In this document: positions 1 through 64,000 of the stretch, piece after piece | Numbering within the stretch: the stretch's first letter is position 1 | How the letters are laid out: every line of letters begins with the position of its first letter | Assembly: GCF_023698535.1 (NCBI RefSeq) | Contig: NZ_JALJCL010000007.1 | Span: 1 to 64,000, forward strand | From: Halorientalis regularis | GTDB lineage: Archaea; Halobacteriota; Halobacteria; Halobacteriales; Haloarculaceae | Direction: 5' to 3' | DNA length: 64,000 bases | Notes under the pieces: generated by a model | What the model was told of the DNA's origin: nothing | The model's database searches: none | The model's input: the letters and a program-made list of their open reading frames with translations, nothing else | Program-made: the position numbers and the translations under genes

Positions 1-170
1 CGGGCAGCCACGCGACACGGGGTAAGAGCTGAACGCATCTAAGCTCGAAACCCACCTGGAAAAGAGATACCGCCGAGATCACTCGTAGAAGACGAGATCG
101 ATAGACTCGGGGTGTACGCACCGAGGTGACGAGGTGTTTAGCCCGCGAGCACTAACTGATCGAAGCCACC
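1..170 (+). rRNA. rrl: 23S ribosomal RNA, 3' end (partial)
   Basis: The stretch reads as the conserved last part of large-subunit rRNA, including ggggtaagagctgaacgcat near position 19 and the closing gaggtgtttagcccgcgagc at 131-150 followed by actaac. The gene starts before the window. The exact 3' end is estimated at about 165-170 by resemblance to haloarchaeal 23S ends and could be off by several bases. The 5S gene follows on the same strand after a 180-base spacer, as in a haloarchaeal rRNA operon. Confidence 0.93.
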
Positions 171-192
171 AATCATACCGCATGGACGCACA

Positions 193-210
193 GACCCGAT
201 GAATCGGGTC
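193..210 (+). other. Hairpin in the 23S-5S spacer
   Basis: Perfect 8-bp arms gacccgat/atcgggtc are separated by only two bases. It lies just after the 23S 3' end, so it may be part of precursor processing or folding. No function can be assigned from sequence alone. Confidence 0.4.
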
Positions 211-308
211 CAGGCGTTAACTGGATTGCACGTACTATACGGTCGTCCGCATCGTCCCACTGAAAGACAAGCCTTTCACGCCTCGAGCGTCGAGAAGCGT
301 TCGAGACA

Positions 309-348
309 CCGACACTGGAGAATCGCGGTTCGATTCCGCGAGTCGGCG
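309..348 (+). ncRNA. tRNA-like element just upstream of 5S rRNA
   Basis: A T-arm-like hairpin (cgcgg, loop ttcgatt, ccgcg, at 324-340) is closed by a 5-bp acceptor-like stem ccgac/gtcgg (309-313 with 342-346). It ends directly before the first base of 5S. There is no anticodon arm, so it is not a tRNA gene. In Haloferax volcanii, tRNase Z is known to mature the 5' end of 5S rRNA by cutting after a tRNA-like structure. This element fits that role, which I infer here. Confidence 0.7.
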
Positions 349-470
349 TTAAGGCGGCCACAGCGGCGGGGGTACACCCGTACCCATCCCGAACACGGAA
401 GTTAAGCCCGCCAGCGTTCCGGGGCCTACTTGAGTGCGCGAGCCTCTGGGAGACCCGGTTCGCCGCCTCC
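349..470 (+). rRNA. rrf: 5S ribosomal RNA
   Basis: The 122-base stretch begins ttaaggcggcc and ends ggttcgccgcctcc. It contains the conserved core cccatcccgaacacggaagt (398-417) and the complementary ends aaggcgg/ccgcctc expected of helix I. Size and termini match haloarchaeal 5S rRNA. It is co-oriented with 23S. No tRNA-Cys follows before the terminator, although many haloarchaeal rRNA operons have one there. Confidence 0.97.
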
Positions 471-478
471 ATTCATTC

Positions 479-513
479 GACCCGCACCAGCATCGCGCTG
501 GTGCGGGTCTTTT
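479..513 (+). terminator. rRNA operon terminator hairpin
   Basis: A perfect 13-bp stem (479-491 gacccgcaccagc pairs with 497-509) has a 5-base loop and is followed by tttt at 510-513. It lies 8 bases after 5S. This is an unusually strong, bacterial-looking intrinsic terminator shape. Its position supports it as the end of the rRNA transcript. Confidence 0.8.
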
Positions 514-590
514 CATTTCGAACGACCAGCAGTCTCACTGCTCTCACCGAGTCGAAGAATCAGCGTCGCTCCCGGGGTGCACTCGGCCGA

Positions 591-2420
591 TCAGGTCATC
601 GATACCGTCTCGTAATCCATCCTGGCAGCGACCTCGGGGTGAACCGCCGCGAGGAGGAATCGGGTGGTATCGGTGAAGTACTCGATGAGACGTTCCGTCC
701 GGGACGCGTCGAACGCCCCGAGTGAATCGACCAACAGGAGCGGTGAGACTTCGTCGACGTCGTAGACGAGGAAACCGGCCAGGCCGAGGACGAGGCCGAT
801 GACTGCCCGTTCGCTCTCGGCAAGGTGTTCGATGGAATCTTCTCGCACGACGCCATCGACCTCACGCGCGATGACGATGTCGAAATTGCCGGTGAGGCGA
901 ACGCGTTCGATGCGCTCGAAATCGAGTGCATCGATCAGATCGTCCATCGTCTCGTTGAACACGTCTCGCAGCTCCTGTTCCTGGTTCTCGATTCGGTCGG
1001 TCAGCGACCGGATATCCGCGCTCAGTTGTTCGATTTCCGCACGCTTTCGCTCGCGCTCGTCACGTTTCGACTCCAGGTCCTCGATGGTTTCTTCCAGTCG
1101 CTCGGCGTCCCGCCGGAGCGTCTGGAGTTCGAGACGAGTCTCCTCGATTTCGGTCGCCAGGTCCGACCGAGACTCGGCACGCTCGCTCTCGTGGGTTTCG
1201 ATCTCGTCGGCGATATCGTCGAGTTCGGCTTCGATACGCTCCAGTTCGGTTCGCTTCTGTTCGAGGGAGTCGCGACGCTGCTGGAGCTGCTGGTCGATGT
1301 CTGTCAGGTCGCTCTCCAGCTTCTGGACGCGCCGGCGCGCGTCCGTGGCCGCCTCGATGTCGTTCTCTATGTCGGACAGCTCCGGTTCCCGTTCGCGCTT
1401 GCGTTGTTTGTCCTGTTTGAGGACCTCCTGAAGCTCATCGACGGTGTCCTCGAAGTCACTTCGGGGCGCAGGGTTTCCGCAGGCCCAGCAGGAGAGCTCG
1501 TCGTCAACGAGTCCGGGTTCGTAGCCGAGGCTCCCGGCGTACTCCGAGTCGAGGAGTTCCCGGTTCGCTGACAGAACCGACTGAAGGATGTCGATACGTT
1601 CGGTAATCTCGGTGAGTTCTTCACGAACGGACTCACGCTCCTGTTTGAGACGTTCGATGTCGTGGGAGTCGGCGTGTTCACGGGCCGTTTCGAGATCGGA
1701 TTCGACCGTCGACCGACGGTCGGTCAGTCGGTCGATTGTCTCCTCCAGTTCGTCGATCTGGTCCCGATAGTTCTCCCGTTCCGTCCGCAGGTCGGTCCGT
1801 TGCTCCCGGAGTTCCTCGAGCCGTTCGTCGTCGGTTTCGGTGTCGTTTTGCTCGGCGTAGAGGTCGTCGAGTTCCGAATCGAGTGTTTCGATTCGCTCCC
1901 GTGTCTCGGCGAGTTCGTCTGTGTGGTCTGCCAGGCGCTCGTCGATATCGTCCAGTCGTTCGACGTCACGACGCAGGTCGCGCTTCCGTGACATCTTCTC
2001 GGACCGCTCGGACTCGAGTGCCTCGATGTCGATCGGCTCTTTCAGCAGCGACTCGACGTCCTCCCCCTTTTCGACGGCGCTCCGGAGTGGATTCGTACCG
2101 AGCAGGCACGCGAACTGGTTGACGAGGTCGGTGTCGTCCGGGTCGCTCAGCCAGCTGTCGTCGCTGATCTCGTATCCAGCCCCGTTCCGCCGGGCCTGGC
2201 GCTGTATCTCGGTGTCATCGAGACTGAGCCGAACGCTCGCCAGGTCGGCCCCGCTGCGAACGGGGACCTCGTCGGCACCGAGTGCGAACTGGACACTGCG
2301 CAGGAGCGATGTCTTGTTCGAGGCGTTGCGGCCGACGACGAGTGTCGTTCCCGGCCCGAAACTGAACGATGCGTCCGATATCCCACCGATGTTCTGGATG
2401 TCGAGTTCGATCTTACTCAT
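591..2420 (-). CDS. Archaea-specific SMC-related protein (RecF/Rad50-like ATPase)
   Basis: A 609-residue protein with an N-terminal nucleotide-binding half, about 400 residues of charged heptad coiled coil, and a C-terminal ATPase half. The Walker A region is GRNASNKT (residues 30-37), so the usual GK(S/T) is replaced by NKT; this is as I recall for this haloarchaeal family. A CWAC motif at about residues 310-313 sits mid-coil and looks like a Rad50-type zinc hook. The Walker B region LLLVDS is at about 561-566, near the C terminus. ATG at 2420. The family is known only as SMC-like; a role in DNA or cell-shape organisation is inferred. RdfA, which I recall as a frequent companion, is 42 kb away here. 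Confidence 0.85.
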   Translation of the reverse strand: MSKIELDIQNIGGISDASFSFGPGTTLVVGRNASNKTSLLRSVQFALGADEVPVRSGADLASVRLSLDDTEIQRQARRNGAGYEISDDSWLSDPDDTDLVNQFACLLGTNPLRSAVEKGEDVESLLKEPIDIEALESERSEKMSRKRDLRRDVERLDDIDERLADHTDELAETRERIETLDSELDDLYAEQNDTETDDERLEELREQRTDLRTERENYRDQIDELEETIDRLTDRRSTVESDLETAREHADSHDIERLKQERESVREELTEITERIDILQSVLSANRELLDSEYAGSLGYEPGLVDDELSCWACGNPAPRSDFEDTVDELQEVLKQDKQRKREREPELSDIENDIEAATDARRRVQKLESDLTDIDQQLQQRRDSLEQKRTELERIEAELDDIADEIETHESERAESRSDLATEIEETRLELQTLRRDAERLEETIEDLESKRDERERKRAEIEQLSADIRSLTDRIENQEQELRDVFNETMDDLIDALDFERIERVRLTGNFDIVIAREVDGVVREDSIEHLAESERAVIGLVLGLAGFLVYDVDEVSPLLLVDSLGAFDASRTERLIEYFTDTTRFLLAAVHPEVAARMDYETVSMT

Positions 2421-2597
2421 TGTCTACCTGTGTGGGTTCGACGGCGATCGGTCCCCAGACGGGCGACGGGACGCAACCGGTGTTCGACGAAACCCGTTCC
2501 ATCTGTTGATTGCGGTTGCACAGCAGCGAGCAAATATTCGTCGGTTCGCCGACTCGGAAACCGCTTCCCAGTGTCTCCGGATTTCGAGCCGTGCGGG

Positions 2598-3077
2598 TCA
2601 CTGCCGCTGCCCGGCCGAGAGATAATCGTCGACGTTGGTGTCGCGGCTCGTCTCGATCGACTGCTCCACGTCGGCGACGACGCCGAGTTCGCGAACCTGG
2701 CTGACGAGTTCGTCGACCCGGGAGTTCGTGGCGGCCGTCGCGACGGCGTAGATGTCGTACGTGCCGACGCCGCGGGTCACCAGCCAGAACGGCATCTCGG
2801 AAATCCGGTCCAGGGCCGTCGACTTGGCGTCGGCGTCGTCGGTCACCGTGATCGCCAGTCGGACGATCTCCCACTCGTGTTCTTCCGGTTCGAGGAGAAA
2901 GAAAATCGAGGTGCGGTCGAGCAGCTTCGACACTCGGTGCCGGACTCCCTCACTGGACATCTCGTGTCCTTCGCTGGCCAGTCGTTCCGCGATGTCCGAG
3001 TACGGTGTCCGCGGACCGTTCGCGAGAGCTTTGAGGATGATCCGGTCCACCTCGTCGGCGTCGGGTTCGAGAGACAT
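2598..3077 (-). CDS. Lrp/AsnC-family transcriptional regulator
   Basis: A 159-residue protein. An N-terminal helix-turn-helix starts at DEVDRIILKALANGPRTPYS and includes an AERLASEG...SSEGVRHRVSKLL region. A ligand/oligomerisation-like domain follows, with an alternating pattern around WLVTRGVGTYDIYAVA. The ATG at 3077 (MSLEPDADEVDR) was chosen because the family begins directly with the HTH. In-frame GTG at 3140 and ATG at 3125 would add 16-21 atypical residues. A perfect 19-bp palindrome and a TATA element lie upstream, suggesting autoregulation. It faces the catabolic cluster and could control its first operon. Confidence 0.8.
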   Translation of the reverse strand: MSLEPDADEVDRIILKALANGPRTPYSDIAERLASEGHEMSSEGVRHRVSKLLDRTSIFFLLEPEEHEWEIVRLAITVTDDADAKSTALDRISEMPFWLVTRGVGTYDIYAVATAATNSRVDELVSQVRELGVVADVEQSIETSRDTNVDDYLSAGQRQ

Positions 3078-3167
3078 ACCCAGACAGGTGCTATCTACCA
3101 CCATCGTCTTTTCGGTAAACCCCATAACGGTGGTCGACACCCCTATGTTCGTCGATACGACCGGAAT

Positions 3168-3177
3168 GATAATTTAT
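3168..3177 (-). promoter_or_regulatory. Probable TATA box for the AsnC/Lrp gene
   Basis: On the minus strand this reads tataaatta, an archaeal box A. It would place transcription start near 3143-3150. That is close to the alternative GTG start at 3140 and leaves a leader of about 65-70 bases for the ATG at 3077. Confidence 0.45.
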
Positions 3178-3196
3178 AGATATAGTTACTATATCT
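3178..3196. promoter_or_regulatory. Perfect 19-bp palindrome (operator candidate)
   Basis: The sequence agatatagt-t-actatatct has nine-base arms that are exact reverse complements around a single T. It abuts the predicted TATA box of the AsnC/Lrp gene on its upstream side. Lrp/AsnC proteins are dimers that bind palindromes of this size, so an autoregulatory or activating site is a reasonable inference. Confidence 0.6.
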
Positions 3197-3562
3197 GTTG
3201 TGTTCGTACATATGTTATTTTGTCCTGTCGAGGCTCGGGATCCGTACGTAATTGGGATAAACGGTAGTTTGAATGGGTAAGAACCGTGTTCGAGAGACTG
3301 AAACACGATATCGTCCAACAGTGCCGGTTTTTGAGACTCCCAATCGTCAATTTCCGCATTTAGGCCTGACAGCTCACTCTATCGACGACTTCTGCGGTGG
3401 ACACCAAGAACTGGATCCGCCGTCCTCGTGGTGCGATCTGATTATAATTTCTTTGACTTTATCCGTTATATGCTGCTTTCTGAACACTATATGCTCGGGA
3501 TCGGGACACGTCCTGTTTCCGCCCCCACAACAATAATAATCGGATGTGGCAATATCGAAGCA
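3197..3562. other. AT-rich intergenic region with no supported gene
   Basis: The stretch is clearly more AT-rich than its neighbours. Both strands carry only short open frames with no recognisable similarity. TATA-like stretches (ttataatttc near 3440, cgttatatgc near 3465, aacactatatgctc near 3484) lie before the CoA-transferase gene and may be its promoter. Confidence 0.4.
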
Positions 3563-4435
3563 ATGGCTGTTTCGACGATGACGACGGCGATCGAAGCCGT
3601 CGACGGCGGCGATGTCGTGTACGTAGGCGGATTCGGATTCGCCCAACCGTTCTCTGCAGTTCACGAACTGATCCGACAGGGCGTCTCGGATTTACACGTG
3701 ATTCGATCGTCCGGCGGTGTCTTGCTCGATCAGCTCGTCGGTGCCGGCTGTGTTTCGGAGACGACGATCGCACACTGCTGGAACGCGGTCGGGCCGACAC
3801 CGACGAGCGCGTTCCGGCGGGCCGCCGAGGACGGTGTCCCGCGGCCCATCACGGTCGAAGAACACGGACTCGGAAACCTCGTCTTGCGACTGTTCGCTGG
3901 CGCACGGCGACTGCCGTTCGTCCCGGCCGGCCCCGTCGAATCGACGGGACAGTTCGAAAACCAGTCGTTCTCGGGCAAGTTCAGCGAAGTTACCTTCGAC
4001 GGCGATAGCCACTACGTGATGGAACCGCTGAATCCGGACGTCAGTATCATCCACGTTCCCCGTGCCGACGAACGGGGGAACGCTCAGTTGACCGGCGCGC
4101 GCGCCGAGATCAAACACGGCGCGATGGCCGCCGACACGCTCCTGGTCACGACTGAAGAGGTAGTCTCCTCGGAACAGATCCAGGACACACCGGACGAGAC
4201 GGTCGTTCCCGGGTTCATGGTCGATCACGTCGTCGAATCGCCCGGCGGTGCCCATCCCTCCGGCGTACTCGGGTGCTACGGGCGGGACATCGACTACCTG
4301 GAACACTACGGCGAGGTGACTGGCTCGCTCGACGACTTCGAGGCGTATCTCGACGAGTGGGTCTACGGCGTCAGCGACCGGGCGGAGTACCTCGAAGCTG
4401 TTCGAGCCAGTGGGTTCGCGGAGGTGTCCCCGTGA
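3563..4435 (+). CDS. Class I CoA-transferase, subunit A (glutaconate CoA-transferase/IpdA-like)
   Basis: A 290-residue alpha subunit of a two-subunit CoA-transferase. The glycine-rich start VDGGDVVYVGGFGFAQPF is followed by repeated Rossmann-like CoA-transferase folds (TIAHCWNAVGPTPTSAFRRA; SIIHVPRADERGNAQLTGAR). The ATG at 3563 was preferred over the in-frame ATG at 3428, since the extra 45 residues are unlike the family. The stop overlaps the GTG start of subunit B (GTGA), so the two are translationally coupled. Family members transfer CoA between organic acids, or hydrolyse ring-opened CoA esters (IpdAB of steroid degradation). Which applies here is not decidable from sequence. Confidence 0.85.
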   Translation: MAVSTMTTAIEAVDGGDVVYVGGFGFAQPFSAVHELIRQGVSDLHVIRSSGGVLLDQLVGAGCVSETTIAHCWNAVGPTPTSAFRRAAEDGVPRPITVEEHGLGNLVLRLFAGARRLPFVPAGPVESTGQFENQSFSGKFSEVTFDGDSHYVMEPLNPDVSIIHVPRADERGNAQLTGARAEIKHGAMAADTLLVTTEEVVSSEQIQDTPDETVVPGFMVDHVVESPGGAHPSGVLGCYGRDIDYLEHYGEVTGSLDDFEAYLDEWVYGVSDRAEYLEAVRASGFAEVSP

Positions 4436-5223
4436 GCGACCCTGAGCCGACACAGCGCGAACAGTTGCTCTACACGGCGGCCCAGGAATTCCGTGACGAG
4501 AGCACCGTCTTCACCGGATTTCACTGGCCCGTCGTCGCCGCCAGAGTGGCGAGAAAACTCCACGCCCCGAACCTCACCTCCGTCTTCGAGGCCGGCATCG
4601 TCTACCGGGGCACCTCGGAGACGCTACCCACGAGCACGACCGAAATAAATGCCTTCGACGGAAATACCGACATGTACGGCAACTCGATTGACACGTTGCA
4701 CACGTTCCTCAAGTCGGGCCACCTCGACCGCGCGGCCATCGACGTGTCGAACGTCGACCGCTTCGGCAACGTCAACACCACGGTCATCGGAGACTACGAC
4801 GACCCTTCGGTCCGCCTGCCTGGTCCGGGCGGTGCCAACGATATCGCAACGCACGCCGAGGACCTGACGCTCATCTGTGGCTCGGCCGACCCGGAGCGCT
4901 ACCAGGACCGGGTTTCCTACGTGTCGAGCCCTGGTCACATCGACGGCGACGGCTCCCGCGAGGCGGCCGGCTTCGAGCCGGGGACCGGCCCCTCGAAGCT
5001 CATCACCCCGCTCGGAACGTTCCGCTTCGACGAGACCGGGCGCACACGACTCGACCGGCTCGTTCCCGGGGCTACCGTCGCGGACGCCCGGGAAATGACT
5101 GGCTGGCCCATCGAGGATGGGGACCACGAGGCCCTTCCCGCCCCGGACGCAGACGAACTGGCTGTCGTCCGCGAGGTCCTCGAAGAAGCGGCGGACCGCA
5201 ATTACGCGGCGATTCGTCCCTGA
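4432..5223 (+). CDS. Class I CoA-transferase, subunit B (GctB/IpdB-like)
   Basis: A 263-residue beta subunit starting at GTG 4432, inside the stop of subunit A. The signature SVFEAGIVYRG places Glu53 at the position of the catalytic glutamate of class I CoA-transferases (E-x-G), so the pair should be catalytically competent. Further family features are AAIDVSNVDRFGNVNTTVIG and GPGGANDIATHAEDLTLI. It probably activates an acid or acts on a CoA-thioester ring cleavage product. It is the first functional pair of the catabolic supercluster. Confidence 0.87.
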   Translation: MSDPEPTQREQLLYTAAQEFRDESTVFTGFHWPVVAARVARKLHAPNLTSVFEAGIVYRGTSETLPTSTTEINAFDGNTDMYGNSIDTLHTFLKSGHLDRAAIDVSNVDRFGNVNTTVIGDYDDPSVRLPGPGGANDIATHAEDLTLICGSADPERYQDRVSYVSSPGHIDGDGSREAAGFEPGTGPSKLITPLGTFRFDETGRTRLDRLVPGATVADAREMTGWPIEDGDHEALPAPDADELAVVREVLEEAADRNYAAIRP

Positions 5224-5263
5224 GCGGCGGACACTGCTCGCCGCTCGGTTTCCGGAGCCGGGA

Positions 5264-5272
5264 TATCTTTAA
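5264..5272 (+). promoter_or_regulatory. TATA box candidate for the HMGCS-like operon
   Basis: The sequence atctttaac lies 31-39 bases before the ATG at 5303. It is in the gap after the CoA-transferase pair, consistent with a separate promoter and a very short leader. Confidence 0.4.
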
Positions 5273-5302
5273 CAGTCCCCGTCGAACCGTTTGTGTGAGC
5301 CA

Positions 5303-6274
5303 ATGGCACATGTAACGACCAGGGAGTTGGTCCTCCCCGGATACCGGGTCTCCACGGGTACCATCCGCGACCAGTGGGGAGGCGGAGCGAGTGGCGTACA
5401 GCACAAAACAGTGCAGGCGAAAGACGACGATCCGACGACGCTGGCGACACGGGCGGGCCGCGCCGCGCTCGACGGACGGACGGACGTGGACGCCGTCTTC
5501 TTCGCCACGACGACCCCGGTCTACGAGTACGGGTCGGTGACGCCGTTTCTCGCCGACTCGCTCGGACTCGACGACGACACACACGTCCAGACGTTCGGCG
5601 AGTCGGCCCGAGCCGGCACCGCCGCGCTCCGGGCAGCCGGGAACGCCGTCGACGGCGACAGCGACACGGTCCTCGTCGTCGCCGCGGAAGCCCCGTCCCC
5701 CGCACCGCGAAGCGACTGGGAGAAAGTCGCTGGAGCGGGGGCCAGCGCCGCTCTCGTCGAGAGCGACGGCGAGGGCCTCGAGCGGGTGGCCGCGGGTACC
5801 TGTGCGCGCCCGTTACTCGACGAGTGGCAGGCCCCAGATAGCGACACGCTGTCGACCGCCGACGACCGCTTCGCGCGAAATATCGGGTACGTCGAGACGA
5901 GCCAGCAGGCTATCGAGCGGGCACTCGACGCCGCCGACTGGTCGGCCGAATCGCTCGACGCGCTCGTGGCGACCCACCCCAACGGCAAGTTCGCCGGTCG
6001 GCTGGCCGGTGCCGTCGGCGTCGGCGACGACGTGCTGGCGACGCCGGCGTTCGGTCGCGAGTACGGCAACCTCCGTGCGGCGAGTGCGCTGGGGTCGCTG
6101 GCACTGGCCGACCTCACCGCAGGGGACCGCCTCGTCGTCGCGGGCTACGGCGTCGGGACGGCCGACGCGCTGGCCTACGAGGTGTCCGAACCGCCCGCGG
6201 CGGCGTCAGTCGCCGACGAATCGACCGACCTCGACTACGTCGACTACCTCGACCACGTCGATCAACTGGAGTGA
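5303..6274 (+). CDS. HMG-CoA synthase-like protein lacking the catalytic cysteine
   Basis: A 323-residue thiolase-fold protein of the archaeal HMG-CoA synthase type. The equivalent of the active-site motif FACKAGTAAL reads ESARAGTAAL, so catalytic Cys is Ala102 (codon gcc at 5606-5608). The later THPNGKF motif (HMGCS: HQPNGKF) and AGYGVGTADA are kept. In archaea, HMGCS, a DUF35 protein and a thiolase form one complex; here the three genes follow in that order (DUF35 7 bases downstream). With the nucleophile gone, this subunit is probably structural or has a different chemistry. ATG 5303 was chosen (MAHVTTREL); an upstream TTG adds only four residues. Confidence 0.82.
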   Translation: MAHVTTRELVLPGYRVSTGTIRDQWGGGASGVQHKTVQAKDDDPTTLATRAGRAALDGRTDVDAVFFATTTPVYEYGSVTPFLADSLGLDDDTHVQTFGESARAGTAALRAAGNAVDGDSDTVLVVAAEAPSPAPRSDWEKVAGAGASAALVESDGEGLERVAAGTCARPLLDEWQAPDSDTLSTADDRFARNIGYVETSQQAIERALDAADWSAESLDALVATHPNGKFAGRLAGAVGVGDDVLATPAFGREYGNLRAASALGSLALADLTAGDRLVVAGYGVGTADALAYEVSEPPAAASVADESTDLDYVDYLDHVDQLE

Positions 6275-6280
6275 TAACAG

Positions 6281-6679
6281 ATGCACACCACCATGCGGGA
6301 GTTCCGCGACCGGGCAGCGAAGTTCGGCCTCGACCGGGCCGAGTGTACCGACTGCGGTCGGATGAACGATCCGACGGCCGAACTGTGTTACCACTGCGGG
6401 GGAGACGCCTTCGAGGACGTGACCCTCTCGCCGCGGGGCGAGGTGCAGACCTACGTCGTCCAGCACGCCCTCCCGGAGACGTTCGACACACCTCTCCCCA
6501 TCGCCATCGTCGAGACGCCGGAGGGCGGGAAGGTCCTCGGGATGTTCACGGAGGCCGACGAACCCCATTCGGTGGCGATCGGTGACACCGTGACCATCGA
6601 ACTGAAACGGTTCGACCGGCAGGACGGACAGGTCCTCTACGAACCGAAGTTCCGCCTCGACGGAGGGTCGTCGGCATGA
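6281..6679 (+). CDS. Zn-ribbon/OB-fold protein (DUF35), thiolase partner
   Basis: A 132-residue protein. The N-terminal rubredoxin-like zinc ribbon is CTDCG...CYHCG (about residues 22-39), followed by an OB-fold with GEVQTYVVQHA and PLPIAIVETPEGGKVLGMF. DUF35 proteins bridge thiolase and HMG-CoA synthase in archaea and bind CoA. It starts 7 bases after the HMGCS-like gene and its stop overlaps the thiolase start (ATGA at 6676), so the three are one operon. In-frame ATG at 6293 is an alternative start. Confidence 0.88.
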   Translation: MHTTMREFRDRAAKFGLDRAECTDCGRMNDPTAELCYHCGGDAFEDVTLSPRGEVQTYVVQHALPETFDTPLPIAIVETPEGGKVLGMFTEADEPHSVAIGDTVTIELKRFDRQDGQVLYEPKFRLDGGSSA

Positions 6680-7839
6680 GCGACGACGTGGCCGTCGTCG
6701 GAGCGGGGATGATCCCCTTCGGCGAGCGGTTCGAACTGGGCTACTACGACATGATCGGCCGGGCCTACAAGGAGGCAAAGTCCCACGTCGACCACGGCAT
6801 CGACGATTCCGACGTCGACGCCGCCTGGCTCGGGACCGCCTACGGGACCCTCTCGAACGACGCCGAGATCGTCTCGGGGGCGCGCCTGAGCGGGGCGACC
6901 GGCCTCAAGGGCATCCCCATCACGCGCGTCGAGAACGCCTGCGCGACCGGCAGCGACGCAGTGCGCAACGCCGCCGCCGCGGTCCAGGCCGGCCAGGCCG
7001 ACGTGGCCGTCGTCGTCGGGGCCGAGAAGATGCGGGACAAGCCCACCGACGAGTTCATGAAGACGGTGACGAACCGGCCGACGACCCGCGGGATGACCGC
7101 GCCGGCCTTCTTCGCCATGTACGCCCAGCGGCACATGCAGGAGTACGGCACCACTCGCGAACAGATGGCCGAGGTGGCCGTCAAGAACCACGCGAACGGG
7201 ACCAAGTGCGAGTACTCACACTTCGACTTCGAGGTCGACGCCGAGTCCGTCCTCGACGCGCCGCGCGTCTCCTACCCCTTCGGGCTGTACGACTGTTCCC
7301 CACAGACCGACGGGGCCGCCTGTCTCGTCCTGGCGAGCGAGGACGTGGCCGACTCCTACACCGACGACCCCGTCTGGGTCCGCGGGACCGGCAACAGCAC
7401 GGTGCCCTACGACATGACCAAACGGGACGACTACCTCGAAGCCGAGCCGACCATCGAGGCCGCGAGCCAGGCCTACGAGATGGCCGGGCTCGGCCCCGAC
7501 GACGTGGACGTGGTCGAACAGCACGACTGTTTCACCTTCACGGAACTGCTCAACATGGAGGACCTGGGCTTCTGTGAGAAAGGCGAGGGCGGCGAGTTCG
7601 TCGCGAGCGGCGCGACCCGGCTGGACGGTGACCTCCCGGTCAACCCGTCGGGCGGTCTCAAAGCGAAGGGTCACCCCATCGGCGCGACCGGCGTCGCACA
7701 GATCTGCGAACTCGTCTGGCAACTCCGGAACGAGGTCGGCGAGCGACAGGTCCCGGACGCGACGACCGGCCTCCAGCACAACCTCGCCGGGTCGCTCGCG
7801 GTCAGTAACGTCACCGTCGTCTCGACGGAACGGGACTGA
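6676..7839 (+). CDS. Thiolase (acetyl-CoA C-acyltransferase, SCP2-type)
   Basis: A 387-residue protein with all thiolase catalytic elements: nucleophile Cys in ENACATGSDAV, His in VEQHDCFTFTEL, the C-terminal GGLKAKGHPIGATGVAQ motif, and HNLAG near the end. It should cleave a 3-ketoacyl-CoA (or condense two acyl-CoAs), working with the overlapping DUF35 protein. The nearby HMGCS-like subunit lacks its Cys, so this is the only competent active site of the predicted three-protein complex. In the catabolic context thiolysis is the likely direction. Confidence 0.92.
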   Translation: MSDDVAVVGAGMIPFGERFELGYYDMIGRAYKEAKSHVDHGIDDSDVDAAWLGTAYGTLSNDAEIVSGARLSGATGLKGIPITRVENACATGSDAVRNAAAAVQAGQADVAVVVGAEKMRDKPTDEFMKTVTNRPTTRGMTAPAFFAMYAQRHMQEYGTTREQMAEVAVKNHANGTKCEYSHFDFEVDAESVLDAPRVSYPFGLYDCSPQTDGAACLVLASEDVADSYTDDPVWVRGTGNSTVPYDMTKRDDYLEAEPTIEAASQAYEMAGLGPDDVDVVEQHDCFTFTELLNMEDLGFCEKGEGGEFVASGATRLDGDLPVNPSGGLKAKGHPIGATGVAQICELVWQLRNEVGERQVPDATTGLQHNLAGSLAVSNVTVVSTERD

Positions 7840-7922
7840 GACGGTTCGGCCCGGGACCGCCGTCTCGGGCCCTTGCGGCGGTACCTACACTCAAGTAATG
7901 GCGCGCCCTTGTCCGAGAAGAG

Positions 7923-8702
7923 ATGTACGAAGACGTGCAGTACGAGGCGAGCGAGGGTATCGCGACCATCACCATCGACCGTCCGGACGTGCTCAATGCC
8001 TTCCGTGAGCAGACCATTCTGGAGTTGAACGCCGCGATTCGGGACGCCCGCGAGGACGACGGCGTCTACACCATCGTGCTCACCGGTGCCGACGGGGCGT
8101 TCTGTGCCGGGGCCGACACCACCGAGATGCCCGCCTGGGACGAACAGGCCAAGGAGGATTACGCGGGCTACCTCTGGGGCGTCCAGAACGTCGTCCGCCA
8201 GCTCCGGGCGGCCTCGAAACCATCCATCGCGGCCGTCGCCGGCCCCGCCGTCGGCGCCGGCTGTGACTTCGGGCTGGCCTGTGACATGCGCGTGGTCGGC
8301 CCCGACGCCTTCTTCCGCGAGGGGTTCGTCCGCGTCGGCCTGATCCCCGGCGACGGCGGCGGGTGGCTGCTCCCCCGGCTGATCGGTGAGTCCGCCGCCA
8401 AACAGTACCTGCTCACCGGCCGCGACATCGAACCGGACGACGCCGTGGACCTCGGGCTCGCCGTCGAGGAGGCCGAGGACCCGCTCGCGGCCGCCCACGA
8501 CCTGGCCGAGGAGTTGCTCGGCCTGCCCGCAACCGCCGTCCAGCGGACGAACGACCTGGTCGACTCCGAACAGGGATTCGAGGACTACTGCGAGCGAGCC
8601 ATCGAGTACCAGTGGGACTGCGTCAACGACCCGGAACACCACGAGGCTGTCGCGGCGTTCAACGAGAACCGCGACCCGGAGTACGACCGCGACTACAGCT
8701 AG
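7923..8702 (+). CDS. Enoyl-CoA hydratase/isomerase family protein (crotonase fold)
   Basis: A 259-residue crotonase. Oxyanion-hole segments FCAGADTTEM and VAGPAVGAGCD are intact. Of the two catalytic glutamates of classical hydratases, the first is Asp115 (GAGCDFG instead of GGCEL). The second aligns with Phe135 in FFREGFVRVGLIPG, although Glu133 lies two residues before. It is therefore unlikely to be a standard enoyl-CoA hydratase; isomerase, lyase or ring-opening hydrolase chemistry is possible. It stands alone after the thiolase operon (83-base gap) and is convergent with the next gene. Confidence 0.85.
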   Translation: MYEDVQYEASEGIATITIDRPDVLNAFREQTILELNAAIRDAREDDGVYTIVLTGADGAFCAGADTTEMPAWDEQAKEDYAGYLWGVQNVVRQLRAASKPSIAAVAGPAVGAGCDFGLACDMRVVGPDAFFREGFVRVGLIPGDGGGWLLPRLIGESAAKQYLLTGRDIEPDDAVDLGLAVEEAEDPLAAAHDLAEELLGLPATAVQRTNDLVDSEQGFEDYCERAIEYQWDCVNDPEHHEAVAAFNENRDPEYDRDYS

Positions 8703-8723
8703 AACGGCTGCGGATCCGGACCG

Positions 8724-9857
8724 TCAGACCAGGTCCGGAATCCCGTTTTTCTTCAGTTCGGCCGCGATCTGGTTCTTCTGGATCTCGTCGGTGCCAGCCG
8801 CCAGCCGCCGACCACGGGCGCGTTTGTAGAGATTTTCCAGCGGGTGGCCCTGCTGGTAGCCGTTCGCGCCGAACACCTGCAGCGACTCGCTGGTGACGTG
8901 CTCGACGGTCTCGGAGGCGAGCAGTTTCGCCAGCGACGCGTCCAGCCGGTCGGGAATACGCCCCTGCTGTTCGGCGTTGACCGCTGCACGGTAGGTCAGC
9001 GCCCGCGCCGACTCCAGCCGTTTCGCCATGTCGGCGAGTTTCCACTCGATGCCCTGGAAGTCGCCGATGGGCTGGCCGAACTGCTCGCGCTGCTGTGCGT
9101 AGTCGATAGCCTTCGAGAGCGCGTTCCGGCTCCAGGCGTTCGCGACGGTCGCGCTGCCCAGTCGCTCCCAGTTGAGCGCCTTGAGCTGCTGTTTGAACCC
9201 CTCTTCGCCGCGGGTCACGACGTTCTCCTCGGGAACGACCACGTCTTCCATCCGGAAGTGGGTCTGTTCGTGGTCGGCCATGTTGGTGTAGTGCTGTTCG
9301 ATCTCGACGCCGTCCCAGTCGAACTCGATCACGACCGAACCGAGTCCCTCCGGGAACTTCGTCCAGACCAAGGCGGCGCTGGACGACTTGACGTGACTGA
9401 CCCAGATTTTCTCGCCGTTCAACACGAGATCGCCGTCCTGTTCAGTGACTTCGGTCCGCATCGAGCTCGCGTCCGAGCCGGATTCGGGTTCGGAGATGGC
9501 GATCACGACGGCGTCCTCGCCCGCTGTCACCGGCGGGAGGTAGCGTTCTTTGGCCTCGTCGGTTCCGAACATCTCGATGGCCCGTGGGGCGACCATCTGC
9601 TGATTGTAGAGGAACTCCGCCGTGTCGGGACAGACTTTCCCGACTGCCTCGATGGTCAACATGGCTTCGAGTTCACCCATGCCGCCGCCACCGTACTCCT
9701 CGGCGATGTTGACCCCGAGGAACCCACGGTCGGCGAGCAATTCGATGTTCGGCCACGGCGCTTCCTGCCACTCGAAGGCGTCGGCTTCGAACTCCGATTC
9801 CGCGAGGTCGACGAGTGACGACACCAGCATCTCCTGTTCTGCGGAGAGCGAGAGCAT
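8724..9857 (-). CDS. Acyl-CoA dehydrogenase (helix-G glutamate type)
   Basis: A 377-residue FAD flavoenzyme. FAD/substrate motifs are ISEPESGSDASS, LNGEKIWVSH and QVFGANGYQQGHPLENLYK. The usual catalytic Glu position (YEGTSEI) reads LAAGTDEIQ, so it is Ala. A glutamate is present in LNWERLGSA, where isovaleryl- and long-chain acyl-CoA dehydrogenases keep their base. This suggests a branched or bulky acyl substrate. ATG 9857 was chosen (MLSLSAEQEM) because the upstream 30 residues are non-homologous. It is monocistronic, divergent from the next acyl-CoA dehydrogenase across a 170-base promoter region. Confidence 0.9.
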   Translation of the reverse strand: MLSLSAEQEMLVSSLVDLAESEFEADAFEWQEAPWPNIELLADRGFLGVNIAEEYGGGGMGELEAMLTIEAVGKVCPDTAEFLYNQQMVAPRAIEMFGTDEAKERYLPPVTAGEDAVVIAISEPESGSDASSMRTEVTEQDGDLVLNGEKIWVSHVKSSSAALVWTKFPEGLGSVVIEFDWDGVEIEQHYTNMADHEQTHFRMEDVVVPEENVVTRGEEGFKQQLKALNWERLGSATVANAWSRNALSKAIDYAQQREQFGQPIGDFQGIEWKLADMAKRLESARALTYRAAVNAEQQGRIPDRLDASLAKLLASETVEHVTSESLQVFGANGYQQGHPLENLYKRARGRRLAAGTDEIQKNQIAAELKKNGIPDLV

Positions 9858-9996
9858 ACTCGGGATAGCGAGTACGTAACCGTAAACCTTCCCCGGTCGG
9901 AAATCCGCCGCTGTCACATCTCTCTCCGAACTGGACGGTTCGGCCACGTCGTCGGACGGGCGCGGTGGTGCGGAGCCGCTACTGCCGTGGTACGAA

Positions 9997-10006
9997 CTTT
10001 TATTTT
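9997..10006 (+). promoter_or_regulatory. TATA box of acyl-CoA dehydrogenase gene at 10028
   Basis: The sequence acttttattt is centred about 27 bases before the ATG at 10028. This gives a leaderless transcript, the usual haloarchaeal arrangement, and supports that ATG over upstream in-frame starts. Confidence 0.6.
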
Positions 10007-10027
10007 CGCACCGCCGCAGTCTGTGGT

Positions 10028-11197
10028 ATGACGGTCAATCTGACCGACGAGGAGCGGGCCCTGCGTGACCGAACGCGCGAGTTCGGTACCGAGCACATCC
10101 AACCCGACGCGATGGAGTACGTCGAGTCCGGGGAGTGGCCCTGGGACATCTACGAGAAGGCGGCCCAGGAGGGACTCATCGGCCTGCCCTTCGAGGCGGA
10201 ATACGGCGGGCAGGACGCCTCGCTGGTCGAGCAGTCGCTCGTCGCCCAGGAGTTCTGCCGCGCGGACTCCTCGGTCGGGATCGCCCTCCACGGGTCGATG
10301 ACGGGCTGTCACGCGATGTCCTCGCTGGGCACGCCCGGGCAGAAGGAGCGCTGGCTCGAACCGGTCACCCGCGGCGAGATGACGACGGCCATCGGCCTGA
10401 CCGAACCCGACTCCGGGTCGGCCCTGGCCGAGACGACGACGACCGCCGAGAAGGACGGCGACGAGTACGTCATCAACGGGGAGAAAGACTGGATCGCCAA
10501 CGGCGTCAGCGGCGACTGGGTGGCGACGCTCTGTCGCACGGACCCCGACCCCGACAAACCCCACCGCGGGCTGAGCCTCATCGTCGTCCCCACGGACGCC
10601 GACGGGTACGAGGCCGAGGAACGGGAGAAACTCGGGCTCGACGCCGCCGAACACGCCCGGCTGACCTACGACGACGTGCGAGTCCCCCAGGCGAACCTGC
10701 TCGGCGAGGAGGAGGGAAAGGGGTTCTACCAGGCGCTGGACTGGCTCGAACACGGCCGGGTCGACATCGCCGCCGCCCACCTCGGGATGGCCGAGGGAGC
10801 CTTCGACCGCGCGCTCGCCAGGGCCAAGGACCGCGAACAGGGCGGCCAGCGTATCGGCGACTACCAGGGGATGCGCTGGAAACTGGCGGACATGCGTAAA
10901 CAGATCGAAGTGGCCAATTCACAGGTGTATCGCGCCGCCAGGGCCATCGACGAGGCCGAGGCCGGCGGCGAAGTCGAGGAGAGCCTGATCGAGCAGGCCA
11001 GCATCGCCAAGCTCTACGCCACCGAGATCGCCTGCGAGGTGGCCGAGGAAGCGGTCCAGATCTTCGGCGGGGCCGGCTACGGCACCGACGAGGAGGTCGA
11101 ACACTTCTACCGCGACGTGAAGGCCGGCACGATCTACGAGGGGACCAGCGAGATCCAGCGCAACACCATCGGGAAGGTGCTCTTCGATGAGCTCTGA
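10028..11197 (+). CDS. Acyl-CoA dehydrogenase
   Basis: A 389-residue protein of the standard family: GLTEPDSGSALAETTTTAE, VINGEKDWIANG, a QIFGGAGYGTDEEVEHFYRD segment and the catalytic IYEGTSEIQRNTIG with Glu in the usual place. It oxidises an acyl-CoA to the 2-enoyl-CoA, passing electrons to ETF. The ATG at 10028 sits 27 bases after a TATA box. Its end overlaps the next gene (LLM oxidoreductase) by 11 bases, so the two are cotranscribed and probably act in consecutive steps. Confidence 0.92.
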   Translation: MTVNLTDEERALRDRTREFGTEHIQPDAMEYVESGEWPWDIYEKAAQEGLIGLPFEAEYGGQDASLVEQSLVAQEFCRADSSVGIALHGSMTGCHAMSSLGTPGQKERWLEPVTRGEMTTAIGLTEPDSGSALAETTTTAEKDGDEYVINGEKDWIANGVSGDWVATLCRTDPDPDKPHRGLSLIVVPTDADGYEAEEREKLGLDAAEHARLTYDDVRVPQANLLGEEEGKGFYQALDWLEHGRVDIAAAHLGMAEGAFDRALARAKDREQGGQRIGDYQGMRWKLADMRKQIEVANSQVYRAARAIDEAEAGGEVEESLIEQASIAKLYATEIACEVAEEAVQIFGGAGYGTDEEVEHFYRDVKAGTIYEGTSEIQRNTIGKVLFDEL

Positions 11198-12113
11198 GAT
11201 GGACTTCGGCGTCATGCTGTCGACGTTCGGCGACCACGCCTCGCCCGAGGCGTTCCGCCGCGTCGCTACGGCCGCCGAGGGCGCGGGGTTCGACTCGGTG
11301 TGGGCCGGCGACCACGTCTCGCTCCCGGCCGAGATTCCCGACGAATACCCCTTCTCGCCCAGCGGCGAATCACCGTTCCACGTCTCGCAGGACACCTACG
11401 ACGTATTCGGCGTCCTCTCACACCTGGCGGCGGTCACCGACTCGGTCGATCTCGGGACGAACACCTGCATCGTGCCCTACCGGCACCCGGTGGTGCTGGC
11501 GCGGAACGCCCTCACCGTCGAAGCGCTCTCGGACGGCCGGTTCGACTTCGGCGTCGCCCCCGGCTGGATGGAGACGGAGTTCGAGGTTCTCGACGTGCCC
11601 TTCGAGGAGCGGGGCAGCCGGACCGACGAGTTCCTCGAGATGTTCACACGGGCCTGCGAGGAGGGGCAGATCTCCTTCGACGGCCCGCACCACTCCTTCC
11701 AGGAGACCGGCTTCCACCCGACGCCCGACGACGACGGGCCGACGATCTGGCTGGGCGGGAAGTCAGGGGCGGCGTTCCGGCGGACCGCACAGTTCGGCGA
11801 CGGCTGGACGATCTTCTGGGACCGCCCCGACGCCATCGCGGCGGGCCGGGAGCGACTCATGAACGCCTGGACCGACTTCGAGCGCGAGGGCGACCCCGAG
11901 GTGGCCGTCATCCGGGCCACCGAGGTCGGCGACGACACCGAGCGCGACCCCGAGAAGCCACTCGTCGGCGAACCCGAGAAGATCGTCGAAGACATCGAGG
12001 CGTACGCCGACGCCGGGACCACGCGCGTCGTCATCGACTTCTACACGACCGACATCGACGAGCAGATCGAGCAGGTCGAGCGGTTCGGCGACGGCGTCGT
12101 CGACGCGTTCTGA
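11187..12113 (+). CDS. LLM-class (F420/FMN-dependent) oxidoreductase
   Basis: A 308-residue luciferase-like TIM-barrel protein. Family features are FDSVWAGDHVSLPAE near the N terminus, TCIVPYRHPVVLARNALTVE, LSDGRFDFGVAPGWMETEFE and the C-terminal DAGTTRVVIDFYTTD. Haloarchaea make F420, so an F420-dependent redox step is likely, but FMN cannot be excluded. The first ATG (11187) overlaps the acyl-CoA dehydrogenase stop. An ATG at 11199, just after that stop, is equally plausible and removes four residues. Fusion-like coupling to a dehydrogenase suggests a shared pathway step. Confidence 0.87.
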   Translation: MSSEMDFGVMLSTFGDHASPEAFRRVATAAEGAGFDSVWAGDHVSLPAEIPDEYPFSPSGESPFHVSQDTYDVFGVLSHLAAVTDSVDLGTNTCIVPYRHPVVLARNALTVEALSDGRFDFGVAPGWMETEFEVLDVPFEERGSRTDEFLEMFTRACEEGQISFDGPHHSFQETGFHPTPDDDGPTIWLGGKSGAAFRRTAQFGDGWTIFWDRPDAIAAGRERLMNAWTDFEREGDPEVAVIRATEVGDDTERDPEKPLVGEPEKIVEDIEAYADAGTTRVVIDFYTTDIDEQIEQVERFGDGVVDAF

Positions 12114-12240
12114 CGGCCGAGACGGGCGGGAAACGGCTGTTTTCGGCCAGCTGGTGAGGCTTTTGCGCTCCCGAAATCGAGATGGAGGATCGAAATATCA
12201 GGGAAGAACCTCTCTATCGCCGGCAGTTGCCATAGTACAT

Positions 12241-12250
12241 AATTTTAAAT
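12241..12250 (+). promoter_or_regulatory. TATA box of the liv-type transporter operon
   Basis: The sequence aattttaaat is 24-33 bases before the ATG at 12274. A leaderless transcript would begin at or next to that ATG, which is why I favour it over the ATG at 12256. Confidence 0.65.
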
Positions 12251-12273
12251 CGTCCATGAACATACGGGATAGC

Positions 12274-13497
12274 ATGTCATCCCATAGACGGAGAGACGTT
12301 CTGAAGGGAGCCGGTGCTATCGGTGTCGGTGCGATGACCAGCCTCGCAGGATGTGCCGGCAATCAGGGCAACGGTGGTTCGGGCACGATCAGTGTCGGGC
12401 ACCTGGCCGCGCTCTCGGGGCCGTTCGCGACGATCGGAAACCCGTCCCGTGACGGGGCCGACCTCGCCGCGAAACAGATCAACAACTCCGACAGCGACAT
12501 CGAGATCGACGTCACCCACGCCGACACGGAGAGTTCGCCCGAGACGGGCGTCACGAAGGCGCGGGAACTGGTCCAGCAGGAGAACATCGACGTGCTGATG
12601 GGATTCGGTAGCAGTTCGGTCGCCAAGGCCGTCTCGGAGTTCGCCAACACGCAGGACACGCTGATGGTGACGACCATCGCACAGACGCCGGACATCACGA
12701 CGAGCGGCTGCAACCGCGTCACCTTCCGGACGGCGTCGAACCTCGACCAGCTCACGACCGCGCTGGCCCAGACGACAGACGAGATGACCGATGGGACCCG
12801 CATCGCCGGCATCCTCCCCGACTACACGTTCGGGCAGCAGACCTGGGAGGTCTACCAGCGCGAGATGGAGAACCTGGGGGCCGAGGTCGTCAACGAGACG
12901 TTCCCCTCGTTCGGGCAGGGCGACTACCAGAACGAGATTCAGGAGACGCTCAACGCCGACCCCGACATCGTCTACACCTCGATGTGGGCGGGTGACCTCA
13001 TCACCTTCATCCAGCAGGCCAACGGGTTCGACTTCTTCGAGCAGATCCCGGACTTCGTCGCCGGCAGTGGTGCGATCACCGACGTGTCGCGGAGCCTCGG
13101 CTCGGACATGCAGGAGATGATCGCCGTCGACCGGTACTTCTTCCAGTACCCCGACACCGAGAACAACCAGCAGTTCGTCGACGCCTGGCAGAGCGAGTAC
13201 GACGAGATTCCGGTCAACGTCGGTCAGGAGACCTACGCCGGCGTCTACGGCGTCCTCGAAGCCGCGAACGCGAGCGGGGGCACCAGCACCGACGACCTAA
13301 TCAGCGGCCTGGAGGGTCTGGAGTGGCAGGCTCCCGAGGGGACCAAGACCATGCGGGCTGCCGACCACCAGGCCATCGACGACAACATCTGGACGGGGCG
13401 GGTCGGTCCGGTCGACGACCTCGACTTCTACGGGTTCACCGAGATGCTACCCGTCGACGGCGCGAGCGTGACGCCCGAGCCTGACTGCGACCTCTAG
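12274..13497 (+). CDS. ABC transporter substrate-binding lipoprotein (branched-chain amino acid family)
   Basis: A 407-residue Leu/Ile/Val-binding-protein family receptor. The N terminus has a twin-arginine signal (SHRRRDVLKGAGAIG) and a lipobox SLAGC at about residues 24-28, followed by a Gly/Asn-rich linker, so it should be exported folded and lipid-anchored. The mature domain shows HLAALSGPFATIGNPSRDGA and a periplasmic-binding fold. It heads a five-gene transporter operon. In this setting the ligand is more likely a catabolic organic acid than an amino acid; related Liv systems import aromatic or short-chain acids. Confidence 0.92.
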   Translation: MSSHRRRDVLKGAGAIGVGAMTSLAGCAGNQGNGGSGTISVGHLAALSGPFATIGNPSRDGADLAAKQINNSDSDIEIDVTHADTESSPETGVTKARELVQQENIDVLMGFGSSSVAKAVSEFANTQDTLMVTTIAQTPDITTSGCNRVTFRTASNLDQLTTALAQTTDEMTDGTRIAGILPDYTFGQQTWEVYQREMENLGAEVVNETFPSFGQGDYQNEIQETLNADPDIVYTSMWAGDLITFIQQANGFDFFEQIPDFVAGSGAITDVSRSLGSDMQEMIAVDRYFFQYPDTENNQQFVDAWQSEYDEIPVNVGQETYAGVYGVLEAANASGGTSTDDLISGLEGLEWQAPEGTKTMRAADHQAIDDNIWTGRVGPVDDLDFYGFTEMLPVDGASVTPEPDCDL

Positions 13498-13561
13498 CGC
13501 CGGCGACGGACGCGCTACCGGCACCAACGAGCTATTTCAGTATGAAACAGAGACAGACACC

Positions 13562-14458
13562 ATGGTAACCCTCGACAGTATCGCATTAGCGATCGTCAGT
13601 GGCATCGCGAACGGGATGTTGCTGTTCCTGGCAGCGGTCGGTCTGACGCTCATCTTCGGCGTCCTCGACGTGTTGAACTTCGCGCACGGGTCGCTGTACA
13701 TGCTGGGTGCGTACTTCACGTACTTCCTGGTCAGCGACGGCGGACTGCTCGCCAGTCTCCCCGGGAGCTTCTGGCTGGCACTCGTGGTTGCGCCATTGCT
13801 GGTGGCGCTCGTCGGCGTCGTGATGGAGCGGTTCATCATCCGACCGGTGTACGATCAGGACCACGAGTTCCAGCTCCTGCTGACCTTCGGGCTCGTCCTC
13901 GTCATCGACAACGGCGCGCGTATTCTCTGGGGCACCGACTTCCGGTCGGTGAGTCCCCCGGGACTGATCGACTTCCAGATCAACCTGCTCGGGAGTGGGT
14001 ACCCGTTCTACAACGTCTTCCTGATCATCGTCGGTGCGCTCGCCGCGCTGACGATGTGGCTCGTGTTCGAGCGGACGCGCGTCGGCAAGATCGTCCGCGC
14101 GTCTTCCCAGGATCGGGGCATGGCCAACGCCCTGGGCGTGAACGTCCCGCTCGTGTTCACCGGAACCTTCCTGCTCGGGAGTTTGCTGGCGGGCCTGGGC
14201 GGCGCACTGGCAGCACCGTACCAGTCGATCCAACCGACGATGGGTGAGAGCATCATCATCGAGTCGTTCATCATCGTCGTCATCGGCGGTCTCGGCTCCT
14301 TCGGCGGCGCGTTCGCCGGTGCGCTGCTCATCGGCGTCGTCAACTCGCTGGCGTTCCTGTACCTGCCGTCGCTCCAGCCGGTGATCCCGTTCCTGCTGGT
14401 CGCGGTGGTCCTGTTGACCAGACCAGCGGGACTGTTCGGGAAGGAGGTGGCCGCATGA
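13562..14458 (+). CDS. Branched-chain-type ABC transporter permease (LivH family)
   Basis: A 298-residue integral membrane protein with about eight hydrophobic segments. Family signatures are LTLIFGVLDVLNFAHGSLYM near the N terminus, ASSQDRGMANALGVNV (the loop contacting the ATPase) and VIGGLGSFGGAFAGALLIGV near the end. It starts 65 bases after the receptor gene and overlaps livM by four bases (ATGA). It forms half of the membrane channel. Confidence 0.93.
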   Translation: MVTLDSIALAIVSGIANGMLLFLAAVGLTLIFGVLDVLNFAHGSLYMLGAYFTYFLVSDGGLLASLPGSFWLALVVAPLLVALVGVVMERFIIRPVYDQDHEFQLLLTFGLVLVIDNGARILWGTDFRSVSPPGLIDFQINLLGSGYPFYNVFLIIVGALAALTMWLVFERTRVGKIVRASSQDRGMANALGVNVPLVFTGTFLLGSLLAGLGGALAAPYQSIQPTMGESIIIESFIIVVIGGLGSFGGAFAGALLIGVVNSLAFLYLPSLQPVIPFLLVAVVLLTRPAGLFGKEVAA

Positions 14459-15510
14459 CCGCGGTCGACCGACTTCGCGACTCGAGAACTGCTGTCCTCT
14501 CGCTGGGGGCCGTTCTCGCCATGCTCGTGCTCCCGTTCACCGGAATCCTCTCGACGTTCCACCTCGGGCTGGTCATCTCGGCGATGGTCCTGGCGCTGTT
14601 CGCGATGAGTTTCAACCTGCTGTTTGGCTACACCGGCATGCTGTCGTTCGGGCACGCCGCGTACTTCGGGACCGGCGCGTACACGCTCGCGCTGGCGCTC
14701 GACGGACAGCTCGGGTTTCTGCCGTCGGCCTTCGAGTCGTTCTTCCCGGCGCTCTTGCTCGCGGTCGTCGTCGCGGCGCTCGTGGCCCTGGTCCTGGGAT
14801 ATCTCTGTGTCCAGCGTGGGGACATCTACTTCGCTATCCTCACGCTCGCACTCAGCATGATGCTGTACGAGACGATCTACACCTGGAACGACTTTACCGG
14901 TGGCTCGGACGGAATCACCGTCCTCGCCGAACCGATCGAGCTCGGCGGGCTGACGCTGAACCTGATCGACACTGGGACGTTCTACTACCTGACACTCGCG
15001 ATACTGGTCGTCTCGATCGTGTTCATCTGGCGGCTCATCAACTCGCCGTACGGCGAGTTACTCCTCTCGATTCGGGAGAACCCCGAACGAGCCACCATGA
15101 TCGGCGTCCCGGTCAAACGCTACCAGCTGTCGGCGTTCGTCATCGCCGGCACCTTCGCCGGGCTCGCCGGGACGCTCTTCGCCGTCCGGACGTTCATCGT
15201 GACGCCACACACGCTCCACTGGTCGATGAGCGCCGAACCCGTCATGATGACGCTGCTGGGCGGGCCGAGCGCCTTCGTCGGCCCGATTATCGGCGCAGTG
15301 ATGTTCGTCGGTCTCGAACAGTTTCTCTCGAACATCACCGAGTACTGGCAGTTCGGGCTGGGCCTCTTGATCGTCCCCATCGTCCTCTTTTTCCCCGATG
15401 GTCTCGTCGGGATTCTGCGGGGCGACAGCGGCGGTATCGTGGACGTTCGCGACTACCTGAGCGGTCTGGTCGGCGACGAACCGACTGGCAAGGAGGACAC
15501 GCATGAGTGA
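14455..15510 (+). CDS. Branched-chain-type ABC transporter permease (LivM family)
   Basis: A 351-residue membrane protein, the second channel half. Family signatures are FNLLFGYTGMLSFGHAAYFG, LLSIRENPERATMIGVPVKR (coupling loop) and LLGGPSAFVGPIIGAVMFVG. There are about ten membrane segments and a soluble acidic tail. It overlaps livH upstream and livG downstream (start at 15503), so the permeases and ATPases are translationally coupled. Confidence 0.93.
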   Translation: MTAVDRLRDSRTAVLSLGAVLAMLVLPFTGILSTFHLGLVISAMVLALFAMSFNLLFGYTGMLSFGHAAYFGTGAYTLALALDGQLGFLPSAFESFFPALLLAVVVAALVALVLGYLCVQRGDIYFAILTLALSMMLYETIYTWNDFTGGSDGITVLAEPIELGGLTLNLIDTGTFYYLTLAILVVSIVFIWRLINSPYGELLLSIRENPERATMIGVPVKRYQLSAFVIAGTFAGLAGTLFAVRTFIVTPHTLHWSMSAEPVMMTLLGGPSAFVGPIIGAVMFVGLEQFLSNITEYWQFGLGLLIVPIVLFFPDGLVGILRGDSGGIVDVRDYLSGLVGDEPTGKEDTHE

Positions 15511-16252
15511 CCCCCTGCTGGAACTCGACGGTCTGACGAAACGCTTCGGGGAATTGACCGCGGTCGACGACGTGACCCGGTCGATACACGAGGACGATCT
15601 GACGGCGCTCATCGGCCCGAACGGGGCCGGGAAGACCACCATCTACAACCTCATGACCGGTGTGCTATCGCCGACCAGCGGGTCGGTCCGGTTCATGGGT
15701 GAGGACGTGACCGACCTCGAACCCCACGAGCGGGTCCACCGCGGCCTGGGCCGTTCCTACCAAGTGACGAACGTCTTCGAGGGGCTGAGCGTCCGCCGGA
15801 ACATTCGCGCGCCGATCATCGCCCGATCCAAACAGCGCTGGAACCTGCTGGGTTCGACGACCGAGGAGATCGAGTCCGAGACCGACCGCGTGCTCGATCT
15901 CGTCGGCCTGGGCGATATCGAGGACACGGAGTGTTCGGCGCTGTCATACGGCGATAAACGCCGCGTCGAGATCGGCGTCTCGCTAGCGACCGATCCGAAC
16001 CTCGTCTTGCTGGACGAACCCACGGCCGGCATGAATCCCACCGAGACCGAGCGAATGGTCGACCTCGTCCAGAACCTCGACGCCGAGACCGAGCAGTCGT
16101 TCTTTATGACCGAACACGACATCGAGATCATCTTCTCGATCGCCTCACGCATCCTCGTACTCGACCGCGGCGCGGTCATCGCCGACGGCACGCCCGAGGA
16201 GATCCGACAGAACGAGCGCGTCCAGAGCGCCTACCTCGGAGGTGAAGCATGA
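15503..16252 (+). CDS. ABC transporter ATP-binding protein (LivG family)
   Basis: A 249-residue ATPase. Walker A is GPNGAGKTTIYN (about residues 36-47), the signature region is SALSYGDKRRVEIG, and Walker B is LVLLDEPTAGMNP followed by a switch His in MTEHD. The ABC signature LSYGD departs from the LSGGQ consensus but is common in LivG. The start overlaps livM by eight bases and the stop overlaps livF by four. Confidence 0.94.
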   Translation: MSDPLLELDGLTKRFGELTAVDDVTRSIHEDDLTALIGPNGAGKTTIYNLMTGVLSPTSGSVRFMGEDVTDLEPHERVHRGLGRSYQVTNVFEGLSVRRNIRAPIIARSKQRWNLLGSTTEEIESETDRVLDLVGLGDIEDTECSALSYGDKRRVEIGVSLATDPNLVLLDEPTAGMNPTETERMVDLVQNLDAETEQSFFMTEHDIEIIFSIASRILVLDRGAVIADGTPEEIRQNERVQSAYLGGEA

Positions 16253-16962
16253 GCATTCTCACCGTCGACGACATCCACACGTACTACGGGCAAAGCCACG
16301 TGCTCCACGGCGTCTCCCTGGACATCGAATCGGGCGAGAGCGTCGCCCTGCTCGGGCGTAACGGGGCCGGGAAGACGACGACGCTCCGGAGCATCCTCGG
16401 GATGACACCCCCGCGCGAGGGTGAAATCACGTTCAAAGGCGAACCCATCGACGGACTGGAACCCTATCAGATCGCTCGCCGCGGCATCGGGATCGTGCCC
16501 GAAGAACGGCGCGTGTTCCCCGAACTTACCGTCGGCGACAACATCGATGTGGTGATGGACGACGACGGCGAGTGGAGCAAGGATCGTGTCTACGACGTGT
16601 TCCCGGCGCTCCGGGAGCACCAGGATCAGCTCGGCGGCCAGCTCAGCGGCGGCCAACAGCAGATGCTCACCATCGCACGTGCGCTGGTGACCGACCCAGA
16701 CCTGCTCCTGCTCGACGAGCCGAGCGAAGGCCTGGCCCCGAACATCGTCGCGGACCTGAAGTCGTTGCTCTCGGACGTGCTCGACACCGGGATCACCGTC
16801 CTCCTGACCGAGCAAAACACCGAGTTCGCGTTCGACCTGGCCGAACGTGCCTACATCCTCAGCAAGGGTGACGTGGCCTGGCGCGGCGACATCGAAACCC
16901 TCCAGGAGAGCGACGACGTGATCGGGAAGTACCTCTCGGTCGGTGCCGTCGAAGTCGACTAG
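16249..16962 (+). CDS. ABC transporter ATP-binding protein (LivF family)
   Basis: A 237-residue ATPase. Walker A is GRNGAGKTTTLRS, the signature is QLSGGQQQMLTIARAL, and Walker B is LLLLDEPSEGLAP, followed by LLTEQN, the LivF-type switch segment. It is last in the five-gene transporter operon and ends six bases before the convergent acyl-CoA synthetase stop. Confidence 0.94.
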   Translation: MSILTVDDIHTYYGQSHVLHGVSLDIESGESVALLGRNGAGKTTTLRSILGMTPPREGEITFKGEPIDGLEPYQIARRGIGIVPEERRVFPELTVGDNIDVVMDDDGEWSKDRVYDVFPALREHQDQLGGQLSGGQQQMLTIARALVTDPDLLLLDEPSEGLAPNIVADLKSLLSDVLDTGITVLLTEQNTEFAFDLAERAYILSKGDVAWRGDIETLQESDDVIGKYLSVGAVEVD

Positions 16963-16968
16963 GCGGCG

Positions 16969-18633
16969 TTACTCGCCGCCCGCCTGGATGCCGTGCTGTA
17001 ACGGTTCGGGGACCAGTTCACTTTTCAGTACCTTTCCGCCCGGGTTCTTTGGTAGCTCGTCGAGTATTCGGATCACTTCGGGAATCTTGTAGTCCGCGAG
17101 GCGCTCGCGTGCGTGATCGCGGAGTTCGTCCTCCGTGAGCCGCTCGCCGGGCTTTGGAACGGCCGCGGCGAGGACGCGCTCGCCGAGTATCGCGTCGGGG
17201 AACCCGGTAACGGACACTTCGAGGACTTTGCGGTGGCTGGTCAGCGCCTCCTCGACGTCGAGCACGTAGACGTTCTCGCCGCCACGGACGATCTTGTCCC
17301 GGCTCCGCCCCTTGAGCGACACGAACCCGTCCTCGTCGATGGTCGCCAGGTCGCCCGTGTAGTGCCAGCCGTCCGCGAACGCCTCGGCGGTCGCCGCCGG
17401 TCTGTTCCGGTACTCGTCGACGACGATGGGACCTCTGATCGCCAGTTCCCCGACCTCGCCCGGGCCGAGCGGGTCGCGGTCGTCGTCGACCACGGCGAGT
17501 TCGATCGGGGGTGCCGGGAGCCCGATCGTCTCGGCGTAGTCGTCGGTGTACGCGTCCGGGCACATCGTCACCAGCCCCGCGGTCGTCTCCGTCGTCCCGT
17601 ACGCGTCGCTGAGCGCGGCCTCCGGGAACACCTCGCGGAGTCGGCGCACGTTCTCCTCGGGCATCGGTGCGCCGCCGTAGGCAGCGGTTTCCAGCGACGA
17701 GAGGTCGTACTGCTCGGGGTCGCCCTGCTCCATCGCCAGGACGTACGTCGTCGGCACCGTCAGCGTGAACTCGGTCCCGTGTGTCTCGACGGCCGAGAGG
17801 AACTCGTTTGGCCCGGTGCCGTCGTAGACGACGGTCGTCCCGGCGTTGGCGAGGGCGTGCAATAGGTTCGAGACGAGTCCCGCACCGTGGAACAGCGGCA
17901 CGTTCACCAGCACCCGAAGTCCCTCGTCGGTGTCGAAGGATCGCCGGTAGTTGATCGCGCCGTTGACGAGGTTGAACGCCGAGACGACACAGCCCTTCGG
18001 CTGGCCGGTCGTCCCGGAAGTGTAGAGGATGGTAGCGGGGTCGTGTTCCCCGCGGTCGGCGGCCGGCGGGGTCACATCGGACTCGAAAAGCCCCTCGTAC
18101 GAGCGACCCTCGCTCCCGTCGCCGACCACGTAGTACGATTCCGGATCGAGGTCGTAGTCCGCGTCCGCGACGACCGCGGTCAGGTCCGGTTCGGTGATCA
18201 GCACGCTCGGATCGGCGTCCTCGAGCAACGGCGACAGCTCCCGACCGGAGACGCGCGTGTTGATCGGCGCGGCGACGGCACCGAGGCGAATACAGGCGAA
18301 GTACGTCTCGACGAAGGCGGGGCGGTTCGTGAGCAGCATGCTCACGATGTCACCCGGTGCCACGCCGGCAGCGGCCAGCCCCGCGGCCAGTCTGTCGACC
18401 CGGTCGGCTATCTCTGCGTAGGTGTCCGTTCGGTCGTACTCGGGGTAGACGAACGCGTCGGTGTCGGGCGCGCGGTCGACCGCCGCGTCGAACAGCGCCG
18501 TCACGCTCTCCGGTCGGTCGGGGTAGGCGAGACAGCCGTCGTGGTCGGTCCGTTCGAGGTCGAAGGCGTCCGGGTCGTGGTGGACGATTCCGTCGGTTCG
18601 GGTGATCGTGTCGGTGTCGTAGCCCTGTTTCAT
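16969..18633 (-). CDS. Acyl-CoA synthetase (AMP-forming), first of three
   Basis: A 554-residue ANL-superfamily ligase. The adenylate-binding P-loop is ILYTSGTTGQPKG, with later motifs DAYGTTETTAG and YTGDLATIDEDGFVSLKGR, and a C-terminal lid with the catalytic lysine in NPGGKVLKSEL. It activates a carboxylic acid to its CoA ester with ATP. ATG 18633 (MKQGYDTDTITR) gives a normal family length; upstream reading frame is an artefact of the next gene. It lies 31 bases after the LLM gene in a three-gene minus-strand operon. Confidence 0.92.
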   Translation of the reverse strand: MKQGYDTDTITRTDGIVHHDPDAFDLERTDHDGCLAYPDRPESVTALFDAAVDRAPDTDAFVYPEYDRTDTYAEIADRVDRLAAGLAAAGVAPGDIVSMLLTNRPAFVETYFACIRLGAVAAPINTRVSGRELSPLLEDADPSVLITEPDLTAVVADADYDLDPESYYVVGDGSEGRSYEGLFESDVTPPAADRGEHDPATILYTSGTTGQPKGCVVSAFNLVNGAINYRRSFDTDEGLRVLVNVPLFHGAGLVSNLLHALANAGTTVVYDGTGPNEFLSAVETHGTEFTLTVPTTYVLAMEQGDPEQYDLSSLETAAYGGAPMPEENVRRLREVFPEAALSDAYGTTETTAGLVTMCPDAYTDDYAETIGLPAPPIELAVVDDDRDPLGPGEVGELAIRGPIVVDEYRNRPAATAEAFADGWHYTGDLATIDEDGFVSLKGRSRDKIVRGGENVYVLDVEEALTSHRKVLEVSVTGFPDAILGERVLAAAVPKPGERLTEDELRDHARERLADYKIPEVIRILDELPKNPGGKVLKSELVPEPLQHGIQAGGE

Positions 18634-18664
18634 CGGTGGCAGTGGTGTGTCGTGTCCATGGCGC

Positions 18665-19672
18665 TCAGTTCGGTTCGGGCGGCAGCGCGTCGAGCGTCGC
18701 CGCGAACATCTCGTCGGTCGCGCCCTGGGGGAACGAGATGAGTGCCGTGTCGACGACGCCGTCGAGCAACTCGGTGACGCGTTCCCGGGCGTGTTCGGGC
18801 GTGCCGGCGATACCCAGGGCATCCTGGAGGTCGGCCGTGACCGCTTCGGCCGCGGCGGCTTTGTCGCCGTCCTCCCAGGCCGCCTGGATCGCTTCGGCCT
18901 CCTCGGGGTAGCCGTGGTCAGCGACGACGCCGTTGTAGAAGTCCGTCGACCCCACGTAGTAGGCGACGTGTCGCGAGAGGACTTCCCGGGCCTCTTCGGG
19001 ATCGTCGCTGACCGCCGTCGGGATCGACGGCGAGACGTGGAGGTCACGGTCCCGATTGGCCCGTTCGCGCGCCTCCTCGATGGCGTCCTCGACGGCCGGC
19101 AGCGGCATCAGGTGCGGGAGCAGGCCGTCGGCGAAGTCGATGGACATCGCGATGTTGGTCGTCCCGAGGGCCGCGTTCAGAACCGGGACCGACTGACCGT
19201 CGGCGTGGTTGAGCGCGAACCCACCGAGTTCGAAGATTTCGCCGTCGTAGTCGATCCGGTCGCCGGACAGCGCGAGGTCGAGGATCTCGATCGTCTCACG
19301 GATGCGTCGCAGTGGTCGCTCGAACGACTGGCCGTGGTAGCCCTCGACGACCTGCGGCGTACTCGACCCGAGGCCGAGCAGGAACCGGCCATCGGTGGCC
19401 TCGTTGATCGTGAGCGCGTTCGCCGCGAGGGCGGCCGGACTGCGTGCGAAGGCGTTGGCGATGCAGGTGCCCAGCGCGCAGTCCGTTCGCTCGGCGATCC
19501 GGGCCAGCAGAGAGAAGGGGTTGTACCCCCACCCTTCGCCGACCCACACGGAGTCGAACCCGCTCGCGGCGGCGTCTTCGGCGTAGTCGACCAACCAGTC
19601 TCCCGACCGGTCGGCGTACTCCGGCAGTACGATACCTGTGCGCGGATAGTCGAACGTCGTGTCTGAACTCAT
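18665..19672 (-). CDS. LLM-class (F420/FMN-dependent) oxidoreductase, second copy
   Basis: A 335-residue luciferase-like protein. Features are GFDSVWVGEGWGYNPFSLLA, a long ANALTINEATDGRFLLGLGS segment and the C-terminal GIAGTPEHARERVTELLDGV typical of F420-dependent LLM enzymes. It starts inside the stop of the upstream synthetase (ATGA at 19669-19672) and is followed by a second synthetase, so it sits between two acid-activating enzymes. Alkane- or ring-acting monooxygenase and F420 reductase roles are both possible. Confidence 0.87.
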   Translation of the reverse strand: MSSDTTFDYPRTGIVLPEYADRSGDWLVDYAEDAAASGFDSVWVGEGWGYNPFSLLARIAERTDCALGTCIANAFARSPAALAANALTINEATDGRFLLGLGSSTPQVVEGYHGQSFERPLRRIRETIEILDLALSGDRIDYDGEIFELGGFALNHADGQSVPVLNAALGTTNIAMSIDFADGLLPHLMPLPAVEDAIEEARERANRDRDLHVSPSIPTAVSDDPEEAREVLSRHVAYYVGSTDFYNGVVADHGYPEEAEAIQAAWEDGDKAAAAEAVTADLQDALGIAGTPEHARERVTELLDGVVDTALISFPQGATDEMFAATLDALPPEPN

Positions 19673-21219
19673 GAATTGGTCTCCTTGACCGCCTTGCGGA
19701 GGTCCTGTCTCGATATCTTCCCGCTGTTGGTCTGTGGCAGCGACGACCGGATCTCGTACCGGCGCGGTCGCTTGAAGTCCTCGATGCTGGCCGACGCCTT
19801 GAAGTACTCGTCGAGGTCCTCGCCCGAGAGGTCGTCGGTCCCCGGGACGACGAAGGCGGTGACGACCTGGCCCCACTCGGAGTCGGGTGCGCCGATCACG
19901 GCCGCGGTGCGAACGTCCGGGTGGTCGTGGAGGACGTTTTCGACCTCGGCGGGGTAGATGTTCTCGCCGCCGCTGATGATCATGTTGTCCTTCCGGTCGA
20001 CGAAGTAGAGGAAGCCGTCCTCGTCGCGGCGGCCGAGGTCGCCGGTCCGGTACCAGCCGTCGACGATGGCCTCGTCGGTCTTCTCGGGGGCTTTCCAGTA
20101 GCCGGTCATGCAGGTCGGCGTCTCGACGAGTATCTCGCCCTCTTGGCCGCGTTCGACCGTGTTTCCGGGCATCGGGTCGTCGGGGTCGACGAGGCGGACC
20201 CGCGCTTTCGGGACCGCGTGTCCGATGCTGCCGAGGTGGTCGTCGTGGTCCTCCGGATAGAGGAACGCGCCGAAGATGATCTCGGTGGTGCCGTAGGCGT
20301 TGACGAAGTCCACGTCGGGGAACTGCTCGCGACAGCGCCTGACCACTTCCTCGGGCATCGCCGAGCCCGAGTACTGGATCATCCGCACGTCCTCGGTGTC
20401 CCGTTCCGCGATGGTGCCCTCGTCGAGTACCTCGTTGAAGTGTGTCGGGACGCCCCACAGGGCGGTCACGCCCTCGTTCTCGATGTAGTCGAGCGTCACC
20501 GTCGGGTCGAAGTCCCGCTGGATCAGGTTCGTCGCACCGACCTGTAGTGCCGGCATGAAGTTCGCCAGCAGTGGGCCGACGTGGTACAGCGGCCCCAGCG
20601 CGACGCTCGTGTCGCCCGGCCGGAGGCGGTTGTACGGGACCGACATCAGATTCGCCTCGACCACGTTGCGGTGGCTGTGCGTGACCCCTTTCGGATCGCC
20701 CGTCGTACCGGAGGTGTACAACAGCAGCGCGCGGTCGTCCTCGGCGACGCTGATCCCCGGCGGCCGATCGGAGCCGTCGGTGACGGACTCGTAGGGGATT
20801 TCGTCGGGGAGGTCGACGTCACCCACGCCGATTCGGCTGTCCGGGAGCGACTCGGCGTCCAGTTCCCGGACGGTCTCGATACAGGCCTCGTCGACGGCGA
20901 TGCCGTCTGCCTCGGAGTGTTCGAGGACGTAGGAGAGCCGGCCCGGCGGCGCGCGGTAGCTGACCGGCGTGACGACGAGCCCGATCTCGAGGCCACCGAA
21001 GAGCAACACCAGTAGTTCGACGGAGTCTTTCACCATCACCGAGACGTGGTCGCCGGGCTCGAACCCGGCGTCTAACAGCCCGTTGGCCGTCCGTGTGACG
21101 CGCTCGTCCCACTCTCGGAACCGCAGTGTTTCGTCGGCTGCCGGGTCGACGAGCCCGACCTGCTCGGGCCGACTTGCAGCAGCCTGTGAGAGGAGGTCCC
21201 TCACAGTCGGGTGTGACAT
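19669..21219 (-). CDS. Acyl-CoA synthetase (AMP-forming), second of three
   Basis: A 516-residue ligase with LLYTSGTTGDPKGVTHSH, NAYGTTEIIFG, YRTGDLGRRDEDGFLYFVDR and a C-terminal NSGKISRQDLRK containing the catalytic Lys. It is the promoter-proximal gene of the minus-strand operon (synthetase, LLM, synthetase). Divergent from the acyl-CoA dehydrogenase at 21323 across about 100 bases. Two ligases bracketing an oxidoreductase suggests activation of both a starting acid and an oxidised product. Confidence 0.92.
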   Translation of the reverse strand: MSHPTVRDLLSQAAASRPEQVGLVDPAADETLRFREWDERVTRTANGLLDAGFEPGDHVSVMVKDSVELLVLLFGGLEIGLVVTPVSYRAPPGRLSYVLEHSEADGIAVDEACIETVRELDAESLPDSRIGVGDVDLPDEIPYESVTDGSDRPPGISVAEDDRALLLYTSGTTGDPKGVTHSHRNVVEANLMSVPYNRLRPGDTSVALGPLYHVGPLLANFMPALQVGATNLIQRDFDPTVTLDYIENEGVTALWGVPTHFNEVLDEGTIAERDTEDVRMIQYSGSAMPEEVVRRCREQFPDVDFVNAYGTTEIIFGAFLYPEDHDDHLGSIGHAVPKARVRLVDPDDPMPGNTVERGQEGEILVETPTCMTGYWKAPEKTDEAIVDGWYRTGDLGRRDEDGFLYFVDRKDNMIISGGENIYPAEVENVLHDHPDVRTAAVIGAPDSEWGQVVTAFVVPGTDDLSGEDLDEYFKASASIEDFKRPRRYEIRSSLPQTNSGKISRQDLRKAVKETNS

Positions 21220-21322
21220 ACGAATCGACTTCTATCTCTCACCTAATAGTCCTTGTCGCTGCGGTATGGGCAGGTATTATGGTACTCGCACCGCTGGTAC
21301 GGACGAGGCTCGACAGCCAACC

Positions 21323-22474
21323 ATGATGACACACTTCAAGCTCGAAGATCGGCACAGAGCGCAACGCGACGCGGTCCGGGAATTCTGCGAGTCGGAAGTC
21401 GCCCCCCACGTCGAGGAGTACGAGCGCAGCGGCGAATTCCCCCGCGAAATCGTCGAAGCCGTCGGCGAAGCCGGCTTCCACGGCGTCCCCTACCCCGAGG
21501 AGTACGGCGGTGCCGGCAGGGACTACCGCTCCTTCGCGATCACGGTCGAAGAACTGGCCCGGTGCTGGAAACTACTCGCCGGCACCGTCTCGGGCGCGAG
21601 CTGTCTCGTCGGCTACCCCATCGCCGAGTTCGGCGACGAGTGGCAGAAAGACGAGTGGCTCCGCGGGCTGGCGACGGGAGCGATCGTCGGCGCGCTGTCG
21701 ATGACCGAACCCGAGGCCGGCAGCGACGCCGCGGCGATGGAGACGACCGCCGAGCGGGACGGCGACGAGTACGTCATCGACGGCCACAAGGTGTGGACCA
21801 CGAACGGAGCCGTCGCGGACCTCGTCGTCGTGGCCGCCCGGACCGGCGATACCGGGACTCACGACGACATCAGCCTCATCGGAATCCCGAACCCCACCGA
21901 GCGTGACGGGTTCGAGGTCGTCCGGGACATCCCCTGCATGGAGGGCGAGGCCGCCGTCGAGAGCGAGATCGAGTACGACGGGCTCAGAGTGCCGGCGGAC
22001 AACCTGATCGGCGAGGAGGGCAAGGGCTTTCGGTACATCATGGAAGGGCTAGACATCGGCCGGATCGGCACGGCCGCACAGGGCGTCGGCGTCGCGCAGG
22101 CCGCCTTCGAGGCGAGCCGTGACTTCGCCGACGAGCGCGAGCAGTTCGGCGAGCCCATCCGGGAGAACCAGGGCGTCTCGTTCAAGGTCGCCGACATGGC
22201 GATGGAAGTCGAGTCGGCCCGCATGCTGACGCTCCACGCCGCCAACGAGCGCGACCGCGGCGAGCGAGTCACCAAGGAGGCCGCCATGGCGAAGACCAAG
22301 GCGACCGACGTGGCGATGGACGCCGGTGTCGAGGCCGTCCAGATCCACGGCTCCCGCGGGTACTCGAAAGACTACCCCGTCGAGCGCTACATGCGTGTCG
22401 CCAAAGGGATGCAGATCTACGAGGGAACCAACGAGGTCAACCGCATCGTCATCAGCAACTCCCTGTACGAGTAA
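21323..22474 (+). CDS. Acyl-CoA dehydrogenase
   Basis: A 383-residue flavoenzyme. Motifs are SMTEPEAGSDAAAMETTAE, VIDGHKVWTTNG, the QIHGSRGYSKDYPVERYMRD-like segment and a regular catalytic MQIYEGTNEVNR with Glu present. It is monocistronic, between divergent and convergent neighbours. ATG 21323 or the adjacent ATG 21326 are the only starts giving a family-like N terminus (HFKLEDRHRAQRDAVREF). Confidence 0.91.
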   Translation: MMTHFKLEDRHRAQRDAVREFCESEVAPHVEEYERSGEFPREIVEAVGEAGFHGVPYPEEYGGAGRDYRSFAITVEELARCWKLLAGTVSGASCLVGYPIAEFGDEWQKDEWLRGLATGAIVGALSMTEPEAGSDAAAMETTAERDGDEYVIDGHKVWTTNGAVADLVVVAARTGDTGTHDDISLIGIPNPTERDGFEVVRDIPCMEGEAAVESEIEYDGLRVPADNLIGEEGKGFRYIMEGLDIGRIGTAAQGVGVAQAAFEASRDFADEREQFGEPIRENQGVSFKVADMAMEVESARMLTLHAANERDRGERVTKEAAMAKTKATDVAMDAGVEAVQIHGSRGYSKDYPVERYMRVAKGMQIYEGTNEVNRIVISNSLYE

Positions 22475-22831
22475 CCCGGCCGCGAACCAGGCAGTCGACC
22501 GTCGATCGACCGCCGACCCACGCAACTCCCTCGTTTTCACCGATGGTTCGGACCCGAGCCACCCCGCCATCCAGTTTCTCCCCGAAATTCGGCCGAGAAA
22601 CCCGCAAAGAGTTTTTCGCAAATCAAAGTTCGGCCCCCAGCCACGGCTGGAAATAACGAACTCAGAGTGTTATTTCCAGAGTCGAGCGTTTTGCTCTGGC
22701 AACTTTTGCGCAAAATATAACAAAAAACCATGATGGTTTTCTTGATCCGACGGACCGGCCGTGGGCCGAAGGGGGTGTGACGAACCGGTCGGAAATGCAG
22801 GGGAGAAAGCGTGTGGGAACGGATGGGCCGG
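22475..22831. other. Convergent intergenic region dense in inverted repeats
   Basis: This 357-base gap between two convergent genes holds an AT-rich core (22610-22742) with several perfect inverted repeats: ccagcc-ac-ggctgg (22637-22650), ctggaaataac/gttatttccag with an 11-base loop (22647-22679), ccagag/ctctgg (22675-22698), ttttgcgcaaaa (22705-22716) and aaaacc-atgat-ggtttt (22724-22740). Neighbouring repeats overlap, so their hairpins exclude one another. A TATA-like ttatatttt faces the minus strand at about 22711-22721. It could be a bidirectional terminator, a small RNA, or an operator region. No protein gene is seen. Confidence 0.55.
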
Positions 22832-23634
<803 letters not shown>

Positions 23635-23638
<4 letters not shown>

Positions 23639-24492
23639 TGCTCGTCCTCCCAGTTGTAGAAGCCCTGCCCGGTCTTCACGCCGAGGTCACCCGCTCGCAC
23701 CATCTGCTTGACGATAGTCGGCGGCTTGAACACGTCGCGACCGAGTTCCTCGGCCAGCGACTCGCCGATCTCCACCCGCACGTCCCAGCCGTTGTAATCG
23801 CCCAGTTTCAGCGGTCCCATGGGGAAGTTGTACCCCTTCTCCATGCCCGTGTCGATGTCCTCGGGCGAGGCGACGCCCTGCTCGACCATCCGTGCAGCTT
23901 CCATCCCCAGGATGACGCCGAGACGAGACGTGGCGAAGCCCGGGAAGTCGTCGACGAGGATGCTCGTCCGGCCGAGTCCCTCGGCCAGTTCCTCGGCGCG
24001 GTCGACGGTTTCGTCGTTCGTGTGGTGGCCCGTGATCAGTTCCAGCAGTTCCATCTTCACCGGCGGATTGAAGAAGTGCGTCCCGATGACCCGTTCCGGC
24101 GAGTCGGCCGCGCTGGCGATCTCCGTCACCGGTAACGACGACGTGTTCGAGCCAAGCACCGTGTTCGGGCCCGCGTGTTCGTCCAGTTCTTCGAACACGT
24201 TTTTCTTCAGGTCCATGTCTTCGGGCACCGCCTCGATGATGAACGTCGGCTCGTCGGTCACCACGCCGATATCCGTCGTCCCGGAGACGCGTGCGAACGT
24301 CGCCCCGGCGTCGTCGATGATCTCGCGGTCTTCGGCCTCCGCCAGGTTCTCCTTGATCCGGTCCAGGCCCTCGTCCACGAGTTCCTGCTCGACGTCCCGG
24401 ATGATTACGTCGTAGCCGCTCTGCGCGGCTAACTGTGCGATACCGCTCCCCATCGTTCCGGCGCCGATGACACCGATGGCTTGCTCTGCCAT
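23635..24492 (-). CDS. 3-hydroxyacyl-CoA dehydrogenase
   Basis: A 285-residue NAD-dependent enzyme. The Rossmann motif is GVIGAGTMGSGIAQLAA at the N terminus. Catalytic-domain motifs are SNTSSLPVTEIA, the His-containing IGTHFFNPPVKMELLELI and the C-terminal MGPLKLGDYNGWD. Its length is standard for the single-domain type (about 285 residues). ATG 24492 (MAEQAIGVIG) was chosen. It overlaps the downstream hydratase; divergent from the small HTH gene at 24595. Confidence 0.93.
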
Positions 24493-24557
24493 ACAACTGA
24501 GTCCCGCTGGACCGACAATAGACTTTTCGACGGCGGTATCCGGGCTGCCGCCGGGGA

Positions 24558-24568
24558 AATCTATTTGA
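24558..24568 (+). promoter_or_regulatory. TATA box candidate for the small HTH gene
   Basis: The sequence aaatctatttg lies 27-37 bases before ATG 24595 in the 102-base divergent promoter region shared with the 3-hydroxyacyl-CoA dehydrogenase gene. Confidence 0.45.
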
Positions 24569-24594
24569 CCGGTGGCTACAATTCCTAGCTTGGC

Positions 24595-24888
24595 ATGAGT
24601 ACGCACACAGTGGACAAGCCACAGCAGCGTGGACCGTCCGCGGAGGACATCGAGAGTCTCCCCCCGAGCGCGAAACTGGTACTGCAATCGCTGCACCGGA
24701 CAGACGGGCAGACGACCAGCGAGCTCGCGGCGGAGGCCGACCTCGCCGAGCGGACGATCCGATACGCGCTGACCCAACTCGACGAGATGGGCATCATCGA
24801 GTCCCGGTATCTGCTCTCGGACCCACAGACTCGCAAGTACATCCTGACGCCCGACGACCAGCAGATCGCCGACCTCCTCGACCGATAG
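24595..24888 (+). CDS. Small winged-helix (MarR/ArsR-like) transcriptional regulator
   Basis: A 97-residue single-domain DNA-binding protein. The winged helix spans roughly residues 25-95 (SAKLVLQSLHRTDGQTTSEL, DLAERTIRYALTQLDEMGII, then a wing SRYLLSDPQTRKYIL). No ligand or metal-binding domain is visible. It faces the 3-hydroxyacyl-CoA dehydrogenase operon and precedes the MaoC gene, so it probably controls local beta-oxidation genes. Its HTH resembles the regulator at 26043, suggesting a paralogous pair. Confidence 0.82.
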   Translation: MSTHTVDKPQQRGPSAEDIESLPPSAKLVLQSLHRTDGQTTSELAAEADLAERTIRYALTQLDEMGIIESRYLLSDPQTRKYILTPDDQQIADLLDR

Positions 24889-24997
24889 TGCCCCGGAACA
24901 CGCAGGGGGTCCGCGGACCCGTAGCCGAGCCGCCGTCCAGACCGCGCTGGCCACCCCACCGAACTGTACCCGCGATCCGCCGGGGAGGACGCTGACG

Positions 24998-26023
24998 ATG
25001 CCCGAGCGACCGCTCTCGGAGCTGAAAGCCCGCGTCGGTGACTCGCGACGGACCGTCGATGGCCTCCGCGTCGAGGCCGGCAAGGTCGCGGAGTTCGCGA
25101 CCGCGCTCCGGGACGAGAACCCCATCCATCACGACGAGGCCGCCGCGGCCGACCGCGGATTCGACGCGCTCCCCGCGCCGCTGACCTTCACCCGGACGGC
25201 GTACTTCCCGCGGTACCGGCCCGACGGCGTCGACGAGATGCTGGGCTTCGATCTCGGCTTCCGACAGGCCTACACCGTCCACGGCGAGCAGGCCTACGAG
25301 TACGAGCGCCCGCTGGTCGTCGGCGATGTCCTCACCGGGGAGACGACGCTGGTCGACGTGTTCCAGCGCGACGGCCGCCGCGGCGGGACCATGACCTTCG
25401 CGGTCAGGGAGACGGCGTTTCGCGACCGGGACGACGACCTCGTCGTCACAGCCCGGTCGACGGCCATCGAGACCGGCGGGGTCATCGACGACGGGGACGA
25501 CGCCAGCGACGAACCCGACCGCAGTGACGACGCCGGCGGCGACGACCCACCCGCGGCGAACGGCGCTGGGTTCGAGGCGACCACCGAGCGACCGCCGCGC
25601 CCCACGGCGACGGCAGCGACGGTCTCGGTCGGTGACACTGCCCCGCCGCTCGTCGTCGAGGGCCTCGAACGGAAGGACTTCGTGAAGTACGCGGGTGCGA
25701 GCGGGGACTTCACGCCGATCCACTACGACGAACCGTACGTCAGGGAAGCGGGCCATGACGCGGTCTTCGCACAGGGGATGCTCACCGCCGGATACGCGGC
25801 GCGGGCCGTCGCGGACTGGTTCGGTCTCGCGACCGTCACCCGGTTCCGGACTCGGTTTCAGTCACAGTTGTTCCCGGGCGAGAGCGTCGTGGTCACCGGC
25901 GAGGTCGACGACGTGACCCGGACCGGACCGGGTGCGACCGTCGTCGCGTCGTTCGAGGCGACCACCCGAACTGGCGACGTACTCCTCACCGGTGAGGCCG
26001 AGGCTGACCTGCCGGCCGAGTGA
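24998..26023 (+). CDS. Double hotdog MaoC-type dehydratase (FAS1-like N domain fused to MaoC)
   Basis: A 341-residue fusion. Residues 1-155 form a MaoC-like N domain (RVEAGKVAEFATALRDENPI, YEYERPLVVGDVLTGET). An acidic Asp/Gly/Ala-rich linker (about 160-205) leads to a catalytic hotdog domain with the hydratase motif YAGASGDFTPIHYDE, which holds the Asp/His dyad. Such enzymes hydrate R-specific 2-enoyl-CoA or dehydrate bulky 3-hydroxyacyl-CoA. In actinobacterial steroid degradation the two hotdogs are often separate chains; here they are fused. Confidence 0.88.
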   Translation: MPERPLSELKARVGDSRRTVDGLRVEAGKVAEFATALRDENPIHHDEAAAADRGFDALPAPLTFTRTAYFPRYRPDGVDEMLGFDLGFRQAYTVHGEQAYEYERPLVVGDVLTGETTLVDVFQRDGRRGGTMTFAVRETAFRDRDDDLVVTARSTAIETGGVIDDGDDASDEPDRSDDAGGDDPPAANGAGFEATTERPPRPTATAATVSVGDTAPPLVVEGLERKDFVKYAGASGDFTPIHYDEPYVREAGHDAVFAQGMLTAGYAARAVADWFGLATVTRFRTRFQSQLFPGESVVVTGEVDDVTRTGPGATVVASFEATTRTGDVLLTGEAEADLPAE

Positions 26024-26042
26024 ATCAGGACGGCGAGCCTGC

Positions 26043-26348
26043 CTATTCTCCTGCAGTGTCCTGTCGCGATTGCTCGGCGTCGGCCAGCACGATCTCGCGT
26101 CGCGGCCCCTCACCATCCGCGACGCGCCAGCGACGAACGATCAACTCGGCCTCGTCGAGGTCCGCGATCGCCCGCCGTAGCGTCCGGTCCGCGAGCCGCG
26201 TCCGCTCGCGTAGTTGCGTCACGGTGAGCCGCTGTGGTGCCGCCCGGTCGACGACCAGATAGGTGAGCTTCGCGCTGGGTGTGAGTTCGTGCAGCCGGGT
26301 GGGCCGTCCGTGGCCCGTGGCTGGCGAACCGCGACAGTTCGATGCCAT
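26043..26348 (-). CDS. Small winged-helix transcriptional regulator
   Basis: A 101-residue protein with an HTH at TPSAKLTYLVVDRAAPQRLT...LADRTLRRAIADLDEAELIVRR, the same layout as the regulator at 24595. ATG 26348 was chosen (MASNCRGSP); it overlaps a perfect palindrome tggtgtgacacca. An upstream start at 26402 would add 18 unlike residues. It is oriented like the cyclase gene that lies upstream, with 61 bases between. It is the likely local repressor for the cyclase/TAXI operon or for the MaoC gene with which it converges. Confidence 0.75.
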   Translation of the reverse strand: MASNCRGSPATGHGRPTRLHELTPSAKLTYLVVDRAAPQRLTVTQLRERTRLADRTLRRAIADLDEAELIVRRWRVADGEGPRREIVLADAEQSRQDTAGE

Positions 26349-26373
26349 GGTGTGACACCACATATCTCGCGAG
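26348..26373. promoter_or_regulatory. Two adjoining palindromes at the HTH gene start
   Basis: tggtgt-g-acacca (26348-26360) is a perfect 13-base palindrome touching the ATG, and tctcgcgaga (26364-26373) is a perfect 10-base palindrome three bases away. Their position over the transcription and translation start suggests an autorepression operator. Confidence 0.5.
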
Positions 26374-26409
26374 AGACAAAAAAGACCTTTCGCGGGCGGC
26401 AACCGACGA

Positions 26410-27393
26410 TCAGCGGATCACGACCGGGTTCGCGGGCGCACCCGTGCCGCCGACGAGGGGGAGCGGTCCGCTGACGAACAGACAGTCGTAGCGACCGTCG
26501 TCGGCGCAGGCGGCGGCCAGGTCCTCCAGGGCGAGCAGCTCGGTGATCACGACGCCGAGATCCCGCAACAGCGCCGGATGGAGCGGGATGAGCGTGTCCG
26601 TCTCCCGGGAGTGGGTCTGTTCGGCCGTGAGCGTGTCCGTCCCGTAGACGGCCACGTCGTTGTCGGCGAACCACGCCGCGGTCTCGTCGGTGTAGGTCGG
26701 CCCCGGTTCGTCGAGAGTGTCCGGGTCCTCCGGCGGCGAGTACGCCGCGTAGAACGCCTCGGGCCCCTCGTCGTAGAACAGCGACAGCGCACCGGTCCGG
26801 ACCAGGACGATGTCGCCGGCTTCCAGTGACACGCCCTGCTCGTCGGCGCAGGCGTCCAGTTCCGCGGGCGTGATTCGGTCGCCACGGTCGAGGCGGTCCA
26901 CGCCGCGGTGACGGGCCACGTCCAGCAGGACGGCGCGTCCGACGATTCCCTGCTCGCCGAGGTGTTCGGCACCGCACCGGGAGAGACCGCCGACGGTGGT
27001 CTCGGCGTCGAAGCCGTTGTAGAGCTGATCGTCGTACCAGCTGTGGCCGAGCGCGTCGTGGTGGGTCGTCCCGTGGGTGAACATGTCGACGGCGTCGTCG
27101 GAGGACTCCATCCCGCCGAACGGCTCGCGGTCGGCCTCTCCGGCGTCGATGTGGCTCTTGTCCCGGACCATCCGGTGGTCGATGCCGTCCCGCGTCGGCC
27201 ACACGGGATCGCCACCGTGGGCGTTCAGCGGGACGCCGAGCGTGTATCGCTCGCCGGACTCGACGGTCTCGACGGCCCGGAGGACGCGTTCGGCGTCGAG
27301 CAGGTTCACCGCGCCGAGTTCGTCGTCGTCGCCCCAGCGCCCCCAGTTGTCGGGGGCGTCGTCGAGGACGTCCTCGATGCGTGGCCGTGCCAT
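26410..27393 (-). CDS. Cyclase-family metal-dependent hydrolase (kynurenine-formamidase fold)
   Basis: A 327-residue member of the cyclase superfamily. The metal-binding motif reads FTHGTTHHDALGHSWYD (family HxGTHxDxPxH), followed by DIVLVRTGALSLFY and a late PLHPALLRDLGV. Members hydrolyse or lactonise amides, esters and enol-like ring compounds. It starts 4 bases after the TAXI receptor gene on the same strand, so the receptor and hydrolase form one operon. A second, shorter cyclase is on the other side of the TRAP permease. Confidence 0.85.
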   Translation of the reverse strand: MARPRIEDVLDDAPDNWGRWGDDDELGAVNLLDAERVLRAVETVESGERYTLGVPLNAHGGDPVWPTRDGIDHRMVRDKSHIDAGEADREPFGGMESSDDAVDMFTHGTTHHDALGHSWYDDQLYNGFDAETTVGGLSRCGAEHLGEQGIVGRAVLLDVARHRGVDRLDRGDRITPAELDACADEQGVSLEAGDIVLVRTGALSLFYDEGPEAFYAAYSPPEDPDTLDEPGPTYTDETAAWFADNDVAVYGTDTLTAEQTHSRETDTLIPLHPALLRDLGVVITELLALEDLAAACADDGRYDCLFVSGPLPLVGGTGAPANPVVIR

Positions 27394-27397
27394 CCGG

Positions 27398-28426
27398 TTA
27401 CGAGGACGGGTAGTCCGCGCCGATGTCGTCGAAGAAGTTCTTCGCGGCCGGGTGGATCGGAATGGCGGGACTCAGCTTGCCCGAGAGGAACGACTTTTTC
27501 TGCCACGCGCTGGCCAGTGAGTGATACTCCGTGAGGCTCTCGACGTTGTCCCACATAATGGTCAGGATCTCGCTGAGGACCTCCTGGTCCATCTCCGACC
27601 GAACGAAAGTCACGTACACCGTGTCGGTCCACCACTCCTCGGTGCGGTCCCCGTAGTTGGGACCCTCCATCGTGCTCGCGTCGTAGTAGCTGCCGTTGAT
27701 GGTGTCGTCGTCCTGGATCGAGGAGACCGTCGAGTCCGGCCAGCCGATCAGCCACGCGTCCTCGACGATACTGTACTGTTCCTGGACGTAGCTCGGCGTG
27801 AGTTCGGCGTTGATGCGGATGTCGGTGACCGCGTCCGCACGCCCCTCCGCGAGCGCGGACGCCTCCTCGCCGTACCCCAGCGCCAGTTCCTGCATGTCGT
27901 CGAGGTTGAAATCGGCGTGTGAGAGGTGTTCGAGCATCACGTCCCGCATCGCCGTCCCAACGGGGTTGGGCGAGACGGCCGCGCCGGCCAAATCGTTCAC
28001 TGTCCGGATGTCCGTGCTCTCCCTCGTCACCAGGCCGCCCTGAATGTCGTAGTAGTGCCACACTTGCTGGATGTCGTTATCGAACGGCTTGTCTCCGTAC
28101 GCGCCCTTGTCGTTCGTGATCCGGTACGCGTTGAGCGTGTCGGTGTACGCGAGGTCGGCCTCGCCGCTGTCGAGCAGTCGCATGCTCTGTTTGGCCCCGT
28201 CGCCCGGACGGGCCGAGATCTGGATCGAATCGCTGTTCTCGTTCACCACCGCCGCGAGACCCTGTGACATCTGGTACGCCGCCGTGTCCTCCGTCGACGT
28301 CATCATCGTCAGTGCCGATCTCCCACCGCTGCCACCACCAAGCGGCCCTGTACACCCTGCCAGTCCGAGCGCGCCGACGGTACCCATGGTTGCGAGAGCT
28401 TTACGACGGTTGATTCTGCGTGCCAT
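27398..28426 (-). CDS. TAXI-family TRAP transporter solute receptor
   Basis: A 342-residue exported receptor. The N terminus has two Arg pairs (RRINRRKALATMG) and a lipobox GLAGC at about residues 20-24, followed by a Gly/Ser-rich linker. The mature part shows MMTSTEDTAAYQMSQGLAAV and SGEADLAYTDTLNAYR, typical of TAXI receptors that bind organic acids. It is divergent from the TRAP permease at 28564, so the transporter halves share a promoter region. Confidence 0.9.
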   Translation of the reverse strand: MARRINRRKALATMGTVGALGLAGCTGPLGGGSGGRSALTMMTSTEDTAAYQMSQGLAAVVNENSDSIQISARPGDGAKQSMRLLDSGEADLAYTDTLNAYRITNDKGAYGDKPFDNDIQQVWHYYDIQGGLVTRESTDIRTVNDLAGAAVSPNPVGTAMRDVMLEHLSHADFNLDDMQELALGYGEEASALAEGRADAVTDIRINAELTPSYVQEQYSIVEDAWLIGWPDSTVSSIQDDDTINGSYYDASTMEGPNYGDRTEEWWTDTVYVTFVRSEMDQEVLSEILTIMWDNVESLTEYHSLASAWQKKSFLSGKLSPAIPIHPAAKNFFDDIGADYPSS

Positions 28427-28563
28427 AGTTCCTCATACATTCTTCATTACAAATAACTACCGGCGAAAGAAGTTGGAATATGTATAATTCAATCTCAGCT
28501 ACTATTCGTTTCGTGCTGCCGCCTGGGGAAACTTTTTGTTCATCGATAGCAGTTGTAGACCAT

Positions 28564-30567
28564 ATGTCAACCCGTCGCGAATCAGCGACAGAGGCGCTCC
28601 CACAGATCGTTCCACGGAGTCGGGACGACCTGACGGCCAAGCGGGTCGTCAGATTGCTCGTGTACATTCTCGGCGTCATCACGGTCGGATGGCATCTTTA
28701 CTACGCCTTCCAGGGAACGATGCCCCGCCAGCAACACGCCAACATCCACCTCGGGCTGTTGCTGTCCGTGTTCTACCTGACGACGCTCGATTTCGACCCC
28801 GACGGGTGGCGCGATCATCTGAACAACGGGATCTCGGTGGTCCTGCTCGGTGTGATCTCTGCGGGGACGATCTACGTCCACTTCAACTTCTGGCGCTGGC
28901 TGAACGAGGCACGGCAGAATCTCATCTACACGAACGTCGACCTGTTCGTCGGGGCCGCGATAATGCTCGTCACCATCCACGCCACGTGGCGCGCCTACGG
29001 ACGCCTCCTCGGGCTCGTCGTCATCGCCGGCCTGTTCTACGGGTGGGCCGGACCGCTGTTCCCCAGCATCCTGTTCCACGGCGGATTCGGCCTCGAACGG
29101 CTGGTGTACATGAACTCGGTCGCCATCGGGGGTGTCTACGGGTTCATCCTCGGCGTCGGCGCGACCTGGGTGGCAGTGTTCATCCTCTTTGCCGGGATCA
29201 TCGAGGGATACGGCGGACTGGACTACGTCACCAGGGTCGGGCGCAACGTCGGGAGCCGGCTCCGGTCCGGCGTCGTTCAGGTGGCGGTCGTCTCCAGCAT
29301 GCTGATGGGATCGATCACTGGGAGTTCCGCCGCCAACGTCGCGACCACCGGCTCCTTCACGATCCCACTGATGCGCGAGGAGGGCGTCGAGGGGAAATAC
29401 GCGGGCGCGATCGAATCCATCGCCAGTACCGGGGGCCAGATCCTCCCGCCGGTGATGGGATCGGCCGCCTTCCTCATGGCCGACATCCTCGGCGTCTCCT
29501 TTTTCAGCATCCTCCAGTCGGCGATCCTGCCGGCACTACTGTTCTACATCACCGTCGCGTTCGTCGTCCACATCGCCGCGATCCAGAACGGCTGGACCTC
29601 CGGAACGGAGGATCTCGTCGACGAGGAGAGCGAGGACTCTTCGATCCTGGAAACGCTGGTCGACACGCTCCCCTACACCGGTCCGCTCGCGGTCCTCATC
29701 TACACGCTCGTGGTCCTCCGGTACGACCCGATGTCCGCAGGGATGTACGGGATTCTGGCTGTCCTCCTGGGCGGGATCGCCCGTGACCTCCTGCTCGACG
29801 GCGGGGACTTCCAGACGGTGAAAGCCTGGACTCGCCGCACCATCGAGGGTTGCAAGATCGGTGCCGAGAACATGGCACCGCTGACGGCCGTCCTCGCCTC
29901 GCTCGGGATGGTCATCGCCGTCATCACCCAGTCCGGGTTCACCCAGCGGTTCTCGCTGCAGATGATCGCGCTGGCGGGCGGCGTGTTCGTCCTCGTCCTG
30001 TTGCTCGCGATGCTGGCGAGCATCCTCTTTGGCATGGGGATGCCGACGCCGGCCGCCTACGTCGTCGTCGCCATCCTGACCGCGCCCGGCCTGGTGCGAC
30101 TGGGCATCCAGCCCATCACGGCTCACATGTTCGTGTTCTACTTCGCGCTGCTCTCGACGATCACGCCGCCCGTCGCACTCTCCTGTGCCGTCGGCGCGGG
30201 CATCGCCGAGGCGCGCTTCTGGGACGTGGCCAAAGCGACCATGCGGCTCGGGCTGTTCGCCTTCGTCATCCCCTTCACGTTCGCGATGAACCAGGAACTC
30301 ATCTACTGGGAGGGGCTCCAGACGTTCACGACCTTCGGCGCGATCAGCATCGGCCTGCTGATGATGAGCATCGCGCTCGTCGGCTACGACCTCACCGAAG
30401 ACGTCCCGATCTGGCAGCGTCCGCTCTACCTCGGGCTGGCGGCCGCCATCTTCTTCGTCCCGATGTACACCGTCCAGCTCGGTCTCGCCGTCGTCGGTGC
30501 CGTCTGGCTGGGCGTCCTGGTCTTCAGAACGCGCAGGCTGGCGACACCCGAGACCGCGACGCAGTAA
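28564..30567 (+). CDS. TRAP transporter fused permease (TAXI type, small and large membrane parts)
   Basis: A 667-residue membrane protein with about 16 hydrophobic segments: a four-helix DctQ-like N part fused to a DctM-like C part. Signatures are SSMLMGSITGSSAANVATTG, ASTGGQILPPVMGSAAFLMA and GMGMPTPAAYVVVAILTAP. It uses the sodium gradient, with the TAXI receptor at 27398, to import an organic acid. ATG 28564 was chosen (MSTRRESATE). A TATA-like tgtataatt lies near 28477-28485 and a second AT-rich element near 28530. Confidence 0.92.
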   Translation: MSTRRESATEALPQIVPRSRDDLTAKRVVRLLVYILGVITVGWHLYYAFQGTMPRQQHANIHLGLLLSVFYLTTLDFDPDGWRDHLNNGISVVLLGVISAGTIYVHFNFWRWLNEARQNLIYTNVDLFVGAAIMLVTIHATWRAYGRLLGLVVIAGLFYGWAGPLFPSILFHGGFGLERLVYMNSVAIGGVYGFILGVGATWVAVFILFAGIIEGYGGLDYVTRVGRNVGSRLRSGVVQVAVVSSMLMGSITGSSAANVATTGSFTIPLMREEGVEGKYAGAIESIASTGGQILPPVMGSAAFLMADILGVSFFSILQSAILPALLFYITVAFVVHIAAIQNGWTSGTEDLVDEESEDSSILETLVDTLPYTGPLAVLIYTLVVLRYDPMSAGMYGILAVLLGGIARDLLLDGGDFQTVKAWTRRTIEGCKIGAENMAPLTAVLASLGMVIAVITQSGFTQRFSLQMIALAGGVFVLVLLLAMLASILFGMGMPTPAAYVVVAILTAPGLVRLGIQPITAHMFVFYFALLSTITPPVALSCAVGAGIAEARFWDVAKATMRLGLFAFVIPFTFAMNQELIYWEGLQTFTTFGAISIGLLMMSIALVGYDLTEDVPIWQRPLYLGLAAAIFFVPMYTVQLGLAVVGAVWLGVLVFRTRRLATPETATQ

Positions 30568-30593
30568 CGACCGAAAAGTAGCGGAGCTGGTTT

Positions 30594-31322
30594 TTAGTCG
30601 TCTTCGACGATCGCGACCGCCCGGACCGGGCTGGCCGTCGCGCCCTCGAGGGGCAACGGCGTCGCGCTGAAGGTGAAGCGGTGGGCCGGGATCCGGTCGA
30701 TCCCCCGGAGGTTCTCCGCGACGAGCGTGTGTTTCTCGGGCACGTCGCGCCGGAGGAAGACCTGGTGGGCCGGCAGCGACGTGGCTCCGGCCACGTCGAC
30801 GTTCCCACAGTCGATCCCGACGAGACTCACGTCCCGGTCGTGGAGCCACTGGGCACCGGCCTCCGAGAGGCCGGGATGGTCGTCGAGATAGGTGTCCTGA
30901 TCGTCGGGCAGGTGGCGGTCCCAGTCCGTGTGGAGCAAGACCGTGTCGCCGGCTTCGACCTCGACACCCGCGGCGGTTGCCGCCGCGTCGAGGGCGTCGG
31001 GATCGATGGCCTCGCGCGGACCGGCCTCGGAGAGATCTAGCCACACGGCCGAGCCGTAACACTCCTCCAGGGGGACCTCGTCGATGTCCTCGCCGTCGGG
31101 GTGGATGTGGACGGGCGCGTCGACGTGTGTCCCGTTGTGTTCGGCGAACAGGACGAACCCGTTCATGACGGACATGTCGTCGACACCCTTGCCGCGCCAG
31201 GTGTCTTCTGTCTCGTCGTGGTTCATCCGCGTCCCGGTGAGAAAGACCGGGCTCCGGCCGTGAGCCGGGTGGTTCGCCATGTCCTCGTGGATCGTCGCAG
31301 TCAGGTCTACCAGTTCGACCAT
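30594..31322 (-). CDS. Cyclase-family metal-dependent hydrolase, second copy
   Basis: A 242-residue protein close to the kynurenine formamidase form. The metal site is intact in EHNGTHVDAPVHIH, and DTVLLHTDWDRHL and GIDCGNVDVAG are family features. It converges with the TRAP permease, 26 bases apart. Together with the 327-residue cyclase at 26410 it flanks the TRAP system, implying the imported compound or its product is a cyclic or amide-like substrate (inference). Confidence 0.88.
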   Translation of the reverse strand: MVELVDLTATIHEDMANHPAHGRSPVFLTGTRMNHDETEDTWRGKGVDDMSVMNGFVLFAEHNGTHVDAPVHIHPDGEDIDEVPLEECYGSAVWLDLSEAGPREAIDPDALDAAATAAGVEVEAGDTVLLHTDWDRHLPDDQDTYLDDHPGLSEAGAQWLHDRDVSLVGIDCGNVDVAGATSLPAHQVFLRRDVPEKHTLVAENLRGIDRIPAHRFTFSATPLPLEGATASPVRAVAIVEDD

Positions 31323-31386
31323 GGGCGAACTTCGGCGAATCGCTCAATAAGACTTGTCCCCGCGGCGACCGCGCCGCGCCAGCGGC

Positions 31387-32571
31387 TCACTCCCCGTCGA
31401 GGTCGGCCGCGGCCAGCATCCGTTCGATCTGGTCACCCTCGTAGCCGAGGCCTTCGAGAACGGTCCGCGTGTGTTCGCCGCGTTCCGGCGGCCGGTCGTC
31501 GAGTTCCGGCCGCCCGTCCCCGGTCCGGAAGGGCGCGGCCGCCGTCTTGACCGGCGTGTCCCGGTAGATGTTGTGCGATTCGGTCAGGAACTCGCGGGCG
31601 GCGACGTGGGGGTCGTCCTCGACGAGTTCGTCGACGGTCCGGACCGGCCCGGCCGGGACGCCCGCCTCCGCGAGCAGTTCACAGAGGTCCGCGCGGTCGT
31701 ACTCGCCGAACTCCGCTTCGAGGTCGGCGACGAGGGCGTCTTTGTGCTCCCAGCGTTTCTCGTTGGTCTCGTAGCGGTCGTCCTCGAGGAGGTCCTCTCG
31801 GTCGATGGCCGTACAGAGTCGCTCGTACAGATCGTTGTTGACGACACAGAGGTAGAACGGCTCGTCGTCGGCCGCGTGGAACACCTCGTTGGGGGCGAGG
31901 CCCGCGAAGCCCTGGCCCTGACGCTCGGCCACCTCGCCGGTGCCCGTGTAGTGAGCGATCCAGTACCCCATCCAGGCGACGGCCACCTCGAAGAGATTCA
32001 CGTCGATGTGGTCGCCCTCGCCCGTCTGCTGGCGCTCGTGGAGCGCCGACGCGACGAGGAACGCGGCCAGGGTGCCGGTCCCCCAGTCGATGACGCTCGC
32101 CCCGATCCGGACTGGCGGCCTGTCTTCGTAGCCGATCGTCGACATCAGCCCACTCATCGCCTGGATCACGGGGTCGTACGCCGGCCACTCACTGTAGGGG
32201 CCGTCCTGACCGAAGCCGGTCAGGGACAGGTAGACGACGTCGTCGTTGCTCTCCGAGACGGTCTCGTAGTCCAGGCCGAACTTCGCCAGCACACCCGGGC
32301 GGAAGCTCTCGACGACCACGTCGGCCTCCGTGGCGAGGTCCTGGGCTGCCTGCTGTCCGTCCTCGGTCTTCAGGTCGAGACAGACGCTCCGTTTGTCCGA
32401 GAGGTTGACCGAGGCGAACATCGCGCCGTCGAGCAGGCCACGGAACGCGTCCCCGCCCGGGGGCTCTACCTTGACCACGTTCGCGCCGAGCAGTCCGAGA
32501 AACTGCGTCGAGACGGGCCCGGCGATCGACTGGGTGAGGTCCAGCACGTCGATGTCTTCGAACGGTCGCAT
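31387..32571 (-). CDS. CaiB/BaiF-family (class III) CoA-transferase
   Basis: A 394-residue protein. Family features are LDLTQSIAGPVSTQFLGLLG, LLGANVVKVEPPGGD, the conserved YLSLTGFGQDGPYSEWPAYD and an Asp in IGASVIDWGTGTLAAF where the formyl-CoA transferase family has its covalent-intermediate aspartate. It moves CoA between carboxylic acids without ATP. ATG 32571 (MRPFEDIDVLDL) was chosen. It lies 62 bases after the second CaiB gene on the same strand. Confidence 0.9.
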   Translation of the reverse strand: MRPFEDIDVLDLTQSIAGPVSTQFLGLLGANVVKVEPPGGDAFRGLLDGAMFASVNLSDKRSVCLDLKTEDGQQAAQDLATEADVVVESFRPGVLAKFGLDYETVSESNDDVVYLSLTGFGQDGPYSEWPAYDPVIQAMSGLMSTIGYEDRPPVRIGASVIDWGTGTLAAFLVASALHERQQTGEGDHIDVNLFEVAVAWMGYWIAHYTGTGEVAERQGQGFAGLAPNEVFHAADDEPFYLCVVNNDLYERLCTAIDREDLLEDDRYETNEKRWEHKDALVADLEAEFGEYDRADLCELLAEAGVPAGPVRTVDELVEDDPHVAAREFLTESHNIYRDTPVKTAAAPFRTGDGRPELDDRPPERGEHTRTVLEGLGYEGDQIERMLAAADLDGE

Positions 32572-32633
32572 ACCCCGATGTGTGGACGGGTGATTAAAAT
32601 TCCATCCCTCGCGGAAAGCGCCGTCCCGGGCGA

Positions 32634-33851
32634 TTACCGGTCGGCGCGGGCGTCGATGACGCCGTCGGCGGCGAGGGCGTCGATCTCGTCGTCGTCGTAG
32701 CCGAGTTCGTCCAGAATTTCGCGATTGTGTTCGCCCAGTACAGGCGCGTGCCGTGGATCCTGGACCGGCGTCTCCGACAGCGACAGCGGCGTGTCGGTCA
32801 AGGTGAGCCGATCCAATCGGGGGTGCTCGACCTCGCGGAACACGTCGCGCTCCCGGACGTGATCGAGGTTCGCCGCCTCGTCGATGGTCCGGTGGTGTGC
32901 CGCCGGGATGCCGGCGTCGTTGAGCCGGTCGACCGCCTCGTCGGCCGGTTGCTCGGCCAGCCACTCCTCGAAGAGCGCGGTGAGTTCGGCTGCGTCGTCC
33001 ATCCGGCCCGCGTCCGTCTGGTACTTCGGGTCCTCCAGCAGGTCCTCGCGACCGATGAGCTCACAGCAGGCCTCCCACATCGGATCGGAGTAGAGCAACA
33101 GCGCCACGCACACCCAGCCGTCGGCGGCCGCCGCGGCCCCGTAGAGCATCTCGTCGTTGAAGAATGCGTTCCGGCCGCCATTGCGCGGAATCTCGCCGGA
33201 GTTGTGGTAGTACCCGAAGGCTCCGTCCATGTTGTGCATCAGCGACTCCAGCAGCGACACGTCGATCTTCTGCCCGGCCGCGTCGTGGGCGTCACGGTGG
33301 CGCAGCGCCGCGAGCGCGCTGATCGCGGCGTGACAGCCCGCGTAGAAGTCCGCGACCGACGACTGGGCGCGGATCGGCGGCTTCCCGTCGTCGTAGCCCA
33401 GCAGACTCGACAGCCCGGAGACGTGCTGGACGATGGTGTCCATCGCGGGTTTGTTCGCCATCGGCCCCGTCTCGCCGTAGCCCGTGACGTGGACGTAGAT
33501 CAGGTCCTCGTTGATCTCCCGCAGCGTCTCGTAGTCCACGTCCAGTCGCTCCGCGACGCCCGGCGGCCAGTTCTGGACGAACACGTCGGACTCGGCGACC
33601 AGGTCGTACAGCGTCGCCATCCCGTCCGGGGTCTTCATGTCGAGACACAACGACCGCTTGTTGCGGTTGAACTGCTCGAACCCGGGGTTGAACGGCTCGC
33701 CGTCCTTCTCGCGCCTGTCGGTGCGGTAGACCTCGCCGCTCGGGCGCTCGATCTTGATGACGTCGGCCCCGAGGTCGCCCAGGTACGTCGCACACAGCGG
33801 GCCGGCGATGGCCTGCCCACAGTCGACGACTCGCACGTCTGAGAGAGGCAT
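32634..33851 (-). CDS. CaiB/BaiF-family (class III) CoA-transferase, second copy
   Basis: A 405-residue paralogue. It has VVDCGQAIAGPLCATYLGDLGADVIKIE, YVHVTGYGETGPMANKPAMD and an Asp in AQSSVADFYAGCHAAISAL at the catalytic position. ATG 33851 (MPLSDVRVVD) was preferred to an upstream TTG at 33857. Sequence divergence from the neighbour at 31387 implies a different donor/acceptor pair rather than a recent duplication. Confidence 0.9.
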   Translation of the reverse strand: MPLSDVRVVDCGQAIAGPLCATYLGDLGADVIKIERPSGEVYRTDRREKDGEPFNPGFEQFNRNKRSLCLDMKTPDGMATLYDLVAESDVFVQNWPPGVAERLDVDYETLREINEDLIYVHVTGYGETGPMANKPAMDTIVQHVSGLSSLLGYDDGKPPIRAQSSVADFYAGCHAAISALAALRHRDAHDAAGQKIDVSLLESLMHNMDGAFGYYHNSGEIPRNGGRNAFFNDEMLYGAAAAADGWVCVALLLYSDPMWEACCELIGREDLLEDPKYQTDAGRMDDAAELTALFEEWLAEQPADEAVDRLNDAGIPAAHHRTIDEAANLDHVRERDVFREVEHPRLDRLTLTDTPLSLSETPVQDPRHAPVLGEHNREILDELGYDDDEIDALAADGVIDARADR

Positions 33852-33967
33852 ACCCAAGCCTGCACGCGCCGTCCCTTAAGCGTAGCCCCGATGGCAGTGC
33901 CGCGGCGGGTCGCCGGGGAGCGACCCAACCGCACCGCAACCCCCGATGCCCGGCTCTGCCGCGCCGC

Positions 33968-34741
33968 TCAGTCCTGGCGCGCCCCGGAGTCCAGGTTGAT
34001 GTCCTGTGCGGTGAGGTTGCGGGCGTGGTCGCTGGCGAGGTACGCGACGAGTTCGCCCACGTCCTCGGGTGCGACGATGCTGTCCAGTGGCAGCCGGTCG
34101 GTCACCCGTTCGGCCATCGCCTCCTCGAAGGAGACCCCGCGCTCATCGGCCTGGCGCTCGATCATCCGCTCGATCCGGTCGCCTTCGACCGCGCCCGGAC
34201 AGATCGTGTTCACCGTCACGTCGTCGTCGCCGAGTTCGTACGCCAGGCTGCGACCGAACCCGATCATCCCGGCCTTCGACGCCGAGTAGGGCGTTCGCGT
34301 CGGATACGGGTCCTTGCCCGCGATGGAGGAGATGTTGATCACGCTCCCCTGGTCGCTCTCGCGCAGGTGCGGGGCAGCGTGCTTGCACATCAGGAACGCC
34401 CCCCGGAGGTTCACGTCTTGGGTCCGATCCCACTCCTCGACGGTCACCTCCTCGATGGGCGCGGTCGGGCCGCCGATCCCGGCGTTGTTCACGAGTACGT
34501 CGAGCGCGCCGAACGCGTCGACGGTCGCCTCGACCGCGTCGCGAACCGACGCCTCGTCGGTCACGTCCAGTTCCACGGGGAGTGTCTCGGCGTCGTCGCC
34601 GATCAGCTCCGCCGTCTCGTAGATGCCGTCGCCACGCGCGCCGAGGGCCACGTCAGCCCCGTGGTTCGCCAGCACGATGGCGATAGATCGGCCGATACCC
34701 TGACTCGCTCCGGTGACCAGCGCGGTCTGTCCGTCGAGCAT
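33968..34741 (-). CDS. Short-chain dehydrogenase/reductase (FabG-like)
   Basis: A 257-residue SDR. The NAD(P)-binding TGASQGIGRSIA is at the N terminus, followed by NNAGIGG and the catalytic Ser in INISSIAGK and YxxxK in YSASKAGMIG. It oxidises or reduces a hydroxy/keto group, probably a 3-hydroxyacyl-CoA or ring alcohol. ATG 34741 gives MLDGQTALVTG; a GTG two codons upstream is possible. It precedes the CaiB pair on the same strand. Confidence 0.9.
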   Translation of the reverse strand: MLDGQTALVTGASQGIGRSIAIVLANHGADVALGARGDGIYETAELIGDDAETLPVELDVTDEASVRDAVEATVDAFGALDVLVNNAGIGGPTAPIEEVTVEEWDRTQDVNLRGAFLMCKHAAPHLRESDQGSVINISSIAGKDPYPTRTPYSASKAGMIGFGRSLAYELGDDDVTVNTICPGAVEGDRIERMIERQADERGVSFEEAMAERVTDRLPLDSIVAPEDVGELVAYLASDHARNLTAQDINLDSGARQD

Positions 34742-34787
34742 ACCCACTACTCGTCGCTGGTCCCCTTAGAAGTTCGCCCCACCGCAC

Positions 34788-35960
34788 TCAATACTCGTGA
34801 AAACCCGCGCCGGCCGCGTGACTGGTCCGTCCGTCCTCGACGAGTTCCACGAGGTAGGGTGCTGGCTCGTACCGTTCGGCCCCGTACTCGTCGTGGAGGT
34901 CGCGGAGCTTTTCCAGAACGGTGTCCAGTCCGATGTCGTCCCCGCGTTCGCAGGGGCCGTCGGGCCAGCCCGTGCCGAGGGTCATCCCGGTGTCGACGGC
35001 GTCGGCCGTGGCGACCCCGTCACCGATCAGGTGGGCCGCCTCGTTGATGATCGTCGCCTCGACCCGGAAGGCGTCGAACCCCTCGCCGTCGCCCGCCTCG
35101 TAGTCCACGCCGTCACCGTTCTCGTAGTCGTAGTAGCCCTTGCCCGTCTTCTGACCGTAGTCGCCCGCCGCTACTTTCTCGGCCATGAGCGGCGGAATCT
35201 CGATGCCGCCCGCCTCCCGGATGTGGTGGGAGATTTCGATGCCGGTCATGTCGAGCAACTCGAAGGGGCCCATCGGGTAGCCCCGGCGGTGGACCATCGC
35301 GGCGTCGGCTTCCCGAATCGTCGCCTCGCCCTTCGAGACCATCCAGTTGGGCTCGTCGATGAACGGGCCGAGGACGTTGTTGACGACGAACCGGTGAACG
35401 TCCTTCTCGACGTAGATCGGCGTCTTCCCCAGTGACTCACAGAACGCGTAGGCGGTCTCGGCCGTCTCGTCGGTCGTCTCCGCCCCGTAGATCACCTCGA
35501 CCAGGTCCATCTTCACCGGCGGATTGAAGAAGTGGGTCCCGACGACGCGCTCGGGGCGGTCGGTCGCCGCCGCGATGTCGCTCACCGACAGCGACGACGT
35601 GTTCGACGCCAGGATGGCGTCGGCCGGTGCGTGCTCGTCGATCTCCGCGAACACCTCCCGTTTGATCGCCATGTCCTCGGGGACGACCTCGATCACCACG
35701 TCGGCGTCGGCGACCGCCGCCGCCAGATCTGTGGTCGTATCGATCCGGGCCAGTACGTCGCCGGGCGCGTCCTCGATCTGGCCTGACTCGGCGAGTTTCT
35801 CGACCGACCAGACGATCTCGTCGTATCCCTCGTCGACGATCTCGGCCTCGACATCCCGCATCGTCACGTCGTAGCCCGCGAGCGCGGCCACTTCGCTGAT
35901 TCCGTGCCCCATGTTCCCTGCGCCCAGCACCGCGACGCGGTCGATACCGTCGAGTGTCAT
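34788..35960 (-). CDS. 3-hydroxyacyl-CoA dehydrogenase, two C-terminal domains
   Basis: A 390-residue enzyme. Rossmann motif AVLGAGNMGHGISEVAALAG, SNTSSLSVSDIA, and His-containing VGTHFFNPPVKMDLVEVI. After the first C-terminal helical domain (MGPFELLDMTGIEISHHI) comes a second one (MTLGTGWPDGPCERGDDIGL), so it is the longer form, with the substrate pocket formed within one chain. It is the first gene of the minus-strand operon dehydrogenase-SDR-CaiB-CaiB-cyclase and differs from the 285-residue paralogue at 23635. Confidence 0.92.
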   Translation of the reverse strand: MTLDGIDRVAVLGAGNMGHGISEVAALAGYDVTMRDVEAEIVDEGYDEIVWSVEKLAESGQIEDAPGDVLARIDTTTDLAAAVADADVVIEVVPEDMAIKREVFAEIDEHAPADAILASNTSSLSVSDIAAATDRPERVVGTHFFNPPVKMDLVEVIYGAETTDETAETAYAFCESLGKTPIYVEKDVHRFVVNNVLGPFIDEPNWMVSKGEATIREADAAMVHRRGYPMGPFELLDMTGIEISHHIREAGGIEIPPLMAEKVAAGDYGQKTGKGYYDYENGDGVDYEAGDGEGFDAFRVEATIINEAAHLIGDGVATADAVDTGMTLGTGWPDGPCERGDDIGLDTVLEKLRDLHDEYGAERYEPAPYLVELVEDGRTSHAAGAGFHEY

Positions 35961-36078
35961 ACTGTCCGCTGTCGGCGCGGTCACCTTAACGCCACCGCGG
36001 GCGGCAAGGCCCCCGTTCACCCACGCCCACCGTCGCCGCCACCAGTAGACGTATGTCGGACCCTCGTGATGGGTGGGC

Positions 36079-36735
36079 ATGGTAACTGTCGACACGAACT
36101 ACGTCGACGTCGACGCGGAAGCCGAAATCGTCACGGTCGAACTGGCGCGCCCGGAGAAACTGAACGCCCTGCTCCCCGAGATGGTCGAGGCACTGTCGGC
36201 AGTGTTCGCCGACCTCGCCGACGACACCGGACGGGGCGTCCTCCTCACCGGCCGCGGCGATGTGACCTGTGCCGGGATGGACACGGAGATCGTCTCCGGC
36301 GACTACGAGGCCGAGCACGCCGACCTCGACGCGACGCTCCAGCGCCTCTACGGGCAGATCGCCGACCACCCGGGCCCCGTCGCGATGGCGGGCCGTGGGG
36401 CGCTGGTCGGAGCTGGCGCGGTGCTGTCGCTGTCCTGTGAGTTTCTCGTCCTCGGCGCGGAGACTACCTTCGCCGCCCCGGAAGTGAGCTACGGGATCGC
36501 CTCGGCGCGCTCGGCCGCCCTGCTCCCAGAACTCGTCGGTCGGCGCGTCGCCGCCGAGATGTTGCTCACCGGCGAGGCGCTGGACCCCGGTCGGGCCGAG
36601 ACCCTCGGACTGGCCAACGCCGTCGTCCCGGAGTCGGCCGTCGAAGAACGCGCCCGCGACCTGCTCGAGACCGTCGGCGAACACGACGCCGGGACGGTGG
36701 CCGAGATCGTCGACCTGCTGGGGGCTGACCCGTGA
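36079..36735 (+). CDS. Short crotonase-family protein
   Basis: A 218-residue crotonase, about 40 residues shorter than usual and missing the C-terminal helical segment that swaps between subunits. Oxyanion-hole parts TCAGMDTEIV and GRGALVGAGAVLSL are present; Glu in FAAPEVSYGIAS matches one catalytic glutamate, while the GGCEL glutamate is not. Start ATG 36079. The stop overlaps the GTG of the acyl-CoA synthetase gene downstream (GTGA), so the two are coupled. Confidence 0.85.
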   Translation: MVTVDTNYVDVDAEAEIVTVELARPEKLNALLPEMVEALSAVFADLADDTGRGVLLTGRGDVTCAGMDTEIVSGDYEAEHADLDATLQRLYGQIADHPGPVAMAGRGALVGAGAVLSLSCEFLVLGAETTFAAPEVSYGIASARSAALLPELVGRRVAAEMLLTGEALDPGRAETLGLANAVVPESAVEERARDLLETVGEHDAGTVAEIVDLLGADP

Positions 36736-38459
36736 GCGACGCCCACGACGGCGAGTTCGCGGTCGAACGGGAGAGCTGGCCCGACGACCTGCCCCGGACG
36801 CTCGCGTTCCCGCACGGGCGGCGGCCGCTCCACGAGTATGTCTGCCGGCACGCCCGGGAGCGCCCGGACGCACCCGCGGTGACCTTCTACGGCCGGACGA
36901 TATCCTGGCGCGAGTTCGACGCCGCCGTCGACGCGTTCGCGGCCGCGATGACAGAGCGCGACCACGCCGGCGACGTGTGCGCGCTCTGCCTCCAGAACTC
37001 GCCGCAGTTCCTGATCGCCTATCACGGCGCACACCGTGCAGGGATGACGGTCACGCCGCTGAACCCGCAGTTCGAGTCGCCCGCGGTGGCCCGCCAGCTC
37101 GACGACAGCGGAGCCGACGTTCTGGTCACACACACCGGGCTGGTCGAGACCGCTCGTCCCGTGCTCGATGACACGGCCGTCTCCACGCTCGTCCGGACGG
37201 CGTACGGCTCGTTCACCGCCGCGGAGTCGCCAGTCCCGGTACACCCGGACGTGGCCGACGAGCCGTCGCTGGACGCGACCGCGGTCGAGGGGCCCGTCGT
37301 CGACACGACGCTGACGGACGTGCTGGACGAGGGCGCTGGGTCGGACGCCGACCCCGACGCCGAGCCCGCGGTCGCGGACCACGCGCTGATCCAGTACACC
37401 GGCGGGACCACGGGGCTGCCGGAGGGGTGTATCCACACCCACTGGAACGTCCTCTACAAGGCGCGGACGACGGCACAGGTCCGCCGGTACGGCCCCGAGG
37501 ACACTCTGCTCGGGGTGATGCCGCTGTTCCACGTCGCCGGCAAGCAACGCTACTGCGACGCGCTCGCGGCGACGGGCGCACACGCCGTGTTGCTGGCCCG
37601 GTACACCCCGGAGGCGGTGATGGCGGCCGTCGACGCACACGACGTGACCTCGACCTGGTTGTCGGTCCCGGCCGCCCAGGAGATCGTCGATCACCCCGAC
37701 AGCGACGAGTACGACCTCTCGTCGCTGTCCGCGCGCCGCGAGTTCACCAACTGTTCGAGCTTCGGGACGAACCTCACCCGGCAGGTGAGCGACGACTGGG
37801 CGTCCCTGACCGGTGCCCGGCTCCAGGAGTCGGGGTACGGGCTGACCGAGACACACACCACAGACACGCACACGTACGGCGACTTCCGGATCGAACCGGG
37901 GTTCGTCGGACAGCCCTGTTACGGCGTCGAGATCGAGATCCGCGACTTCGAGACCGGCGACGCCCTCGATCCGGGCGAGCAGGGCGAGATCGCCGTCCGC
38001 TCGCCCGCGACGATGGCGGCGTATCTCGACCGACCCGAGGCGACCGACGCGGTCCTCGAACCGGACGGGTTCCTCCACACCGGCGACGTAGGTCGGTTGA
38101 CCGAGGACGGCTCGCTGTACTTCCTCGGAAGGGAGAAAGACACGCTGAAAGTGTCGGGTCACACCGTCTCTCCCCGGGAGGTCGAGGTGACGCTCGCGGA
38201 CCACGAGGCGGTCGCGGACGCCGTCGTCGTCGGTGTCCCCCACGAGACGCGGGGAACCGTGCCGGAAGCTCACGTCGTCCCGAGCGAGGCGGCCTCCGAC
38301 GACCCGGACGCGCTCGAAGCGGCGGTACTCGATTACGCCGCGTCCGCCCTCGCGGAGTTCAAGCGGCCGGTCGCCGTGGTCCGCCGGGCGTCGTTCCCGC
38401 GGACGGACGTGGGGAAGGTCGACCGGGCGGCGTACCTCGACCGATTGGCCGACGAGTGA
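36732..38459 (+). CDS. Acyl-CoA synthetase (AMP-forming), third of three; variant P-loop
   Basis: A 575-residue ANL ligase starting at GTG 36732, within the crotonase stop. The P-loop reads YTGGTTGLPEGCIHTH, so the usual PKG lysine is Glu, unlike the other two synthetases here. Later motifs are intact: GYGLTETHTTD, HTGDVGRLTEDGSLYFLGR and the C-terminal TDVGKVDRAAY with the catalytic lysine. It should still activate an acid, with possible kinetic differences. It converges with the SDR, two bases apart. Confidence 0.9.
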   Translation: MSDAHDGEFAVERESWPDDLPRTLAFPHGRRPLHEYVCRHARERPDAPAVTFYGRTISWREFDAAVDAFAAAMTERDHAGDVCALCLQNSPQFLIAYHGAHRAGMTVTPLNPQFESPAVARQLDDSGADVLVTHTGLVETARPVLDDTAVSTLVRTAYGSFTAAESPVPVHPDVADEPSLDATAVEGPVVDTTLTDVLDEGAGSDADPDAEPAVADHALIQYTGGTTGLPEGCIHTHWNVLYKARTTAQVRRYGPEDTLLGVMPLFHVAGKQRYCDALAATGAHAVLLARYTPEAVMAAVDAHDVTSTWLSVPAAQEIVDHPDSDEYDLSSLSARREFTNCSSFGTNLTRQVSDDWASLTGARLQESGYGLTETHTTDTHTYGDFRIEPGFVGQPCYGVEIEIRDFETGDALDPGEQGEIAVRSPATMAAYLDRPEATDAVLEPDGFLHTGDVGRLTEDGSLYFLGREKDTLKVSGHTVSPREVEVTLADHEAVADAVVVGVPHETRGTVPEAHVVPSEAASDDPDALEAAVLDYAASALAEFKRPVAVVRRASFPRTDVGKVDRAAYLDRLADE

Positions 38460-38461
38460 GG

Positions 38462-39202
38462 TCAGCGCATCAACTGGCCGCCGTTGACCTGCAGGGTCTC
38501 GCCGGTGACGTAGCCGGCGTCCCGGAGGTAGGCCGCCGCCTCCGCCACGTCCTCGGGCTGGCCGAGCCGTCCGACCGGAATCAGTTCCCGCCGCTCGCGT
38601 TTGTCTTCCGCGTCGTTCGTGGCGTCGGTCATGTCCGTCTCGACGTAGCCGGGCGCGACGCAGTTGACGCGGATCTCCGGGGCGAACTCCCGTGCGTGAC
38701 TCCTCGTGAGTCCCACGACGGCGGCCTTCGAGGCGGCGTAGTGGCACTCGTAGGCGGCACCGTCGAACGCCAGCCGCGAGGCGACGTTGACGACCGACGG
38801 CCCGGGCGTCGCCGCGGAGTCTTGGAGGTGGGGGAGTGCCGCCTTGGTGACGGTGAACGCGCCGGTGACGTTGACGTTCAACACGTTCGCGAACGCGTCC
38901 GGTGAGAGGTCCGGGGTGTAGACGTGCTCGTTGATCGCCGCGTTGTTCACGACGTGATCGAGGCCGCCGAACGCGTCGACGGCCTCGTCGACGAGGTCGG
39001 TCGCCGCGACGGGGTCGCCGACGTTGGCCTGGATCGCGACGACCTCGCTGTCGGTTGCGGCCTCGACCTCGTCGACCGCTGCCTCGGCTGTGCGCTCGCT
39101 CGTGTTGTAGTTCAGGACGACGTCACAGCCGTCCGCGGCGTACTGGCGGGCGATAGCCCGTCCGATTCCTCGGGACGAGCCGGTTACCAGGGCGACAGGC
39201 AT
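38462..39202 (-). CDS. Short-chain dehydrogenase/reductase (FabG-like), second copy
   Basis: A 246-residue SDR with TGSSRGIGRAIARQYAADG, NNAAINE, a Ser in VNVASRLAFDG and YxxxK in CHYAASKAAVVG. The C terminus GYVTGETLQVNGGQLM is typical of FabG-like reductases. ATG 39202 was taken, with a GTG two codons earlier possible. It lies 25 bases after the MFS gene on the same strand and is probably cotranscribed with it. Confidence 0.9.
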   Translation of the reverse strand: MPVALVTGSSRGIGRAIARQYAADGCDVVLNYNTSERTAEAAVDEVEAATDSEVVAIQANVGDPVAATDLVDEAVDAFGGLDHVVNNAAINEHVYTPDLSPDAFANVLNVNVTGAFTVTKAALPHLQDSAATPGPSVVNVASRLAFDGAAYECHYAASKAAVVGLTRSHAREFAPEIRVNCVAPGYVETDMTDATNDAEDKRERRELIPVGRLGQPEDVAEAAAYLRDAGYVTGETLQVNGGQLMR

Positions 39203-39227
39203 ACTCACCCATCGCGGGGGACACGTA

Positions 39228-40445
39228 CTAATCTTTCCCGACCGGCACCGGCGAGACCAGACAGAACAGTGCGGCGAGCAGCGTCAGCCCGGCGAGTGCG
39301 AAAAACGCCTCGTCGAACAGGTTCACGTCGGCCATGACGCCGACGGCGGTCGAGCCCAGCGACCCCACCAGCAGGTAGAACGTCCTGAGCAGACCCAGGC
39401 CGCTCGCCTGCCCATCGTCGGGCAGCGCCGCGACGGTGTAGGAGAAGACGATGGGCCAGTTGCCGAGCTGGACACTCAGCGCGAGGACCGCCGGGACGAG
39501 CGTGGCGAACCCGGAGACGAACGGGAGCGCGAACAGCGTCGCGGCGCTGGCGAGCAGGAGCAGCGTCATCGTCCGTCGCTTGCCGAACCGGTCACCGAGG
39601 TTCCCACCGACGATCTGCGCGACGACACCGCCGGCGAAGAACACGCCGAACAGCGTGGCCGCCAACTGGGTCGACAGCCCCTTCGCCGTCACCAGATACG
39701 TCGTGAGAAACGCCGTCAACCCCTGGTAGACGAAAAACATCACCAGCATGATCGCCGTCGCGAGCATGACTTCACGGTTCCACAGTCCGGCGACGAGGCC
39801 GGGCAGGTCTTCGAGAAAGGACCCGGTGTCGTCAGCTTTCCCCGCGTCCGCCGGGACGACTCGCCAGGCGAGGAGCGTCCCGAGGGCGAACAACGGAACT
39901 GCGAAGGCGAACCCGTACTGCCAGCCGACCACGGCGGCGAGGACGCCGGCGACGACCGGCAGGATCGTCGTCCCGACGTTGCCTGCGGCCGAGCAGATGC
40001 CGATGGCGGTGCCATCTCGATCCGGATACACCGCCGAGAGGACGGTCACACGCGGCGTGCCGTACACGCCGGTCCCGACTCCGAACAGGAGGATGCCGAG
40101 GAGAAACACCGGGACACCGGGCGCGACAGCGAGCAGTGTCGTCCCCGCCAGGCCGGCGCCGAACCCGAGCGTCAGCACGGATCGACCGCCCACGCGGTCG
40201 GCGACGACCCCGCCGGGCAACTGCAACAACGCGGCGATACTCAGGAGGATCGTATAGACGGACCCGGCAATCGTGTTCGAGAAGGCGAACTCCGCGCGGA
40301 TGCTCGGGAACAGCGCCGGGACGGTCAGCCGCACGCCCAGCAGGAGGAACCAGCCGAACCCGACGGCCACGAGCACGGTCAGCCGCTCGTCCACCAGCGG
40401 CGAGGCTCGAAGTGATCGCCTGGCTCTCGTCGGATCCGGAAACAC
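39228..40445 (-). CDS. MFS transporter
   Basis: A 12-helix major facilitator of about 405 residues. The loop-2 motif GGVVADRVGGRSVLTLGFG and the mirrored NLGDRFGKRRTMTLLLL are visible. The start is uncertain: no in-frame ATG exists near the N terminus. GTG 40445 was chosen because the membrane part begins shortly after; TTG at 40475 or 40529 are alternatives, the latter fitting a TATA box near 40550. It probably imports an organic acid or exports an intermediate. Confidence 0.82.
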   Translation of the reverse strand: MFPDPTRARRSLRASPLVDERLTVLVAVGFGWFLLLGVRLTVPALFPSIRAEFAFSNTIAGSVYTILLSIAALLQLPGGVVADRVGGRSVLTLGFGAGLAGTTLLAVAPGVPVFLLGILLFGVGTGVYGTPRVTVLSAVYPDRDGTAIGICSAAGNVGTTILPVVAGVLAAVVGWQYGFAFAVPLFALGTLLAWRVVPADAGKADDTGSFLEDLPGLVAGLWNREVMLATAIMLVMFFVYQGLTAFLTTYLVTAKGLSTQLAATLFGVFFAGGVVAQIVGGNLGDRFGKRRTMTLLLLASAATLFALPFVSGFATLVPAVLALSVQLGNWPIVFSYTVAALPDDGQASGLGLLRTFYLLVGSLGSTAVGVMADVNLFDEAFFALAGLTLLAALFCLVSPVPVGKD

Positions 40446-40541
40446 AGTTGTTCGTTCCTGACCCTTCGATTTCAATCTTACCTTGTGGTGGTTGTTACCA
40501 TACGGCAGACACCGGTCTGGAAAACGCAACTTTCAGCACTA

Positions 40542-40566
40542 AAATAACGGTCTAAGTACGTTATTA
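40542..40566. promoter_or_regulatory. Palindrome aaataac-N11-gttatta in the MFS divergent promoter region
   Basis: Arms aataac (40543-40548) and gttatt (40560-40565) are separated by 11 bases with a ct-N-ag centre. It lies between the two divergent MFS genes, near TATA-like ttattatatt. The same half-sites with the same spacing occur at 22649-22677, so it may be a shared operator. Confidence 0.5.
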
Positions 40567-40705
40567 TATTGGCGTCTGTTCGGAATGTGTCTGTGTTTCA
40601 CAGACCCGATTGTGATGATTTCCCGTGGTTGGTCGGGACGATCGACGGTGCCCGGAAGTACGGGCTCGACGGTTCGGCTCCGACCTGCCGCAGTCGGTGC
40701 AGCTA

Positions 40706-41977
40706 ATGCGGGGCGGTGAGAACGTCCGGTCAGTGATCTCAGCCGCGACACTGCTCGGAGAGGACTCGACGATCATCAGGGACCGCAGTTTCCAGTTGCT
40801 GTTGCTCGCGAACTTCAGTCCGCCGCTGGGGAGTGCGCTGATCTCGCCCCTGCTGGACACGCTCGTCGGGCCGTTTGCGGTGAGCGAGACCGAGATCGGG
40901 CTGTTGATGACTGCGTTCACCGCGCCGAGTATCGTCCTGATCCCACTGGTGGGCGTGCTGGCCGACCGGGTCGGACGGAAACTCGTCATGATCGGGGGCC
41001 TGCTGTGTTTCGGGATCGGTGGGGTCGCCATCGCGTTCACGACCGACTTCCAGGTGGCGCTCGCGCTCCGGTTACTGCAGGGGATCGGTTTCGCCGGCCT
41101 GACGCCGATCATCGTCACGAGCATCGGCGACCTCTACCGCGGCGGTGCCGAGGCGACGGCCCAGGGCGTCCGCTTTGCCACCTCGGGGTTCACGCTGATG
41201 ACGTTCCCTCTGCTGGGTGGCACGCTCGCCGCCATCGCATGGCAGTACCCGTTCTTTCTCTACGCGCTCACGTTCCCGACTGCCGTGTTGATCGCGCTGT
41301 TTTTCGAGGAGCCGACCAGCGAGGACACACGCCAGGGGAGCGCCGACACCGACCTCGGCGACCTTCTGGAGTTCGTCTCCAGGCCCCGGGTGGCCTCGGT
41401 GCTGGTCGGTCGCGCCATCCCGAACTTCCTCTACACTGCCTTCCTCACGTACAATTCCTTCGTGGTCGTCCAGCTCATCGGCGGGAGCCCGGGCGAGGCA
41501 GGGCTGTTGATTACGGCCGCCAGCGTCTTCCATACAGCCTCCGCGACGCAGGCCGGCCGCATCACCGCGCTGTTCGACAGCCGGCTCTACCCGCTACTGG
41601 GGGCGAACCTGTCGATGGGTGCGGGCTTCGCGGTCGTCGGTCTCGCGGGGTCGCTCCCGGTCGCACTCATCGGGAGTGCGGGCGTTGGCCTCGGGTTCGG
41701 AACGTCGCTGTCGCTGTACCGGAGCGTCATCACCGGATTCACCGTCGAGTCGCTCCGTGGCAGCGTCGTCAGCGCCGGGTCCGCGCTCGGCCGGGTCGGT
41801 GCCACCGTCGCCCCCATCGTCATGGGTGTCGCCGTCGCGTCCACCGAACCGCTGATCGGGTTCGATGCCGCCGTCCGTAGCACCGTCGTTGCCGCGGCCC
41901 TGCTCTGTGGCATCGGCGGGACGGCCTGTCTCCTGGTCGCTCGGTGGTCACCCGCCGTCGAACCCACCAGCGGATAA
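40706..41977 (+). CDS. MFS transporter, second copy
   Basis: A 423-residue 12-helix carrier. The N half carries LVGVLADRVGRKLVMIGGLL and LLQGIGFAGLTPIIVTSIGD, typical of drug/sugar-type MFS proteins. ATG 40706 was chosen. It is divergent from the MFS gene at 39228 and may share its control. It is not closely similar to that gene, so the pair is probably for two compounds, or one each for uptake and efflux. Confidence 0.88.
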   Translation: MRGGENVRSVISAATLLGEDSTIIRDRSFQLLLLANFSPPLGSALISPLLDTLVGPFAVSETEIGLLMTAFTAPSIVLIPLVGVLADRVGRKLVMIGGLLCFGIGGVAIAFTTDFQVALALRLLQGIGFAGLTPIIVTSIGDLYRGGAEATAQGVRFATSGFTLMTFPLLGGTLAAIAWQYPFFLYALTFPTAVLIALFFEEPTSEDTRQGSADTDLGDLLEFVSRPRVASVLVGRAIPNFLYTAFLTYNSFVVVQLIGGSPGEAGLLITAASVFHTASATQAGRITALFDSRLYPLLGANLSMGAGFAVVGLAGSLPVALIGSAGVGLGFGTSLSLYRSVITGFTVESLRGSVVSAGSALGRVGATVAPIVMGVAVASTEPLIGFDAAVRSTVVAAALLCGIGGTACLLVARWSPAVEPTSG

Positions 41978-42055
41978 CGCCCCGGTTGCGGCTCCGCATC
42001 GCCTCTACCGCTCGCAACGCCGTCCCGTACCGCCTCGTAGTCTTCCTGCCCCCAC

Positions 42056-42064
42056 AACTATATG
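42056..42064 (+). promoter_or_regulatory. TATA box of the alcohol dehydrogenase gene
   Basis: The sequence aactatatg lies 25-33 bases before ATG 42089. This points to a leaderless transcript and to that ATG rather than the in-frame ATG at 42062, which overlaps the box. Confidence 0.6.
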
Positions 42065-42088
42065 ATTCGTGCCATCACAGACGCTGGT

Positions 42089-43102
42089 ATGCGTGCTGCT
42101 GTCTACCCCGACTCCGGCAATCCCGCAGACCTCACCGTCGAGACCGTCCCGGACCCGGACCCCGATCCGGGACAGGCCATCGTTCGCGTCGAGGCGTGTT
42201 CGGTCAACCATCGCGACCTCTGGAAACTCCGTGGGACTCGCGAAACCGGCGACGGATTCGTCGGTGGTGCCGACGTCGCCGGCGTCGTCGAACGGGTCGA
42301 ACCGGGCCGTCGGGGGCCGTCGGTCGAATCCGGCGATCGCGTCCTGCTGTGTCCGGTCCTGACCTGCGGGACCTGTCGGTACTGTCGGGAGGGCCCCGAG
42401 AACCTGTGTGCCGAGTACGACAGCTACGACGGCGGGTTCGCCGAACGAGCGGCCGTCGAGGCCGACCGCCTGGTCGCGCTCCCGGACGGCGTCGACTTCG
42501 TGGACGCGGCGACGCTCCCTATCGCTTACATGACCGCCTGGCGGATGCTCGAACGGGCGTCCGTGACCGCCGGCGACCGTGTGTTCGTCCCCGGTGCCAC
42601 GGGTGGCGTCGGCGTCGCGACAGTCCAGCTGGCCGGGCTGCGTGGTGCCGAGACCGTCGGCACGTCCACGTCGGCGCGGAAACTCGAACGCCTCCGGGAA
42701 CTGGGATGCGACGTTACGATGGAGACCGACGACCCCGACGAGATGGTCGACCGCGTCGAGGATATCGGCCCCGTGGACGTGACGATCAACCATCTCGGGG
42801 GCCCGTACGGTCGCGCTGGCATGGAAGTCCTCCGTCGGGGCGGAACACAGGTGGTCTGTGGCCGGACGGCCGGCGACACCACGGAACTGGACCTCTGGGA
42901 CACCTACTGGAATCAGAAGACGGTACGAGGCAGCACGCTGGGGACACAACCCGACCTCGAACGCGTCCTCTCGTTTCTCGCCGACGACGCCATCGAGGCA
43001 GTCGTCGCCGAGACCTACCCGCTGGCCGAGACCGCGGCGGCGTTTCTCGACATGACCCGCCGGGATCTGTTCGGGAAGGCTGTCGTTACGCCACAGACGT
43101 GA
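42089..43102 (+). CDS. Zinc-type medium-chain alcohol dehydrogenase/quinone oxidoreductase
   Basis: A 337-residue MDR protein. The catalytic part has VNHRDLWKLRG (catalytic-zinc region, with Asp in place of the usual Cys), GGADVAGVVERVEPG and four cysteines CPVLTCGTCRYCREGPENLC that fit the structural zinc lobe. The nucleotide-binding motif is GATGGVGVATVQLAG. The Cys-to-Asp change is common in the quinone-reductase branch, so zinc chemistry at the active site is uncertain. It precedes the last acyl-CoA dehydrogenase by 63 bases. Confidence 0.88.
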   Translation: MRAAVYPDSGNPADLTVETVPDPDPDPGQAIVRVEACSVNHRDLWKLRGTRETGDGFVGGADVAGVVERVEPGRRGPSVESGDRVLLCPVLTCGTCRYCREGPENLCAEYDSYDGGFAERAAVEADRLVALPDGVDFVDAATLPIAYMTAWRMLERASVTAGDRVFVPGATGGVGVATVQLAGLRGAETVGTSTSARKLERLRELGCDVTMETDDPDEMVDRVEDIGPVDVTINHLGGPYGRAGMEVLRRGGTQVVCGRTAGDTTELDLWDTYWNQKTVRGSTLGTQPDLERVLSFLADDAIEAVVAETYPLAETAAAFLDMTRRDLFGKAVVTPQT

Positions 43103-43133
43103 GCGGCGATCCAGACCGTTCCTCGTCACACAG

Positions 43134-43140
43134 GTTTATG
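43134..43140 (+). promoter_or_regulatory. TATA box of acyl-CoA dehydrogenase gene at 43166
   Basis: The sequence gtttatg is 26-32 bases before ATG 43166, consistent with a leaderless transcript independent of the alcohol dehydrogenase gene. Confidence 0.5.
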
Positions 43141-43165
43141 CGGGCAGAGTGTGTGATATCGACCC

Positions 43166-44335
43166 ATGAATTTCGAGCTGGGCCAGGAACGACGGCTGAT
43201 TCGCGAGCAAATTCGGGAACTCTGTGCTGACTTCGGCGACGACTACTGGCGGGAGAAGAATCGGAACCACGAGTTCGCCTGGGAGTTTTTCGACACCTTC
43301 GCCGACGACGGTTGGTGTGGCATCACCATCCCACAGGAGTACGGCGGGCAGGGGTACGGCGTGCAGGAGGCCGCACTGGTCCAGCAGGAGATCGCCCGCT
43401 CAGGGGCGGCGATGGCCGGCACCTCGATCACCTCTCATCACGTCTTCAGTACGGCCCCGCTCGTCGAGTTCGGCGACGAGGAACACAAGCGACGGTACCT
43501 GCCGAAGATAGCGGACGGCGACGTGATGGTCTGTACTGGCGTGACCGAACCGAACGCGGGCACCGACACCTCGCGGATCGAGACGTTCGCCGAGCGCGAC
43601 GGCGACGAGTACGTCGTCAACGGGCAGAAGATCTGGACGTCCAAGGCCCAGGAAGCCGACGTGATCATGTTGCTCGCCCGCACCGCGCCCCGCGAGGAGA
43701 GCGACCGGTTCGGCGGACTGTCCCTGTTTTTCACCGAGTTCGACCGGGACATGGACGGCGTCGAAGTCAGCGAAATTCCCAAGGCCGGCCGCGGTGCGGC
43801 CGACTCCAACGAGGTCTGGTTCGACGACGTGCGCGTCCCCGCGGCGGACCGCATCGGCGAGGAAGGTGACGGATTCAGTTACCTGCTCTCGTTCGCCAAC
43901 TCCGAGCGGATCAGTATCGCCGCGAACGCGGTCGGCATCGGGCAGGCCGCCGTCGAGAAAGCATCCGATTACGCCCGGGAACGGGAGGTATTCGACAGTG
44001 CCATCGGCTCGTACCAGGCGATCCAGCACCCGCTGGCCGACGCCTGGAGCAAACTCGAACTCGACGAGCTGGCGGTCCGAAAGGCCGCGTGGCTCTACGA
44101 CAACGACGAGGACGCCGGAGCCGCGGCCAACGCGGCGAAGCTACGGGCCAGCGAGGACGCCCTCGAAGCCTGTGAGCGGGCGATGCGCGTCCACGGCGGG
44201 ATGGGCTACGCACAGGAGTACGACGTCGAGCGGTACTGGCGCGAGACGATGATCAACGTCATCGCGCCCATCTCCAACGAGATGGTGAAAAACTACATCG
44301 GCCAGCACGTCCTCGACCTGCCGCGGTCGTACTGA
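43166..44335 (+). CDS. Acyl-CoA dehydrogenase (helix-G glutamate type)
   Basis: A 389-residue protein. GVTEPNAGTDTSRIETFAE and VVNGQKIWTSK are standard, and RVHGGMGYAQEYDVERYWRE is a normal late motif. The last catalytic segment reads MINVIAPISNEMVKN, without the usual Glu. FANSERISIAANAVG places a Glu in the helix-G position, as in isovaleryl-CoA dehydrogenase. It is the last enzyme of the catabolic supercluster. Confidence 0.9.
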   Translation: MNFELGQERRLIREQIRELCADFGDDYWREKNRNHEFAWEFFDTFADDGWCGITIPQEYGGQGYGVQEAALVQQEIARSGAAMAGTSITSHHVFSTAPLVEFGDEEHKRRYLPKIADGDVMVCTGVTEPNAGTDTSRIETFAERDGDEYVVNGQKIWTSKAQEADVIMLLARTAPREESDRFGGLSLFFTEFDRDMDGVEVSEIPKAGRGAADSNEVWFDDVRVPAADRIGEEGDGFSYLLSFANSERISIAANAVGIGQAAVEKASDYAREREVFDSAIGSYQAIQHPLADAWSKLELDELAVRKAAWLYDNDEDAGAAANAAKLRASEDALEACERAMRVHGGMGYAQEYDVERYWRETMINVIAPISNEMVKNYIGQHVLDLPRSY

Positions 44336-44510
44336 TGGCTTGGGAAAGCGGCAAAGGTGGCACGTCCTGAACTGATTGATACGTCTCGGTCCAGTATGAA
44401 CGGGTGGCGCGGTGCCCAGTCCAGCCCATCGGTAACCATGGTGGCGTTGTCCCTGCGGCATCGGCCACGTCTCGACCCTCTCACCTCCCGTTTTCGAGAT
44501 CACCGACCCG

Positions 44511-45101
44511 CTACTCCTCCGCTTGCTGGGAGACGTATCCCCGACGGAGTGCGCGACTGATCGGAACGCGCGAGTGACAGCCCTCGCACTCGACTTCGAG
44601 CGTGACGTGGACGTCGATGTCACCGCAGGCCGACAGTTTTCCCTTGCCGACGAGCGACCGAACGGCGTCTTCGAGTTTTTTCGTGGCGTGGTCACGCGTG
44701 TACTCGATCGCGTCCTTTTCCCAGTCGGTCGGTTCCACGTCGCGTTCGAGACCCAGACACTCCTTGAAGTGGGTGCGGACGACGCCGTAGGAGACGAAAT
44801 CCACGAGGAGGCTCTCCACGTCGATCCCTTCGTTGCGAAGGTCGGTCCGGACCTCGGCGGCGACCGTCTCGTCGTCATCCTGAAGCCGTTCGTACTTCGA
44901 TTCGGGTTCGTTGCCCAGCGTCGACAGCCCCGCGCGGTCCATCTCGCGCCTCAGCATCATCGTGTTCAGCCACTCCGCGAGTTGTCGGTATCCCTTCCGC
45001 TGGGGTTTGTCGGCCTGCCACTGGTCGACCAACCGGTCCTCGTATTGCTCCATATCCCGCTCGTCCAACACACGACACACCTTACACCCGTATTCGCTCA
45101 T
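44511..45101 (-). CDS. rdfA: Rod-determining factor RdfA homologue
   Basis: A 196-residue haloarchaeal protein. A CxxC near the N terminus (SEYGCKVCRVL), the conserved GYRQLAEWLN and REMDRAGLSTLGNE segments, and a C-terminal CEGCHSRVPISRALRRGYV give two CxxC pairs likely to bind zinc. In Haloferax, RdfA is needed for rod-shaped cells. ATG 45101 begins at the conserved MSEYGCK; an open extension to 45299 is not family-like. It is oriented like the SMC-related gene at 591. I recall the two often being neighbours elsewhere; here the catabolic cluster lies between them. Confidence 0.8.
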   Translation of the reverse strand: MSEYGCKVCRVLDERDMEQYEDRLVDQWQADKPQRKGYRQLAEWLNTMMLRREMDRAGLSTLGNEPESKYERLQDDDETVAAEVRTDLRNEGIDVESLLVDFVSYGVVRTHFKECLGLERDVEPTDWEKDAIEYTRDHATKKLEDAVRSLVGKGKLSACGDIDVHVTLEVECEGCHSRVPISRALRRGYVSQQAEE

Positions 45102-45342
45102 GATCGGGCGTATGCCGGCGGAAGACATAGGTTTTGGCGTGACTGGCTCCACTGGTCCCGGCAACCAGTACCATCCGGACCGTTTCCAGCGTCGTCCGTT
45201 CTTGTACTGATATTCGGTTGGCTCGACTACGATCTGGTACAGGTGATTGTATATAGCGATATTGGGTTTATGCGTTCGGGTGTGGACACGACTAGACAAG
45301 GTAAAAATAAATATCTTCTTACATATACTGGCGGAACCCGGC

Positions 45343-46380
45343 TCAGACCAGTGAGTAGATGTGAGTCTCGTAGGTTTCCCGGACGCGACTGCCCCAGTTG
45401 TGGGTGTATGTGTCGATTACGTCCGACGCCACGTCGCCACGGAGGTACTTGACGATACCACGGTCCCCCGTCCGGTCACGGAGGTGCGTCGTGAAGAAGT
45501 GTCGGAAGTAGTGTGGTGTGACGTTCTCGTCGGCCCCGCCGCCGGTCCGGTACCAGCCCATGCGTTCGGCGTTCGTGGCGACGATGTGGTGGACGGCGTC
45601 GATAGTGACGCGTTCGCCCCAGTTACGGCTCGTGCTGACGAATACCGGTTCGGCCGGGGAGACGGGGTCCGGTCGGACGGCGAGCCACTGCTCCAGTGTC
45701 GCTTTCAGCTCCGCGTCGACGGGGACGACCGTCGCACGTTTGCGTTTGTTCGACGCGTCGCGGCGCTCACCGTTGATTCGCTCACCGCGTGCGGGTGCGT
45801 CGTCGACGTAGATGGAGTCCGGACGGCCCTGTAACTGGGGTCGAACCTCGTCGATCCCGTCGTCCGACAGGGCCACGCCGTCCAGGTTGAGGTCACGAGC
45901 GTCGAGATTGCACAGTTCGCCGGATCGCATCCCCGTCTTGAGCAGCGTCGTCACGATAGCGTCGGCCAGCGGATGCTGGATCGTCTCGACGAATCCCCGC
46001 ATCTCTTCCACGGAGAGGTCGCGCCTGGTCGGATCGGTGTGGATCGACTCGTCCATCTCCTCGATGACGACGGTCATCGGATTCGCGTCGAACACGCCGA
46101 CCTGCACCATGTACGAGTAAAACCGGTGGAGGTAGGAGGCGTAGGTCGCGATGGAACTCTCCGCGTGCGAGCCACGGAGCGTGTGAATCCAGGACATACA
46201 GTCCCGATAGGACGCTTCCTCGAGAGTTCCTAGCCCGTTCGCGTCGAGATACGTCTCGAACTCCCGGAGAACCCGGTCGTAGGAATTCCGTGTCCGGGCC
46301 GATTTGCCCTGGAATTCGATGTCCTGGAGGAAGTACGCCACTGGATCGTCCGGATTTTCCGCGGACTGTGCCTGGCTCAT
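45343..46380 (-). CDS. XerC/D-like tyrosine recombinase
   Basis: A 345-residue site-specific recombinase. A SAM-like N domain (FLQDIEFQGKSARTRNSYDR) is followed by a catalytic domain with Arg in GMRSGELCNLDARD, a basic NKRKRATVVPV stretch, His-x-x-Arg in TPHYFRHFFTTHL and the nucleophilic Tyr in VIDTYTHNW. ATG 46380 overlaps the stop of the DUF5805 gene (ATGA). No flanking repeats or cargo were seen, so a chromosome-maintenance role is as likely as mobile-element integration. Confidence 0.9.
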   Translation of the reverse strand: MSQAQSAENPDDPVAYFLQDIEFQGKSARTRNSYDRVLREFETYLDANGLGTLEEASYRDCMSWIHTLRGSHAESSIATYASYLHRFYSYMVQVGVFDANPMTVVIEEMDESIHTDPTRRDLSVEEMRGFVETIQHPLADAIVTTLLKTGMRSGELCNLDARDLNLDGVALSDDGIDEVRPQLQGRPDSIYVDDAPARGERINGERRDASNKRKRATVVPVDAELKATLEQWLAVRPDPVSPAEPVFVSTSRNWGERVTIDAVHHIVATNAERMGWYRTGGGADENVTPHYFRHFFTTHLRDRTGDRGIVKYLRGDVASDVIDTYTHNWGSRVRETYETHIYSLV

Positions 46381-46760
46381 CGATCCTCCAGAACGTAGCC
46401 GCCCTGTCGTGGGCTGTGCTGAATGCGCTGGCTCTCCTGGAGAGTCCGCTCTAGCTCCGATTCGATGTCGTCGGTCACGGCGGTCACGAGGTCGTCCCAG
46501 GAGCAACAGCCCCGCTCGCGCAGTTCAGCGACGATCTGCGCCTCCAGACCCTGATCGCTCTCGGCCGATGGATTTGTGGACGTGTCTCCATCGATGCCGC
46601 CCTCGAAGCCCCGACGACCGGCCTGAACCATCGACCGAACGAACTCGCTGAGACTCATGTCCATCCGGTCGGCCTGTCGGTCCCACTCCTCTTTTTGATA
46701 CGCCGGGACGTACGTCCGAACGCTGGCCCGAGATGTGTCGACATCACCGTCAGCAGACAT
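46377..46760 (-). CDS. DUF5805-family ribbon-helix-helix-like protein
   Basis: A 127-residue haloarchaeal protein. The first 55 residues (VRTYVPAYQKEEWDRQADRM, then DMSLSEFVRSMVQAGRRGF) resemble a ribbon-helix-helix DNA-binding fold. The rest is an acidic stretch ending in ERTLQESQRIQHSPRQGGYV, which resembles a small winged-helix. It overlaps the recombinase, so it is probably a recombination directionality factor or regulator (inference). Confidence 0.75.
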   Translation of the reverse strand: MSADGDVDTSRASVRTYVPAYQKEEWDRQADRMDMSLSEFVRSMVQAGRRGFEGGIDGDTSTNPSAESDQGLEAQIVAELRERGCCSWDDLVTAVTDDIESELERTLQESQRIQHSPRQGGYVLEDR

Positions 46761-47167
46761 ATTCGATTACTCGACCGCCGGTGACTAAAGCTTGTTCCCA
46801 CTACTGCGAATAAATGACCTTATTTGGTTCTGTAGCACTCTCTATCCGGCGTCAAGTTTTGATTATTTGTCTCTTTAGTACTACAGTGGATCATCAGTAG
46901 TGCCAGAGGCCAGGATATTATTTTGGTTCCCTCGACGAGTACGGACGACCACCGGACGGGCGGGATAGGGCATCTATCGACCTGACCCCCAGGGTCGATG
47001 GCCCGAAGTTCGCCCTGCAGTGAATCCCACTTTCACTCGCCGCGCCACTCGTGAGGAATCGACTCTCTGCGCGATATGTGATCCGAGCAGTCGGCATCAG
47101 TGACGGACCTCCGACCACGACAGAGGACACGAAGTCTCGAAAGGCTGCCGCCAGCGGTCGTCGCAGG
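46761..47167. other. Intergenic region with no supported gene
   Basis: About 400 bases upstream of the DUF5805 gene. The part near 46790-46890 is AT-rich and contains TATA-like elements for the DUF5805 gene (for example ctttagt at about 46785 in minus orientation). The rest is ordinary GC-rich DNA with only unremarkable short frames, including a 70-codon minus-strand frame at 46918-47130 with no recognisable features. Confidence 0.35.
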
Positions 47168-47251
47168 TTAGTCGTGTAAACCGTATCTGGCTATAAGCAA
47201 GACGATGCTCGTTACGAGGGAGAGAGTGGTTAGGATACCGTCACGTTCCAT
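47168..47251 (-). CDS. Putative 27-residue single-span membrane peptide
   Basis: A short frame from ATG 47251 to TAA. The peptide is MERDGILTTLSLVTSIVLLI followed by ARYGLHD: a charged start, one hydrophobic helix of about 16 residues, and a short charged tail. It starts 18 bases after the DUF7560 stop on the same strand, as a second gene of that unit. It is too short for statistical support and may not be translated. Confidence 0.4.
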   Translation of the reverse strand: MERDGILTTLSLVTSIVLLIARYGLHD

Positions 47252-47269
47252 GGGCCCGGCGCGGGGCGA

Positions 47270-47422
47270 TCACTCGGTTGAAAACTCGGCACTGGTCACG
47301 GTGGCACTGCAGATCACACAGCCTTTCTCGATGAGGGTCTCACGCATCGCGTCGTTGACCTCCAGCGACTCACCGCACTCGTCGCAAACGAACCGATACT
47401 CCGCGGCCCCGTTTTCGACCAT
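47270..47422 (-). CDS. DUF7560-family zinc-ribbon mini-protein
   Basis: A 50-residue protein from ATG 47422. The N half is YRFVCDECGESLEVNDAMRE and the C half TLIEKGCVICSATVTSAEF, giving two CxxC pairs, a treble-clef/zinc-ribbon pattern. A TATA box (minus strand catttatcc) lies about 27-31 bases upstream, fitting a leaderless start. It matches the small haloarchaeal zinc-ribbon family DUF7560; its function is unknown. A degraded paralogue is 0.7 kb away at 48106. Confidence 0.75.
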   Translation of the reverse strand: MVENGAAEYRFVCDECGESLEVNDAMRETLIEKGCVICSATVTSAEFSTE

Positions 47423-47447
47423 CCGTACGGGGTGTATGCGTCCAAGG

Positions 47448-47456
47448 GATAAATGA
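47448..47456 (-). promoter_or_regulatory. TATA box of the DUF7560 gene
   Basis: On the minus strand this reads tcatttatc. It lies 26-34 bases before ATG 47422, consistent with leaderless transcription. Confidence 0.55.
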
Positions 47457-47577
47457 AGCCCTCTGTTTCCAGCCGAGCGGGAATTGGGCTCGCTGGCCGG
47501 GGACTGGGTTTCTCAGCTCGTAAGAATCACTGGAGCGCTTATCGCGAACCGCGTTGTACGATCACTCGTGGGGAACA

Positions 47578-47994
47578 ATGTACGACGTAATACTCGCTGC
47601 GACTGACGGAAGCGCACCGGCGAACCGGGGAATCGAACACGCATTGAGTCTCGGGTCCAGGGACGACGCCGTCGTCCACGTCATCTCGGTCGTCGATACG
47701 GGCCGGTACGGCGAGCCGGCGCTGTCCAGCACGGAACTGGTCCTCGAAGAGCTCGAGGACCGCGCGCGCGAACATCTGGACGAGGTCGCCGAGCGAGCGG
47801 ATGCGATGGACGTAGATATCGTTACGAAGACTTGCCACGGCGAACCCCACGAGGAAATCGTCGCGTACGCCGACGAGGTCGACGCCGACCTGACATTGCT
47901 CGGCAAACAGGGGCAGTCACAGACCGGCCACCACATCGGGAGCGTCGCAAACAGGGTCGTCGACCGGTGTGACCGACCGGTACAGCTCGCCTGA
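47578..47994 (+). CDS. Universal stress protein (UspA family)
   Basis: A 138-residue single-domain UspA. MYDVILAATDGSAPANRGIE at the N terminus and LLGKQGQSQTGHHIGSVANR near the end match the family. The ATP-binding G-2x-G-9x-G(S/T) pattern is only partly preserved (GKQGQSQTGHHIGSVA). A stress-response role is inferred. ATG 47578 (MYDVI) was chosen over an upstream start at 47554. A TATA-like gcttatcg lies at about 47537. Confidence 0.88.
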   Translation: MYDVILAATDGSAPANRGIEHALSLGSRDDAVVHVISVVDTGRYGEPALSSTELVLEELEDRAREHLDEVAERADAMDVDIVTKTCHGEPHEEIVAYADEVDADLTLLGKQGQSQTGHHIGSVANRVVDRCDRPVQLA

Positions 47995-48105
47995 GTCGAA
48001 CGGGCCGTCGGAAACCGGCTCGTCGACGTTTTTCGAGTCGGCTGTTCCCACTGCGTCGGCGGAAGCGAATCGCCGTTATCAGGTGACGGCGTAGGACGAG
48101 CTATT

Positions 48106-48326
48106 ATGGCCGCTGTACCGAACTGGACCTTCGCCTGACCGGAGTGTGGCGAGTCGATCCCGGTGAACTGGTCGGTACGGAACCCACTCGTGGAAAACGG
48201 CTGCGTGGTCTGTGGGGCGAGCGTGTCGAAAGCGCGTTCTCGTCGTCGGTCGCGAGCGGGGAAGCGCCAGCCTTGCGCGACAGTCTCGCCGTGGGACGGA
48301 CAAGTATTAATTGGACACTGCTGTAG
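48106..48326 (+). pseudogene. Degraded DUF7560 zinc-ribbon gene (in-frame UGA and frameshift)
   Basis: From ATG 48106 the frame reads MAAVPNWTFA, then a TGA (48136-48138), then PECGESIPVNWSVRNPLVEN and GCVVCGASVSK. The stop falls exactly where the first Cys of the zinc ribbon (TGC) is expected. After VSK the family-like continuation (SAFSSSVASGE) is in a different frame and ends at TAG 48326. Two lesions in one small gene argue for a pseudogene. It would otherwise be similar to the intact DUF7560 gene at 47270. Confidence 0.65.
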
Positions 48327-48341
48327 TGGGGGTGCGAACAA

Positions 48342-48803
48342 ATGGCTCTGGATCAGCAGACATCGCTGTCGGAGGACGAGACCGATACGGTCCTCGCCCG
48401 CCACGAAACGGGGGTCCTCTCGCTGGCGCGTGACGACGAGCCGTACGCGATCCCGATCTCGTACGGATACGACAGCGACGAACGACGGTTCTATCTTCGT
48501 CTCGTCTCGACGCCCGGCAGTGAGAAACGGCAGTTTTTGAGTTCAACGCCGCGGGTGCGTCTCGTCGTCTACGAGAACGAACACGGCGTCTACCGAAGTG
48601 TCGTCGCAGTCGGCAGACTCGAAGAGATACCGCGGTCGGAGCTGACCGTCGAACACATCGAGCAGTACGGCGAGGCCAAACGCCCGCTGTTCGAGATCTG
48701 GGGCGAGTCCAAGGAGGATCTCGACATCCAGCTCTACCAGCTCGATCCCGACGAGCTGAGCGGACGACACGTCGACGTGGACGAGGCACTCGAATCGTCC
48801 TGA
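48342..48803 (+). CDS. Pyridoxamine 5'-phosphate oxidase-family (FMN split-barrel) protein
   Basis: A 153-residue split-barrel protein. GVLSLARDDEPYAIPISYGY (FMN-binding strand pair) and RLVSTPGSEKRQFLSSTPRV are characteristic; the C half is VYRSVVAVGRLEEIPRSELT and an acidic tail. These haloarchaeal proteins probably bind FMN or haem and reduce small molecules; the substrate is unknown. A TATA-like gtattaatt precedes it at about 48304, inside the end of the DUF7560 pseudogene. Confidence 0.88.
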   Translation: MALDQQTSLSEDETDTVLARHETGVLSLARDDEPYAIPISYGYDSDERRFYLRLVSTPGSEKRQFLSSTPRVRLVVYENEHGVYRSVVAVGRLEEIPRSELTVEHIEQYGEAKRPLFEIWGESKEDLDIQLYQLDPDELSGRHVDVDEALESS

Positions 48804-48912
48804 TGGAACGGCTGCACTCCGACGACTTCTCGATCCGTGGGAACGTTACTGGGGGATTATCCGCCAGTCGGCCGTCCGGTCGAACGAGCCACGCGGCCCG
48901 AGGGTAATCACG

Positions 48913-49140
48913 ATGAGTACACACGCGACCGACGACGACGACGTTCGAGACGCGGCACCGCTCCCGATCCCCGCAGATGACGCGGCGGACGCCGTGTCGC
49001 TCGCGGCCGAAATCGTCGTCTCCCGCGACCATCCGGCCGAGTGTACTCTCTACCCGGCCGATGCGAGCGGGATGGAACTGATGACTTCCTGGATCACCGC
49101 CCGGGAGGGATCGTTCGTGAGCCTCGAACGGATGCGGTAA
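48913..49140 (+). CDS. DUF7511-family small haloarchaeal protein
   Basis: A 75-residue acidic protein with a low-complexity N terminus (about 25 residues) and a conserved-looking C half: SRDHPAECTLYPADASGMEL, then MTSWITAREGSFVSLERMR. This pattern of ECTxxPADA...TxWIxAxEGSxVxL matches the haloarchaeal DUF7511 proteins as I remember them. Its function is unknown. It stands between the PPOX-like gene and the UbiB-like kinase. Confidence 0.7.
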   Translation: MSTHATDDDDVRDAAPLPIPADDAADAVSLAAEIVVSRDHPAECTLYPADASGMELMTSWITAREGSFVSLERMR

Positions 49141-49276
49141 CGCGGTTCGGACGGCCAGCGGGGCCCCAGAAGGCCCCGGAAGCCCCGAGAGACGGAGCCC
49201 CCACAGATATGCGTAGATCACTGGAACGTGAAACCATGAACTGTCGACACAGAGACGAGACGGGTTCTCAGAGGCG

Positions 49277-50845
49277 ATGATCGGGTTCCTTCGCCGGTAT
49301 CTGGTCGTTGTGATTCGGTTTCTGCCGTTCGCCGTCGCCGTCCTCAGGGACCGGCGTCGGTTCCTCTTGTTCGGTGGACCGAGACGACTCGACGAGGCTG
49401 ATCACCGCCGTCGTGCCGAACGGATGCGGGACACGATGCTCGAACTCGGTCCGGCGTTCGTCAAGGTCGGTCAAGTGCTCTCGACGCGTCCCGATATCGT
49501 CCCACCCGTCTATGCGGACGTGTTCGCCACACTCCAGGACGAAATCCCCGAAGACGCAGGTGGCAATCCGCGTACAGTCGTCGAGGCTGCACTCGCGGAC
49601 GACCTCGACCTCTCGACGCTGGAGACCGTCGCCGGCGGCTCGCTCGCGTACGTCTATACGGTCGCGTACGAGGGCGACCGGATCGCGCTGAAGGTCCGTC
49701 GTCCGGGATTGAAGCCGATCATCGAGCGGGACCTCCGGGTGGTCCGGGCGCTGGTGCCGGTGATCAGCGTCTTCGTCGACGAACGTCAGGAGTACTCCAT
49801 TCGCAACGCCGCCGACGACTTCGAGGAGATCATCCTCGACGAACTCGACTTCGACCGGGAGCGTCGGATCATGGCCGACGTGCGTGCGAACGTCGCCGAC
49901 GACGAGCGCGTCGTCGTTCCGACGGCCTACGAGGAACTGTCCTCCGAGCGTATCCTGGCGATGGACTACCTGACAGGCCGCAAGATCACCGACGAGAACG
50001 CCTTCGACGGACTGGACGTGACCCCCCACGAGATGGCCGAACGGATCGCGACGGTGTATCTGGAGATGGGGCTGGTCGACGGCGTGTTCCACGCGGATCC
50101 ACACCCCGGAAACCTCTCAGTCACGGAGAGCGGGGAGCTGTTGATCTACGATTTCGGCATGAGCGAACGGCTCCCCGAACGCGTACGCGGGGACATCGTC
50201 GACCTCTACCGGGCGCTCGTGAGGCGGGACGTTCACGAACTGGTCGACGCGCTGATCGCACTGGACGTACTCGACCCCGACGTCGACCGCGCCGAGGTCG
50301 GTCGCGTGCTGGAACTGGTCATCGAGAACCTCGAAGGCCGGTCGGAGATTACCTGGCGGGCGATCATCACCGAGTTGACGACGATGTTGCAGGACTTTCC
50401 ATTCCGGATTCCGCCCGACGTGATGTTGCTCGTCCGTGTCGGCACCGTCGGCGAGGGAGTCTGTCGCCAGCTCGACCCAGAGTTCGACTTTCTGGTTGTC
50501 ATCCGCCGATTCCTCGTCGAACAGGGGTTCATCGAACGGGAACTCGAAGGGATGGTCGAGGAAGCCTGGTCCGACGCCCAGCGGTCACTGCCAGCGCTCA
50601 CGCGCCTCCCCGCGAGACTCGACCGGACGCTGGACCAGCTGGAGCGCGGCGAGCTGGTCGTCCGGACCGAACCGGCCGACGGCCGGTCGCCGGAGGATCG
50701 ACACCTGGGGTACGCCGTCCTGGCGGGCGCACTCATCATCGCGGCGTCGATCCTGACGTTCCAGAGCGGTCCGTACGCGGTCGTCACGGGTGTCCTGGCT
50801 GCCGTCGTCTCGCTGACGTATCTGGTTGCTCGGCGAGTTACCTGA
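49277..50845 (+). CDS. ABC1/UbiB-family (AarF) protein kinase-like protein
   Basis: A 522-residue atypical kinase. The diagnostic KxGQ motif is FVKVGQVLSTRPDIVP, with LDYE-like IILDELDFDRE, HADPHPGNLSV (catalytic-loop type) and YDFGMSERL (metal-binding DFG). The alanine-rich loop of UbiB kinases reads GGSLAYVYTV, an atypical form. Two hydrophobic helices end the protein (about 475-520), anchoring it in the membrane. Family members support isoprenoid-quinone or lipid metabolism; the exact role in haloarchaea is open. Confidence 0.92.
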   Translation: MIGFLRRYLVVVIRFLPFAVAVLRDRRRFLLFGGPRRLDEADHRRRAERMRDTMLELGPAFVKVGQVLSTRPDIVPPVYADVFATLQDEIPEDAGGNPRTVVEAALADDLDLSTLETVAGGSLAYVYTVAYEGDRIALKVRRPGLKPIIERDLRVVRALVPVISVFVDERQEYSIRNAADDFEEIILDELDFDRERRIMADVRANVADDERVVVPTAYEELSSERILAMDYLTGRKITDENAFDGLDVTPHEMAERIATVYLEMGLVDGVFHADPHPGNLSVTESGELLIYDFGMSERLPERVRGDIVDLYRALVRRDVHELVDALIALDVLDPDVDRAEVGRVLELVIENLEGRSEITWRAIITELTTMLQDFPFRIPPDVMLLVRVGTVGEGVCRQLDPEFDFLVVIRRFLVEQGFIERELEGMVEEAWSDAQRSLPALTRLPARLDRTLDQLERGELVVRTEPADGRSPEDRHLGYAVLAGALIIAASILTFQSGPYAVVTGVLAAVVSLTYLVARRVT

Positions 50846-50913
50846 CAGGGGGTGTTTCCAGGGCGTGAGAAGATCGGCGTCGTTTTTCTTCGTGGTATCC
50901 CAAGACCCCGAAC

Positions 50914-51285
50914 ACGTCCGAGACGACACTGTACGAACGGCTGGGCGGCAGAGACGGCATTCGAGCTGTCGTCGACGACTTCTACGACCGACTCGTCGCC
51001 GACGAGCGGCTGGGGCCGTTCTTCGAGGCCGCGGACGTGGAGCGATTACGCCGGACGCAGACGGACTTCCTCTGTGAGGCCGCCGGTGGGCCGGAGACGT
51101 ACGATGCGGAGCCGGTACGGGAGGCACACCTGCACGTTCCCTTCGAACCGGCGGACATCGAGCGGGCGGTCGGGTTGCTGCGAGAGGGCCTCGCCGCCTT
51201 CGACGTGCCCGAGGACGACGCCGAGGCGGTCGTCGAGGCCGTCGCCGCGTACGAGGAAGAATTGCTCGACAGCCTCCCGGGGTGA
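50914..51285 (+). pseudogene. Group 1 truncated haemoglobin with ACG in place of the start codon
   Basis: The frame encodes a complete trHb: xSETTLYERLGGRDGIRAVV, then DDFYDRLVADERLGPFFEAA, RTQTDFLCEAAGGPETY and REAHLHVPFEPADIERAVG; 123 residues plus stop. The codon in the Met position is ACG (50914-50916) and there is no in-frame ATG, GTG or TTG upstream before a TGA at 50866. GTG 51037 would remove the first 40 residues including the B helix. It is either a start-codon-loss pseudogene or a non-canonical ACG start. Coding frame is otherwise intact. Confidence 0.7.
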
Positions 51286-51326
51286 CCTGTACACTGAAGT
51301 GACTTGCCGGAAAACGTTCGGTACCG

Positions 51327-51962
51327 ATGTCGTCCGGGATACGAGCGACGGTCGAGTTTTCCACGCCCGATATCTGTCCGGTCGTGGAACACGCCACCGA
51401 AGCGGAGACGACGGTCGATTCGGTAGCGACCAGTGTCCGTCCCTCGACGGACGTTCAGTGTGCCACGGAGTTCTCGATCGACGCGGAGTACGAACCCGAG
51501 GGCGATCTCAAACCGGTGTTCTCCCACGGATCTACCACGCGATACCGGATCGCTCACGGCGAGGGTGTGACCTGTCCCTGTGAGTGTCTCGGCCAATTCG
51601 GCTGTCCCGTCACCCGGTACGTCGCTCGTGAGGGGCGACTGACGGTCGTTTTCCACGCAGCCGATTACGACGAACTCCAGACCGTCGTCGGGGAACTCCG
51701 TGAGCGGTTCCCGGAGATCAACATCAAGCGCTTCGTCCGGGCCCCGGCCGGCGAGACCGCCGAGGACTCCGTCCTCGTCGACCGGAGCAAACTCACCGAC
51801 CGCCAACTGGAAGTGCTGGAGACGGCACACGAGATGGGCTACTTCGAGAACCCGCGACGGGCCAACGCGACGGAGGTGGCCGCGGAACTCGACATCAACC
51901 CCTCGACCTTTCGCGAACACCTCTCGGCCGCCGAGACGAAACTGCTCGGTGACCTGCTCTGA
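51327..51962 (+). CDS. HTH_10 (bacterio-opsin activator-type) transcriptional regulator
   Basis: A 211-residue protein. The C-terminal HTH_10 domain is clear: LTDRQLEVLETAHEMGYFEN, then RRANATEVAAELDINPSTFR and EHLSAAETKLL. The N-terminal sensor domain has a cysteine cluster (GVTCPCECLGQFGCPVTRY) with four Cys in 13 residues, suggesting metal or redox sensing. It starts 41 bases after the truncated haemoglobin on the same strand; regulation of that gene by oxygen or NO is a possible link, but only inferred. Confidence 0.88.
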   Translation: MSSGIRATVEFSTPDICPVVEHATEAETTVDSVATSVRPSTDVQCATEFSIDAEYEPEGDLKPVFSHGSTTRYRIAHGEGVTCPCECLGQFGCPVTRYVAREGRLTVVFHAADYDELQTVVGELRERFPEINIKRFVRAPAGETAEDSVLVDRSKLTDRQLEVLETAHEMGYFENPRRANATEVAAELDINPSTFREHLSAAETKLLGDLL

Positions 51963-52065
51963 CGACGGCCAACCTGAACCAGAACCGAACGACTTCGCCT
52001 CACGTATAAACCATCCCGGATACTTGGGCTGTCAGTTCCTCACCCTCGACGGTATTGTCACTAGT

Positions 52066-52458
52066 ATGAGTCAGTCACCGTCCGCAGTTTCGGCCGTAAA
52101 GTTCGCCGAGACCACCTCGAACGACGTGACCACCGTCGACAGTGCCGAGAACGTCCAGCACGTCCTCGACGCGCTCGACGACGCGGACTGCCGCGCCATT
52201 CTGGAGGCGACCAGCGAGGACGCACTCTCGGCGAACGAGGTCTCGGACACCTGCGACCTGCCGCTCTCGACGACCTACCGCAAACTCGAACTCCTGACAG
52301 ACGCCGGACTGCTCGCGGAGCGCACCCGCCTCTGCACGACCGGGAAACACAGCAGCGAGTACGTCCGCACAGTCGAGGACGTGGTCGTGTCGCTGGGTGC
52401 CAGCGGTGAGATGGGGCTCGAAGTGACCCAGCGTGCACGGTCACCCGGCGACCGCTGA
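52066..52458 (+). CDS. ArsR-like winged-helix transcriptional regulator
   Basis: A 130-residue protein. The winged helix spans about residues 30-100: HVLDALDDADCRAILEATSE, ALSANEVSDTCDLPLSTTYR, KLELLTDAGLLAERTRL and a wing with GKHSSEYVRTVEDV. Three Cys lie in or near the HTH but no CxC metal site. ATG 52066 was taken (MSQSPSAVS); a TATA box gtataaa is at 52004-52010, leaving a leader of about 30 bases. Confidence 0.85.
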   Translation: MSQSPSAVSAVKFAETTSNDVTTVDSAENVQHVLDALDDADCRAILEATSEDALSANEVSDTCDLPLSTTYRKLELLTDAGLLAERTRLCTTGKHSSEYVRTVEDVVVSLGASGEMGLEVTQRARSPGDR

Positions 52459-52491
52459 ATCGACTGCGGTCCCGTGCGGTCCCGTCGCCGA

Positions 52492-53220
52492 TCACTCTCC
52501 GTTCTGTCTGAGGTCCTCGTCGAGGAGCTCACCGCGGGTGTGCCAGGTCCGGGGGCGGCAACAGATCACGAGCGCACCGACGTACGACATCGCGACGATG
52601 GCAGTGACGACGGTCCCGGGAATCGTCCCGACAGCCGCGCTCGCGGGCCAGTCGGTGCCGGCGAAGGCGGTCACCCGAAGCAGCCACGCGCCGTTCAGCA
52701 CGGTGAAGATCGGGAAGTAGACCCGCCGGAGCCGGTGGGCGATGGCCTCTTCCGTGGAGATCTGTAGCCGGGGTGTGCGGTAGTCCTCGGCGAGTTCCTC
52801 GCGCCAGTCGCTATCTTCGAGGTCTTGGTTCGGATCGAGCCCGACGGCCCATACGTGTTCCTGCAGCTTTCGCACGCGGGAGCGCCACACGTCGTAGGCC
52901 CGGTAGCGCCGGGCCTCGATGAACAGGAACATCACGACCGCAGCGTGGCCGACGAGGATTACGTAGTGGGGGTTGGCCTCGCTGGAGAACGCCCACGTCA
53001 ACACGGCCGCGATCAGCAGGACCGCCCAGTTGGTCGTTCGGTCCAGCCGCTCGCGCCACAGCTTCATCCGGTGGATCTCGCCACGGTAGAGGTGCGCCAT
53101 GGCCGAACTCGGGCCCATCTCACGGTCGAGCAGCCCCGCACCGACACGCGGGTCGAGCCGCCGGTGGTCGTCGTCGAGCGTCTCCTCGCCCGCCCGCTCG
53201 TCCGACGAGTGGTCAGTCAT
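52492..53220 (-). CDS. DUF2270 membrane protein
   Basis: A 242-residue protein with four hydrophobic segments, in two pairs (TNWAVLLIAAVLTWAFSS and HYVILVGHAAVVMFLFIEAR; then VYFPIFTVLNGAWLLRV and a helix around PGTVVTAIVAMSYVGALVI). The middle is soluble. MAHLYRGEIHRMKLWRERLD is typical of the DUF2270 family. Function unknown. It converges with the ArsR-like gene and is 71 bases from the persulfide dioxygenase gene on the same strand. Confidence 0.85.
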   Translation of the reverse strand: MTDHSSDERAGEETLDDDHRRLDPRVGAGLLDREMGPSSAMAHLYRGEIHRMKLWRERLDRTTNWAVLLIAAVLTWAFSSEANPHYVILVGHAAVVMFLFIEARRYRAYDVWRSRVRKLQEHVWAVGLDPNQDLEDSDWREELAEDYRTPRLQISTEEAIAHRLRRVYFPIFTVLNGAWLLRVTAFAGTDWPASAAVGTIPGTVVTAIVAMSYVGALVICCRPRTWHTRGELLDEDLRQNGE

Positions 53221-53298
53221 GCCGATCCCTCGCGCGTTGTCGCATAGTCACGTGAATACTGTCCACTTGTATCAAAACTGTGGGCTGTGGTGGCGCGA

Positions 53299-54492
53299 TC
53301 AGTCGCCGGTGAGGGCGTCCTGGCTGGCCGCACAGTTGTTCGGTCCGAGTTCGAGTTCGAAGGCTTCCTCGTCGTCGGCCGTCCGCTGGCCGAGGTTCGT
53401 CGCGATGATGTCCTCGTAGTTAGCAGGACGGGGCGGCATGTCCGAGAGTATCAGGTCGACGAACTCGTTCTCGTCCATCGTGAGCGCGTCCATCTCGGCT
53501 TCAAGCTGGCCGATGGGTGCGGTGTAGGTGCCGTCTTCGGCCGATTCGGCGGCGTCGCTGAAGTGTGCGCCGCCGATCAGCACGTCGTCGTCCAGCGTGA
53601 GGACCCTCGTCTGGAGGGTCTCGTAGAGCTGGCGCGCGGCGTCTGGCGCGCCTTCGTCACCCTCTTCGAGGTCCGGTCGGGCGACGCTCTCGACGAACAG
53701 GCCGTCGCCGGTGGCCAGCAGGCTCTCCCCGAACAGGTATGAGGTCATCCCGCTCGTGTGACCCGGGGTGTGGATCGTCTCGACTGTGGCCGCACCGACC
53801 GCGTAGGCGTCACCGTCCGCGGTCGTTTCGAGGTCGTCGGTGTAGGTCACGTCGCGCTGACGGGCCGCCCCAGGGATCACGCCTGTGACGCCGCGCTCGT
53901 CGAGCGCGCGCACGCCGCTGATGTGATCGGCGTGGATGTGCGTGTCGAAGGCGTAGGTCAGGTCGGCGCCGAGATCGGCCGCGTCGTCGAGGTAGCGGTC
54001 CGTGAACGTTCGCAGCGGGTCCACGACGGCCGCTTCGCCATCGGAGACTAGCAGGTAGCCCAGACAGCCACTGGAGGGGCGCTGGTACTGATAGAGGTCG
54101 CCGGGCCCGTCGTAACGCGAGACCGGCTCGCGCTCGTAGATCCGAGCCCAGCCGTTCATTCCTTCCTCGAGGTGGACCACGTCACGGCCGGCTTCGGCTA
54201 GCCGACCGGCGACGTACTCGCTCGCGCCGCCCTTCGCACAGAGGACGACCAGCGGATCACCCTCGGGCACCCGATCGAGCAGATCCTCGTCGACCGCCTC
54301 GTCGAGGAAGTGAAAGTACGGCACGTTAGCGATCTCGACGGAATCCCCGTCGACGTGCCATTCCTCGAAGTCGCTCTCCATCCGGGCGTCGAGAATCGTC
54401 ACCGACTCACCGTCGTCGATCCGTCGCTTCAGCTCGTTCGGTTCGATTGCGTCGACCTCGACATCCGGCGTCGGAAAGTCGTCTGGGTCCAT
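53299..54492 (-). CDS. Rhodanese-metallo-beta-lactamase fusion (persulfide dioxygenase-like)
   Basis: A 397-residue two-domain protein. Residues 10-110 are a rhodanese with active-site Cys85 in LVVLCAKGGASEYVAG. The rest is a metallo-beta-lactamase fold with AFDTHIHADHISG (metal ligands) and HTPGHTSGMTSYLFG. The layout resembles ETHE1-type persulfide dioxygenases fused to a rhodanese, here with the rhodanese first. It should process protein or glutathione-like persulfides. ATG 54492 was chosen; a GTG at 54498 precedes it. It opens the sulfur cluster. Confidence 0.9.
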   Translation of the reverse strand: MDPDDFPTPDVEVDAIEPNELKRRIDDGESVTILDARMESDFEEWHVDGDSVEIANVPYFHFLDEAVDEDLLDRVPEGDPLVVLCAKGGASEYVAGRLAEAGRDVVHLEEGMNGWARIYEREPVSRYDGPGDLYQYQRPSSGCLGYLLVSDGEAAVVDPLRTFTDRYLDDAADLGADLTYAFDTHIHADHISGVRALDERGVTGVIPGAARQRDVTYTDDLETTADGDAYAVGAATVETIHTPGHTSGMTSYLFGESLLATGDGLFVESVARPDLEEGDEGAPDAARQLYETLQTRVLTLDDDVLIGGAHFSDAAESAEDGTYTAPIGQLEAEMDALTMDENEFVDLILSDMPPRPANYEDIIATNLGQRTADDEEAFELELGPNNCAASQDALTGD

Positions 54493-54528
54493 GTACACTC
54501 ACCGGTACACGTCCGATGCTCATATACC

Positions 54529-54553
54529 TTGTGCAAATTGTGCAATATTATAA
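54529..54553 (-). promoter_or_regulatory. Direct-repeat operator and TATA box of the persulfide dioxygenase gene
   Basis: On the plus strand ttgtgcaa occurs twice in a row (54529-54536 and 54538-54545), next to tattataa (54546-54553), a TATA box for the minus strand. The repeats lie between the TATA box and the expected transcription start near 54523. A protein bound there would block initiation. The second repeat also contains tgtgcaata, one mismatch from the cluster-wide TGTACAATA motif. Confidence 0.55.
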
Positions 54554-54662
54554 TTCGTGCCGCCGCGTCTGCGGCTAACGTAGTCGTAGTGACGAAGAGA
54601 TGGGGCAAATTGTATTGCAAACAATGGGCAATGCAGAAGAAGTTCGGATAGTGACAGGTGTC

Positions 54663-55181
54663 TTACGCGACGATTCTTTTGCCAGCCTCGCGGCGCAGTT
54701 CGCGGACGGCACTGTAGGAGACGGCGGCGCTGACCAGCAGTGCGGCTCCGAGGGTGATCGCAAGGCTCGTTTCGTCGAGGATCGGCAGTTCCAGCACGCC
54801 ACCGAACTGCCGGACGGCGACGGCGACAGCGCCCAGCAGGAGCATGATACCGAAGTAGACTTTGATATCCTCCTCGACCAGGCTCGTCGCCGCCGCACCG
54901 AGTCGAGCGCCGAGCGCGCTCCCGGCCAGCAGGGGGACCACGATGCTCAGGTCGACCGCACCGGACTGGGCGTAGAGGAAAGAGCCCATCCCGCCGGAGA
55001 AGACGATCTCCAACAGGTCGGCCCCGGCCGCGACGTTGGGTTCGTAGCCCATGACCAGCAGGGCCGGCGTGACGAGGAAGGACCCACCCATCCCGAAGAA
55101 GCCAAACAGCGTACCGATGAGCAGACCGAAGCTCGTGAACCTCGCGAGCAACGCCGCGCTCACGCCGAACAGCTCCATCAT
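54663..55181 (-). CDS. TauE/SafE-type sulfite exporter, shortened by internal deletion
   Basis: A 172-residue membrane protein, compared with about 300 residues for haloarchaeal TauE relatives as I remember them. The N-terminal repeat motif GFFGMGGSFLVTPALLVMGY (residues 27-46) runs straight into sequence matching the second half (NVAAGADLLEIVFSGGMGSF, then YAQSGAVDLSIVVPLLAGSA). The middle of the protein, with helices of the first repeat, is missing. This is what a recombination between the two GF-G-GG-FL-PA repeats would give. Whether the product is functional is unknown. ATG 55181 or 55178. Confidence 0.75.
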   Translation of the reverse strand: MMELFGVSAALLARFTSFGLLIGTLFGFFGMGGSFLVTPALLVMGYEPNVAAGADLLEIVFSGGMGSFLYAQSGAVDLSIVVPLLAGSALGARLGAAATSLVEEDIKVYFGIMLLLGAVAVAVRQFGGVLELPILDETSLAITLGAALLVSAAVSYSAVRELRREAGKRIVA

Positions 55182-55390
55182 CTCTCGACACCTCCGTTCT
55201 CCGGTGCCTGACACCCCATCAGGATCGCGTCCAGCACCGCGCACTGTCCTTCGAGAACGCGTCTGTACCGCGGCCCCAGTGCCGTCACTAGCCCGCCGTT
55301 GCCGACGTCCAGGAACGGGTCCTCGACGAGAACGATGCCGACCGGGACGGCCGCCTGCGCATTCCCGGTGAGCGTCTCAATTCCGAAAAT
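55178..55390 (-). pseudogene. Decayed DUF7512-family membrane peptide gene
   Basis: On the minus strand the frame encodes ETLTGNAQAAVPVGIVLVED, then PFLDVGNGGLVTALGPRYRR and VLEGQ, followed by an extra tail to TGA at 55178. It resembles the small hydrophobic DUF7512 proteins (MFG-start, GNAQAAVLVG core). The start should be ATG TTC GGA ATC GAG; here it reads ATT TTC GGA AT- GAG, so the start codon is lost and a base is missing. Hydrophobic positions carry Pro, Asp and Asn. It overlaps the start of the shortened TauE gene. Confidence 0.6.
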
Positions 55391-55633
55391 CGGTACTCAC
55401 TTGTACCGTTAGTCTTGCGACAAAGTTGAAATTCTGCACGCGAATCCCCAGTCGGAGCTGGTAAATTACGGTTTTGTTTTTCCCTACAATACTATACCGT
55501 CATAACCGACCGATACCGACGGACAAGTTACGCGTAGCTACGGGCGGTCGGCAGAGCGCTCGCGGAGGGTCGGTGGAGATACGTGACGGGATCGAACACC
55601 CTCGCGCGCGAGAGCGGGACGGGGGAAGGCGAC
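55391..55633. other. Intergenic region of the sulfur cluster
   Basis: The part at 55391-55500 is AT-rich and contains minus-strand promoter-like sequence and tacaatac (55485-55492), a degenerate copy of the cluster-wide motif. The rest up to the YeeE stop shows no gene on either strand. Confidence 0.35.
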
Positions 55634-56092
55634 TCAGTCGGCCGTGGCGGGGCCGGCGCTCGAATCGGCCATGCGCGAGCGTAGTCGGCCTTGCGCGTAC
55701 GCGCCGAGGAACATGCCGGCGACGGCCCAGAGGATGGGCCAGTTGCCGATGCCGACGCTGGCGTAGGCGGCACCGGGACAGATCCCGGAGAGTCCCCAGC
55801 CAGCGCCGAAGACGACGCCGCCGACGACGACGTTACGGTCGAACGACTTCACACGGCGGACGTACTCCTTGCCCGTGATCGGCGCGTGGTCGAGGGTGTT
55901 CGTCGCGAGAGTGAAGACGATGCCCGTCACCACGGCCGCTCCGCCCATCACGAACAGCAGGCCGAGGTCCTCGAACTGGAGGAAAGCGAGGACGACCTCG
56001 GGGCGGGCCATGTGGCTGTAGGCGAGCCCGAAGCCGAAGATCAGCCCGCCGACGAGGATGGCCAGGTAGAACGCGGGGCCGCGGTCGCTCAT
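55634..56092 (-). CDS. YeeE/YedE-type membrane protein, second half (DUF6691-like)
   Basis: A 152-residue protein with four hydrophobic segments. FYLAILVGGLIFGFGLAYSH starts it and GAGWGLSGICPGAAYASVG holds the conserved Gly/Cys motif of thiosulfate/sulfur transporters of this family. It overlaps the upstream YeeE half by four bases (ATGA at 56089). The two halves together make the eight or nine helices of a one-chain bacterial YeeE, which takes up thiosulfate or another sulfur compound. Confidence 0.88.
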   Translation of the reverse strand: MSDRGPAFYLAILVGGLIFGFGLAYSHMARPEVVLAFLQFEDLGLLFVMGGAAVVTGIVFTLATNTLDHAPITGKEYVRRVKSFDRNVVVGGVVFGAGWGLSGICPGAAYASVGIGNWPILWAVAGMFLGAYAQGRLRSRMADSSAGPATAD

Positions 56093-56562
56093 GGCGACAC
56101 CCCTACGGCCTGCACCAGCTGGGCGGTCCCGATGGCGATGGCCATGAACGTCGCGACGTTGACGATGGAGGTCTGGGACAGCGAGCCGACGCCACAGACG
56201 CCGTGGCCGGACGTACAGCCCTTTCCGAGGCGGGTCCCGACACCGACGAGGATGCCACCGCCGAGCAGTCGCCACCACTGGACCTCGGTGGTCCAGGCAC
56301 CGCCCTGCCAGAGCAGTGCGTAGACGCCGGCCCCGAGGACGATCCCGAGCGTGAACACGACGCGCCAGTCACGAGACGTGACGTGGGGCAATCGGTTGAA
56401 CCGCGGGACGCCCGACACGTACGAGAGCGTCGATTCGAGGAAGGTACTCGCGCCCGCGATGATACCGGTCGCGAGGTAGATCACCGCCGCACCGCCACCG
56501 ATGAGCAGACCGCCGATCAGGTACCGCGCGATGCCGTTCGGGAACAGCTCGGCGCCGATCAT
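56089..56562 (-). CDS. YeeE/YedE-type membrane protein, first half
   Basis: A 157-residue membrane protein. YLIGGLLIGGGAAVIYLATG is the first helix, and the conserved motif is RLGKGCTSGHGVCGVGSLSQ with two cysteines, as in YeeE thiosulfate transporters. ATG 56562 (MIGAELFPNG) was taken; a GTG at 56622 would add 20 residues. It starts after a promoter region containing the cluster motif tgtacaata at 56674. Confidence 0.88.
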   Translation of the reverse strand: MIGAELFPNGIARYLIGGLLIGGGAAVIYLATGIIAGASTFLESTLSYVSGVPRFNRLPHVTSRDWRVVFTLGIVLGAGVYALLWQGGAWTTEVQWWRLLGGGILVGVGTRLGKGCTSGHGVCGVGSLSQTSIVNVATFMAIAIGTAQLVQAVGVSP

Positions 56563-56673
56563 CGCCGGGTCACCCCGCCCGAGCGAACCGCCGAACCGGG
56601 TCGATTTCTGGGCATGTCTCACCCGTCCGTATCACCTGCTCCGGCAAAAGGATTTGCATAGTAAACCATTTGT

Positions 56674-56682
56674 TGTACAATA
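56674..56682. promoter_or_regulatory. Cluster motif TGTACAATA, YeeE promoter side
   Basis: An exact copy of the 9-base motif about 110 bases before the YeeE start at 56562. On the minus strand it lies just upstream of a TATA-like tttactatgc. The same motif, inverted, is at 56787-56795 on the TusA side of this divergent region. Confidence 0.5.
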
Positions 56683-56786
56683 CTACTGCCACACATACCA
56701 CTCCAGAAGCGCCTCGAATCCCCGATACGATTCTTTCTCCATTTGGTTGTGTATACGAACGACACAATTATCAAGGTCGGGCACAG

Positions 56787-56795
56787 TATTGTACA
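56787..56795. promoter_or_regulatory. Cluster motif (inverted), TusA promoter
   Basis: TATTGTACA lies 14-22 bases before ATG 56809 and downstream of a TATA-like acaattatc (56764-56772). It would overlap the transcription start, a position typical of a repressor site. Confidence 0.5.
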
Positions 56796-56808
56796 TCGAG
56801 GACACAAC

Positions 56809-57066
56809 ATGAGCTACGAAGCAGCCGTCACCGAGACGCTGGACGTGAAAGGACTCTCGTGCCCGATGCCGGTCGTGAAGACGAAGCAGGCGGTCGACGA
56901 CCTCGGCGGTGGCGACGTGCTGGAGGTCGTCGCGACCGACTCCGGGAGCGTGAGCGACATCGACGGCTGGGCCGGCGGGACAGACGGTGTCGCCCTGCTC
57001 GACCAGGCGGAACGCGAGGACGGCGACGAGACCGTCTACGTGCACTACGTGCAGGTGGAGGAATGA
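56809..57066 (+). CDS. TusA-family sulfur carrier protein
   Basis: An 85-residue protein. The diagnostic CPxP motif is in LDVKGLSCPMPVVKTKQAVD, with the sulfur-binding Cys near residue 18, followed by VVATDSGSVSDIDGWAGG. TusA proteins carry persulfide sulfur for relay to acceptors. Its stop overlaps the DsrE start (ATGA at 57063), so carrier and DsrE protein are made together. Confidence 0.92.
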   Translation: MSYEAAVTETLDVKGLSCPMPVVKTKQAVDDLGGGDVLEVVATDSGSVSDIDGWAGGTDGVALLDQAEREDGDETVYVHYVQVEE

Positions 57067-57662
57067 GTACCGAGACGGACGACAGTGCCGACGCCGACGG
57101 GCCGGAACCGGACGCGGACGAGGCCGAACTGGAGGCGCTCCGCACCCGCGTCGAGGAACTCGAAGACCAGCTGGCGGCCATCGAGACCGAAGTCGACGAC
57201 GGCCAGAAGTCGATGGTCATCATCGCGACCAAGGGGACGCTGGACATGGCCTACCCGCCGTTGATCCTCGCGTCGACGGCCGCCGCGTTCGGTTGGGACG
57301 TGACCGTCTTCCACACGTTCTGGGGACTCGACATCCTCCACGAGGACCGCTCCACGGACCTCCAGATGAGTTCGGTCGGGAACCCGAACATGCCCGTCCC
57401 GAACGCCATCGCCTCGCTCCCGGGAATGGATCGCGTGACGACGAAGCTGATGCGCAAGCGCATCGCCGACAACGAGACGGCCAGCATCGAGGAGCTACTG
57501 GAGACCTGTTTCGACATGGGCGTCGAGATGCAGGCCTGCCAGATGACCGTCGAGTTGATGGACTACGACGAGGACGAGTTCTACGACGACGTTACCGTCG
57601 GCGTCGGTGCCGCCACGGCCCTGGACCAGATGGCCGACGCCGACATCCAGCTGCTGGTCTGA
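57063..57662 (+). CDS. DsrE/DsrF/DrsH-like sulfurtransferase with N-terminal coiled coil
   Basis: A 199-residue protein. An acidic start and a predicted coiled coil (EAELEALRTRVEELEDQLAA) occupy about the first 48 residues. The DsrE-like domain follows with SMVIIATKGTLDMAYPPLIL and a Cys in MGVEMQACQMTVELMDYDE, likely the persulfide-carrying residue. It probably receives sulfur from or passes it to the overlapping TusA. The coiled coil suggests oligomer assembly. Confidence 0.9.
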   Translation: MSTETDDSADADGPEPDADEAELEALRTRVEELEDQLAAIETEVDDGQKSMVIIATKGTLDMAYPPLILASTAAAFGWDVTVFHTFWGLDILHEDRSTDLQMSSVGNPNMPVPNAIASLPGMDRVTTKLMRKRIADNETASIEELLETCFDMGVEMQACQMTVELMDYDEDEFYDDVTVGVGAATALDQMADADIQLLV

Positions 57663-57730
57663 CCCACCTACTGTTTCGCGGCCACACCGCCGCTCGCACG
57701 CTCGGCGGAGTGTTGTATGGAACGTACATA

Positions 57731-57740
57731 ACTCTTTTAG
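57731..57740 (+). promoter_or_regulatory. TATA box candidate for the HTH regulator gene
   Basis: The sequence actcttttag lies 24-33 bases before ATG 57764. Just upstream, tgttgtatgg and gtacata are loose relatives of the cluster motif. Confidence 0.45.
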
Positions 57741-57763
57741 CGTCAGGTCGACTACGTACACAC

Positions 57764-58168
57764 ATGCCAGACTCGATGGCGGAAATGTTGCGCCAGGATA
57801 TGGAGTGTGAGGGTCTTCTGGAGTGTCTCCACGGCCTCAAAGACCTGGACAGGGAGTGTTTCGAGACGCTCGCGGCGAGCGACGAGCGATTGACCGTCGA
57901 CGAGATCGCCGACCGCGTCGAGCGGGAACGCTCGACGGCCTACCGCTCGATCCAGCGTCTGCTCCAGACCGGCCTCGTCCAGAAAGAACAGATCAACTAC
58001 GAGCAGGGCGGGTACTACCACGTCTACTACCCAGCGGACCCCGAGGAGGTCACTGACGACATGCAACGACTCCTCAACGACTGGTACGCCCAGATCGGCC
58101 AGCTGATCCAGGAGTTTCGCATCAAGTACGAGGACGAAGCGCCCCCGACCACACCGTCAGAGTCGTAA
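57764..58168 (+). CDS. TrmB-like winged-helix regulator of the sulfur cluster
   Basis: A 134-residue protein. The HTH spans about residues 35-85 (ASDERLTVDEIADRVERERS, TAYRSIQRLLQTGLVQKEQI). Two Cys lie in the N-terminal MECEGLLECLHGLKDLDREC segment (three including the last), possibly for thiol or persulfide sensing. The C-terminal helices would dimerise. ATG 57764 sits 24 bases after a TATA-like box. Its position next to TusA-DsrE makes it the best candidate to bind the TGTACAATA motif (inference). Confidence 0.82.
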   Translation: MPDSMAEMLRQDMECEGLLECLHGLKDLDRECFETLAASDERLTVDEIADRVERERSTAYRSIQRLLQTGLVQKEQINYEQGGYYHVYYPADPEEVTDDMQRLLNDWYAQIGQLIQEFRIKYEDEAPPTTPSES

Positions 58169-58270
58169 CACTGCGCGCAAGGGCCCGCCAATCGAGTGTC
58201 GGTATTCTCCGGGCACCGTGACACCCGTTCCAGCGGCTTCAGAGGGCGATCCGAGCAGGAACGGGACCGG

Positions 58271-58675
58271 TTAACTGTACGCGTCGATCAGCCCGGCGAG
58301 GTCGTCTTTGCTCTGGACGCCGACCAGCTTCTCGACGGGTTCCCCGTCGGCGAACAGGAGGAGCATGGGCACACCCTGCACGCCGTACTGGCCGGCGAGT
58401 TGCTGGTTCCGGTCGACGTCGACCTTCGCGACGGCCGCCTCGGTCTCGGCCGCGAGCTCCTCGACGGTCGGTTCGAGCATCTTACACGGCCCACACCAGT
58501 CCGCGTAGAAGTCCACGAGGACAACGTCGTTCCGGTCAACGGTCTCCGAGAGGTCGCCCGGTGAGCCGACGTGGACCGGCTCGGACGGCGACCCGGCGGC
58601 GCTCCCGTCGGCCGATTCGCGCAGTTTCTCGATCTTCTCTTCTTTGATCTCGTCGATGGATCGGTTCTCGCTCAT
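58271..58675 (-). CDS. Thioredoxin
   Basis: A 134-residue protein. A charged N-terminal extension (about 40 residues, KEEKIEKLRESADGS) precedes a thioredoxin fold with VDFYADWCGPCKMLEP (Cys61, Cys64) and the cis-Pro region YGVQGVPMLLLFADGE. It reduces disulfides or persulfides. ATG 58675 was chosen over a GTG one codon earlier. It converges with the HTH gene and its promoter region carries a degenerate cluster motif (gtcacaatac at 58721). Confidence 0.93.
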   Translation of the reverse strand: MSENRSIDEIKEEKIEKLRESADGSAAGSPSEPVHVGSPGDLSETVDRNDVVLVDFYADWCGPCKMLEPTVEELAAETEAAVAKVDVDRNQQLAGQYGVQGVPMLLLFADGEPVEKLVGVQSKDDLAGLIDAYS

Positions 58676-58833
58676 CACCCCCTGCTACGTGCCGACCATA
58701 CTTATCTGTTTTGTACAGTTGTCACAATACTACTGGGTAGGTTCTAGAGTTCGAGTCCGTTTTCATCAGATGACGGCGTATCCAGGGTCTTCCGGAGTTC
58801 TGGACGTGACGGTGTTGTGAGATGTACCCACAA

Positions 58834-58842
58834 TGTACAATA
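58834..58842. promoter_or_regulatory. Cluster motif TGTACAATA before the DUF2892 gene
   Basis: An exact copy, 24-32 bases before ATG 58866. The related gtcacaata is at 58721-58729 on the thioredoxin side of the same divergent gap. Confidence 0.5.
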
Positions 58843-58865
58843 CCCTGGGGCACGTAGTTACGAAT

Positions 58866-59087
58866 ATGGAGCGAAACGTCGGCAACCTCGACAGAACAGT
58901 TCGGATCGCGTTCGGTGTGGTCGTCGCGATCGCGGGAGCCGCGGCCATCGGCGGCTACTGGACGGCTGGCGCCGCCGTCGGTGCCTTGATCGTTGCCATC
59001 GGCGCGGTACTGGTAGTCACCGGGACGACACAGCGTTGTCCCATTTACGCGGGCGCGGGAATCGATACGTGCGAGGCGGAGGGCTGA
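58866..59087 (+). CDS. DUF2892 (YgaP-like) small membrane protein
   Basis: A 73-residue protein. The start MERNVGNLDRTVRIAFGVVV is characteristic; two membrane segments follow (GVVVAIAGAAAIGGYW and AAVGALIVAIGAVLVVTG), and the C-terminal TTQRCPIYAGAGIDTC carries two Cys. Members pair with rhodanese domains in sulfur metabolism; here it is a free unit near TusA/DsrE. ATG 58866 was taken; an in-frame ATG at 58833 overlaps the cluster motif. Confidence 0.88.
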   Translation: MERNVGNLDRTVRIAFGVVVAIAGAAAIGGYWTAGAAVGALIVAIGAVLVVTGTTQRCPIYAGAGIDTCEAEG

Positions 59088-59095
59088 CCGCCGGG

Positions 59096-60370
59096 ATGGC
59101 AGGCGACCGACCACCGGCGAGGCTGACGGATGCCGTAGTGGACGGGGTCGAGGCTACCGTGGAACGGGTACTGGACCTGCTTTCGTTCGACACGGCCAAT
59201 CCGCCGGGGGAGACCGCTCGCCTGGCGGACGCCGTGGAGTCGCAGTTCGAGTCGCTCGGGATCGAGACCGAGCGAGTCGTCGCCGATCCCGCCAAGCCGA
59301 ACCTCTTGGCGACGATGCCTGGCGAGTCGGACCGCACGCTGCTGTACAACGGGCACTTCGATACGGTCCCCTACGACGCGGCGAGATGGAGCCACGACCC
59401 CCTCGGTGAACGTGTCGGAGACCGGATCTACGGCCGCGGGGCGACGGATATGAAGGGCGCGCTCGCGGCGATGCTGGGGGTCGCCACGGCCTACGTCGAG
59501 ACCGGGACGACGCCGCCGGTGACGCTACAGTTCGCGTTCGTGAGCGACGAAGAGGTCGCCGGTGAGCCGGGGATCCCGACGCTACTCGACAGCGACCGGC
59601 TCGACGCCGACTGGTGCGTGCTCGGGGAAACGACCTGCGACGGCGACCGCCACTCCGTGACCGTCGCGGACAAGGGCAGCGTGTGGCTGACGTTGGCGGC
59701 CGACGGCACCGCCGCCCACGGGTCTCGACCCGTGTTGGGAGAAAACGCCATCGACCGCCTCTACGAGGCCGTCGAACGGATCCGTCGGGAGTTCGGCACC
59801 CAGCGGCTGGAGTTGGATCCGGAGATCGAGCCGCTCGTCGCCGAATCCGTCGAGTACTACGCCCCGATTATGGGAGAAACGGTCGCACGCGAACTGTTCG
59901 AGTATCCGACGATCAACCTCGGAACCATCGAGGGTGGCGACAGCGTCAACAGCGTCCCGGCGTCCGCGACGGCACGACTCGACATCCGGCTGACGGCGGG
60001 TATCCAGACCCGAGACGTTCTCCGGCGCATCCGTGATTGTGCGGCCGACTGTGACGGGATCCGGATCGACGACGTTTCCTGGAGCGTCGGGACCCACGAA
60101 TCACTCGAAAGCCCGCTGGTCGGTGCCGTGACAGAATCGGCAACAGCCGTGACCGAGGACCGGATCTACCGCCGAAGCGCGACCGGTGGTGGCGACGCGA
60201 AGAAACTCCGCAACGCCGGGATCCCGACCGTCGAGTTCGGGATCGGCACCGACACCGTCCACGCCGTCGACGAGTACACCACCGTCGACGCGCTCCAGGA
60301 CAACGCGCTCGTCTACGCGACGCTTCCGTACCATCTCGACGCCGAACAGCCCGGTGGCTCGAGGGACTAG
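59096..60370 (+). CDS. M20-family metallopeptidase/deacylase (ArgE/DapE type)
   Basis: A 424-residue zinc hydrolase. Metal ligands are in LLYNGHFDTVPY, YGRGATDMKGALAAMLG and SDEEVAGEPG (catalytic Glu), with GTDTVHAVDEYT near the end for the last His. It removes acyl groups or cleaves dipeptide-like amides; the substrate is unknown. ATG 59096 is 8 bases after the DUF2892 stop, so the two may be cotranscribed. It converges with the UspA gene, four bases apart. Confidence 0.9.
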   Translation: MAGDRPPARLTDAVVDGVEATVERVLDLLSFDTANPPGETARLADAVESQFESLGIETERVVADPAKPNLLATMPGESDRTLLYNGHFDTVPYDAARWSHDPLGERVGDRIYGRGATDMKGALAAMLGVATAYVETGTTPPVTLQFAFVSDEEVAGEPGIPTLLDSDRLDADWCVLGETTCDGDRHSVTVADKGSVWLTLAADGTAAHGSRPVLGENAIDRLYEAVERIRREFGTQRLELDPEIEPLVAESVEYYAPIMGETVARELFEYPTINLGTIEGGDSVNSVPASATARLDIRLTAGIQTRDVLRRIRDCAADCDGIRIDDVSWSVGTHESLESPLVGAVTESATAVTEDRIYRRSATGGGDAKKLRNAGIPTVEFGIGTDTVHAVDEYTTVDALQDNALVYATLPYHLDAEQPGGSRD

Positions 60371-60374
60371 CTCC

Positions 60375-61265
60375 CTACTCGTCGGCGTCTTCTCCGGCGT
60401 TCACGGCGAGGACCGGTGCCTCGGCGTGGCGGATGATCCGTTCGGTGGTACTCCCGAGCAGGAACCGATTCAGCCCGGTCCGGCCGTGTGTCCCCATCGC
60501 GAGTAGATCGATTCCCTCCTCGCCCGCGTACTCGATCAGATCCTCCGCCGGGAACCCCTCCCGGACCTCGGTTCGTGCGTCGAGGCCAGTTGCACGTGCG
60601 CGGTCGGCGATTGCTTCTGTCGCATCGGTCCGTTCGTCGCGCACCCGTTCGAGCGCCTCGGCCGGTGGCGTGTACTCCACCCGTGCTGCGAGGTCGCCCA
60701 CGTCGACGATGGAGACCGCGTGAACCCGGGCGTCGAACTGTTCGGCGATCGCGATCCCGTGGTCGACGGCCACGGTGGCCAAGTCGCTCCCGTCAGTGGG
60801 GATCAACACGTCGTCACAGTCGCCAGCGGGGCCGAGTTCGACACCCGCTCGGGCCGTCAGCACGGGTGCGTCGGCGAGCCGGACGACGCGCTCGGTGACG
60901 CTCCCGACCACGTAGCGATGCACCCCCGTGCGGCCGTGGGTCCCCATCACGATCAGGTCCGCGTCGAACTCTGCAGCGTCGTCGACGATAGCGGTCGCGG
61001 GCGTCCCCTCGAGGACGGCCGCATCCACACGCTGATCGGTAAGGGCTTCGACCGCCTCGATAGCTTCACGGGCCTGTGATTTCTGGTTCTCGACGAACGC
61101 ATCGTCGACGCCGCCCGCATCGAACGGCCCCGCCGCTCCCTGTATATCGACGACGCCGATCACGCGTACTGTCGCGTCGAACGCCCGTGCGAGCGCCATC
61201 GCGTGTTCGGCCGCGCGTATCGCGTGATCGCTTCCGTCAGTCGGTATGAGAATACGCTCGTACAT
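60375..61265 (-). CDS. Double-domain universal stress protein
   Basis: A 296-residue tandem UspA. Each domain has a start MYERILIPTDGSDHAIRAAE or DDVLIPTDGSDLATVAVDHG and an ATP-binding end MGTHGRTGVHRYVVGSVTER or MGTHGRTGLNRFLLGSTTER, matching G-2x-G-9x-G(S/T). Both halves look able to bind ATP, unlike the single-domain UspA at 47578. ATG 61265 has a TATA-like tttttgtact (minus strand, 61291-61300) about 30 bases upstream. Confidence 0.92.
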   Translation of the reverse strand: MYERILIPTDGSDHAIRAAEHAMALARAFDATVRVIGVVDIQGAAGPFDAGGVDDAFVENQKSQAREAIEAVEALTDQRVDAAVLEGTPATAIVDDAAEFDADLIVMGTHGRTGVHRYVVGSVTERVVRLADAPVLTARAGVELGPAGDCDDVLIPTDGSDLATVAVDHGIAIAEQFDARVHAVSIVDVGDLAARVEYTPPAEALERVRDERTDATEAIADRARATGLDARTEVREGFPAEDLIEYAGEEGIDLLAMGTHGRTGLNRFLLGSTTERIIRHAEAPVLAVNAGEDADE

Positions 61266-61626
61266 CCGTTCTTCGAGGGTACGTCTCGGGAGTACAAAAA
61301 GCGGGGGTGCCGTTCTCATCAGACGGAAGTACGAGTCGCCGCTCGTCGTTGCCCGAACCATACCCCTGCTGGCACACATTTCGAGGCCAGGCCCGAATTA
61401 TTTACTCAGATTCGAAGTATTTATCGACAGCCGGGCGTTTGAGACAGCACTTGTAAACTTTATACTGCTATATCGAAACAGCGGATTCTCGTCCGCAACT
61501 TCCTCCGGAGGACCTGAGGAAATCGCGTCTGATCGCCACTGCCCACGGTCGCCCTCGTCGCCTGGACGGGACGCTCACTGCATGACCGACGGGTGCGTTT
61601 ATGTGTTCGACTTCTCACTTGTCACC
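61266..61626. other. Intergenic region between UspA and HTH_10 genes
   Basis: It contains promoter elements for both sides (tttttgtact on the minus strand at 61291; gtttatgt on the plus strand at 61597-61604), an AT-rich block at 61395-61480, and a perfect 12-bp palindrome tcctccggagga (61501-61512). No protein gene is supported. Confidence 0.4.
61597..61604 (+). promoter_or_regulatory. TATA box of the HTH_10 regulator
   Basis: The sequence gtttatgt lies 23-30 bases before ATG 61627 and supports that start over in-frame ATGs further upstream. Confidence 0.5.
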
Positions 61627-62277
61627 ATGCGATACGCGCAGCTCGTCCTCACGCTGCTGGAGCCGACGTCGCCGACCGAGGCGGCGCTGGCGGCGGCCGA
61701 CGACATCAGCCGCGAGCAACTCCACCACCTCGACCTGCTCGACGACGGGACGGCGACGACACTCTACGAGATGTCCGGGAACGTCGACCGCGTCAGGGAG
61801 ATCACGGCGGCCGACGACGCGCTCATCGACTACCAGATCTCGGCCGGGACGGACCGGATCACCGTCTACGCACACTTCGAACCGAGCGAGGAACTGACCG
61901 AACTGCTCGAATTCGTCCGGACGAGCGGACTCATCCTCGACATGCCCATCGAGTACACTGACGACGGACGCGTCCGCGCACTGGTGATCGGACAGGCCGA
62001 CACGTTCCAGGCGGCGCTGGCGAACGTCCCCGGGACCATCGACGTGGAACTGCGACAGCTCGGCGAGTACGAACCGGAGTCCGAACGGCTCTACGCGCAA
62101 CTCACCGAGCGCCAGCAGGAGACACTTCTGGCGGCACTCGAGGTCGGGTACTATCGGACGCCGCGAGAGGCGACACAGCGCGACGTTGCCGACTACCTCG
62201 ACCGTTCGGACGGCACCGTCGGCGAACATCTCCGGAAAATCGAGGCGAGGATCCTCACTGCCATCGCGCCACAGTGA
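61627..62277 (+). CDS. HTH_10 (bacterio-opsin activator-type) transcriptional regulator
   Basis: A 216-residue protein. The N-terminal part (MRYAQLVLTLLEPTSPTEAA ... ISAGTDRITVYAHFEPSEEL) is a sensor-like alpha/beta domain. The C-terminal HTH_10 is clear: LTERQQETLLAALEVGYYRT, then REATQRDVADYLDRSDGTVG and EHLRKIEARILTAI. ATG 61627 follows a TATA box. Target genes are unknown; it is divergent from the double UspA gene. Confidence 0.88.
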   Translation: MRYAQLVLTLLEPTSPTEAALAAADDISREQLHHLDLLDDGTATTLYEMSGNVDRVREITAADDALIDYQISAGTDRITVYAHFEPSEELTELLEFVRTSGLILDMPIEYTDDGRVRALVIGQADTFQAALANVPGTIDVELRQLGEYEPESERLYAQLTERQQETLLAALEVGYYRTPREATQRDVADYLDRSDGTVGEHLRKIEARILTAIAPQ

Positions 62278-62307
62278 TCGGACGGGTCGGACTGGGTCGC
62301 AGCCCGG

Positions 62308-63204
62308 TTAACTCGCGAGCTTGGTCTCCAGGTCTGCACCGACGAACAGGTCGGTCGCCCGTTCGGTCGCGTCCGTGGTCTCCGCGGTATTTTCGAGCAG
62401 CACCGTCTCGCTCGGGAACAACCGCTCGCCGAGTTCCAGGCCGTAGTCGTGGGCCGTCGATCCAGTGACGGTCAGGTACACGCCGAGTCCCGTCTCCGCG
62501 ATGGCCGCCTCCTCGACGGCCCCTTCGTCGGGATAAGTGAATTCGATGCCTTCGATGGCATCGGTCCCGAGGACTGCCTCCACCAGGCGTTCGTATCGGG
62601 GTGAGATACAGAGGTTTCCTTCGTAGGTGTCGACGAACGACCGGTCCAGATCGGTGTCGAGTTGCCGTCGGGTCTCCGGTGTCGCCAGAAGCGTGTGCCA
62701 GACGGTGTCGCCGAGGCCGGAGACGATCCGGACGTCCGTGTCGCGGGGATCGATCCGTTCGTTTACCTCGTCCAGTCCCGTCAGCGGTTCGGGGTCTAGT
62801 CCGACCACTTCTTCCAGTACCAGGTCGGCGCTGTCGAACCCGAGCGCAAACTCGTGGGTCCTGAGTGCGCGAAACGGTTCCTCGCGCCCGACGAGCTGGA
62901 GGTCGTATCCGTCGAGATCGAGTGTGAGACTGTCGAAGACGATCCGGCGGGGCATCCCCGCGCGGTCGTCACGCAGAAGCGTGAACTCCGGGGCCAATGG
63001 GTCGTCGGTGTCGGAGTAGGCCGAAAGCCGGTCGTACACGTCACGCTCGGCGGTCTGGTTCCCCTTGGTGATCGCTTTCTCGTACTGGAGCGTCGAGATG
63101 ACGTCGTCGGCGAGATCGGTCGTGCCCGTCCGGGCCGCGAGCCGTTCGAAGACGGCCTCCAGCGGCCGTCCCTTGCGCGGGACGGCGACGCGGACAGTAG
63201 TCAT
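62308..63204 (-). CDS. HisG-like (ATP phosphoribosyltransferase fold) protein of unknown function
   Basis: A 298-residue protein starting MTTVRVAVPRKGRPLEAVFE, like the HisG N terminus, with a late AIAETGLGVYLTVTGSTAHD recalling the HisG ETGxTLxxxGL signature. The middle is divergent (LRDDRAGMPRRIVFDSLTLD). It may be a HisG-related or periplasmic-binding-fold paralogue rather than the histidine enzyme; no his genes are nearby. ATG 63204. I am fairly sure it is a real gene and less sure of the family. Confidence 0.65.
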   Translation of the reverse strand: MTTVRVAVPRKGRPLEAVFERLAARTGTTDLADDVISTLQYEKAITKGNQTAERDVYDRLSAYSDTDDPLAPEFTLLRDDRAGMPRRIVFDSLTLDLDGYDLQLVGREEPFRALRTHEFALGFDSADLVLEEVVGLDPEPLTGLDEVNERIDPRDTDVRIVSGLGDTVWHTLLATPETRRQLDTDLDRSFVDTYEGNLCISPRYERLVEAVLGTDAIEGIEFTYPDEGAVEEAAIAETGLGVYLTVTGSTAHDYGLELGERLFPSETVLLENTAETTDATERATDLFVGADLETKLAS

Positions 63205-63246
63205 TATCGAACAGGTCGCGAGCCGAGAGTAAAACGCCGCCGGTTT

Positions 63247-64000
63247 CTAGTCGCTGTCGGCCGCGCCCAGCACGTTGCTGAGCTGTTCGCGCCACTCTTT
63301 GAGTTCCACGATGTCGTCCTCGATGTCGTCGACGCGGTCGTCGACCTCGTCGATGTCGTCCAGTTCATCTTCGAGATCGTCGATAGCGCCCTGGATCGAG
63401 TCGATATCGTCGTCCACGTCTTTCACGTCACCTTTCAGCGACTGCAGGTCACCCTGGATGCCCTCGACGCTGTCTTCCAGTGCGGACACCTGCTGGGTGT
63501 TGTCCTCGATGTCGTCTTCCAGCCCCCCGAGCTGGTCTTCGAGGTTCGACACGTCTTCCTGCAGACCCTCGATGAGGTCCTGGCCAGTTCCGTTCTCCTC
63601 GAGGAACTCTTCGAGTGCGTCCACGTATGCGTCGAGTTCCGTCACGTCGCTCTGGAGTTTCTCGATGCGTGCCTCGACGGCACCGCCGGTCCCACCGCTG
63701 CTCTCGATTTCGAGTTCGGACCGAAGGACTTCGAGATCGTCGTCGTCGACCTCGCCTTCCTCGATCTCGGTGGCGAGCGCCGACGCGACGCTTTCGACAT
63801 CGAGCGACCCGCCGGTGTCTGGCTCGGTGTCTTCGGTCTCGTCGGACTCCGCTTCGGTTTCCTCTCCGGTGTCTGCTTCCTGCTCGTCGGGTTCTTTCGA
63901 CTCCTCTTCGTCGGCGTCCTCGGCCTCGGTCTCGGCCGCATCTTCCGCTTCCTCGTCGGTCTCGTCTTCGTCGCCCAGGAGGTCTACTTCGTCCGGATCC
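63247..64000 (-). CDS. Acidic coiled-coil protein (partial; N terminus beyond the window)
   Basis: The open frame runs from TAG at 63247 to the window end, at least 250 residues. The visible N part is a highly acidic Glu/Asp/Ser-rich low-complexity stretch (positions 63800-64000). The C part is a long heptad coiled coil with ITELDAYVDALEEFLEENG-like and NLEDQLGGLEDDIEDNTQQ segments, ending in LKEWREQLSNVLG. Haloarchaeal proteins of this sort are annotated only as hypothetical. Function unknown. Confidence 0.7.
   Translation of the reverse strand, partial: DPDEVDLLGDEDETDEEAEDAAETEAEDADEEESKEPDEQEADTGEETEAESDETEDTEPDTGGSLDVESVASALATEIEEGEVDDDDLEVLRSELEIESSGGTGGAVEARIEKLQSDVTELDAYVDALEEFLEENGTGQDLIEGLQEDVSNLEDQLGGLEDDIEDNTQQVSALEDSVEGIQGDLQSLKGDVKDVDDDIDSIQGAIDDLEDELDDIDEVDDRVDDIEDDIVELKEWREQLSNVLGAADSD

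Follow-up and report, generated by a model that had tools for sequence, protein, structure and literature searches.

The window analysed here, a stretch of 64,000 nucleotides from the haloarchaeon Halorientalis regularis, contains a gene (P0001; 5303..6274, plus strand) whose product resembles the HMG-CoA synthase (HMGCS) of archaea and which lies just upstream of genes for a DUF35 protein and a thiolase. A first-pass annotation had noticed an Ala in place of the catalytic Cys of this chain, and had proposed that it either serves as a non-catalytic scaffold in a catabolic thiolase-DUF35 unit or carries out another reaction, such as aldol or hydrolase chemistry. The question that the locus raises is what an HMGCS-like chain does beside a thiolase once its own nucleophile is gone.

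Catalytic residues of the HMGCS-like chain

P0001 is 323 aa long and carries FGESARAGTAAL where archaeal HMGCS has LEFACKAGTA. A gap-free alignment to chain I of the Methanothermococcus thermolithotrophicus complex (PDB 6ESQ) places Ala102 (codon GCC, 5606..5608) at the position of the catalytic Cys114, so the substitution first noticed is real. The description of the loss as one of Cys was correct and incomplete, as Thr70 (5510..5512) stands at the position of the catalytic Glu82 and Thr224 (5972..5974) at that of the catalytic His (H238 of 6ESQ_I). The HPNGKF motif had also been listed as retained; its letters are present, but in the reference motif FHQPNGKF the catalytic His pairs with Thr224 of P0001, and His225, one residue later, takes the position of the Gln. 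The catalytic Glu, Cys and His of HMGCS are all missing from P0001. Another Cys is unlikely to take over in the active site, as the only one in the protein, Cys167, is off the nucleophile elbow; its column holds Phe or Tyr in every catalytic HMGCS, and among 94 Cys-less relatives only 3 have a Cys there.

A second species of the genus (genome G005) has an orthologue that is 80% identical to P0001 and sits in the same gene order. Its residue 102 is Ser and its His position is occupied by Pro, as against Ala and Thr in P0001, and such swaps between two close orthologues indicate that neither the nucleophile site nor the His site is held. Because this orthologue is also without the Cys, as are 94 of 130 homologues, the loss is not a sequencing accident or a matter of chance. 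Against the archaeal HMGCS models of NCBIfam, P0001 remains far under both cut-offs (TIGR00748, 49 bits against 353; PRK04262, 105.8 against 244). On another contig, this genome encodes a true haloarchaeal HMGCS (NF041302, 875 bits, cut-off 800) whose TES, FAC and FH motifs are intact and whose Glu, Cys and His positions are all filled. P0001 is not an HMG-CoA synthase.

Predicted structure

The fold itself has been retained, as the first-pass annotation stated. The AlphaFold model of P0001 (pLDDT 95.3) finds its closest PDB match in 6ESQ_I, with a Z score of 44.3 and an rmsd of 1.8 over 322 residues, followed by PhlA of PhlABC-type enzymes (Z 43.7-42.8; 9SKH 43.7, 5MG5 43.2) and MucA (9VBO, Z 40.9), while ordinary HMGCS enzymes score Z 39 and below. 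The nearest folds are therefore all members of known thiolase-DUF35-HMGCS-type complexes. A natural fusion of an HMGCS-like chain to DUF35, from a species of the same genus, was predicted with both domains together at a pTM of 0.92.

The DUF35 protein and the thiolase

Directly 3' of the P0001 gene, the DUF35 protein gene (P0002; 6281..6679, plus strand) encodes a zinc ribbon (C22, C25, C36 and C39) and an OB fold (PF01796, E 9.9e-11; 6ESQ_E, E 9.2e-11), and it overlaps the start of the thiolase gene (P0003; 6676..7839, plus strand). The thiolase is of the SCP2-type/archaeal type (NF004720, 407.8 bits; 6ESQ_A, E 4.9e-71). All features expected of an SCP2-type thiolase are present in P0003, namely the nucleophilic Cys89 (6940-6942), H283-D-C285-F286 (7522-7533) and His333 of the GHP motif (7672-7674), and C89, HDCF and GH333 are invariant across 29 aligned partner thiolases. 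Judged by their residues, the DUF35 protein and the thiolase look intact. HDCF is the motif of SCP-2 thiolases, whereas YDHF and YDCY mark aldolases (PMC12329534); P0003 has HDCF with Cys89, and is without the YDHF/YDCY of the Ltp2 and Sal aldolases. The same genome also encodes three thiolase-DUF35 pairs with no HMGCS-like gene nearby, which means that not every haloarchaeal thiolase requires an HMGCS-like subunit.

Operon and neighbouring genes

Upstream of P0001, the plus strand encodes a GctA-like CoA-transferase subunit A (3563..4435; PF01144, best PDB match 1POI_A, E 4.5e-35), with its start set by comparison to an orthologous ORF that begins at a matching Met, and a GctB-like subunit B (4432..5223; PF01144, 1POI_B, E 1.3e-31). 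Glu52 of the latter (4585-4587) aligns to the Glu of IVESG in 1POI_B, which we take to be the catalytic Glu of glutaconate CoA-transferase subunit B. We considered an IpdAB-type role in steroid catabolism for this pair and rejected it, since the pair is closer to GctAB (E values as above) than to IpdAB (E 1.2e-20 and 2.8e-7) and the subunit-B Glu is kept; an AibAB-type decarboxylase was dropped on the same grounds. Between the CoA-transferase genes and P0001 (5266..5302), a plus-strand CTTTAA box about 30 nt 5' of the P0001 ATG is conserved in the intergenic alignment with the second species and may be the gene's own promoter, with a short leader.

Downstream of the trio lie a plus-strand gene of the enoyl-CoA hydratase/isomerase family (7923..8702; PF00378, E 5.8e-47) and, within 8724..12113, two genes, the first on the minus and the next on the plus strand, presumably for acyl-CoA dehydrogenases as named by sequence resemblance, and a luciferase-like oxidoreductase (11187-12113; PF00296). 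Further downstream there is an apparent branched-chain-type ABC transporter. The whole block from the CoA-transferases through the luciferase-like gene is syntenic in the second species at 80-93% identity (90-93% for the genes of 8724..12113). When nine genes were compared between the two species, the P0001 gene had a dN/dS of 0.22 and the others 0.08-0.17; it is under constraint, though the weakest of the nine.

A clade of Cys-less HMGCS-like proteins

The sequence features of P0001 had been treated as an isolated oddity, a view that did not survive a wider comparison. The comparison covered 130 HMGCS-like proteins taken from haloarchaea, from further Halobacteriota and from named genomes of Bacteria and Archaea, along with 6ESQ_I and PhlA; the sample was drawn from search hits and is not a census. 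Glu, Cys and His occur together in 36 of the 130 homologues. In the remaining 94 both Glu and Cys are absent; the His is kept in only four of these, and 61 have Thr at the Cys position. In the unrooted tree, a single change divides the Cys-less from the catalytic set (SH-aLRT 98, or 99 once the motif columns are removed). Members of the Cys-less set come from haloarchaea, other Halobacteriota, one Asgard genome, Actinomycetota, Chloroflexota and Nitrospinota. The loss of the Cys is a family trait, and P0001 belongs to a large clade of such Cys-less proteins. Within the tree, P0001 and its orthologue form a private and very long branch (length 1.9) with weak placement, and they could have diverged in function. 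PhlA, which in this alignment is likewise without the Cys and Glu, sits on a long branch next to the catalytic HMGCS clade, apart from the weakly placed P0001 pair.

The first-pass annotation had suggested a search for other haloarchaeal clusters with the Cys-to-Ala form; many Cys-less loci were found, and a thiolase adjoins every one sampled. DUF35 is fused at the C-terminus in about two-thirds of these loci, a share that would be higher if long C-terminal tails scoring under the DUF35 profile threshold were counted, and is adjacent in nearly all others. Cys-less loci in further genomes were gathered with the thiolase alignment as query, and those retrieved with P0001 as query instead have the same thiolase/DUF35 pattern. 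A profile search of genome contigs with P0001 and its orthologue alone gave no matches, and a search of a plasmid collection gave only six distant haloarchaeal ones. None of the Cys-less members scanned attained an NCBIfam equivalog cut-off, and an archaeal-type HMGCS above the TIGR00748 cut-off was present in only 5 of the 116 relatives searched. In other haloarchaea (loci L044, L048 and L085), we observed a second, separate association of the Cys-less form with a CoA-transferase.

The HMGCS-like chain and its thiolase are inherited together. Across the Cys-less set their pairwise distances correlate at r 0.92, a value inflated by shared species history, and none of 500 permutations reached it. 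The divergence of the Cys-less chain is 1.84 times that of its own thiolase; for catalytic HMGCS the ratio is 0.92, and this is the pattern expected if catalysis was lost and the partnership kept.

Comparison with known systems

In the open literature that we searched, we found no description of a haloarchaeal HMGCS-like/DUF35/thiolase complex. Chief among the related systems known is PhlABC (PpATase) of Pseudomonas protegens (PDB 5M3K and 5MG5), which, like the trio in the window, joins a thiolase-like chain with its Cys kept to a DUF35 protein and an HMGCS-like chain of the same fold (Z 43) that is without Cys and Glu. In PhlABC, bound phloroglucinol is touched only by residues of PhlC, PhlA having neither Cys nor Glu; activity requires co-expression of all three chains, which line one continuous cavity (PMC6392133). 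The enzyme is an A2C2/B4 dodecamer that C-acylates phenols. There are differences as well. PhlC is a CoA-independent phenol acylase set in antibiotic synthesis, and PhlA is only 21% identical to P0001, adjoining the catalytic HMGCS clade in the tree. The acetoacetyl-CoA thiolase/HMGCS/DUF35 complex of M. thermolithotrophicus (6ESQ) brings together the same three families and is, among solved structures, the closest by sequence to the thiolase and DUF35 protein of the window as well as the closest in fold to P0001. In contrast to the locus described here, however, its HMGCS is catalytic (Glu82, Cys114 and His) and serves mevalonate synthesis rather than a catabolic operon. MucABC, from Streptococcus macacae (PDB 9VBO and 9VBT), is also an acyltransferase made of three parts, one of them an HMGCS/KAS III-like chain with this fold, and in a pairwise alignment a Glu of MucA stands at the Cys position; it differs in catalysing tetramate acetylation and shares only about 20% identity.

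In the remaining systems, an HMGCS-like subunit is absent or not reported. In the Haloferax mediterranei ketothiolases PhaA and BktB, a haloarchaeal thiolase is likewise paired with an OB-fold subunit, which is indispensable for activity (PMC7137286), but these enzymes have two subunits with no HMGCS-like one reported, act in PHA synthesis, and are reported to have Ser-His-His catalytic residues (PMC7137286) where P0003 has Cys89 and HDCF. BbsAB, the benzoylsuccinyl-CoA thiolase (PDB 7PXP), is a catabolic thiolase with a DUF35 subunit whose chains match P0003 and P0002. The Ltp2-ChsH2 and Sal-Shy steroid aldolases share the thiolase fold and a DUF35 partner, and differ from the window trio in having YDHF/YDCY rather than HDCF and in their retro-aldol chemistry.

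Interpretation

We consider it probable, at roughly 0.7, that P0001, P0002 and P0003 form one heteromeric thiolase in which the thiolase chain alone is catalytic and the HMGCS-like chain is structural and pocket-forming, like PhlA. The scaffold role proposed in the first-pass annotation fits the evidence, with three catalytic residues gone from P0001, PhlA among its closest solved structures, an intact thiolase and a catabolic-looking operon. By homology, the three adjacent genes would encode a single enzyme of the archaeal thiolase/HMGCS/DUF35 architecture. Catalysis would fall to P0003 only, with Cys89 accepting the acyl group and His333 and HDCF acting as acid/base, while P0002 would bridge the chains and assist CoA binding. 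P0001 would be a pseudoenzyme that holds the complex together and, by analogy with PhlA, walls a shared CoA/substrate cavity. The reaction is most likely the cleavage of a 3-ketoacyl-CoA in a catabolic pathway, the thiolytic direction being suggested by the CoA-transferase, enoyl-CoA hydratase and acyl-CoA dehydrogenases around the trio. More speculatively, and in our view rather doubtfully, the whole Cys-less clade may consist of widespread pseudoenzyme subunits whose vestigial HMGCS pocket is re-used for the acyl chain carried by a swinging CoA arm, thereby determining which substrates the thiolase accepts.

The alternative in the first-pass annotation, that the old active site of P0001 gained other chemistry (aldol, hydrolase or decarboxylase), draws on the retention of a pocket-lining fold under purifying selection and on the Thr found at the Cys position in 61 of the 94 relatives. 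It is nevertheless unlikely, since no elbow residue is fixed in the P0001 lineage (Ala or Ser there, and Thr or Pro at the His position) and the chain diverges 1.84 times as fast as its thiolase where catalytic HMGCS does not; the HDCF motif of the partner thiolase also makes aldol chemistry unlikely. Much the same low standing belongs to the possibility that the trio is a PhlABC-like acyltransferase, C-acylating a phenolic or enol acceptor, and not a catabolic thiolase. PhlA is the best PDB sequence match for P0001, and PhlABC and MucABC share the three-part make-up with a non-catalytic HMGCS-like chain. However, P0003 bears the SCP-2 thiolase motif and matches SCP2 thiolases and the archaeal acetoacetyl-CoA thiolase (E 4.9e-71) much more closely than it does PhlC (E 2.8e-27), the trio is surrounded by degradation genes with no polyketide synthase among the neighbours, and PhlA adjoins the catalytic HMGCS clade in the tree rather than the weakly placed P0001 pair.

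That P0003 is instead an Ltp2/Sal-like aldolase, with the trio acting as a retro-aldol enzyme, is very improbable: Ltp2 and Sal do have a thiolase fold held by DUF35 domains, but besides their YDHF/YDCY motifs Sal has a Gly for the nucleophilic Cys, whereas P0003 has HDCF and Cys89. Just as poor a case can be made for the HMGCS-like gene as a decaying remnant, a reading already largely refuted; the gene evolves faster than its neighbours, yet its ORF is intact in two species, with a dN/dS of 0.22 and an unchanging place in the operon, and both Archaea and Bacteria retain the Cys-less clade at large, mostly as DUF35 fusions. Finally, the kept fold and PNGKF tail might suggest that P0001 is still an HMG-CoA synthase working through another nucleophile such as Cys167, but with that residue off the elbow and not conserved, the Glu and His also gone and a full HMGCS elsewhere in the genome, we give this practically no credence.

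Significance

A non-catalytic HMGCS-like partner was already known in PhlA and, by structure, probably in MucA. The novelty appears to lie in its broad distribution, as a mostly DUF35-fused clade in thiolase operons, and in the short unfused version that accompanies a GctAB-type CoA-transferase in a catabolic-looking setting. Members of the Cys-less clade are labelled "HMG-CoA synthase", "ACP synthase" or "zinc ribbon protein" in public records, and the first of these labels invites false assignments to the mevalonate pathway; because three residues cleanly tell the catalytic and Cys-less clades apart, the labels can be put right immediately. The clade is also a clear case of an enzyme kept as the non-catalytic partner of a former pathway neighbour, and the presence in one genome of thiolase-DUF35 pairs with and without the HMGCS-like chain makes it possible to test what a pseudoenzyme subunit contributes.

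Genes surrounding the operon

Upstream of the operon encoding the HMGCS-like protein, the DUF35 protein, and the thiolase are a coiled-coil ATPase-like gene (591-2420, minus strand; PF13476) and an AsnC-type regulator gene (2598-3140, minus strand), both of which are retained in the syntenic species, i.e., the second species of the genus with the same gene order. An extended series of additional degradation-type genes occupies 12154-39208 and includes those for an ABC transporter, AMP-forming CoA ligases, a 3-hydroxyacyl-CoA dehydrogenase, MaoC and cyclase family proteins, a TRAP transporter, and family III CoA-transferases. Several kilobases past these, a phage-integrase-family gene was found (45343-46506, minus strand; PF00589, PF02899).

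In another haloarchaeal clade, the trio is adjoined by glutaconate CoA-transferase (GctAB)-like genes on the strand opposite to the trio (homologue loci L044:2484-4178, L048:6310-8027, and L085:182-928). This link is a second, independent association.

Variation among HMGCS-like homologues

The catalytic Glu, Cys, and His are not always lost jointly, because His is retained at its position in four Cys-less haloarchaeal sequences (L073, L080, L081, and L175). Three catalytic HMGCS sequences with Glu-Cys-His intact (L104:3184-4701, L105:2562-4085, and L106:3501-5081) are extended at the N-terminus by about 165 residues, a segment to which the DUF35 profile gave no match. In Pseudonocardia, Frankia, and an actinobacterial MAG (L128, L134, and L136), the thiolase is preceded by a long frame that contains a DUF35 domain and whose N-terminal HMGCS-like match is very weak or absent; these frames are possibly even more divergent members.

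Besides P0001, the HMGCS-like gene of the operon, its own genome contains two additional Cys-less HMGCS-like genes, on contigs C43 (138701-139618; loci L002/L005) and C11 (348377-349273; loci L003/L006), each next to a separate thiolase. One has a long C-terminal extension resembling DUF35 fusions, and the other adjoins a DUF35 gene. No HMGCS-like gene was found near three thiolase-DUF35 pairs of this genome (C11:176872-178017, C9:23353-24465, and C2:81159-82019), which form a natural comparison set for the role of the extra subunit.
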